From Actinomycetaceae bacterium (GTDB lineage Bacteria; Actinomycetota; Actinomycetes; Actinomycetales; Actinomycetaceae), in assembly GCA_017539125.1 (NCBI GenBank), contig JAFYHO010000126.1, forward strand, positions 1-37,638: 37,638 nucleotides of DNA, in the 5' to 3' direction. Of this stretch, positions 1-37,638 are shown piece by piece. Numbering within the stretch: position 1 is the first letter of the stretch; each line of letters opens with the position of its first letter. The translations under genes and the position numbers were made by a program. The notes under the pieces were generated by a model. The model did not search any database and was not told the origin of the DNA. It was given only the letters and a program-made list of their open reading frames with translations.

Positions 1-5
1 ATTCT

Positions 6-134
6 CGTCATTGCGAGGAGGACGCTCCACGTCAGACGAAGCAATCAATAGTTACAAGTTGCTCGAGTTGCGTAGCAGCAATAAAGGTCTATAGATTGCC
101 GCGGTCGCACCTGCGGTGCTCCCTCGCATCGACG
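6..134. repeat. Interspersed palindromic repeat, copy A
   Basis: The block begins with CGTCATTGCGAG and ends with CTCGCATCGACGG, so its ends are nearly complementary. Inside are the internal modules GAAGCAATCAATAG and TCTATAGATTGCC. The same end and core modules recur at 981, 19937, 23042, 25581 and 30542. It ends five bases beyond the stop codon of the next gene on the minus strand. Confidence 0.7.
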
Positions 135-138
135 GATG

Positions 139-873
139 TCAGCCCCAATAGGCAATATTGACTTGGTTAATCCAGTACGTCACTTGCTCGATGCCCGTGC
201 GCAATTCTGCATTCAAAGCGGTGTAATCCTCAGGGTTCTCTGAATCCATTGCCTCCGCCTTATCAACAAGTCCTTGCAGAGAGTCGATTGCCGCCTGCGC
301 CTGCGAGCGCATATCGTCACTGACTTTGCCCGCGGAATTATCGACGACATCTTGGCAGGCAGAGATTTCGCTGGTCGCATTTTTTGCCGACTCGAGCATT
401 TGGGCGCGCACTCCCCCGACTTTCTGCTCTAGGGCAGCATCAAGAGCGGCACGGACCGTATCCACATTCGCGTTCAAATCGTCCTTTGCGGCGCGCGCTA
501 ATTCGGTCTGTTCAGTGACGCGCGCAGTTTCCGCCTCGTATGTGCTGCGCGAGGTGATACGTGAGAGTTTTTTGGGCTCATCAAGATTGGAGGAATCATA
601 GACTGCCTGGAGAGTGTCGCAGGCTTCTGCATTGCCGGTGCGCTCCGCACAATTGTCCAGTAAAGGCTCTGCTTTGCCTCGCACATCTTCAACTTCTTTA
701 TAAGTCTCGTTGAAAATACCGACGGCGAGGTCATAGGCGTTACGCTGCGGATTCGCTTGATAGACCTTCCATGCGAGGAAACCGCCGCAGAGTATGAGCA
801 GCGAAATCAGCATGACGACGACATCCGCAACACGGCTTGCCGCAGTTTTCTCGGCTTTTTCTGCCTCAGCCAT
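139..873 (-). CDS. Unknown membrane-anchored helical protein
   Basis: I do not recognise this 244-residue protein. It has a short charged N-terminus, one hydrophobic segment at about residues 17-36, and then a long, mostly charged and alanine-rich region that should be extracytoplasmic and largely helical, with five scattered cysteines in its first and last thirds. This fits a bitopic protein with a helical outer domain, but no family motif is visible. I chose the ATG at 873 because GGAGG lies five bases before it; an in-frame ATG at 885 is four codons upstream with a less well spaced AGGAGAGG. The gene stands alone, between two interspersed palindromic repeats, and is divergent from the SAF-domain gene at 1227. 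Confidence 0.75.
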   Translation of the reverse strand: MAEAEKAEKTAASRVADVVVMLISLLILCGGFLAWKVYQANPQRNAYDLAVGIFNETYKEVEDVRGKAEPLLDNCAERTGNAEACDTLQAVYDSSNLDEPKKLSRITSRSTYEAETARVTEQTELARAAKDDLNANVDTVRAALDAALEQKVGGVRAQMLESAKNATSEISACQDVVDNSAGKVSDDMRSQAQAAIDSLQGLVDKAEAMDSENPEDYTALNAELRTGIEQVTYWINQVNIAYWG

Positions 874-980
874 AACGACCTCCATCGTTTATCTATCCTC
901 TCCTAGATTAGTGCCAAAACTACAAAAGAGGGTGGAAATCTCCATAAACCTCGGTCCATAGCAAAGGAGCAACCCACTAC

Positions 981-1117
981 CGTCATTGCGAGCGAACAAC
1001 GAGGAACGAAAGCCCGAGGAAGCTTGCTTGCTCGAGGCTGTAGTGACGAAGTTGCCGTAAGTGTGCGAAGCACACGAACAGCGAAGCAATCTCGAGATTG
1101 TTTGCGACTTAGCCGCT
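981..1117. repeat. Interspersed palindromic repeat, copy B
   Basis: It starts with CCGTCATTGCGAGCGAACAA and runs through CGAGGAACGAAAG, an AAGCTTGCTT hairpin centre, TGACGAAGTTG, GTAAGTG and GCGAAGCAATCTCGAGATTG. The middle modules match, in reverse orientation, the first halves of the copies at 25581 and 30542. It fills most of the 353-base non-coding stretch 874-1226, which otherwise holds only the upstream block at 1142-1183. Confidence 0.7.
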
Positions 1118-1141
1118 TACGACGAAAAGAAACTACACTTC

Positions 1142-1183
1142 GGTCAACAATTTCTAAAACGTCAACCTTATCCACAGTTTTCG
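1142..1183 (+). promoter_or_regulatory. Shared pilus upstream block, copy 1 (contains DnaA box)
   Basis: This 42-bp block matches the reverse complement of 14354-14395 at about 40 positions, with 33 consecutive identical bases (1151-1183). It contains TTATCCACA, the consensus DnaA box, at 1168-1176, and two GTCAAC words 19 bases apart. It ends 43 bases before the SAF-domain gene. The second copy lies in the same orientation upstream of the pilin operon. Its function is inferred from placement only; I could not assign convincing -35 and -10 boxes. Confidence 0.6.
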
Positions 1184-1226
1184 ACGGGCACTACCCCGAC
1201 TCTTGGCGCCTTCCTAGGCTGAAAGC

Positions 1227-1862
1227 ATGAAAGTTACAAAAATACGTGTTCTCGCATGGCGTTTACGCTTTGTCCTTATCGCCTGCGCTATCCTCGCAAT
1301 TCTCGCCCTCACGCTCGAAACACTCGGCGCGATACATCCACCAAGCCATCGCGTGCTCGTCACGAAAAATCCTGTTGAAGCGGGAACTGAGCTTCAGGCG
1401 AGCGATATAGAAATTGTCGATATGCCGAGTTCTCTCGTGCCAGAGGGTGCCCTCACGGCGCTCGAAGAAGCCGTGGGGAAACAGCTGGTTGTTGGGCTGC
1501 CGAAAGGTATGGCTGTGCCTGGCGAACTGCTTGCCACCTCGGAGTTTTTTGCCAACGCGCCGCGCGGCACACGCATTGTCTCTGTGCCTATCATCGCTGA
1601 CGGGCAAAGTGCGCTAGTTAGTGTTGGCGATAGTGTTGCCCTCTATGCTCCGCCTGACGAATACTCGGCAGACGGCACGTCAACTCTCCTTGTTGACAAG
1701 GTACGAATTGTCGGGATTTCTCAGGCAGACAGCAGCGGTTTTCTCAGCTCTGAGCAAAGCACAATGACTGCTTTCATCGCAGTACCCACGAAAGACGTCC
1801 CTGCTGTCCTAGGGCAATCCTCCCACTCAGCCCTCCAAATCGTCCTCTTAGGGGAAAAATAA
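1227..1862 (+). CDS. SAF-domain protein, CpaB/RcpC-like pilus assembly factor
   Basis: This 211-residue protein has one N-terminal membrane segment (about residues 14-36) followed by an SAF domain (about 40-105) with the typical pattern: 'VLVTKNPVEAGTEL', 'ASDIEIVDMP' and 'LPKGMAVPGELL'. The rest (110-211) resembles the C-terminal half of CpaB/RcpC proteins, which assist Flp/Tad pilus assembly outside the membrane. In actinobacteria such short SAF proteins are common and often annotated only by domain. It is separated by 12 kb from the pilin-type genes at 13225-14235, but both carry the same 42-bp upstream block. The next gene starts one base after its stop codon, so they are probably cotranscribed. 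The SAF domain is clear; the pilus role is inferred. Confidence 0.85.
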   Translation: MKVTKIRVLAWRLRFVLIACAILAILALTLETLGAIHPPSHRVLVTKNPVEAGTELQASDIEIVDMPSSLVPEGALTALEEAVGKQLVVGLPKGMAVPGELLATSEFFANAPRGTRIVSVPIIADGQSALVSVGDSVALYAPPDEYSADGTSTLLVDKVRIVGISQADSSGFLSSEQSTMTAFIAVPTKDVPAVLGQSSHSALQIVLLGEK

Positions 1863-1863
1863 T

Positions 1864-2217
1864 ATGTCTGAAAGTGATAAATACCAGCTGCCACATCGTT
1901 TTAATTGTTATGAGTATGTGTCAAGAGATGTTCTCGAAGAACGCTATCTATTTATCACCCGTGTTTTTCTTGACAAAAATACAGGCCGCATGTGTGATTT
2001 CCATATACAGCTATCTGACAAATATACTCATCAACTTCTGGTATCAGCAGATTGTGAACATCAAGTAGCGCACTACCACGATGAACGACGGGGACACCGT
2101 AACTCTCCGCGTTACGATTTCGCCCCTGCCAGTACACACAGTGAGATAGAAAAAGCGTGCGGACGTGTTATGGACGAAATTTTAGAGTTTTGTCGCCGTA
2201 AAGGCATTATCCTATAG
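1864..2217 (+). CDS. Unknown small protein, first gene of an AT-rich pair
   Basis: I cannot assign a function to this 117-residue protein. It has no membrane segment. Visible features are a tract rich in aromatic and charged residues (5-30), a predicted beta-rich middle, a His-rich stretch around 'VAHYHDERRGHRNSPRYDF' (about residues 67-85) and a helical, basic C-terminus. The pattern of a conserved Tyr/His/Asp-Glu patch followed by His residues recalls small domain-of-unknown-function proteins found beside partner genes, but I could not confirm a family. Its base composition is clearly lower in GC than the surrounding core genes. The ATG lies one base after the SAF gene stop, suggesting translational coupling. 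The following gene starts 24 bases downstream. Confidence 0.7.
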   Translation: MSESDKYQLPHRFNCYEYVSRDVLEERYLFITRVFLDKNTGRMCDFHIQLSDKYTHQLLVSADCEHQVAHYHDERRGHRNSPRYDFAPASTHSEIEKACGRVMDEILEFCRRKGIIL

Positions 2218-2241
2218 GTAGTTAAAGACAGGAGGAAAATT

Positions 2242-2646
2242 ATGGACACTATCGATAAACGTATAAACAAAGCACGCGGATTCGCAACCTTAACCGCCGC
2301 ACGCTTGCGCTATGGTTTTCCCATACAGCATGAGGACGGAGGATATCCCCTTACTATTACTATCCCCGATGAACCTCTGTCACAATGCATACGGCGCGCT
2401 AAATCCTTAGACGACGCCGTCAACCTTGTTGTCGTGACGGGAGAAAAAATAGAAACCTGCGTCCTTCGCATATCGGCTGACGCTGAAGCAGACGAGAACA
2501 CAATTGTGCTCCCGCAAAACAGCTCCTACACGGTCGGGCAATACATACAGGACAGCCGAGACCTCGGCACTTTCCTCCCCGTCCACACCATGGACGGTAT
2601 GACCATGATTACCGACTCCCCCTTAGACACACTCACACCCGCATAG
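2242..2646 (+). CDS. Unknown small protein, second gene of the pair
   Basis: This 134-residue soluble protein is not recognisable to me. It has a helical, basic N-terminus (residues 3-25), then 'GYPLTITIPDEPLSQCIRRAKSLDDAVNLVVVTGE', which looks like an alternating strand/helix fold, and an acidic C-terminal half. A strong AGGAGG lies seven bases before the ATG. It follows the 1864 gene closely and its stop codon directly abuts the first 36-bp hairpin, so the pair ends at a likely transcript end. Two short adjacent genes of accessory composition could form a toxin-antitoxin or other interacting pair, but nothing in either sequence proves this. Confidence 0.7.
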   Translation: MDTIDKRINKARGFATLTAARLRYGFPIQHEDGGYPLTITIPDEPLSQCIRRAKSLDDAVNLVVVTGEKIETCVLRISADAEADENTIVLPQNSSYTVGQYIQDSRDLGTFLPVHTMDGMTMITDSPLDTLTPA

Positions 2647-2682
2647 GTTGAAGGACTTCCGATTTTCAGGAAGTCCTTCAAC
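2647..2682. repeat. 36-bp hairpin repeat, copy 1
   Basis: A perfect inverted repeat: GTTGAAGGACTTCC, loop GATTTTCA, GGAAGTCCTTCAAC. One more G-C pair flanks it (2646/2683). It begins on the base after the TAG stop of the preceding gene. Identical copies lie at 3262 and 3559. It could end transcription, although no T-run follows. Confidence 0.9.
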
Positions 2683-2783
2683 CAAGAGATAATATACACC
2701 ATAGGTATATAGCACATTAAGTATTTGGTGTGTTATGTCTCTGTGTTTCAATTTTCTATTTTAACGAAAGGATGGTGGTCGAA

Positions 2784-3266
2784 ATGACTACTATTTCGAA
2801 AAAATTGATGGCAGTCATGGCAACTGCTGCCCTAGCTCTTGTTGGCTTGGCGGCGTGTTCGTCGGAGTCGTCTGCTACTATTGGCGAGTATACTGTGCCA
2901 AAATCTGTAGAGTCTCTATCTAAAACAAGTGTGCCTGAGCCTATATCATTGACTGTTGGCAGGGGTGAAGAAAATGGCGATGCGGTTTCTTGTTATTCAG
3001 GAACCGATAACGAGATGAAGTGTGAGTATTCGTCGTTTGGAGAGCCTTCGGTCAATCTCTATACGGGCGAGATACCTGCCACTTCTGAGGATTTTTTTGA
3101 AATATCTGCGGAAAACATCGGAGAAGTATTTGGCACAAAAGATCTCACAGACCTTTATTTTTTTGTCACATATAAAGACAGTAATGGTGAAGGAAAATGT
3201 TTTTGGATACCGAATGATAAATTGAAAAACGAGGAGGATGAATGCAAGAGACGCGGTATTGGTTGA
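2784..3266 (+). CDS. Small secreted lipoprotein
   Basis: This 160-residue protein carries a clear lipoprotein signal: 'MTTISKK', a hydrophobic stretch, then the lipobox 'GLAAC' with the lipidated Cys at residue 25, followed by a Ser-rich linker. The mature part is acidic, with three cysteines that could form a disulfide, and no recognised domain. I chose the ATG at 2784, preceded by GGTGG about five bases upstream; longer in-frame starts at 2730 and 2772 lack a usable ribosome site and would bury the signal peptide. The TGA stop codon is supplied by the second 36-bp hairpin, so the native C-terminus may have been cut off when that repeat arrived. AT-rich DNA at 2695-2730 probably holds its promoter. 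Confidence 0.75.
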   Translation: MTTISKKLMAVMATAALALVGLAACSSESSATIGEYTVPKSVESLSKTSVPEPISLTVGRGEENGDAVSCYSGTDNEMKCEYSSFGEPSVNLYTGEIPATSEDFFEISAENIGEVFGTKDLTDLYFFVTYKDSNGEGKCFWIPNDKLKNEEDECKRRGIG

Positions 3267-3297
3267 AGGACTTCCGATTTTCAGGAAGTCCTTCAAC
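3262..3297. repeat. 36-bp hairpin repeat, copy 2
   Basis: The same sequence as at 2647, with all 36 bases identical. Its fourth to sixth bases form the lipoprotein stop codon on the plus strand; on the minus strand it is in frame with the jag fragment and encodes LKDFLKIGSPST. Confidence 0.9.
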
Positions 3298-3558
3298 GCA
3301 GTCACAACCGGATCGGGTGTCTCGGCAGAATCTGCTGTCTCGACCGCGTCATTTGCCTCTGCAGCAGCAGGCGGCTCTGGAAGAAGCACAACATGACGCT
3401 CGTCGCCCACACCAGACGAATCCGAATAAATCCCGCAGGAAGCTGCCAAATCGTGGACAACCTTGCGCTCAAAAGGATTCATTGGCTTAAGGGCAAAAGC
3501 TTTCTTTGTCTCTTTGACGATATCAATGGCTTCCTGTGTCTCAAGAGCAATGTCTTGG
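3298..3558 (-). pseudogene. jag/khpB remnant encoding an R3H domain
   Basis: Exactly 261 bases (87 codons) lie between hairpin copies 2 and 3 and read on the minus strand as the C-terminal part of a Jag/KhpB RNA-binding protein. The R3H domain is recognisable by 'LKPMNPFERKVVHD', containing the R-x3-H signature, and by the closing strand 'RHVVLLPE', followed by a Pro/Ala/Asp-rich tail. The KH domain and Jag N-terminal domain are absent, and there is no start codon or ribosome site. The frame stays open through both repeats. An intact jag normally sits beside yidC, rnpA and rsmG, none of which is here. I infer a captured or duplicated fragment of a gene located elsewhere. Confidence 0.75.
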
Positions 3559-3594
3559 GTTGAAGGACTTCCGATTTTCAGGAAGTCCTTCAAG
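3559..3594. repeat. 36-bp hairpin repeat, copy 3
   Basis: It matches the copies at 2647 and 3262 except for the final base (G for C). It lies two bases beyond the stop codon of the minus-strand gene ending at 3597, so it may end that operon, and it forms the other border of the jag fragment. Confidence 0.9.
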
Positions 3595-3596
3595 TT

Positions 3597-3833
3597 TTAT
3601 AATTTGCCGAAGTGGGGCGGGAGCTCGTCGAGGAGGCGCTGCTCGTTAGGATCGCGGGCGCGAAGGTCGCGCTGCGGCTCGCCACCGCCTGCGACACCCA
3701 CAACACCAGTACCCTCAGTCAAAGCCTCGCGTAAAGCCTGAGCGTCACCGTCAATCTCTCCGCGCTCAATACGCTCCCTATCAACCCGCGACAGTCTGAC
3801 AACGGGAGAATGCGTGCGAGACTTATCCGACAC
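3597..3833 (-). CDS. Small conserved-looking protein coupled to the helicase-like gene
   Basis: This 78-residue charged protein has no membrane segment. Its C-terminus, 'DPNEQRLLDELPPHFGKL', follows a pattern (Asn/Asp-Glu-x-x-Leu...Pro-Pro-His) that I associate with small uncharacterised actinobacterial proteins; its middle holds a Gly/Val stretch. The GTG start shares its first base with the TAG stop of the large upstream gene (TAGTG), which argues for translational coupling and for this being a real gene despite its size. An unassigned accessory factor of the large protein is a reasonable guess. The hairpin at 3559-3594 lies just behind its stop. Confidence 0.7.
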   Translation of the reverse strand: MSDKSRTHSPVVRLSRVDRERIERGEIDGDAQALREALTEGTGVVGVAGGGEPQRDLRARDPNEQRLLDELPPHFGKL

Positions 3834-6800
3834 TAGTCATCCCCATAAACGGCACTGCTATCAGGCTCGTCAAGAACGCCTTTGCCTTGAGTGTCATTCT
3901 CGGCGCGAATATCGAGCACTTCATCGCGCAACGAAACAGCGGGCGCAGCAGACTGCGCACTCAAAGCCGAAGAAATATCGTCGCTCGACAAGCCAGAGCG
4001 TCGCACCACATTGCGCAGCACAGCATCAATCTGCGAACCACGACGGGTGACGTCCAGCTCTTCACGCAGAGCGAGGACAAGCTCATCCTCAGTGCGCCGC
4101 CTGCCATCCGACGCAATCCACGTAACCATTTCATCGAGCTCGTTATCAGCATAAGCAGCCAAAGGCAAACCTGGGGCAATATTCGGACGCGGCCCGCGCT
4201 CTTTAATCTGCGAAGCTTCCTCACGCAAAGTCTCCTGCCAGCCCTCTGCCAATTGCGAAGAAGCCGCATTCTCTCCCGCATCGTCCGTCACTGTCTCCAA
4301 CAATTCAACGACAGCGCGCGCCTGACCAACAGGGTCAATAAACAGCGAGGTCGAGAATGTGCGGTACACAATCCAACCGCGCTGCTCGAGACGCTCAAGC
4401 CAATAGCGGTCACGGCGGCGCAAAGACGGCTCGTGTACATAGTCCTCATCGTCAAGAAGAACAGCCACTCTCCACGTGCCCTCTAAATTCTCGCCACCCG
4501 CGACAAGCGGGATACGGATGCCGTCATCGTAACCATAATTGACTTGCGTCTGCCAACCAGCCTGCTCAATACGCGAAGCCAAATCGGCAACCAGCGGGCT
4601 CACCCCTTCATCGTGGGCGACCGGCGCAAGCTCATCAGCAGTCTGCCCCATGCGCTCAAGCAGGCGTGCCAGCAGCTTCGGACCGGGCGCATTGACCGCA
4701 TCAGGCTTAATATCGCCAGGGGCAAGCGAAGAAATCACTGTCAATTCCTCGCGCGGCGCTTGGGTCGCGTCAATCAAGCCACTCAAGCCCTCGTCCTCAC
4801 TCAAAGCACCAAAGGTGTGCAAAATCCTGCCGTGAGCAGTCTTTCCTAAGCCCACCGTCAAGATAACGCAATCACGGCGAAGCCCCACACAATTGGTGAT
4901 ATCGACGATGACGAATGGCTCGTGGGTTTGCGTATTGAGGTGGCGTTGCAGGACGCTCGAGCCGCGAACTGTCTGACGCAGCGCCTCGCGCACGCGCTCA
5001 GCGTGATACGGCGAAATCGAGACGACCGCGAGGGACTTTTCTGGCTTGGTCAAAATATGTTCGACGACCGCGTCAACCACAGCATCGACTTCCTCTGCCG
5101 TCCCCTCGACCATGCCCGTCGTTGGAGAAGGAACACCGCGACCGTCCACAACCAGCAAACGCGAAGAGTCAGACTTTCCGACACTCGGAATCATCTCGAT
5201 AATGTCCCCGTAGCCGTGCTCGCGCAAAGTCGCAGCACCCAAAGCGTCATAACGCGCACGGTGAAGCGGCAACTGGATGACGGGAAGAACATCGCTGAAA
5301 GCCGTGATAGCGGAGTTTTCGTCGGCACGCTTGCGGTCACCCACCACCGCAATCTGGCGGCCACGCATAAGCATCGAGGCAACCGAGGCGACACTGACGG
5401 TGTCCAGAGTGTCCATAATGACCAAGTCGGCCCACGGCAGCTGCGGAATAAGCTCTGCCACCAAGACGCTGGGAACAACCCATACCGGACGCGAAGCCTG
5501 AACGAGCTGAGGATACTTGGCGAAAGCCTGCGCCAACATTCCCATATCGTAATTCTTCAAATGCTCATCGAGAGCCATCGTGTCTTTGCGCTTGCGCGAA
5601 ATAGTCTCACGCATATTGCGGATAACCGCGCGCAGCACGGGCCCCGACAGTGAAGCAGTATGCGCCTTATCCAGCGCGCGCACATCATCGGCAAGCTCTG
5701 ACAGCTCCGCACAGCCAATACTCGACAACTCAGCCGAGTCGCCCACAAGCTGCTCAAAAACAGACGAACAATAGACGAGGTCAAGCTCGCTGTCAATCAT
5801 CTCCTCACCGACACCACGCTCAGCGAAATCTTCGACAAGAGGACGCAATCCCTTCTCGGTAAACAGAGCCATAAGCTCGTTGCGCCGTGGAATTGTCGTC
5901 ATCGCTTCACCGTCATCTGCCAGGCGGCGAACCGTATCGAGCATTTCCTCCATCGGCATCTGCTCTAGCTTCATATCGCTTGCCAAATCAGCGGAGAGCG
6001 CCTTGATTTCACGGACGGCTTCGGCAGCCGAAAGCTTAATCTGCGAAAGCCCCTGCGGAATCTTCACAACCCCGCCCTCTGTGGCGTAATGCCGCCAAAT
6101 ATCGCGCAAATTCTGGACTTTGACAAGCGCGTCATGCAGATCGGCAACATCAAGCCCCGGCTTGAGATACTCGCGCGCCTGCTTGGCAAGACGGCGACGC
6201 TCCGCATACGACATCGGCTCCTTGTTTTCCTCACGCCATTCTTTCGTGGCGGTTGCAATCACCATGTCTTGAGCCGAGCGCTCATAAATACTGGGGAGGA
6301 ACACGTCGAGAGTGCCTTGAATACCGTCAAGCATAGTAATCTGCTCAAGCCACTCGTTGAAAGTCTCAGCGCGGCGCAGGTCGGTTTCGGAGGCAACACG
6401 ATGGGATTGTGCCATGACGACGGGGATATTTTCTTGGGCGAGACGTTTTGCGCGGTCGAGAGCAACACGCCCTGCTTCCTCGTCTGCAATGGGCGAATTG
6501 GCCCACAGCGTGGCGCCCTCACCAGTATGGAACATGCCCAAGCGTGCCGCTTCGCGGATGTCGCCGGAGATTTCCTCGTAATTGTCGACCAGATTGCGCG
6601 TCACGTCGATGGGGAGGCGAACGCGCGAAGCTGGCGCGTTCTCACTGACAACCAGCGCAGCCATATGCTGCAAAAGGGTGTGGACGGATTCGTCCCATTC
6701 CTCATTTTTCTTGTGCAAAGCACTCACATAGCCCTCAAGACGGGCACGTTTATCGGCAAGCTTATCGCGCAGTTCTAATGTCTCCGCATCGTTCAGCTCG

Positions 6801-8464
6801 GCTTCACGCAGGCGCATTCTTGTGCGCACGCGGTGCGCGGCATTGTCAAAATCAGAGAGGTCAAGGATAAGGTCGCCAAGGCCCAGGCGCTCCATTTCTT
6901 CAATGAATGCCCCGCGAGAGGTCTGCTGAGTGGGAATGTAGAGCACGAAACGTCCCGTGGCAGCCGCATCGGCAGCGATAGAGACGAGAGTGGAAGTGAC
7001 GCGCGAGCCCGCGGGAGCGTCAATGGCAATAGAACGTCCCGAGGCAACGGCTTCAACAGCCGAAAGCTCGACAACATCCAAATCTCCTGCTCCGCGCTCA
7101 GTTTCAGGGCTACGGTCCTCAAGATTTGCAGGTGGCAACGGTGAAGCTGCCAGAGCACGGCGTTCCTCGTCACCTGCCAGAGCCGCCATAATTCCTGAGC
7201 CCTCAATATAGGGCTTCATCGCTTCAAGGTCTGCCAGCAGGCTTGCCCGCGGCTTGGCGAATGTGCCAAGGAGCGAGGAAACCTTATAGGAGAAGTTCGG
7301 CAGGTACTGCCGCCCAAGTTCACGAATTCGCGCGATTGTCTCGTCGCCTGCCTCAGGATTGGCAGCGAGGTCTTGCAATTGCGCAATCTGCTCACTTGGC
7401 ACATTGTGCAGACGCAAAGCTTCAATGACGGCAGGGTTAATTTCGCAACGCGATGTCAGGGTAATATGCGCATCGCCGTCACCAGTTGCAACAATCCGTG
7501 CCGATTGGAAAATTGCGGCTTCGCTGCGCTGAATAATCTGCTGTTCACTCTGCGCAGGAGCATCTGTCTTTTTGTCTTTGCCCTGCTCGCCAGCCGAAGA
7601 AGTCTCGCCATCATCGTCGTTGGGAGGCTCTGGCAAAGGCGGCAATTCGTCGTCCTGCGCGAGGTCGTCACCAAAATCGACGGTGTCAGTGTAGGCTTTG
7701 CCGAATTTAATCGACTCATGAACTTCTGGCGGAAGCTCTGACCACAGCAGTTCTCCCGTCGTAAGGATGACGGGGGCGTAACCGTAGGTTCCTCGCGCTT
7801 CGTCGAGTTTAGCGAAGAGTTCTTCCATGCGTTGCAGGGCTTTACGCTGAGCACGCTCTTCTCGGATGAGCGAGGTCAGACGGGTGGACATCCCTGAGAA
7901 AAGCTGGGCGCCGCCCGTGGGATGTGGGTGAGAAAGGTCGATGACCCCATATGTGCTATCTGACTGGGTGTCCTTGTCACAATTGGCTTCTAGCTCGCTG
8001 TGCCACTTCTCGTATTCTTCAGCGATAAGTTCCGCGCTGGTCTTGCCAGTTTCGTCTGTAAAGAAATGCTCCGAAGCAGCAGGGGCTTCTTCACCTGCCA
8101 CATCAGGAGATTCTGAAGATACTTCGCTACCTGCCTGCACGCTCTCGGGCTTTTCCTCACCGCCGTCACCATCTCCAGCGAGACTGCGACTTTGAGCGGC
8201 AGCCAAAGAATCAGGCAGGGGCGCATTGGCGACATTGGGCGTAGCAGACTCGGGCACGCTATCGCTGCGCACCTCTGCTTCCTGCGGGCTTTCTGCCGCA
8301 GCGCTCGTGTCTTTCTCACTGTCAGCAAGAGAGACATCGGTTTTTAATGCTTTTGCACGGTTTCTGAACCTGTCAAAGATAGAACTCACAATCTCACCGT
8401 AGTATCTAGCGCGCTCATATGCTAACTGCAACGCCGTGAACCGCCGAAAGTGCGCGGCGGACAA
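3833..8464 (-). CDS. Degenerate SF1 helicase fused to MTES-1575/Vsr-like nuclease domain
   Basis: This protein of up to 1543 residues has the layout of large SF1 helicase-nuclease fusions, but its active sites look dead. The P-loop region (481-492, 'IDAPAGSRVTST') lacks the GKT/S core; motif II (1014-1021) reads 'LVIMDTLD' where DEAS is expected; motif III (1040-1048) is 'VVGDRKRAD'; the motif V-VI segment (1185-1246) lacks the usual TRA arginine. At 1287-1378 the nuclease-like fold is recognisable ('RRRDRYWLERLEQRGWIVYRTFST'-type pattern), but the catalytic Asp and Glu positions read IRIP and LLDD. An acidic, Ser-rich linker (45-135) and a C-terminal helical domain (1435-1495) complete it. 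The TTG at 8464 is the longest start; GTG at 8389 is a good alternative. It follows purA. Confidence 0.75.
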   Translation of the reverse strand: MSAAHFRRFTALQLAYERARYYGEIVSSIFDRFRNRAKALKTDVSLADSEKDTSAAAESPQEAEVRSDSVPESATPNVANAPLPDSLAAAQSRSLAGDGDGGEEKPESVQAGSEVSSESPDVAGEEAPAASEHFFTDETGKTSAELIAEEYEKWHSELEANCDKDTQSDSTYGVIDLSHPHPTGGAQLFSGMSTRLTSLIREERAQRKALQRMEELFAKLDEARGTYGYAPVILTTGELLWSELPPEVHESIKFGKAYTDTVDFGDDLAQDDELPPLPEPPNDDDGETSSAGEQGKDKKTDAPAQSEQQIIQRSEAAIFQSARIVATGDGDAHITLTSRCEINPAVIEALRLHNVPSEQIAQLQDLAANPEAGDETIARIRELGRQYLPNFSYKVSSLLGTFAKPRASLLADLEAMKPYIEGSGIMAALAGDEERRALAASPLPPANLEDRSPETERGAGDLDVVELSAVEAVASGRSIAIDAPAGSRVTSTLVSIAADAAATGRFVLYIPTQQTSRGAFIEEMERLGLGDLILDLSDFDNAAHRVRTRMRLREAELNDAETLELRDKLADKRARLEGYVSALHKKNEEWDESVHTLLQHMAALVVSENAPASRVRLPIDVTRNLVDNYEEISGDIREAARLGMFHTGEGATLWANSPIADEEAGRVALDRAKRLAQENIPVVMAQSHRVASETDLRRAETFNEWLEQITMLDGIQGTLDVFLPSIYERSAQDMVIATATKEWREENKEPMSYAERRRLAKQAREYLKPGLDVADLHDALVKVQNLRDIWRHYATEGGVVKIPQGLSQIKLSAAEAVREIKALSADLASDMKLEQMPMEEMLDTVRRLADDGEAMTTIPRRNELMALFTEKGLRPLVEDFAERGVGEEMIDSELDLVYCSSVFEQLVGDSAELSSIGCAELSELADDVRALDKAHTASLSGPVLRAVIRNMRETISRKRKDTMALDEHLKNYDMGMLAQAFAKYPQLVQASRPVWVVPSVLVAELIPQLPWADLVIMDTLDTVSVASVASMLMRGRQIAVVGDRKRADENSAITAFSDVLPVIQLPLHRARYDALGAATLREHGYGDIIEMIPSVGKSDSSRLLVVDGRGVPSPTTGMVEGTAEEVDAVVDAVVEHILTKPEKSLAVVSISPYHAERVREALRQTVRGSSVLQRHLNTQTHEPFVIVDITNCVGLRRDCVILTVGLGKTAHGRILHTFGALSEDEGLSGLIDATQAPREELTVISSLAPGDIKPDAVNAPGPKLLARLLERMGQTADELAPVAHDEGVSPLVADLASRIEQAGWQTQVNYGYDDGIRIPLVAGGENLEGTWRVAVLLDDEDYVHEPSLRRRDRYWLERLEQRGWIVYRTFSTSLFIDPVGQARAVVELLETVTDDAGENAASSQLAEGWQETLREEASQIKERGPRPNIAPGLPLAAYADNELDEMVTWIASDGRRRTEDELVLALREELDVTRRGSQIDAVLRNVVRRSGLSSDDISSALSAQSAAPAVSLRDEVLDIRAENDTQGKGVLDEPDSSAVYGDD

Positions 8465-8488
8465 TCTCTGCTCAGAGGTGAAACTGCG

Positions 8489-9787
<1,299 letters not shown>

Positions 9788-9908
9788 TCACTGGCAATGC
9801 GCGTCTACACGAAGCACGCGACCACAAGCCTAGTGCACATAGGCGTCTGCGCGCTGGAATGTCCGCGTTCCCTTGCTCTCACAGCAACAACAGGTGTGTC
9901 AAGGGCAG

Positions 9909-9992
9909 GTGTGTCAAGGGGACGGTTCTCTTGACACAACTCAAGCCAACCAAAACAAAAAGCGTGTCAAGAGAACCGTCCCCTTGACACAC
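9909..9992. repeat. Long inverted repeat, REP/MITE-like hairpin
   Basis: Two perfect 29-base complementary arms (9909-9937 and 9964-9992) flank a 26-base loop. The arms carry the words GTGTGTCAAGGGGACGG and TTCTCTTGACAC. A partial direct copy (CAGGTGTGTCAAGGG) precedes the left arm at about 9892. It ends two bases from the glgP stop codon. Similar GGGACGGTTCTCTTGACAC palindromes are known to me as REP-type repeats linked to IS200-like transposases, but no transposase gene is present here. Confidence 0.8.
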
Positions 9993-9994
9993 CC

Positions 9995-12445
9995 TTAGAT
10001 GGCGTGGGGCTGGAGCTTCCAGACGTCCTCGGCGTAGTCATTGATGGTGCGATCGGACGAGAAGCGGCCGGAATTGCAGATGTTAATCCACGCCTTGCGC
10101 TGCCAATCGTCTTGGTCGCGCCAATCGAGAGCCATAGCGTCACGCATATGGCGGTAGGACTCGAAATCGCCAAGCACATAGTACACATCCGGGCTTTCCC
10201 AGCTCGAACCGTCCAACAGCGAAGCACGCAAATCATGGAAATCGCCATTGCCGCCGTCATCGAGAGTGCCGTCAATCATTGCGTCAACTACTCGCTTAAG
10301 CCCCTCAACGCTCTCATAGGCTTCGCGCGGCTGGTAGGACTGGCGAATCTCGTTCAGCTCTTCTTCTTTCGCGCCGAAAATATAGGCGTTACCTTCACCG
10401 ACAGCCTCGTTAATCTCCACATTTGCACCGTCAAGAGTGCCCAAAGTAAGCGCGCCATTCATCATGAACTTCATATTTGACGTGCCCGAGGCTTCCTTGC
10501 CGGCAGTAGAAATCTGCTCGGAAATATCGGCAGCAGGAATAATGTACTCGGCGGGAGTGACATTGTAATTCTCCACGAAAAGCACTGTTAAGCGCCCCTC
10601 CATTGCGGGATCATTATTAATCAACCTGCCGACCTCGTTAATGAATTTGATAATCGCCTTAGCGCGGCGGTAGCCCGAAGCGGCCTTCGCACCAAAGATA
10701 AATACGCGCGGAGCAATATCCAGAGCCGGATTGTCTTTCAGACGGAAATACAGGTCGAGAATATAGAAGGCGTTGAGCAACTGACGCTTATACTCGTGCA
10801 AGCGCTTAATCTGCACATCGTAAATCGCGTTCGTCGGAATCTCGATGCCGTCACGCTCTCTAATCCACATGGCAAAACGCTCTTTATTGGCCTGCTTAAT
10901 ATCGGCAAGTGCCTGGCGGATTCCCATATCGTCAGCGCGATCGACATACTTTTCCAGCACAGACAAATCAGTAACCCACTCGTCTGAGCCGACCACACTA
11001 GTCAACAACTCGGCAAGACGCGGATTACACGTGTTCAACCAGCGGCGCTGAGTGACACCATTAGTCTTGTTATTGAACTTCTCCGGCCAAATATCGTGCC
11101 AATCATGCAGGGTATCTCGCTTGATAATCTCGGTGTGCAGCTCAGCAACACCGTTGATCGAATAGGCGGCATAGCAAGCAATCCATGCCATATGCACACG
11201 GCCGTCACGCAGCGGCGCCATATAGTCAATCTTGCTCGGGTGCCAGCCTCCCGCTTCAAGCTCCAGACGGAAACGACGGTCGATTTCCGTGACAATCTCG
11301 AGAATACGCGGGAAAAGCTGAGCAAAAATTGAGACTTCCCACGTCTCGAGCGCCTCGGCAAGCACCGTGTGATTGGTATAAGCGAATGTGCCTTGCACCT
11401 GCTCCCACGCATCGTCCCATTCCATGCCGTAGACGTCCATCAGCAGGCGCATCAGCTCAGGGACAGCCAGAACTGGGTGGGTGTCATTGAGCTGAATCGA
11501 GTTGAACTCGCTAAAGCCCTTGAGAGCTTCGCGGGCGCGCTGCGCCAACTTCTCAGACAGCTCCCCCTCAGCATTCAAAGGACGACCATCATCGTCAAAG
11601 TTCTCCAAACCAGCCTGAGTACGCAAATAAATGCGAAGCATCGACTGAAGCGAAGCCGAAACGAAGAAATACTGCTGACGGACACGCAAAACCTTGCCCT
11701 CATACGTAGTGTCATTCGGGTAGAGCACACGGCACAAATCGTTGACGCGCTCGCGTTCGACAATCGCGTCAGTGAAACGCTGCGAGTTGAAAGCTTCATA
11801 GTCGAAATCGCGGATAGGCTCGGACTTCCACAGGCGCAGCGTATTCACATTGCGCGTGCCGTAACCAGTAATCGGCATATCGTAAGGCACAGCCCGCACG
11901 TCCATATCAGCAAAATGCACATAGCGCGCCGACTCTTCGCGGCGAATGAGGAAAGGATAGCCCTCCTCCATCCACGGATCGGGATTCTCTTGCTGAGCAC
12001 CGTCCTCAATCGTCTGCTTGAACAGGCCGTAACGGTAGAGAATGCCGTAGCCGGTGACGGGCAAGTTGAGAGTGGCTGTCGAGTCAAGGAAGCAGGCAGC
12101 CAGACGCCCCAAGCCACCATTGCCAAGGGCAGCATCGTGTTCCTGTTCGAGAATCTCTGTTAAATCTTGGCCATACGATATGAGCGCATCGCGTGCCTCA
12201 TCGAGAAGTCCAAGATTGACGAGGTTGTTCAACAGGGCACGCCCCATGAGGAATTCGGCGGAAAAATAGGCCGCATGACGCGCATTTTTGTAGGTTTCTG
12301 TTGTGCGGTCCCAGTCATCTGCGAGCTGCTCGACCACCAGAGAGGACAACCCTGTCCAGAACTCCATCGGTATCGAAGCGCGAGTGGTGCGTCCAGATAC
12401 GGAGCGTGTGAAAGCACCGAGTGACTGTGTAAATGCCTTACTCAT
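9995..12445 (-). CDS. glgP: Glycogen/starch phosphorylase
   Basis: This pyridoxal-phosphate enzyme releases glucose-1-phosphate from glycogen or maltodextrin by phosphorolysis. At 816 residues it has the full family length. The PLP site 'EASGTSNMKFMMNGALTLG' sits at about residues 651-669, with Lys659 as the expected Schiff-base residue. Other hallmarks are 'GNGGLGRLAACFLDS' and 'QLNDTHP'. I chose the ATG at 12445, with AGGAG five bases upstream, over the ATG at 12460, which would have the ribosome site inside the gene. The neighbouring genes do not belong to glycogen metabolism. The REP-like hairpin right after the stop may act as its terminator. Confidence 0.97.
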   Translation of the reverse strand: MSKAFTQSLGAFTRSVSGRTTRASIPMEFWTGLSSLVVEQLADDWDRTTETYKNARHAAYFSAEFLMGRALLNNLVNLGLLDEARDALISYGQDLTEILEQEHDAALGNGGLGRLAACFLDSTATLNLPVTGYGILYRYGLFKQTIEDGAQQENPDPWMEEGYPFLIRREESARYVHFADMDVRAVPYDMPITGYGTRNVNTLRLWKSEPIRDFDYEAFNSQRFTDAIVERERVNDLCRVLYPNDTTYEGKVLRVRQQYFFVSASLQSMLRIYLRTQAGLENFDDDGRPLNAEGELSEKLAQRAREALKGFSEFNSIQLNDTHPVLAVPELMRLLMDVYGMEWDDAWEQVQGTFAYTNHTVLAEALETWEVSIFAQLFPRILEIVTEIDRRFRLELEAGGWHPSKIDYMAPLRDGRVHMAWIACYAAYSINGVAELHTEIIKRDTLHDWHDIWPEKFNNKTNGVTQRRWLNTCNPRLAELLTSVVGSDEWVTDLSVLEKYVDRADDMGIRQALADIKQANKERFAMWIRERDGIEIPTNAIYDVQIKRLHEYKRQLLNAFYILDLYFRLKDNPALDIAPRVFIFGAKAASGYRRAKAIIKFINEVGRLINNDPAMEGRLTVLFVENYNVTPAEYIIPAADISEQISTAGKEASGTSNMKFMMNGALTLGTLDGANVEINEAVGEGNAYIFGAKEEELNEIRQSYQPREAYESVEGLKRVVDAMIDGTLDDGGNGDFHDLRASLLDGSSWESPDVYYVLGDFESYRHMRDAMALDWRDQDDWQRKAWINICNSGRFSSDRTINDYAEDVWKLQPHAI

Positions 12446-12557
12446 TTTCTCTCCTGACATATCTCATAGATAGGTAGGTATTATACGTCTGGAGAAAAGG
12501 CTATCGGAATTGGCTTCTAAAAGACCGAAATGCGGGTATGAAATGTCTGACCTTTTA

Positions 12558-13148
12558 CTATTCGTCTGCCAAACTGTCGAGGCGCGGGGGCATTCCCTCG
12601 CACTGCTCGGTATCAACGAAGCTCTCATCTGCTCCTAGTGGCGGCAAGTCTAGCTTTGTTCCCGCACTCTCGATGCGGTCGAAAACCTGCGATGTGCCTT
12701 TCAAAACGAGAGCCGTGCGAGCGAAACTGCCTGCCAGACCACGCAAACGCCGAGCGCTTTCTCCTTCGTCAAGACGCTGGTGGACAACGGCATCGAATGT
12801 GTAGGAACGTGCGCGACGAGCAACAGCATGAGCCGTTGCGTGCGATGACGCTGCCAAAACATTCTTATAACCGGCTCGCCACAGAAAAAGGGTAACGAGC
12901 ATGACCGTCACAATAACAGCAAATGCCCACCACGGAAAACCAGGATCGTCAGGAACAGGTTTCATGCCCGTAACAGGCAATGTGGGCCTTGCACCGGGAG
13001 TCGCTTCGCCAGCTTTCACATTGTTGCGCGCATCGAACCAATTGACAGCTGGACGGTAAGCCAAAATAAGTACAAGTGCAGGCACGATAAAAGCCACAGC
13101 TACTGCTGCGTAACCAGGCCTCCACTTGTTGTGACGTTGCATATTCAT
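12558..13148 (-). CDS. Unknown membrane protein with two membrane segments
   Basis: I do not recognise this 196-residue protein. It has membrane segments at about residues 12-31 and 73-94, joined by a Pro-rich loop ('TPGARPTLPVTGMKPVPDDPG') of about 40 residues. The soluble C-terminal half is Ala/Arg-rich, helical, then acidic. The ATG at 13148 has GGGAG eight bases upstream; ATG at 13142 with GAGG and a GTG at 13157 are alternatives. It lies 76 bases after the Rv3654c-like gene on the same strand and may belong to the same pilus-related transcript, but nothing in the sequence itself ties it to pili. Confidence 0.7.
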   Translation of the reverse strand: MNMQRHNKWRPGYAAVAVAFIVPALVLILAYRPAVNWFDARNNVKAGEATPGARPTLPVTGMKPVPDDPGFPWWAFAVIVTVMLVTLFLWRAGYKNVLAASSHATAHAVARRARSYTFDAVVHQRLDEGESARRLRGLAGSFARTALVLKGTSQVFDRIESAGTKLDLPPLGADESFVDTEQCEGMPPRLDSLADE

Positions 13149-13224
13149 TCCTCGCACTCCCTATCTCAAGGGTATCTTGTAGGGTTCAAAACGAAGCGAG
13201 GGAATATATGAGCCTCGTCATATT

Positions 13225-13599
13225 TTAGTATTTTTCGGGGGCGGCAACTGCACGGGCGCGAACAGCGGGCAGAGAAGTCAAAACGGGCTGAGATTGGACG
13301 TGCAGGGTGACGGATTCTCCGGCAATATCGCAAGACAAAAGTTCCGCTTTGTTCTCACGAACAATACTGTCGGCATAGGCGCAGGCAGACGTGCCAGTCT
13401 CACCGCGATTGATCGCTTGTGCCCCTGCAATAGCCCCTAAATCAGCTCCGGCTTGAGCGCGATGCTTAGCTTGCATGATTGCGCCGGCGCTGACGAGAGC
13501 AAAGAAAAGGACGGCGAGAGCAAAAAAGTAGCCAAGTGTCTGGACGGTACCCGCTCCTCGTTCCCTCTCCCCCGCTATGTCAACACATTGTCCTCTCAT
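13225..13599 (-). CDS. Rv3654c-like TadE-type pilus protein
   Basis: This 124-residue protein belongs to the actinobacterial family often called helicase/secretion neighbourhood TadE-like (Rv3654c type). It has the short N-terminal leader ending in 'ERGAGTVQTLG', where the 'RGAGT' pattern is characteristic, then a single hydrophobic segment (about 22-43) with 'ADLGAIAGAQA' following it, and two cysteines that could pair. It is thought to be a pseudopilin of Flp/Tad systems, though its exact role is not established. Its ATG overlaps the TGA stop of the upstream TadE gene (ATGA), a sign of coupled translation. Confidence 0.85.
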   Translation of the reverse strand: MRGQCVDIAGERERGAGTVQTLGYFFALAVLFFALVSAGAIMQAKHRAQAGADLGAIAGAQAINRGETGTSACAYADSIVRENKAELLSCDIAGESVTLHVQSQPVLTSLPAVRARAVAAPEKY

Positions 13600-13979
13600 G
13601 GTGCCGCTCCTGGTTCAAAGGGCGCAACCGTCGTTGCCGATATAGCAAGGCCGAGGTTTTTGACGGGTGCTGGAGGATCGAGACTGACAGTGACGGCAAT
13701 GTAATCCGCTTCTGTCGTTACTTGCATGGTGGCGCGCGAATCAGCTTTGCTAACAGCCTGGCTCACTTCCTCTGGGGAATGCCCGAGGCTCAACGAGCGC
13801 GCTGCACTGCGCGATAAATCCTGTGCGTGTATATACAAAACGCTTGCCCCGATAACGGAAAGCATGAGGATAAAAACTAGAGCTAAAGCGAGAGCACCCA
13901 GTGCCGTCTCAGCACTGACCATGCCCAGCTCACCTTCTGTCTCTTTTTTCGTCATCTGGACGGTATTTTTCTCTGTCAT
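13596..13979 (-). CDS. TadE-family pseudopilin
   Basis: This 127-residue protein has the TadE arrangement: a hydrophilic leader of about 19 residues ending in Gly, then 'MVSAETALGALALALVFILML', in which the Glu at position +5 after the expected prepilin-peptidase cleavage and the following hydrophobic helix are typical of Flp-type pilins. The rest is a small extracytoplasmic domain. The next gene overlaps its stop. It is the second gene after the DUF4244 pilin, the order seen in actinobacterial tad operons; the TadA ATPase and TadB/TadC membrane genes that usually precede it are absent from this window. Confidence 0.85.
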   Translation of the reverse strand: MTEKNTVQMTKKETEGELGMVSAETALGALALALVFILMLSVIGASVLYIHAQDLSRSAARSLSLGHSPEEVSQAVSKADSRATMQVTTEADYIAVTVSLDPPAPVKNLGLAISATTVAPFEPGAAP

Positions 13980-14046
13980 AATTCTCCCAAGGTCTAGGTG
14001 GGCGGAGACGAACCCCGCCCACCTGAATGGTGACGAAAAGGAATGT

Positions 14047-14235
14047 TTAGACGTTGAAAATGGCTTGGACGATGGAGACGATAGCGTCTTTCACCCATTC
14101 TTGTTTGAAGAGCCAAACGAGAATGCCGGCAAAGGAGGTAGCTGCGACTGTGCCAATGGCGTACTCGGCTGTCGCCATTCCTGCCTCACGAGAATCGTCA
14201 AAGACGGCGAGTGTGGGCTCGATAGTAGTATTCAT
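14047..14235 (-). CDS. DUF4244-type Flp pilin
   Basis: A 62-residue protein with the actinobacterial DUF4244/Flp pilin pattern: a hydrophilic leader 'MNTTIEPTLAVFDDSREAG', a processing site before 'MATAEYAIGTVAA' with the conserved Glu at position 5 and Tyr at 6 of the mature chain, then one hydrophobic helix and a short amphipathic tail. It probably forms the pilus fibre or a major subunit. I start it at the ATG at 14235 with AAGGA upstream; the longer reading frame to 14295 is an artefact that runs through non-coding DNA. It heads the set TadE and Rv3654c-like, and the 42-bp shared block lies 119 bases upstream. Confidence 0.85.
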   Translation of the reverse strand: MNTTIEPTLAVFDDSREAGMATAEYAIGTVAATSFAGILVWLFKQEWVKDAIVSIVQAIFNV

Positions 14236-14353
14236 ATATTTCCTTATCTGTTGGGCATTGCTGGGCAATGCGAGCGAACCGCTAGAGCGGTACACGCCGT
14301 GTGGCGCGATAGCTCCAGTCTTTCGCTTTGCCCAAACAGATAAAAGAGGGAAA

Positions 14354-14395
14354 CGAAAACTGTGGATAAGGTTGACGTTTTAGAAACTGTCGACC
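14354..14395 (-). promoter_or_regulatory. Shared pilus upstream block, copy 2 (contains DnaA box)
   Basis: Read on the minus strand, this block matches 1142-1183, with 33 identical consecutive bases (14354-14386) including the DnaA-box 9-mer at 14361-14369. It lies upstream of the DUF4244 pilin gene in the same relative orientation as copy 1 to the SAF gene. The DNA between it and the gene (14236-14353) holds short inverted repeats and no ORF I trust. Confidence 0.6.
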
Positions 14396-14407
14396 AAGGT
14401 ATGAATA

Positions 14408-16152
<1,745 letters not shown>

Positions 16153-16153
<1 letters not shown>

Positions 16154-17100
16154 TACTTCCTCGCTTTCGGGTCGAGAGCGTCACGAACAACATCGCCCAT
16201 CATGATGAAGCCGAGCACCGTCAATGCCAAGGCGCCAGCGGGATAGAACAGAACCTGCGGGGCTTGACGCAAAACAGCGCGTGCCGACGAAATATCGCCA
16301 CCCCACGAAACGATTGAGGGGGGCAAGCCGATACCGAGGAAGGACAGGGTAGCTTCGGTGACGATATACGAACCGAGGGCAACCGTCGCATACACGATAA
16401 TAGGAGCCGCCGCGTTGGGCAGAATATGGCGAATCATATTTGTCCAGCCGTTTGAGCCGAGGGCGCGCGCAGCCGTCACGTATTCTTCTTGTTTGGCTTC
16501 CATGACCGCACCTCGGCAAATACGGGCAATCTGCGGCCAACCAAAGATGGAAATCACGATGACAACCGTCCAGATTGTGCGCGAATCTTTGAAGATCTGC
16601 ATAACAACGATAGCTGCCAGCACAAAGGGGACGGCGAAGAAAATATCGGTGATACGCGAGAGTAGGGAGTCTGCCCAGCCGCCGCGATAGCCAGCGATTG
16701 AGCCCATAATCGTGCCGATAGCGACGGAGAGGAGCATCGTCATAATGCCCACGCTCACCGAGGCGCGAGCGCCGTAAATAGTGCGCGCGTAAATATCGCA
16801 GCCTTGACGGTCAAAACCGAAGGGGTGTCCGGGTCCAGGAGGGTCAAGGGAATGCTTCAAAGTGCAGTAACGCGGATCAACGGAAGTAAAAAGTGTGGGG
16901 AAAAGTGCCAGCAATACCGACATGAGGATAAGAAAAGATGCGATCCAAAAAATGGGACGCACTCGCAGCTGTCGCCATGCTTCGCCGAGCATTGAGGCGG
17001 GCGGACGGTCGTCTGCGACAGCATCAACAGCGCCAAGACCTGTCTCGTCGATATCGGAGAATACGTGCTCTTGCCCTGGATATACAGCGTTCTTATTCAT
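16153..17100 (-). CDS. oppC: Peptide ABC transporter permease (OppC/DppC)
   Basis: A 315-residue inner-membrane permease, the second half of the peptide channel. It has a cytoplasmic N-terminus, about six membrane segments, the family's N-terminal 'WRQLRVRPIFW' element, and the ATPase-contact loop 'YVTAARALGSNGWTNMIRHILPN' (an EAA motif) at about residues 200-225. The ATG at 17100 lies inside the end of oppB, an eight-base overlap; the long extension to 17358 is oppB in another frame. Translational coupling with oppB and the ATPase gene makes equal expression likely. Confidence 0.95.
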
Positions 17101-18019
17101 ATCTAATCCTTGGGTCGAGGGCGGCGTATAACAAGTCCACGATAAGTGAGGTGAAAATATAGACGAGCACGAGAATCGTCGTGAAGGAAACAACCGTGGC
17201 GGCCTCGCCTTGGAAAATTGCTTTGTACATTGTTCCGCCAACACCGGGGATGTTGAAGATTCCCTCGGTGACGATTGCTCCACCCATGAGCGCGCCAAGG
17301 TCGGCGCCGATAAAGGTAATGACGGGGATGAGGGAGTTTCGCAGGATATGCCGCACAACGACTTTGGGGCGGCTTAAGCCTTTTGCGGTTGCTGTGCGCA
17401 CATAGTCTGCCGTGGCGTTCTCGGCTACTTCGGTGCGTGTCAGGCGCAAAATATAGGCGAAAGAGACTGCTCCGAGCACAATTGCGGGCATGAGCATTGA
17501 CTTGAAGGACATATTTCTATCGACGGTGACGGGAAGCCAACCGAGTTTCACGCCTATGATGAATTGGAGTAAGAAGCCGATAACAAAGACGGGGATAGCG
17601 ATAAGGAGAAGGGAAACGATAAGAACTGTCGAATCGAAGATTCCGCCACGTTTAAGACCCGCAAAAACACCGAAAACAATACCAAAGACGGATTCAAAAA
17701 CAATTGCCATGAGTGCCAGTTTGAGTGTCCACGGAAAAGCGTCAGCCATGACTTCAACGACGGGACGACCTGAGAATGTTACGCCAAAATCGAAGGTGAA
17801 AATGCCTTTGAGATAGTAGAAGTATTGGACAATAAGCGGCTGGTCGAGATGGTACTCTTTTTCGATTGCTGCACGTACTGCCGGAGATAACCCCTTGTCT
17901 CCTCCAAGAGCTGCCACAGGGTCACCTGGCAAGGCATAGACCATAGCGTAGATGAGGAAGGTCGCCCCGAAGAACACGGGAATCAACTGGAGTAGCCGTC
18001 GCCCTATATACCGTGCCAT
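17093..18019 (-). CDS. oppB: Peptide ABC transporter permease (OppB/DppB)
   Basis: A 308-residue permease with the OppB N-terminus 'MARYIGRRLLQLIPVFFGAT', the periplasmic loop beginning 'ALPGDPVAALGG', and about six membrane segments. The EAA-type motif 'YVRTATAKGLSRPKVVVRHILRN' contacts the ATPase. It pairs with OppC to form the pore. It starts 158 bases after oppA with a hairpin in between, which could lower its expression relative to the binding protein, a common arrangement in such operons. Confidence 0.95.
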   Translation of the reverse strand: MARYIGRRLLQLIPVFFGATFLIYAMVYALPGDPVAALGGDKGLSPAVRAAIEKEYHLDQPLIVQYFYYLKGIFTFDFGVTFSGRPVVEVMADAFPWTLKLALMAIVFESVFGIVFGVFAGLKRGGIFDSTVLIVSLLLIAIPVFVIGFLLQFIIGVKLGWLPVTVDRNMSFKSMLMPAIVLGAVSFAYILRLTRTEVAENATADYVRTATAKGLSRPKVVVRHILRNSLIPVITFIGADLGALMGGAIVTEGIFNIPGVGGTMYKAIFQGEAATVVSFTTILVLVYIFTSLIVDLLYAALDPRIRYE

Positions 18020-18119
18020 AACTTTTAGCTACACGTGTTCTGCGTAGCGTCCTGTCCTTTTCGTTTGTGACTTTATCGAACAAAAAAATACTACCGTATA
18101 TAGAGGTGTTTTACATAAG

Positions 18120-18152
18120 TTACGGGGCGACTCCATAGGAACCGCCCCGTAA
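18120..18152 (-). terminator. Hairpin between oppA and oppB
   Basis: TTACGGGGCG and CGCCCCGTAA form a perfect ten-base stem around a 13-base loop. It lies 25 bases past the oppA stop. No T-run follows on the minus strand, so it more likely stabilises the oppA message or partly stops transcription than fully ends it. Confidence 0.65.
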
Positions 18153-18177
18153 TCATGTTATGTCAACGGTGACTGAT

Positions 18178-19818
18178 TTACTTCTTGACAATGTCCTGAT
18201 AGACGGGAACCGTCTTCCAGTTGACAACAACGTTGTCGACATTCTCGGAATAGCCACCGAGTGCATTCTGACCCCACAGCGGGATTGCGGGCAGGTCACG
18301 CATGAGGATCTTCTGAGCCTCATCGTAGCCCTTCGTGCGCTCTGCTTCGTCTTGCTGGCTGCGTGCAGTCATCAAGACGTTCTCGAACTCGTCATTGGCA
18401 TAACGAGCATCGTTAGAACCAGCGTTCTCGCGGTAAAGGGGACCCATGAAGTTGTATGCCGAGGGGTAGTCTGCCTGCCAGCCGGTACGCAGAGCCGAAG
18501 TCATCGAGCCATTAGAAGCATCCTCACGCAGTTCAGAGAACTGTGCGTAGGGCTTGGGCTCAGCCTTAATACTCAGTGTCTGGCCGACCTGGTTAACAAC
18601 AGCCTCGACCCATTCCTTGTGGGCGCTTGCATCTGCGTTGTAGGCGAGCTCGAATGTAGCGTCACCCCAATCGGAGATTGCATTTGCCTGCTCCCACAAT
18701 TCCTTGGCCTTCTCGGGGTTGTACTTCAAAACGTCATTACCCTCGATGGAATCGGAGTGACCGGGGATAACGGCTGCAACGAAGTCAGTCGCGGGTGTAC
18801 GTGTGCCGCCGAAGAGTGTATCGCAGATTTCCTGGCGATCGAATGCCATAGAAATTGCCTGGCGACGCAGACGACCCTCGTCATTATTGCCGAAGTGCTC
18901 AAGATAGTAAGGAATCGTGAAGGACTGCCACACTGCACCATCCTGATTGACTGCGCGGTCGCCGAGGTCATCTTCAAATGTGGAGATAGCATCGGCAGGA
19001 ATCGAATCGAGAACATCGAGATTACCGGCAAGCAAATCGTTGTATGCAGCCGAATCGTCGGTATACATCACGAATGTCACGCCCTCGTTCTTTGCGGGGA
19101 TGTCACCGTCATACTCAGGATTGGGGACGAGCTCGATACGCTCGTTATGATCCCATGTCTTTAGCATGTACGGACCGTTAGAAACAGGCTCTGTTCCTTG
19201 CTTATCAAGGGCTTCTTTCGAATCAAGCGAACCTGTGGGCAGCGGATAGAAAGCGCTGTAGCCAAGCTGCTTGTCGAACTCGGGGTCAGCTTCGGTCAAG
19301 GAGATGTTGAACTCGGTGTCGGAAACAACTTCCAAACCAGTCAAGCCATTGTACTCGCCGACCAGATTGCCCTCGTCATCGACCTCCGGATAGCCCTCAA
19401 TAACGGAGAAGAACTCTCCAGAGAGAGCACCATTCTCAGGGTTTGCACCCCAGCTCCAGGCATCGACGAAGTTCTGTGCAGTCACAGCGGAACCGTCGGA
19501 GAACTTCTTGCCTTCCTTCATCTTGACGTTCCAGGTCTTGCCACCATCTTCGGTGGTGATTGAGTCTGCAATAGCCATTACCGTGTTGCCGTCGTTATCG
19601 TAGCGCGTCAAGCCCTCAAAAATGAGTTCCAGAATCGTGCCACCGCCAACTTCGTTGACCATTGAAGGAATAAGGTTAGTCTGCGGCTCTGTGTTGTAAG
19701 CAAGAACAACACCATCACCTGCTTCGACCTTTGACGGACCCTCAGAAGAAGACGAGCAACCCGCCAGCGACAGTGCCAGTGCACCGGCACCTACCAGAGC
19801 GAAAATTTTCTTTCTCAT
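18178..19818 (-). CDS. oppA: Peptide-binding lipoprotein (OppA/DppA, SBP_bac_5)
   Basis: This 546-residue lipoprotein captures oligopeptides outside the membrane for the OppBC-DF importer. The signal peptide ends with 'LSLAGC', Cys21 being lipidated, followed by a Ser-rich linker. The mature chain shows family 5 features: 'EPQTNLIPSMVNEVGGGTILELIFEGLTRYD'-type N-lobe, 'WNVKMKEGKKFSDGSAVTAQNFVDAW' and 'RRQAISMAFDRQEI'. I chose the ATG at 19818, with GGGAG nine bases upstream; the in-frame TTG at 19833 precedes the ribosome site. It is the first and probably the most expressed gene of the operon. Dipeptide versus oligopeptide preference cannot be read from the sequence. Confidence 0.95.
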   Translation of the reverse strand: MRKKIFALVGAGALALSLAGCSSSSEGPSKVEAGDGVVLAYNTEPQTNLIPSMVNEVGGGTILELIFEGLTRYDNDGNTVMAIADSITTEDGGKTWNVKMKEGKKFSDGSAVTAQNFVDAWSWGANPENGALSGEFFSVIEGYPEVDDEGNLVGEYNGLTGLEVVSDTEFNISLTEADPEFDKQLGYSAFYPLPTGSLDSKEALDKQGTEPVSNGPYMLKTWDHNERIELVPNPEYDGDIPAKNEGVTFVMYTDDSAAYNDLLAGNLDVLDSIPADAISTFEDDLGDRAVNQDGAVWQSFTIPYYLEHFGNNDEGRLRRQAISMAFDRQEICDTLFGGTRTPATDFVAAVIPGHSDSIEGNDVLKYNPEKAKELWEQANAISDWGDATFELAYNADASAHKEWVEAVVNQVGQTLSIKAEPKPYAQFSELREDASNGSMTSALRTGWQADYPSAYNFMGPLYRENAGSNDARYANDEFENVLMTARSQQDEAERTKGYDEAQKILMRDLPAIPLWGQNALGGYSENVDNVVVNWKTVPVYQDIVKK

Positions 19819-19936
19819 GCTATTTTCTCCCAACGTTAATTTTTATAGCTTTGAGAAGCTTTACAGCTCGTGACCTATTTAACCCTACTTCCTGCACACA
19901 TACACCCTTTTTGCCCTCGAAAATGCAAGCTCCCCA

Positions 19937-20022
19937 CCGTCGTTGCGAGCACGCGAACGCGTGCGCGGCAACCTCGAGATTGCTTCGGTCGTTCGCTACG
20001 CTCTCTCCCTCGCAATGACGGG
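19937..20022. repeat. Interspersed palindromic repeat, copy D
   Basis: It begins CCGTCGTTGCGAGCACGCGA and ends CTCCCTCGCAATGACGG, nearly complementary ends, with a GCACGCGAACGCGTGC stem and CTCGAGATTGCTTCG in the middle. This is the shortest and cleanest member of the family in the window. Confidence 0.8.
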
Positions 20023-20038
20023 GGATGGGAGGAAAGAC

Positions 20039-20082
20039 AACAAGTGACGCGGGACGACAGCAGCATTCCCGCGCCACTTGTT
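20039..20082 (-). terminator. Strong hairpin, likely minus-strand terminator
   Basis: Two 15-base arms (20039-20053 and 20068-20082) pair around a 14-base loop. The single mismatch is A-C in a plus-strand RNA but a G-U pair in a minus-strand RNA, which favours minus-strand transcription. GTCTTTCC follows on that strand. It could end the CYTH gene message or a separate small RNA. Confidence 0.55.
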
Positions 20083-20346
20083 TATCTTAGACAAAGCCTT
20101 CCGAACTCAATCCGCTCACCTCAGATAGAGAGGAAACGAACTTTGCCTTCGCGCGCTCACGAGGAGGCGCAAGCCCTATGTAATTATTCCCCTTAGAGGA
20201 GCTGCGTCCATTGTACACCACTCTCGTCACAACGCTATAGGACGAAAGTACCAAGCAAGGACGCATCTACCACGCGAATTGCCTAAGCTATTATACCCCC
20301 AGGCTATCCCGCTTTTTCGCTCCCCACTACTGAGACCACAAAAAGC

Positions 20347-20997
20347 CTATAAATCCAAGAAATGTGGTTTTGTATTGGCAAGTTCGTTCTCAAAACTGAC
20401 TCGCCACTGTCGCCATGGCTCTTTCGATAGGAAGTCATTTGTGAAACGTAAATCGCCTGAGACTTCCGTCACACAGAAATCGGGAATTGTCAATTCGACG
20501 ACCGGCTGCAAGCGCTCGCACTCTGCCAGAATCAAACCCTCGTTCTGCCCACCAAACACGTCAAAGACCCAGCCGTCCTCGTCAATCCACAGGGAAAAAC
20601 GATTTTTGATAATCATATTCGTGCTGCGCCGAAGAATCTGCCAGGCGACATCTGTGTCAAGTTCGCGCTCAAACTCGTAACGCTCAGCCGTCACCATCGG
20701 GGATTTCACTGAGATAACAGCACGCATCTCCTCCCCCGCCTGTTTCATCAGCGAATCGAGAGTACGCCGCTCGTAGGCTCCACAATAATCGACCGCCTCA
20801 TCAAAAGGAGTAAAAGGTGCTTCCGTATCAGGAAAAATCAGGCGCACGCGCACAGCGTAACCGTCTTGGGCGAAAAGGTAAGCCTGCACAATCGCCTCGA
20901 CGCTGCCGTGTTCACGCACATCACTCGGCAATTCACGCACAAAAAACTTGCGCTCGAATTCAAAATCGAGCTCTTCTTCGTCGAATCTTTCCTCCAT
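20347..20997 (-). CDS. CYTH-domain protein (triphosphatase type)
   Basis: A 216-residue soluble protein with the CYTH fold. The defining E-x-E-x-K motif is at residues 13-17 ('EFERK'). The acidic and basic residues that line the tunnel are visible in the later strands: 'YEFERELDT', 'FSLWIDEDGWVFDVF', and 'LILAECERL'. Members bind triphosphates with divalent metal and most bacterial ones of this size hydrolyse inorganic triphosphate or thiamine triphosphate; class IV adenylate cyclase activity is rarer. The gene is alone on its strand, divergent from ilvA. Confidence 0.85.
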   Translation of the reverse strand: MEERFDEEELDFEFERKFFVRELPSDVREHGSVEAIVQAYLFAQDGYAVRVRLIFPDTEAPFTPFDEAVDYCGAYERRTLDSLMKQAGEEMRAVISVKSPMVTAERYEFERELDTDVAWQILRRSTNMIIKNRFSLWIDEDGWVFDVFGGQNEGLILAECERLQPVVELTIPDFCVTEVSGDLRFTNDFLSKEPWRQWRVSFENELANTKPHFLDL

Positions 20998-21121
20998 ACC
21001 CCAAGCCTAGCGCTATCTATCGCGCCGCGGGCAGGATTTATTTGCCCACATCATAAAATGTGTACCCACTATCGGCGCTAAAGGGGGCTATGATGGAGGC
21101 GACGAAAATACAGGAGTAGTA

Positions 21122-22375
21122 ATGACCAGCAAAAAACCTACCGGTGTCGATGTTGTCGTCGCCGCTCAGACTCTTGGCACGACTGTGCGCCACACTCCCC
21201 TTGACCTTTCCTTGCGCCTGTCTGGCGTTCGCCAGCAGGAGGTCTTGCTCAAGCGTGAGGATCAGCAGGTCGGGCGCTCGTATAAGGTGCGCGGTGCCTA
21301 CAATTTCATTTCCGCTCTCTCTCCTGAGCAGCGCGAAGCAGGCGTGGTAGCAGCTTCGGCTGGCAATCATGCCCAGGGCGTGGCTTTTGCCTGCCGCCAG
21401 CTGCGCATTCACGGCAAGATTTTCCTGCCCTCGACCACTCCACGTCAAAAACGCGACCGTATCGCCGATATTGGCGGCAAGTGGGTTGAGCAGATTATTG
21501 GCGGTTCGACTTTTGACGAGGCGGCTCAGGCTTCTCTCGCCTATGCCGAGGAGCACGGGGCAACCTATGTCCATCCATTTGATGCGCCGCTCACTATTGC
21601 TGGTCAGGGCACTGTCGTTAAGGAGATTTTCGAGCAGGCAAGCGAGCCGCCGGCAACTGTCGTGGTGCCAGTCGGCGGTGGCGGTCTGCTTGCAGGCACA
21701 GCTATTTGGCTGCGCGAGTTCCACCCCGAGGTGAAGATTATCGGTGTTGAGCCGGCTGGTGCTCCTTCGATGACAGCCGCTCTTGAGGCCGGCAAGCCCG
21801 TCACCTTGGACGAGATTGATACCTTTGCCGACGGCACTGCCGTCCAGCGCGTGGGAGACGTGACCTTCGATATTGTGCGCGAGCTTGTCGATGAGGTCAT
21901 CACTGTTCCCGAGGGCGCGATTTGCACGGAAATGCTGAACCTCTATCAGGTCGAGGGCATTATTGCCGAGCCTTCCGGGGCGCTGGCGACCACTGCCGTG
22001 GCTCGTTTCCTGCCTGACCTGCCCGAAGGCCCGATTGCGTGTGTGATTTCCGGCGGCAATAATGACGTCTCGCGTTACGACGATATTGTCGAGCGTTCGA
22101 GCGTCTACGAGGGCTTGCGCCACTATTTCTTGGTGACTTTCCCGCAGGAGCCGGGCGTCTTGCGCCACTTCGTTGAAGATGTGTTGGGCGAGGGTGACGA
22201 TATCGTTTTCTTCGAGTACATCAAGAAGAATAATCGCGAGACTGGCCCTGCCTTGGTGGGTTTGGAGATTGAGAAACCTGAGAATCTGCCTGGCTTGCTT
22301 GAGCGCATGGAAGCTTCGCGCCTGCACATTGAAAAGATTGAGCCAGATTCGCCCGCTTTTGCTTTCTTGCTCTAG
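21122..22375 (+). CDS. ilvA: Threonine ammonia-lyase (threonine dehydratase)
   Basis: This PLP enzyme deaminates threonine to 2-oxobutyrate, the entry to isoleucine synthesis, and can also act on serine. The 417 residues match the shorter actinobacterial form. The cofactor lysine is in 'GRSYKVRGAYNF' (Lys55), with the phosphate-binding/substrate loop 'ASAGNHAQG' at 78-86 and the glycine loop 'VPVGGGGLLAG'. The C-terminal ACT-like region (about 335-417, 'FLVTFPQEPGVLRHFVEDVLG') suggests feedback control, probably by isoleucine. CAGGAG lies seven bases before the ATG. An acyltransferase gene follows after 51 bases. Confidence 0.96.
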   Translation: MTSKKPTGVDVVVAAQTLGTTVRHTPLDLSLRLSGVRQQEVLLKREDQQVGRSYKVRGAYNFISALSPEQREAGVVAASAGNHAQGVAFACRQLRIHGKIFLPSTTPRQKRDRIADIGGKWVEQIIGGSTFDEAAQASLAYAEEHGATYVHPFDAPLTIAGQGTVVKEIFEQASEPPATVVVPVGGGGLLAGTAIWLREFHPEVKIIGVEPAGAPSMTAALEAGKPVTLDEIDTFADGTAVQRVGDVTFDIVRELVDEVITVPEGAICTEMLNLYQVEGIIAEPSGALATTAVARFLPDLPEGPIACVISGGNNDVSRYDDIVERSSVYEGLRHYFLVTFPQEPGVLRHFVEDVLGEGDDIVFFEYIKKNNRETGPALVGLEIEKPENLPGLLERMEASRLHIEKIEPDSPAFAFLL

Positions 22376-22426
22376 TTTTTAGTCGATGACGGTATCCATG
22401 TGTGAGCGTATAGGAGAGGTTGCGTA

Positions 22427-23035
22427 ATGGGATTGAAGAAAGCTCTCGCATCAGCTTATATAAAAGCGACGGGGTGGACGCTGGATATTGAGGAGTTGCC
22501 GGAAAAAGTGCTGGTAGTGGGCGCTCCGCACACCTCAAATTGGGACGCTCTCTATATGCTGGCGGCTTTTTGGACGCTTGGGCGCAAACCGCATTTCTTG
22601 GTCAAAGATTCGGTGGTGAAGATTCCCGTTTTCGGCGCTCTTGTGCGTGGCCTGGGCGGTATCGCGGTTGACCGTTCGTCGAGTAATGGGCTTGTGGGTT
22701 CTCTCGTTGAGCGCCTGAATGGTGACGGTGATTTTATTTTGGCTGTCACGCCGAAAGGGACGCGCAGCAAACGCGATTTTTGGAAGAGCGGTTTTTACCG
22801 TATCGCTTTGGAAGCCGATATACCGCTTGAGCTGGGTTTTGTTGATTCAACGACGAAAACTTTCGGCTGGTCTGCGTCTTTGCGTCTGACGGGTGACGTG
22901 AAGGCGGATATGGAGAAGATTCGCGCTTTTTATGCTGATAAGACGGGTATTAAGCCTGAGCTGACTTCGACTCCGCGCCTGCGCGCCGAGGATGACGACG
23001 CCGCCCGCGACTATCTGCTTTCTGGTTTGAACTAA
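22427..23035 (+). CDS. PlsC-like acyltransferase
   Basis: A 202-residue protein of the glycerolphosphate acyltransferase superfamily. The catalytic H-x4-D motif is 'HTSNWD' (residues 36-41); the substrate-phosphate binding block 'TPKGTRSKRDFWKSGFYRIA' follows at about 108-127, where the EGTRS of PlsC reads PKGTRS. It is shorter than typical PlsC and belongs to the compact subgroup often annotated simply as 1-acyl-glycerol-3-phosphate acyltransferase; the acceptor is not known. It follows ilvA on the same strand with a good AGGAGAGG nearby and may be cotranscribed with it. Confidence 0.85.
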   Translation: MGLKKALASAYIKATGWTLDIEELPEKVLVVGAPHTSNWDALYMLAAFWTLGRKPHFLVKDSVVKIPVFGALVRGLGGIAVDRSSSNGLVGSLVERLNGDGDFILAVTPKGTRSKRDFWKSGFYRIALEADIPLELGFVDSTTKTFGWSASLRLTGDVKADMEKIRAFYADKTGIKPELTSTPRLRAEDDDAARDYLLSGLN

Positions 23036-23041
23036 CCCCCA

Positions 23042-23163
23042 CCGTCATCGCGAGCACGCGTAAGCGTGCGTGGCGATCTATAGTCCCTTTAACAGCCCGC
23101 TTCGCAACTCAGCTATTCACGTCGGTATAGATTGCTTCGCCCCTGCGGGGCTCGCAACGACGG
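23042..23163. repeat. Interspersed palindromic repeat, copy E
   Basis: It starts CCGTCATCGCGAGCACGCG and ends GGGGCTCGCAACGACGG. It shares GATCTATAGTCCCTTTAA and GGTATAGATTGC modules with the copy at 30542. It sits exactly between two convergent genes. Confidence 0.8.
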
Positions 23164-23169
23164 AAGGGA

Positions 23170-24498
23170 CTAAACCGCAGCGAAAAGCTGTTCGAGAGCT
23201 TCGCGACCACTCGTGCGCAGAGCGTCATGGTGAAGCGTCTCGTGAACAATCGGCACAAGCCCTTGGATGGACTCAGCTGTTTTCATCGACAACTCATATG
23301 GCACATACATGTCCTGCTCGTATATCCACGCAGCCACAGGGACTTCGTTGTGTGCCAACGCCGCTGGCGAATACAATTCCGGCCAGTCAGTCTTGAAAGC
23401 GAGGGTATCGGCAAGCTCAGCAAATCCCTGCAAGGAGAGGTCGTCAGTGAAATGCGCGCGGAAAATATGCTCACCCGTGAAACGGAAACCGTGACCTTCT
23501 TTGCGCAGGTCAACCTCACCCGTACCACCGGCAGCCACAGGCGGCAGAGAAAACTCGGGGAATTGGGCGCGAACACGCTCAGCTGACCAACCCGTCGAAC
23601 CCGTCGAACCTTGAGCATAGATTGCTTCTTGCAAAACGGCATACAGCGGCGTACTTGCCATCGACAAGACCTCACCCACGCGCTGTAAAAATTGCGGGCG
23701 AAGCCGGCGCTGCCCTTTGAAGTTCCACACGGGATCGTCAAGCAGGAAATGCAGGGATTCCATGCCATACGAATAGCCGAGAACCAGACCAAGCTGACGG
23801 AAACGAGCCGGTGTCAGGCGCGTGCCATCAGGAAGCGTCTCTTCCACATCGGCAAGATGAGTGGCGATGTACCACGCCGTCTCTTCATCGTGGGGATAGC
23901 GGTCGAAAAACTCTCGGTTGCGTTTAGAGGTCTGCTTGTAGGTGCGCCTATAGACCTCGTCTGCGTGCAAATCGAGGGAAGGCAGGCCGCCAGTGATAAA
24001 CGCCTTCGATAGGCCTTCGGGAGCCTGTGAAAGATAGTTGGTGACGCAAAAACCGCCAAATGACTGCCCGAGTGCAGCCCACGGCTTATCGCCTTGGAGG
24101 GCGCGGCGTAAGATTTCGGCGTCTGCCACGATGGAATCTTGACGGAAACAAGAGAGGTATGCTGCCTGTTCTTCGAGTGTCCCGTAGGCGGTGACGGCCT
24201 CGTAATCCAAGGGGCTGGAGTTTCCTGTGCCGCGCTGGTCGAGAAGGACGACGCGATAGTGATCGAGTGCGGTGTTGAGCCAAGAAGTGGTCGGCATGAG
24301 CCGCGAGCTTGAACTTCCAGGGCCGCCTTGGAAAAAGACGAGGCGCGGAGCGCGGTCGTTGCCGTCGCGCACATATTCGCGGGCAAAAAGACTGAGAGTT
24401 CCCTGCTTGGTGGGGAAAGCACCGAAATAGTCGATGGGCGCACGGAACCAATGTTCCATCATGATATGCCCGTCGATGCGGTGCGTCCGTGTGTCCAT
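23170..24498 (-). CDS. S33-family peptidase (proline iminopeptidase-like)
   Basis: A 442-residue alpha/beta hydrolase of the proline iminopeptidase family, which removes N-terminal residues, especially proline, from peptides. The oxyanion-hole motif 'QGGPGSSS' is at residues 57-64 and the nucleophile Ser146 is in 'GQSFGG'. The likely Asp ('EQDMYVP') and His ('ETLHHDAL') of the triad are in the C-terminal part, and a helical cap domain occupies about 190-330. No signal peptide is seen. I chose the ATG at 24498, where similarity to the family begins; an ATG at 24531 is possible. A link with the peptide importer at 14408-19818 is plausible, not shown. Confidence 0.88.
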   Translation of the reverse strand: MDTRTHRIDGHIMMEHWFRAPIDYFGAFPTKQGTLSLFAREYVRDGNDRAPRLVFFQGGPGSSSSRLMPTTSWLNTALDHYRVVLLDQRGTGNSSPLDYEAVTAYGTLEEQAAYLSCFRQDSIVADAEILRRALQGDKPWAALGQSFGGFCVTNYLSQAPEGLSKAFITGGLPSLDLHADEVYRRTYKQTSKRNREFFDRYPHDEETAWYIATHLADVEETLPDGTRLTPARFRQLGLVLGYSYGMESLHFLLDDPVWNFKGQRRLRPQFLQRVGEVLSMASTPLYAVLQEAIYAQGSTGSTGWSAERVRAQFPEFSLPPVAAGGTGEVDLRKEGHGFRFTGEHIFRAHFTDDLSLQGFAELADTLAFKTDWPELYSPAALAHNEVPVAAWIYEQDMYVPYELSMKTAESIQGLVPIVHETLHHDALRTSGREALEQLFAAV

Positions 24499-24778
24499 GT
24501 CCGTCCCTGTATCCCGCGCTATTGGCGCCATTATGCGCCTGTGCGTTTTCTCTTTCCAGATTAACTCTCTCGCACCTGCCATCCCCTGCCTTGTGTTAGG
24601 TTTCACCGCTCTTTTTCATCACATTCGCTGCACTGGCGGCGTGACGAAATCTGCACTTCAAAATGGGTATGTGGCCCATAGAGGGAGTAGTATCGGGCTA
24701 TCCGCCAAGAATGTACGGCGTGCTCGGTGCGTGAGACGTAAAACGAGTGCGTCATAGGATTTTCTGAAAGGAAAAATA

Positions 24779-25576
24779 ATGAATTTTGCGTATACGATTG
24801 CAGGCTCGGAGGCCACTGGTGGCGCGGGTTTTCAGGTTGACCTTAAGACTTTCCAGCAGCTTGGTGTCTATGGTATGGGCACTTTGACGTGCATTGTTTC
24901 TTTTGACCCGAAGAACGGGTGGGCTCACCGCTTTGTGCCGGTTGACCCGCAGGTTATCCGCGACCAGATGGAGGCGGCGCTGTCCTCACAGGATATTGAC
25001 ACCGTCAAGATTGGTATGCTCGGCCACCCCGATACGATTGCCGCTGTCGAGGAGGGCTTGAAGAGCCAGCCGTGGAAGAATGTCGTGCTTGACCCTGTGC
25101 TGATTTGCAAGGGACAGGAGCCCGGCGCAGCCCTCGATACTGACACGGCTTTGCGTGAGAAGATCGTTCCTTTGGCGACGGTCGTGACGCCGAATAATTT
25201 TGAGGCAAAGACGCTGGCTGGTATGGACGAGCTGGAGACGGTCGAGGATTTGGCTGAGGCTGCTGAGCGTATCGCTGAGCTTGGTCCGAAATATGTGGTC
25301 GTGAAGGGCGGTATTGATTTCCCTGGTGACGACGCTGTTGACGTTTTGTGGGACGGTGAGGGTGCGACGGTTTACCGCACGCCAAAGATTGGTCAGGAGC
25401 GCGTCTCTGGTGCTGGCTGCACGCTGGCTGCTGCGATTACCGCCGAGCTCGCTAAGGGCACGGAGATTGCCGAGGCTGTCCAGATTGCTAAGGACATGGT
25501 GACTGAGGGCATCAAGGCGCGCGTCGCTGCCCACACGCCTTTCGACACCGTCTGGCAAGGCGCCTACACCCGTTAG
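24779..25576 (+). CDS. Pyridoxal / hydroxymethylpyrimidine kinase (PdxK/ThiD family)
   Basis: A 265-residue ribokinase-fold kinase. The N-terminal 'AGSEATGGAGFQVDLKTF' (residues 8-25) is the ThiD/PdxK substrate motif and 'VSGAGCTLAAAI' (209-220) the anion hole, with Cys214 in place of the usual catalytic Asp, as in the ThiD-like pyridoxal kinases of Gram-positive bacteria. It phosphorylates either vitamin B6 (salvage to PLP) or HMP (thiamine synthesis); the Cys and the absence of other thi genes here make B6 salvage somewhat more likely. AAAGGA lies before the ATG. It stands alone between repeats. Confidence 0.85.
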   Translation: MNFAYTIAGSEATGGAGFQVDLKTFQQLGVYGMGTLTCIVSFDPKNGWAHRFVPVDPQVIRDQMEAALSSQDIDTVKIGMLGHPDTIAAVEEGLKSQPWKNVVLDPVLICKGQEPGAALDTDTALREKIVPLATVVTPNNFEAKTLAGMDELETVEDLAEAAERIAELGPKYVVVKGGIDFPGDDAVDVLWDGEGATVYRTPKIGQERVSGAGCTLAAAITAELAKGTEIAEAVQIAKDMVTEGIKARVAAHTPFDTVWQGAYTR

Positions 25577-25580
25577 CCCA

Positions 25581-25788
25581 CCGTCGTTGTTCGCGGCTAC
25601 GCCACTTACAACAACTTCGTCATTCCAGTCTCGTGAAAGCAAGCTTTCACGGACCTTTCATTCCTCGTTGTGCGAGCCCTTTTTGTCGTTGCGAGGGCGC
25701 GCAAGCGCGCCCGCGGCAACCTCCAGTTCCACTATTGCCTTCTCGAGATTGCTTCGTCGCTCGCTCCGCAGGCGACGAACAACGACGG
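25581..25788. repeat. Interspersed palindromic repeat, compound copy F
   Basis: Two units joined: 25581-25676 is about 96% identical to 30542-30637 (CCGTCGTTGTTCGCGGCTAC to CTCGTTGTGCGAG), with a GTGAAAGCAAGCTTTCAC hairpin; 25685-25788 is a second unit with a GGGCGCGCAAGCGCGCCC hairpin and the end GAACAACGACGG. Confidence 0.85.
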
Positions 25789-25804
25789 AATGTAAAATAA
25801 CCCT

Positions 25805-26485
25805 ATGACTTCACCGTATTTTGAGCAGGCGCACGAGTTTGTCCGTGAGTATCTCATGGACAAGGGCGCAGTGCCCGAAGAGATTCGCCGCTACCGCTAT
25901 CATCATTGCCTGCGCGTCGCAGCTATCGGGCGTGCGGTCGCAGAGGCGGAAAATCTGGACGCTGACCGCCTTGAGCTCGCCTGTCTGCTTCACGATGTCG
26001 GCAAATTCGACTCTGCACGCCCTGTTGACCACGGGCGCACGGGCGCGCGCATCGTCCGCCCATTCCTCGCCTCTCTTGGCATGGACAGCGGCGAAATCGA
26101 GGAAATCTGCCAAGGTATCGCCATGCACACTGACGGGCTGTGGAACACCCCCGAAGCCTCGCCTGACTATACGGGTGAGCTGGAATGGGATAGCGAGCCG
26201 AGCGTTCTTGCCCGCTGTGTCGGCGATTGCGACAATGTTGACCGTTACGGCACCTACCGTATCCACGACACTATGACGTGGTGGCGTTTCCACGAGCTGA
26301 CAATCCCCGAGCAAATCGAGCGTATCGACAGCTACCTCGTCAAGATTGAGCGCGAGCGCTCCTACACCTGCGCCACGCCCACCTGCCAAAGCCTCTGGGA
26401 GAGCGCACTAGACGAACACCACGATTTTTTCACCCGCCTGCGCCGCCAAATCTCCACCTGCACCCCCTACCTCCCCTATTCTTAA
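25805..26485 (+). CDS. HD-domain phosphohydrolase
   Basis: A 226-residue soluble protein with a metal-dependent HD domain. The ligands are His33 or His34 in 'YRYHHCLRV', the His63-Asp64 pair in 'LACLLHDVGKFDS' and a late Asp in 'GDCDNVDRYG'; a further His in 'AMHTDG' matches the extended HD pattern. Members hydrolyse nucleotide phosphates or small phosphoesters; the substrate cannot be read here. The DedA gene starts four bases after its stop, so the two are cotranscribed. Confidence 0.85.
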   Translation: MTSPYFEQAHEFVREYLMDKGAVPEEIRRYRYHHCLRVAAIGRAVAEAENLDADRLELACLLHDVGKFDSARPVDHGRTGARIVRPFLASLGMDSGEIEEICQGIAMHTDGLWNTPEASPDYTGELEWDSEPSVLARCVGDCDNVDRYGTYRIHDTMTWWRFHELTIPEQIERIDSYLVKIERERSYTCATPTCQSLWESALDEHHDFFTRLRRQISTCTPYLPYS

Positions 26486-26489
26486 GGCT

Positions 26490-27110
26490 ATGGATTTTAT
26501 TTCCAACCCTGAACTATTGCTTCAAGCTCTCGGCCCCTGGGTTATCCCTGGTGTCGCTTTTATTATCTTCATCGAGTCTGGCTGCCTGTTTCCTTTCCTG
26601 CCAGGCGATTCCCTCATCTTCACCGCTGCCCTACTGCACGCCGAATTTGGTTTTAGCCCGTGGACGCTTGTCATTGTCTGCGTTATCGCTGCGTTCTTGG
26701 GCGTGCAGGTCGGCTACTGGCTTGGAGCGAAATTCGGACGGAAACTTTTTAAGGACGACGCGCGCGTTTTGAAAACTGAGTATCTTGTACGTGCCGAAGA
26801 GTTTTTTGACAAGTGGGGTGCGCTTTCGCTTGTGCTCTCGCGTTTTGTGCCGATTGTGCGCACATTCGTCCCGATTGCCGCTGGCGCTGCCCGCATGAAT
26901 TACAAGCGTTTTGTCATTTTCAATACGATTGCCGCGGTTTTGTGGGTCGGGTTAATGACGATTTTGGGGCTTACGCTCGGTCGCTTCGATTTCGTACGCG
27001 AACGCATCGACGTTATTGCAGTGCTGATTATCCTCATTTCCGTCATGCCCATGGTGATTGCCTGGCTGAACAACAGGCGAAAAGCTCGCAAAGAAGCCAA
27101 AGAGGACTAG
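26490..27110 (+). CDS. DedA-family membrane protein
   Basis: A 206-residue inner-membrane protein. It has the DedA/VTT features: 'FIESGCLFPFLPGDSLIFTAALL' with the conserved Glu and Pro-Gly-Asp, 'GYWLGAKFGRKLF', and 'SRFVPIVRTFVPIAAGAARMNYKRF' with the conserved arginines. Four to five membrane helices are visible plus a basic C-terminal tail. DedA proteins act in membrane homeostasis, and some are undecaprenyl-phosphate or phospholipid flippases. Its last four bases overlap those of the convergent dtxR gene. Confidence 0.93.
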   Translation: MDFISNPELLLQALGPWVIPGVAFIIFIESGCLFPFLPGDSLIFTAALLHAEFGFSPWTLVIVCVIAAFLGVQVGYWLGAKFGRKLFKDDARVLKTEYLVRAEEFFDKWGALSLVLSRFVPIVRTFVPIAAGAARMNYKRFVIFNTIAAVLWVGLMTILGLTLGRFDFVRERIDVIAVLIILISVMPMVIAWLNNRRKARKEAKED

Positions 27111-27802
27111 GAATACAACTGCAAATGGGCACGCATGGGCGCGGTTATCTCGACAGGCAGCCCGCTCTCGCCCTCTAGGGTGACGACACCGTCACCAGAT
27201 TTCAAACGCAACTCGGCATCTGGCTGTATTCCTGCCGCCGCAAACTCACGCAACAAGTCCTCGTCAGTCTGCAAAGACTCCCCAATGCGCGCCAAACGGC
27301 ACGTGCCGCCGGCGGGAGAATCTGCCAAATAGTCTGCCACGGACATCAGCCCAGCCTCACCGGCAACGTCACCAGCCGGCCCGAGCGAATTGTTCTCCGG
27401 AATCGGATTGCCGTAGGGGTCGCGGTGAGCGTCCTTGCCAATCGCCACCGCAATGCGTTCCTCAAGCTTGTCACTCATGACATGCTCCCAGCCGCAGGCC
27501 TCGTTATGGACTAACTCCCAGTCCATACCCAAAACCTCAAAAAGCAGGCACTCAGCCAAGCGGTGTTTGCGCATAACCGCCGTCGCCTGCCGACGCCCCT
27601 CATCGGTCAATTGGATAATGCGCGAAGAATCAACAAAAAGTAGCCCCTGCCTCTCCAAGCGCGCAACCGTCTCCGAAACCGTTGGCTTGGACTGCTCAAG
27701 ACGCTCGACGAGGCGGGCGCGCATGGGCGGCACGCCTTCTTCTTCCAGCTCATAGATGGCTTTGAGATACATCTCGGTGGTATCTACCAGACCTGCGCTC
27801 AC
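27107..27802 (-). CDS. dtxR: DtxR/IdeR-family metal-dependent repressor
   Basis: A 231-residue regulator closely resembling DtxR/IdeR. The N-terminal winged helix contains 'QSKPTVSETVARLERQGLL' (about 37-55). All metal ligands of the two sites are present: Met11, Cys103, Glu106 and His107 in the primary site, and His80, Glu84 and His99 in the ancillary site, each shifted by one from DtxR. An SH3-like C-terminal domain (about 155-231) is complete. With Fe(II) it should repress iron uptake genes, though Mn(II) specificity is possible. I saw no obvious DtxR box in the window. Confidence 0.95.
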   Translation of the reverse strand: MSAGLVDTTEMYLKAIYELEEEGVPPMRARLVERLEQSKPTVSETVARLERQGLLFVDSSRIIQLTDEGRRQATAVMRKHRLAECLLFEVLGMDWELVHNEACGWEHVMSDKLEERIAVAIGKDAHRDPYGNPIPENNSLGPAGDVAGEAGLMSVADYLADSPAGGTCRLARIGESLQTDEDLLREFAAAGIQPDAELRLKSGDGVVTLEGESGLPVEITAPMRAHLQLYS

Positions 27803-27946
27803 CGTTACCTCCTTGCGCTAACTTGACTGCCTCTAGTCTAGCCAGTGTGCCCGCCGAGCGAAAGGCAAAACATATTTTTGCGTAAGCTCTCGCACATAAC
27901 TCCCAGCACAAGCCCTCCACCGCCGCAAAACAGGCAGAATAGGGGC

Positions 27947-29059
27947 ATGGAACTTACACTACCTACTTCTCTTTTGCCCCGTGACGGCCGCTTTGGTTCG
28001 GGTCCGTCCAAGGTCCGTGACGCGCAGGTTAGCGCTCTTGCCGCTCCGACTGCCCCGCTCGGCACCTCGCACCGCAAGCCTGCGGTGAAGAATATTGTCG
28101 CCGCTATCCAGGAGGATTTGTCGCAGCTGTACCGCCTGCCCGAGGGCTACGAGGTGCTGCTTGGCAATGGTGGCGCGTCGCTGTTGTGGGACGCGATTGC
28201 TTTCTGTGTGGCGGACAAGCACACACAGACAGCTGTTTTTGGCGAGTTTTCAGGCAAGGCCGCGAAGGCTATGGCGAAGGTGCCGTGGATTGAGTCTGCT
28301 GACGTTATCGAGGCGCCGGTTGGAGAAGTGGCTGCGTGTGTGAACGCTGACGGGGTTGATACGTATTTGTATCCGCATAACGAGACCTCGACGGGTGCTT
28401 TTTCGCAGGTGAAGCGTTTTGGGGACGCTTCGGCTTTGACGCTTGTCGATGCAACGAGCTGTGCCGGTGGCGTCGATGTGGATGTTTCCCAGACGGATAT
28501 GTACTATTTTTCTCCGCAGAAGTGTTTTGGCGCTGACGGTGGCTTGTGGTTTGCTCTCGTCTCCCCTGCGGCTATTGAGAGGATTGAGCGTCTTGCGGCT
28601 GACCGTTGGATTCCCGATATTCTTTCTTTGCCTTTGGCTTTGAAGAATTCGCGCAAGAATCAGACGCTGAATACGCCGTCGATTGCCAATCTTGTGATGA
28701 TGGCAGAACAGACGCGCTGGATGTTGGACGAGGGTGGCTTGGAGGCTATGGAGGCTCGCACTCGTGCATCTTCTGGCGCTATCTATGAGTGGGCTGCGCA
28801 GCGCGATTTTGCTTCGCCTTTTGTGGAGCGCGAAGAGTGGCGCTCGCCTGTGGTTGCGACGATTGACTTTGACGAAAGCGTGGACACTTCCAAGATTTCG
28901 GCTTTCTTGCGCGAGAATGGCATTCTCGATATTGACCCGTATCGTTCGCTGGGGCGCAATCAGCTGCGTATCGGCGTGTTCCCTGCTGTCGAAACGAGCG
29001 ATGTCGAAGCCCTGCTCGCCTGCATCGACTGGGCTATCGAGAACGGCGTCGGCGCTTAG
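27947..29059 (+). CDS. serC: Phosphoserine aminotransferase
   Basis: This PLP enzyme converts 3-phosphohydroxypyruvate and glutamate to phosphoserine, the second step of serine synthesis. The 370-residue protein is the actinobacterial form ('RFGSGPSKVR' near the N-terminus). The cofactor Lys192 is in 'YYFSPQKCFGADGGLW'; 'NGGASLLWD' and 'HNETSTG' bind PLP and substrate. I use the ATG at 27947, preceded by AGGGG, where family similarity begins, not the extension to 27845. The Ser/Thr exporter gene starts nine bases downstream. Confidence 0.95.
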   Translation: MELTLPTSLLPRDGRFGSGPSKVRDAQVSALAAPTAPLGTSHRKPAVKNIVAAIQEDLSQLYRLPEGYEVLLGNGGASLLWDAIAFCVADKHTQTAVFGEFSGKAAKAMAKVPWIESADVIEAPVGEVAACVNADGVDTYLYPHNETSTGAFSQVKRFGDASALTLVDATSCAGGVDVDVSQTDMYYFSPQKCFGADGGLWFALVSPAAIERIERLAADRWIPDILSLPLALKNSRKNQTLNTPSIANLVMMAEQTRWMLDEGGLEAMEARTRASSGAIYEWAAQRDFASPFVEREEWRSPVVATIDFDESVDTSKISAFLRENGILDIDPYRSLGRNQLRIGVFPAVETSDVEALLACIDWAIENGVGA

Positions 29060-29068
29060 GTTACACGT

Positions 29069-30535
29069 ATGAATCTACAGGGCTGGGCCGATAAGCGCCG
29101 CGCAATGCGCGCGGAAAACGAGGAAGCTTTCCACTCGCATAACATCTCTCTGGATTTGCCAACAATCCAAGCCGAGTGGAACACCCCCGTCACCGAGACG
29201 AGCCTGCTTTCGCGCGCCAGCGTCATTATGCGTGTTGGACTGCTCGATCTTGAGAGTGGGACGGGCGCTTTCCACGTCGAACTTATAATGCAACGCGTTG
29301 GGAAACTGCTGGGCGTGCGTGTGCGCCCCAATGTCATGCTCACGTCTTTGGAAGCCACCCTCGCCGATAACGACCAACGCATGACAGAGATTGTCGATGT
29401 GCCAAGCGCCAGTGTTTCCACCCGCCGAATCTGGCATATGGAATACTTCTGCGACTGGTTCTATGAGGCTTTCGGCAAGGAACACCCCTACAATGTCGCG
29501 GCCGCGCCGCTCATGCGCACAAGTATCCCAGATTTGCCAGAGGGAGCAGTACCAACCCTCGGTCAGGTACACGCCATGCTTGACGCGGTCGAATATGCGA
29601 AGAAACCGTATATCCACATTCAGCATGGCGCGGCTGCCGCTATGGCCTGTGCGTCCTTTACCTTCCTGCTCGGCGGAGGCCCTTACGATATGGTCGCCGC
29701 ACTTTTCGGCGCTTTCGCCTCGCAAACTGTGCGTACCTACATGATCAGCCGCCACTATACTCAATATGTCACGACAGCTCTTATCGTGCTTGTGGCAGGT
29801 TTCGTCGCTATCGGCACGCTGCGCCTCATCTCTTTCATTGACCCCTCTGCCCTCTCGCACGACACCGCCTATATCGGCGCGATGCTCTTTATCCTGCCAA
29901 CCCTGCCCTTCCTGACGGGCGGTATGGATGTGGCGAAGCTGGATTACCAGTCTGCCGTCCAACGCTGGACGCATTCTCTCGTGGTAATGACGGTTGCGAC
30001 AATGGCTGCGTGGGGTGTTGCCGCGACGGTCGATTTGAATCCCGAGGCTTTCCCGCAATCGACTTTGCCACTTGGCCTGCTTATTATCTTGCGTGTTATC
30101 GCCAGTTTCACGGGTGTGTATTTCTATTCCCTGCTGTGGAACGCTCCGTGGCGTATGGCTTTTGTGGCTGGTTGCGTGGGCGCTATTGCCAATACTGTGC
30201 GTCTCGAGTTGATTGACTTGGCGGGACTAGAACCTGTCGTTGCAGCTTTTATCGCGGCGACGTTGGTGGGCCTGTTGGCGAGCGCATGGAAGAAGTACGC
30301 CGAGAGAACGACCGCGCACTCTTTCAATTTTCCGCATCACGCCATGACCTTCACCGCCGTAGCGATTATGGTGCCTGGTTTCTATATGTATCAGGCAATG
30401 TACAACCTTGGCTCGATGCAGATTGATAATGCGCTTGATTGGATTTTCCGCGCATCAATGGTTGTTATCGCCTTACCTGCCGGCTTGGCTTTCTCACGCT
30501 TCATCAGCAGCCGCAGCTGGCGCTACGAAGTGTAA
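29069..30535 (+). CDS. thrE: Threonine/serine exporter (ThrE family)
   Basis: A 488-residue protein with both parts of the ThrE family. The N-terminal soluble domain (about 45-190) has 'VGLLDLESGTGAFHVELIMQRVGKLLG'; hydrophobic segments follow from about 195 to 480, roughly ten helices, including 'LLGGGPYDMVAALFGAFASQ'. ThrE exports threonine and serine with the proton gradient. Cotranscription with serC suggests disposal of excess serine. In the related actinobacterium Corynebacterium this family is well studied. Confidence 0.93.
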   Translation: MNLQGWADKRRAMRAENEEAFHSHNISLDLPTIQAEWNTPVTETSLLSRASVIMRVGLLDLESGTGAFHVELIMQRVGKLLGVRVRPNVMLTSLEATLADNDQRMTEIVDVPSASVSTRRIWHMEYFCDWFYEAFGKEHPYNVAAAPLMRTSIPDLPEGAVPTLGQVHAMLDAVEYAKKPYIHIQHGAAAAMACASFTFLLGGGPYDMVAALFGAFASQTVRTYMISRHYTQYVTTALIVLVAGFVAIGTLRLISFIDPSALSHDTAYIGAMLFILPTLPFLTGGMDVAKLDYQSAVQRWTHSLVVMTVATMAAWGVAATVDLNPEAFPQSTLPLGLLIILRVIASFTGVYFYSLLWNAPWRMAFVAGCVGAIANTVRLELIDLAGLEPVVAAFIAATLVGLLASAWKKYAERTTAHSFNFPHHAMTFTAVAIMVPGFYMYQAMYNLGSMQIDNALDWIFRASMVVIALPAGLAFSRFISSRSWRYEV

Positions 30536-30541
30536 CACTTC

Positions 30542-30742
30542 CCGTCATTGTTCGCGGCTACGCCGCTTACAACAACTTCGTCATTCTAGTCTCGTGAAAG
30601 CGAGCTTTCACGGACCTTTCATTCCTCGTTGTGCGAGGGAGCGCGGCAATCTATAGTCCCTTTAATTGCCAGCTTTGCAAAGCAAGCAATCAGGTTGGTA
30701 TAGATCGCCACGTCGGCGCAGAGCGCCTCCTCGCGATGACGG
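30542..30742. repeat. Interspersed palindromic repeat, compound copy G
   Basis: Its first 96 bases match copy F with four differences; the second half has GGCAATCTATAGTCCCTTTAA and GGTATAGATCGCC modules shared with copy E and ends CTCGCGATGACGG. It fills the gap between convergent thrE and nhaC. Confidence 0.85.
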
Positions 30743-30764
30743 GTTGGTGTACGACGGGTTGGAT

Positions 30765-32348
30765 TTACGCAGCCTGGTCGTATGCTTCGCGGTCCACAAT
30801 CGACTGCTTGCCAACTGTAGAGCGCAAAACGAACAGTGTTCCAATCGTCAAAACGATACCGATTGGCAGGACAACCAGCCAGTTCTGGATGAAGCCAGCC
30901 AAGATGAAGGTGACGAAGGAAATGGCTGCAACTGTCAAAGCGTACGGCAGCTGCGTGCGCACGTGCTCGACGTGATCAACGTTTGCGCCTGCCGATGCCA
31001 TAATCGTCGTATCGGAAATCGGCGAAATATGGTCGCCGCAAACAGCGCCAGCCAAAACGGCGGAAATACCAATCGTGAGCAGTGTTGGGTCTGCCGAGAA
31101 GATTGGCAGAACAATCGGGATGAGAATACCGAATGTTCCCCAGCTCGTGCCGGTCGCAAAGGCCAAACCAAGCGCAACAAGGAAAATGATTGCCGGCAGC
31201 ATCTTGAAGAGCCCGGCTGCCGCGCCTTCCATAAGCCCGGCGACGAAAACGTCCGCGCCAAGAGCCGATGTGGAGAGCTTGAGGGTCAGAGCGAAGGTCA
31301 AGATGAGCAGAGCGGGAACCATTGCGCGGAAGCCTGCCACGAATGCGTCCGCAGCCTCTTTGAATGTGAGAACGCGGCGTACAAGCAGGTAAATGAAGGT
31401 AATAACAAGCGCAATAATCGAACCCCACGGCAGGGCGACCGATGCATCAGTGTCGCCGAAGGAGCCTGTGAAGGAGTGGTAGCCGTCAGCTTCGCTATCC
31501 CAGAAACCACCCACATACATCATGGCGAGCACGGAGAATACGATAAGCAGGACGATAGGAATGATCATATCCCACAAAGAAGCGCCCTCTGTCTCGCCAA
31601 CTTCTTCATTGCCCAGCGAGCCTGTGCGCTCACCGCGGTAGGCTTCGAGTTCGGACTTCGCCATGGGGCCGTAGTCGAAGCCGAGAATGACGAGGCCGAC
31701 GACAAAGACGATAGTCAGCAGGGAGTAGAAGTTGTAGGGAATTGCTTGGATAAAGAGTTGAATGCCCGTCACACCACTGTCGAGGTCGGAAGCAGTCGAG
31801 GAAACAGCGGCAGCCCACGAGGAAATCGGTGCGATCATGCAGATTGGTGCTGCGGTAGCGTCGATAATATAGGAGAGTTTCGCACGTGAAACGCGCTGGC
31901 TGTCCGAGACAGGACGCATCACCGCGCCGACGGTGAGGCAGTTGAAATAGTCGTCAATGAAGATGAGCACGCCAAGAAGGAAGGTGGCGAGCATTGCGCC
32001 TAGACGGGTCTTGACGTGTGCGGCAGCCCAGCGTCCGAAAGCGGCGGAGCTTCCGGCAGAGTTGATGAGCGCCACCATAATGCCCAAAATGACAAGGAAT
32101 ACGAAAATACCAGCATTCCATGGGTCTGAAATAGCGTGAATGAAACCGACCGTTTTGGCGTCGTCACCTTCGCCGATTTCATTGACGATAATATTGTTGA
32201 GCGTTTCAACGGGGTTGAAGTTTGCGATAAGCAGGGCTCCAACGACAACTCCCACAAAAAGGGAGCTGTAGACTTCTTTGGTGATAAGCGCCAAAACGAT
32301 TGCCACAACTGGTGGCAGCAGCGCCCACGCTGTTCCGAAGAACTCCAT
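30765..32348 (-). CDS. nhaC: NhaC-family Na+/H+ antiporter
   Basis: A 527-residue inner-membrane protein with about twelve helices, which should exchange sodium for protons. Family features are 'FFGTAWALLPPVVAIVLALITKEV' at the N-terminus, 'FLVILGIMVALINSAGSSAAFGRWA', 'IDDYFNCLTVGAVMRPVSDSQRVSRAKLSYIIDATAAP', and 'FATGTSWGTFGILIP...GDHISPISDTT' near the end. I use the ATG at 32348, preceded by AAGGAG, rather than the extension to 32414. Some members carry other substrates such as malate/lactate or amino acids with sodium, so specificity is inferred. It has its own promoter region. Confidence 0.9.
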   Translation of the reverse strand: MEFFGTAWALLPPVVAIVLALITKEVYSSLFVGVVVGALLIANFNPVETLNNIIVNEIGEGDDAKTVGFIHAISDPWNAGIFVFLVILGIMVALINSAGSSAAFGRWAAAHVKTRLGAMLATFLLGVLIFIDDYFNCLTVGAVMRPVSDSQRVSRAKLSYIIDATAAPICMIAPISSWAAAVSSTASDLDSGVTGIQLFIQAIPYNFYSLLTIVFVVGLVILGFDYGPMAKSELEAYRGERTGSLGNEEVGETEGASLWDMIIPIVLLIVFSVLAMMYVGGFWDSEADGYHSFTGSFGDTDASVALPWGSIIALVITFIYLLVRRVLTFKEAADAFVAGFRAMVPALLILTFALTLKLSTSALGADVFVAGLMEGAAAGLFKMLPAIIFLVALGLAFATGTSWGTFGILIPIVLPIFSADPTLLTIGISAVLAGAVCGDHISPISDTTIMASAGANVDHVEHVRTQLPYALTVAAISFVTFILAGFIQNWLVVLPIGIVLTIGTLFVLRSTVGKQSIVDREAYDQAA

Positions 32349-32732
32349 ATTCTTCTCCTTAAAAAGACAAGCCATGATCTTCATGGCCTGCGAGAGAGAA
32401 AATATGCTGACCATGATAGCGCTCCGCGAACGCGACAGTACGTCAGATATTCTCTAACGTCCCAGACTGACACAGACGGAAACCTGTATCAATCTTCGGC
32501 AAACTTCCCTTTCACCCTCAGTTTTTCCGAACTATTAGAGAGGGGTAATCATGAAATTTGCGCCTCTACCATGACAATTGGTTGTAACAGAAAGCATTCT
32601 AATGCTCCGACGTCTACCTTTCAGCGAAATCGCACGCTTTTTCTGCTCATCACATGGACGCACGTGTGAGCAGGTACACCGCTCTCCTGTCTTGAAGCCT
32701 ACGCCTGCTCTGGCTAAACTGTATCAAGTCAT
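32349..32732. other. Non-coding region between nhaC and tRNA
   Basis: It contains the nhaC leader, with a small GCCATGA/TCATGGC hairpin at about 32372-32388, and the tRNA promoter at 32692-32720. I see no ORF, repeat or riboswitch that I can name in the rest. Confidence 0.6.
32692..32720 (+). promoter_or_regulatory. Promoter of the initiator tRNA
   Basis: TTGAAG (32692-32697) and TAAACT (32715-32720) are spaced by 17 bases and end 12 bases before the mature tRNA 5' end, a good match to a housekeeping sigma promoter. Confidence 0.7.
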
Positions 32733-32806
32733 CGCGGGGTGGAGCAGTTCGGTAGCTCGCCGGGCTCATAACCCGGAGGTCGCAGGTTCGAATCCTGTCC
32801 CCGCCA
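32733..32806 (+). tRNA. tRNA-fMet (anticodon CAT)
   Basis: A full cloverleaf of 74 bases. The acceptor 5' strand CGCGGGG pairs with CCCCGCC except at the first position (C opposite C), and the anticodon stem has the three G-C pairs GGG/CCC around CTCATAA; both are hallmarks of the initiator. The T arm is AGG-TTCGAAT-CCT. The 3' CCA is not encoded. Confidence 0.97.
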
Positions 32807-32814
32807 CGAAAAAG

Positions 32815-32860
32815 ACCGCCTGAGCTGGCAAAATGCCAACTCGGGCGGTTTCCTTTTTCT
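32815..32860 (+). terminator. tRNA transcript terminator
   Basis: ACCGCCTGAGCTGGC and GCCAACTCGGGCGGT pair over 15 positions with one mismatch and one G-T, around AAAAT; TTCCTTTTTCT follows. Confidence 0.85.
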
Positions 32861-33018
32861 CCAGAATGGACACAAAGATGGACACAAAGAGACTTGCGTT
32901 CAGGGGGCACCTTTGGGGTTGTAGAGGGTTATAGGAAATTGCCGAGTTTGATTACTTTCTCGGCAGTGCCCCAGAGGGGAACATAAACGTATTTGCCAGA
33001 TACTAATTCACCCACACA

Positions 33019-33058
33019 ATACCCTGACCACCTTGCGGTGGTCAGGGTATTTCTTTTT
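33019..33058 (+). terminator. Strong orphan terminator
   Basis: A perfect 14-base stem (ATACCCTGACCACC with its complement), loop TTGC, tail TTCTTTTT. No gene precedes it on the plus strand after the tRNA terminator, so it may be the remnant end of a lost gene. The DNA at 32861-33018 shows only a tandem ATGGACACAAAG doublet at 32866-32889. Confidence 0.8.
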
Positions 33059-33093
33059 AGCGATGATTGTTGTAATCCCCCTGTAGAGATAGC

Positions 33094-34365
33094 CTACGGT
33101 TTCAGTAGGGCAAGTGGTATTACGCCTATGCCGTCTTGGCGGCGATAAGCGCGTGGGCCTGTGTTAATGACGATTGCATCGACTAGCTGGTCTCCGAGTT
33201 GTTCTTTGAGCCATCGGAGGTGGCGGACGTCCGAATCGTCAACGGTAGCGGCTAGTTTTACTTCCATAGCAACAACTGCCCCGTCGCCTCCTTCAACAAT
33301 AATGTCCACTTCATGTCGTCCTTCTTGGAGACGTAAATGACTTACTCTCGCATCGTTGGCTTGAGCGTAAACACGAACCGATTGGACAGCGAGCGATTCA
33401 AAAAGGTTTCCAAGCCACACGGATTCGCCAGTACTGCCCACTATCGTGCCCTGCCCACGCATAAGGCTTTCTACACTTGCTCCTGCCAGACGCACGGCAA
33501 GTGCAGGGTCAACAAGATGATGCTTCGGTGTTAGCGTGAGACGTTTAAGAGGAGTGAACGCTGGAGTCCATGCTGGGACAGGGTCAAGCATGAAGATACG
33601 TTGTAGATAGCTCCGGTAAGCCTCAGTAGTGGATTTTGATGGCTTGTCAGGAATACCAGCGGTTGCAGCATCCAGAATTGTTGAATAGTTGGCTTGGGTC
33701 GCTGTTGCAGCACCATAGGCAGCAAGCCAGCTACGAAGCACATCACGCCGATAAACCACGCTACCATCGACTTCAATTTGACGGTCGAGAGCGTAGTCAA
33801 GATAGCTATCAAGTTGTAATAGCCGTGCTCTAGGGCTTCGGTTACGAATACCAGGGAAACCAGAACGGACAATCTCTTCACAATAATCCCGCAAAACTAA
33901 CTCTGACGAGCCACCAATTTCACCTTCACCGCGCAGCAGAGAGCCAAGAGAGATAGAAGGTGTTTGAAGGTCGCGTTCTGCCATAGAAAGTGGGCGCATC
34001 GTGAACGTTGTTATTCTCCCTGCCCCCGAATGGGTCCGAGCTCCTGGCAGAGGTGTTGCCGAACCAGTCAGTAGGAAGCGGCCTCCGCGGTTATCGGCAT
34101 CCACGCTTCGCCTTACGTAATCCCACACCTTTGGCGCAAGCTGCCACTCGTCAATCAGTAATGGTTTTTCTGCATCTTCAATCTCACTGAAGTCTCCATG
34201 AAGAATTGCCACCGCTTCATCACCATCTAAACGAATAGCGCTCTTTGAATGGCGAAGCGCTGTTTCAGTTTTACCTACGCCTTTTGCTCCCTCAATAGCA
34301 ATGGCCGGCAATTCAGGAAGTAATTCTTCAAGGAAAGAATCTATCACTCTTGTTTTATATTCCAT
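33094..34365 (-). CDS. AAA-type ATPase with DUF4143 domain
   Basis: A 423-residue protein of the AAA_14/DUF4143 group. Walker A 'EGAKGVGKT' is at 25-33, Walker B 'LLIDEWQL' at 69-76 and the sensor-1 strand 'FLLTGSATP' at 97-105. The C-terminal DUF4143 domain has a PD-(D/E)xK-like core, 'HEVDIIVEGGDGAVVAMEVK' (about 350-369). These proteins are widespread, frequently horizontally moved, and their function is largely unknown. The gene sits between a whole and a truncated tRNA-fMet copy, and its upstream DNA carries four and a half 23-bp tandem repeats. The ATG at 34365 is preceded by AT-rich DNA without a clear ribosome site. Confidence 0.9.
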   Translation of the reverse strand: MEYKTRVIDSFLEELLPELPAIAIEGAKGVGKTETALRHSKSAIRLDGDEAVAILHGDFSEIEDAEKPLLIDEWQLAPKVWDYVRRSVDADNRGGRFLLTGSATPLPGARTHSGAGRITTFTMRPLSMAERDLQTPSISLGSLLRGEGEIGGSSELVLRDYCEEIVRSGFPGIRNRSPRARLLQLDSYLDYALDRQIEVDGSVVYRRDVLRSWLAAYGAATATQANYSTILDAATAGIPDKPSKSTTEAYRSYLQRIFMLDPVPAWTPAFTPLKRLTLTPKHHLVDPALAVRLAGASVESLMRGQGTIVGSTGESVWLGNLFESLAVQSVRVYAQANDARVSHLRLQEGRHEVDIIVEGGDGAVVAMEVKLAATVDDSDVRHLRWLKEQLGDQLVDAIVINTGPRAYRRQDGIGVIPLALLKP

Positions 34366-34396
34366 ATTTTACATTATAGCTGGTATTTCATTTATT

Positions 34397-34504
34397 GCAG
34401 TCGTTTCCCACACTATTTTGCAGTCGTTTCCCACACTATTTTGCAGTCGTTTCCCACACTATTTTGCAGTCGTTTCCCACACTATTTTGCAGTCGTTTCC
34501 CACA
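34397..34504. repeat. Tandem array of a 23-bp unit
   Basis: The unit GCAGTCGTTTCCCACACTATTTT, split at base 20 for reading (GCAGTCGTTTCCCACACTAT then TTT), occurs four times without gaps at 34397, 34420, 34443 and 34466; a fifth, 16-base copy is at 34489. All copies are identical. The array lies 32 bases upstream of the ATPase start codon, where operators or iterons would sit. Confidence 0.9.
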
Positions 34505-34525
34505 TTCAATCTGCCATACCCCAGT

Positions 34526-34552
34526 AGGTTCAAATCCTGCCCCCGCCACGAA
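34526..34552 (+). pseudogene. Truncated 3' end of a tRNA-fMet gene
   Basis: These 27 bases match 32784-32810 (T arm, acceptor 3' strand and the bases after it) with two differences. The 5' part of a tRNA is missing; just upstream, CCATACCCCAG is only loosely like the anticodon arm. A terminator follows as it does for the intact gene. Confidence 0.8.
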
Positions 34553-34555
34553 GAG

Positions 34556-34592
34556 CCGCCTGAACAGGTAAAACACTTGTTCAGGCGGTTTC
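34556..34592 (+). terminator. Terminator after the tRNA remnant
   Basis: CCGCCTGAACA and TGTTCAGGCGG form a perfect eleven-base stem around an 11-base loop, followed by TTTC. It resembles the terminator at 32815 in sequence and spacing from the tRNA end. Confidence 0.8.
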
Positions 34593-34629
34593 ACATTTCA
34601 CCAAAAGTTGGGTTACACAAAGAAGGTTA

Positions 34630-34748
34630 GCGGAAAAAACGTGTTGATAAAATCGGTGTTTTTTGTTGGTATGACGGGGGAAAGTAGGTCTGAAACTTTT
34701 TTAGGAAAAGTTTGAGGGCGGAAAATTTGCATTGATAAAATCGGGGTT
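34630..34748 (+). repeat. Imperfect direct repeats upstream of the toxin-antitoxin pair
   Basis: Two 31-base segments, 34630-34660 and 34718-34748, share GCGGAAAA at the start and TTGATAAAATCGG near the end, 88 bases apart. Between them AAACTTTT and AAAAGTTT can pair (34693-34713). The region 34593-34793 contains no ORF I trust. Confidence 0.6.
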
Positions 34749-34793
34749 AATGGACAAATGGATCTATTGAGTGAAATGCTAAATGAAAGGTGA

Positions 34794-34815
34794 TAGAATT
34801 ATGTTAAACATAATT
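34794..34815 (+). promoter_or_regulatory. -10 box and palindromic operator of the toxin-antitoxin pair
   Basis: TAGAAT (34794-34799) overlaps a perfect 9-base inverted repeat, AATTATGTT-A-AACATAATT (34797-34815), directly before the AAGGAGG of the first gene. A ribbon-helix-helix antitoxin binding here would block its own promoter. The -35 box is unclear. Confidence 0.6.
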
Positions 34816-34826
34816 AAGGAGGCTTT

Positions 34827-35126
34827 GTGGAAGAAGAACTCATCATCATGCCTCATGCATACAAGCACGGCTTAACGGAAGATGAAATCCGTTTTGCGTG
34901 GAGGCATGCTTTATATAGGTTTACTCGTTTAGATGATTCTCGTGGAGATGTAGTTGTCGTTATCGGTCCTACCGATGAGCTTGGCCTACTTACTCATCAG
35001 ATGACCTACTGTGCGGGAATTGTCGGTAGACATCACGACGAAGAGACCATTTTCGTTTTCCACGCGAAAAGACCTCCTGTAGATACTCTCATAGAAGAAC
35101 TCAGGCAATGGAGAGGAGAGATGTAA
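34827..35126 (+). CDS. Putative toxin of a toxin-antitoxin pair
   Basis: A 99-residue soluble protein with the pattern 'MPHAYKHGLTEDEIRFAWRHALYRFTRLDD...VVVIGPTDELGLLTHQMTYC...IFVFHAKRP'. I know this HAxKHG/IxxA/GPDxxGxxLE/HAMK-like layout from small actinobacterial proteins encoded before ribbon-helix-helix partners; the arrangement recalls BrnT-BrnA, but the family assignment is uncertain. The GTG at 34827 follows AAGGAGG by four bases. Its TAA stop shares a base with the next ATG. The gene is AT-rich and lies beside the tRNA remnant, as expected of mobile accessory genes. Confidence 0.7.
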   Translation: MEEELIIMPHAYKHGLTEDEIRFAWRHALYRFTRLDDSRGDVVVVIGPTDELGLLTHQMTYCAGIVGRHHDEETIFVFHAKRPPVDTLIEELRQWRGEM

Positions 35127-35446
35127 TGAAAGTGCGTAATGCGACGCCGCAAGAACTCATCGATGAAGGTCTTTTGACTGTCGAAGAAGCTGAACAGATT
35201 GAACAGTATGCTCAATACATTGATGAGCATAATGCTCTTCCGCCAGCCGAGAAAGTAGTCATCCGCGAAGTTGGACGCCCTAAGTCTTTTAGCGAAGATT
35301 TAGAGTTTGTGGGGGTGCGCATTCCTCACACGCAACGCGCCTTCATTGATGCGTATGCGCGAGCAAGTGGACACTCCCGTTCAGATGTGTTGCGCGAAGC
35401 GATTGAACTGTTACGCGCCACGCGAAAAGACCTTATTGACGCTTGA
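35126..35446 (+). CDS. Putative ribbon-helix-helix antitoxin
   Basis: A 106-residue protein whose C-terminal third looks like a ribbon-helix-helix DNA-binding domain: 'EFVGVRIPHTQRAFIDAYARASGHSRSDVLREAIELL' (about 64-100), with a beta strand, then two helices joined by the 'GHSRSDV' turn. The N-terminal half is acidic and helical and could bind the partner. I start it at the ATG at 35126 overlapping the toxin stop (TAATG), with GGAGAGG upstream; an ATG at 35108 is in the toxin gene. It is expected to repress the pair through the palindrome at 34797-34815. Confidence 0.75.
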   Translation: MKVRNATPQELIDEGLLTVEEAEQIEQYAQYIDEHNALPPAEKVVIREVGRPKSFSEDLEFVGVRIPHTQRAFIDAYARASGHSRSDVLREAIELLRATRKDLIDA

Positions 35447-35481
35447 CGCGAGCCGCGTAAACAATAAACAAAAGATAAATG

Positions 35482-35516
35482 AAGAAGTCCCAGCCATATG
35501 GCTGGGACTTCTTTTA
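35482..35516. terminator. Bidirectional terminator
   Basis: AAGAAGTCCCAGCC, loop ATAT, GGCTGGGACTTCTT, followed by TTA on the plus strand. It separates the convergent antitoxin and transglycosylase genes and probably serves both. Confidence 0.85.
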
Positions 35517-35536
35517 CGTTTATGTGTGGCGATGGT

Positions 35537-36724
35537 TTAATACCAGCCTGTGCTGTGGGAATGCCCAAGCGCGCCGCAGGGAGTGCCGTAGCGCCCAGAA
35601 ATATATCCGAGGCCCCACTCAATCTGCGTGGCAGGATTAGTTGCCCAGTCAGCACCAGCCGATGCCATCTTCGATCCCGGCAAAGCCTGCGGAATGCCAT
35701 AGGCACCCGAAACAGGATTACCGGCAGTCGTACGCCATCCAGACTCACGGTTCCACAAACTCACAAGGCAAGAGAACTGGTCCTCGCCCCAACCGCGAGA
35801 AACCACCTTATCGTGGGCAATCTGCTGAGCAGTACCAGCGGGAACCACAGCTCCAGAAGCAGCAGCAGCACTAGCGGCAGCAGCCACATTCTCTGCTGTG
35901 CCAACCTTGATAACCTTGTCCACCTTGGGATTAAGCTGAACACTCAAAGCCAATTCGCGTCCAACCTCAACGCCATCCTCGTAGATAACGTCGTAAGTAT
36001 TACGAACAAGACCATTCGAGCCCTCACGAGCAACCCTTTCTTTACCCTTTTCAAGAGTTGCATCATTCTCTTTAACAGTCTCGAAAGGCTGTTCTTCCTC
36101 GACCGTCACATTGCGCACCTCAACGCGCACAATCGTGATATCCGAACCGTCAACGACTTCGGAGGACATCGGAACGGAAACGCGGTCATTCTCGCCAACA
36201 ATAATATTGGCGTCTTTCAAAGCATCGGCAACCGTGCGAGTGCGAGTAGTAATAGTTTGCGTTTCGCCGTCCACAGTGACGGTGAAAGAAACAGTCTCAA
36301 AATACAACTCTGTATCGACATCGGGAGTGCGAGAAAGAGAAGCTAATTCCTTGCTCGTATCGGCTGGCGTATTGTCAGTCGACCATGTGCCTACGGCGAC
36401 GATGCCAGAGGCAGCAGCAGCAAGAGCGGTAATAGCTGCGCGTGTTTGACGCTTAGGGCTAAGCGTACGCACCGGTGTCGAGGTAGTTTGAGCTCCACGA
36501 TAGAGAGCGGATTCTGGAACAACCTCAAGCATTCCTGCTTCTGAAGGCGTATCCGCAACCGGAGTATGTGCGAGGGGAACTGGATTGGCCTCGGCAGTTT
36601 GAGCGACGCGCTCAGCGCGACGAGCTGCGAGACGGCTTCCCGCTACGGGAGCCGCAATTGCTTCAGCGAAACGAAGTTCAAATAATTCACGAGTTTCAGT
36701 ATTAGTTCCACTATGGCGACCCAA
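35537..36724 (-). CDS. RpfB-like cell-wall protein: DUF348, G5 and lytic transglycosylase-type domain
   Basis: A 395-residue exported protein. A charged N-terminal region precedes one membrane segment (about 95-113). Outside follow one DUF348 ubiquitin-like domain (about 143-187), a G5 domain (about 203-276), an Ala-rich linker and a C-terminal lysozyme-fold domain (300-395), with likely catalytic Glu327 in 'LWNRESGW' and 'GAYGIPQALPG' after it. This last domain is the SLT/aggregation-promoting-factor type, not a canonical Rpf domain, but the order and the position after tatD match actinobacterial rpfB. It should cleave peptidoglycan during growth. The start is TTG at 36724, seven bases after AGGAGG. 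The usual downstream neighbour, rsmA/ksgA, is not here. Confidence 0.88.
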   Translation of the reverse strand: MGRHSGTNTETRELFELRFAEAIAAPVAGSRLAARRAERVAQTAEANPVPLAHTPVADTPSEAGMLEVVPESALYRGAQTTSTPVRTLSPKRQTRAAITALAAAASGIVAVGTWSTDNTPADTSKELASLSRTPDVDTELYFETVSFTVTVDGETQTITTRTRTVADALKDANIIVGENDRVSVPMSSEVVDGSDITIVRVEVRNVTVEEEQPFETVKENDATLEKGKERVAREGSNGLVRNTYDVIYEDGVEVGRELALSVQLNPKVDKVIKVGTAENVAAAASAAAASGAVVPAGTAQQIAHDKVVSRGWGEDQFSCLVSLWNRESGWRTTAGNPVSGAYGIPQALPGSKMASAGADWATNPATQIEWGLGYISGRYGTPCGALGHSHSTGWY

Positions 36725-36872
36725 GAGTTTTCCTCCTGTTTCACGCTAACGTTCTTTCCACGCTAGCTAGGGTTCATATGCGATTGTAATCAAATCGTTA
36801 TCAAGTTTCTACCTCAGTTGCAAAACCCACAAGAACTATGTGGTATCGCACTCAAAAAGACGTCAGAAACCG

Positions 36873-37638
36873 TTATATTTCGTACACTTCGCGGGTATTT
36901 GTGTCGAGGCGTTCACACCATTGAGCTTCGTCCAGACCACGCAACTCGGCCCCGAAACGAGCCACATAGGCGGCAGCATAGGGGGCATTGGGGTGGCCGC
37001 GCCACGGCATGGGGGTCAAATAGGGCGCGTCTGTCTCGAGCAAAACAAGCTCGTCGGGGAACGCGCAGAAAGCTTCGCGTAGCTCATCATTGGTTTTATA
37101 GGTGAGTGTGCCGCCGAACGAACCGTACCAGCCGTTGTCAACACACACCTCCGCCAAGGCCACGTCCCCAGAGAAGCAGTGGAAAACCGTTCGCTCAGGC
37201 GCACCCTCGGCAAGCAGCACTTCTACACAATCGGCGTGGGCTTCGCGGTCGTGAATTTGCAAGGGCAAGTCCAGCTCTTTGGCAAGGGCAATATGGAGGC
37301 GGAAAGCCTCTTTTTGTGCCTCTTTGCCTGCTTCGGCTGTGCGGAAATAGTCCAGGCCTGTCTCCCCTATTGCCACCATGCCGGGCTCGCGCGCCAAATC
37401 GGCGACCAGCTGAACCGCTTCCTCAAGGCTGTACTCGCGATGCCACGGGTCTGTGCCATGCTCCAGGCCGTCAGGGCCTTTCTCGGTGATACCACAATGG
37501 AGGGGCGCCTCATTGGGGTGAATTGCGATTGCCGTGTAGATACGCCCCGGATAGCGCGAGGCAAGCTCGACTGATTCTGCCAAATCGGGCACTTCGCAGC
37601 CGCAAGTGATTGCCGCGCGGATACCGGCGGCGTCCATG
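36873..37638 (-). CDS. tatD: TatD-family metal-dependent DNase (N-terminus outside window)
   Basis: The 3' part of a tatD gene, at least 254 residues. The TIM-barrel metal ligands are visible: Glu in 'AIGETGLDYF', His in 'LPLQIHDREAH', His in 'TVFHCFSGD' and Asp in 'LLETDAPYLTP'; 'RGHPNAP' is the usual late motif. The N-terminal H-x-H motif is missing and the frame is open to the window edge, so the true start lies beyond 37638. TatD enzymes are 3'-5' exonucleases or DNases with roles in DNA repair. The rpfB-like gene follows after 148 bases on the same strand, a classic actinobacterial order. Confidence 0.95.
   Translation of the reverse strand, partial: MDAAGIRAAITCGCEVPDLAESVELASRYPGRIYTAIAIHPNEAPLHCGITEKGPDGLEHGTDPWHREYSLEEAVQLVADLAREPGMVAIGETGLDYFRTAEAGKEAQKEAFRLHIALAKELDLPLQIHDREAHADCVEVLLAEGAPERTVFHCFSGDVALAEVCVDNGWYGSFGGTLTYKTNDELREAFCAFPDELVLLETDAPYLTPMPWRGHPNAPYAAAYVARFGAELRGLDEAQWCERLDTNTREVYEI

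Follow-up and report, generated by a model that had tools for sequence, protein, structure and literature searches.

Local duplication of a terminator-like palindrome beside a displaced jag gene fragment in an Actinomycetaceae genome

At one locus of an Actinomycetaceae draft genome, a terminator-like palindrome has been duplicated locally, and the duplication is tied to at least one captured gene fragment, an arrangement that is uncommon and mechanistically suggestive. In the window (the whole stretch of 37,638 nucleotides that was analysed), three hairpins in the same orientation lie within 950 bases of one contig and bound two blocks of DNA, one holding a complete lipoprotein gene and the other an internal piece of jag, also known as khpB. 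The jag piece ends exactly at a hairpin on each side, and the corresponding site of a sister species is empty. The features of the locus are listed below in window coordinates.

1227..1862, plus strand: SAF/CpaB-like gene at the left edge of the islet; in sister species G002 it converges directly on the small gene
1864..2217, plus strand: orphan gene P0005, the first of a two-gene pair
2242..2646, plus strand: orphan gene P0004, the second of the pair; its stop abuts hairpin copy 1
2646..2683, no strand: hairpin copy 1, perfect 15-bp arms, loop GATTTTCA; the most complete copy
2684..3260, plus strand: block 1, AT-rich insert; its ORF 2784-3266 is a complete orphan gene for a lipoprotein
3261..3297, no strand: hairpin copy 2, 14-bp arms (3262-3297); gives the lipoprotein ORF its TGA
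3298..3558, minus strand: block 2, 261-bp internal jag/khpB fragment (R3H domain); native copy at G000:C120:24344-24604
3558..3594, no strand: hairpin copy 3, 13-bp arms (3560-3593) with an outer G/G mismatch, followed by GTTTTATAAT on the plus strand
3597..3835, minus strand: conserved 78-79 aa gene adjoining a helicase gene; two bases separate its stop from hairpin copy 3; right edge of the islet

The hairpins occupy positions 2647-2682, 3262-3297 and 3559-3594 and carry the same plus-strand loop. The first two read GTTGAAGGACTTCC-GATTTTCA-GGAAGTCCTTCAAC, and the third is near-identical, with G as its final base. Common to all three is a 36-mer, GGTTGAAGGACTTCCGATTTTCAGGAAGTCCTTCAA (in short, GGTTGAAGG...CTTCAA), at 2646-2681, 3261-3296 and 3558-3593, with the loop always in the same orientation. 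The base right after these 36 bp differs in copy 3, so that the right end is ...CAAC in copies 1 and 2 and ...CAAG in copy 3. Outside the loop the stems are perfect, and the hairpin folds strongly both as RNA and as DNA. The first-pass annotation of this DNA had described three identical palindromes with 14-base arms; the identical loop is present in every copy and the arm length holds for copies 1 and 2, whereas copy 3 has shorter arms and a different last base. The contacts with stop codons that it described are all present: copy 1 follows directly on the TAG of ORF 2242-2646, copy 2 supplies the TGA (3264-3266) of ORF 2784-3266, and copy 3 begins two bases past the minus-strand TAA (complement 3597-3599) of the 78-aa gene. 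Such contact would be expected anyway of a hairpin that separates convergent genes when the genome is compact.

A pattern search allowing up to three mismatches found only these three copies in the draft genome (1.79 Mb, 173 contigs); otherwise, single arms matched at only two unrelated places, each with one mismatch. With about 6e-15 further copies of a 34-mer expected in the genome, chance is excluded as the source of the copies. The earlier view that the copies arose by duplication and not independently is supported. The hairpin was absent from 213 genomes of its family, including two of the same genus and 210 others of the same family, a search of the genome_contigs and viral contigs gave no match, and phages and plasmids searched with window 2600-3650 gave none either. 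The further suggestion of a dispersed, exchangeable family of stop-associated repeats does not survive these searches: the 36-mer occurs at this locus and nowhere else in the genome, the family or the collections, the very outcome under which the first-pass annotation had said that the idea would fail. In 437 kb of genome sampled, 34 hairpins have arms of at least 11 bp, and identical copies at that arm length occur at this locus only; what is unusual is therefore the local multiplication and not the hairpin itself.

Evidence that the hairpins mark points of insertion comes from block 2. This block is identical to the native jag gene at 250 of 261 positions (96%) without gaps. On either side the homology breaks off precisely at the hairpin, and native jag continues there with unrelated sequence. 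It encodes the R3H domain and is devoid of the N-terminal part, the last seven codons, and the start and stop codons. The native gene is intact elsewhere in the genome between yidC- and rsmG-like genes (names assigned by reading the translations), and there is no hairpin in that yidC-jag-rsmG setting. Eight of the 11 differences between block 2 and native jag are synonymous, versus 3.2 expected without selection (P ~0.004). This synonymous excess indicates that most of the divergence arose in functional jag genes, and it suggests that block 2 came from a donor about 4% diverged or that the change occurred on the native branch.

The GC content of block 1 is 41%, versus 54% for the window, nothing related to its DNA occurs elsewhere in the genome, and the lipoprotein that it encodes has no relative in 39 genomes, the genome_contigs or the viral contigs. 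The notion of repeating units of a small gene plus a hairpin fits this block and fails for the other, an internal jag fragment without start or stop.

The hairpin array forms the right-hand part of an islet of about 1.7 kb (1863-3594) that begins with the two orphan genes. Distant homologues of the P0005/P0004 pair, also adjacent to each other, are found in genus g11 (L083, L084) near small secreted-type genes, and none of the three islet proteins has a match among viral contigs. In the sister species, the small gene and the SAF gene are convergent and about 18 bp apart, without the hairpin or any other part of the islet. In relatives, the small gene lies beside a DUF4011-type helicase gene close to the SAF/CpaB-like gene, often with one gene in between, which by reading is mscL-like.

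The everyday role of the hairpin is most likely that of an ordinary transcription terminator. On the plus strand, the stem of copy 3 is followed by the T-rich GTTTTATAAT, which is the pattern of an intrinsic terminator, and no T-tract follows copy 1 or copy 2. The terminator function suggested in the first-pass annotation is thus plausible for copy 3 on the plus strand and unproven for copies 1 and 2. Intrinsic, bidirectional terminators resemble the hairpin in having a GC-containing stem that follows stop codons where genes converge; they differ from what is seen here, where three identical copies have unrelated DNA between them.

We propose that, for the jag piece at least, insertion of DNA left a terminator-like palindrome duplicated at either edge without a change of orientation, a proposal that we regard as about equally apt to be right or wrong. 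The starting state would have been a single palindrome in the gap that separates the P0004 gene from the small gene converging on it. At least one insertion, that of the jag fragment, would then have hit the palindrome exactly, and the lipoprotein block was probably a second; every insertion would have left a complete same-orientation copy on either side of the new DNA. In the simplest route, offset cuts would be made in the two strands at or close to the palindrome's base, at sites made equivalent by its symmetry; a structure-specific nuclease acting on an extruded cruciform or a replication hairpin would be an example of the cutter. Each broken end would regain the whole palindrome by strand-displacing fill-in, and the two ends would then be linked through a segment of unrelated DNA. 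We infer the order of events, the cut and fill-in, and the arrival of block 1 by the same route, the last of these by extrapolation.

Several observations are consistent with this proposal. The jag fragment is flanked on both sides by 36 bp that are identical and in the same orientation, as in a target-site duplication, and this identity, together with the common loop orientation of all copies, favours target duplication over inversion. Because the jag homology ends at both hairpins, independent hairpin insertions on each side would need a coincidence at both edges. CRISPR repeats offer a precedent for a palindrome that is duplicated when DNA is inserted (PMC4940900). Other data are less easily accommodated. 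Given the CAAC ends of copies 1 and 2 and the CAAG end of copy 3, a perfect target duplication requires one extra or altered base. No intermediate strain with one hairpin was found. As to the agent, our preferred reading is that repair went wrong at a cruciform or replication hairpin, which would yield an identical product with no dedicated enzyme, since the event is confined to one locus, the insert sizes are irregular, the insert includes a fragment of a housekeeping gene, and no recombinase was seen in the window ORFs scanned. Against it counts the length of 36-38 bp, which is small for a palindrome made fragile by nucleases; the bacterial cases studied concern far longer palindromes, one of them 460 bp (PMC4245961).

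An assembly or library chimera, in which the hairpin would be a false join, is unlikely but carries more weight than the other alternatives. The genome is a draft of 173 contigs, the hairpin occurs on this contig only, and the edges of the blocks are abrupt. However, block 2 differs from native jag at 11 of 261 sites, mostly synonymous, which makes a simple self-chimera unlikely, while leaving room for the jag gene of a second strain. Moreover, 36-bp hairpins with three different flanks were resolved in the assembly, and the neighbouring genes at the outer edges are intact together with their stops.

Some resemblance to CRISPR adaptation raises the possibility of palindrome-targeted capture, in which a gene or gene fragment of hundreds of bases from the same or a closely related cell would be inserted and the 36-bp hairpin duplicated each time; we consider this improbable. 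During adaptation by Cas1-Cas2, each new insert ends up flanked by copies of a palindromic repeat, which in E. coli measures 28 bp (PMC4940900), and both cases have in common a short palindrome duplicated around each inserted piece of DNA. In contrast to the 30-40 bp spacers of a CRISPR array, the intervals here are 579 and 261 bp, and one insert derives from a housekeeping gene of the bacterium's own type. The 29 window ORFs scanned include no cas gene, and the 437 kb of genome sampled showed no CRISPR array.

A similarly low probability attaches to integron-like or other site-specific cassettes, in which a recombinase would act on the hairpin and move each block together with it. The array does alternate identical hairpins with blocks (hairpin-block-hairpin-block-hairpin), block 1 holds a complete gene, and an integron array likewise repeats a gene followed by a folded palindrome. 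However, attC sites are defined by RYYYAAC and GTTRRRY boxes at the ends of the palindrome (PMC3053210), and a search of both strands up to 30 bp from each copy found neither box. The stem is perfect, without the extrahelical bases of attC, and the jag block is an internal gene fragment lacking both start and stop. No IntI tyrosine recombinase or other recombinase was found among the 29 window ORFs scanned, and the genome contains no further copies of the hairpin.

Three insertions of a tiny mobile palindrome (MITE-, REP- or RPE-like) that happened to fall around a duplicated jag fragment would account for the identity of the copies, and we judge this quite improbable. On the minus strand, the hairpin is open in the frame of jag, which would suit such an element; with four of its six frames open, we rejected this as coincidental. 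REP/BIME and MITE sequences are also short palindromic intergenic repeats, but they are dispersed in many copies, whereas the hairpin is present in three, all within 950 bp and with none elsewhere in the genome or family. Chance insertions would also not be expected to leave jag homology ending exactly at both hairpins. The genome does hold a dispersed palindromic repeat of another kind, a mosaic found in the window at 6-109, 23036-23169, 25572-25678 and 30533-30758. It is about 100-220 bp long, with conserved linkers around GTGAAAGNNNNCTTTCAC and variable hairpin arms, and it occupies about 63 merged places in 437 kb of genome. Its core motif gave 26 strand hits (13 copies) in the 437 kb and none in 395 kb from four genomes of the family, and the repeat has no match in Rfam.

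There is equally little chance, in our estimation, that the terminator was multiplied by ordinary duplication or gene conversion, the contents of the blocks being irrelevant. Long terminator-like hairpins are plentiful in this genome, as such an origin would suppose, but homology should then extend beyond the hairpin. This is the case in genome G016 (L112, 16985-19907), where a local 137-bp duplication that includes a hairpin with 17-bp arms flanks the gene for an 897-aa protein; this identical pair was considered as a parallel case and rejected as part of an ordinary duplication. At the locus described here, identity ends at the hairpin edges, except that copies 1 and 2 share at most four further bases. 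No second gene fragment bounded by hairpins emerged when 437 kb of the genome were compared all against all. Finally, one-ended rolling-circle capture of the IS91/Helitron type, with the hairpin as the terminus of each captured segment, is highly improbable. The capture of gene fragments beside a terminal hairpin is typical of Helitrons (PMC4778049), but the window ORFs scanned showed no HUH or other transposase, and no free parent element with this end exists in the genome.

If the junctions are real, insertion with duplication of the palindrome would mean that a short palindrome has served as a precise insertion point and has been copied at both edges of captured DNA, and such capture would stand outside any recognised CRISPR, integron or transposon. 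The intact native jag gene, at 4% divergence, would make the locus a naturally calibrated test case for the acquisition of gene fragments beside terminators. No description of such an arrangement was found in the literature searched, coverage of which was partial.

The window contains other repeats and structured elements. A perfect 30-bp inverted repeat with a 26-nt spacer (9908-9993) lies between the adenylosuccinate synthetase and phosphorylase genes. At 34395-34509, a 23-bp unit, TTGCAGTCGTTTCCCACACTATT, is present in five tandem copies, and beside this array is a partial repeat (34526-34552) of the 3' end of a tRNA-Met (32784-32810). On the minus strand, a Na+/H+ antiporter-family gene is preceded by a lysine riboswitch at 32409-32576.
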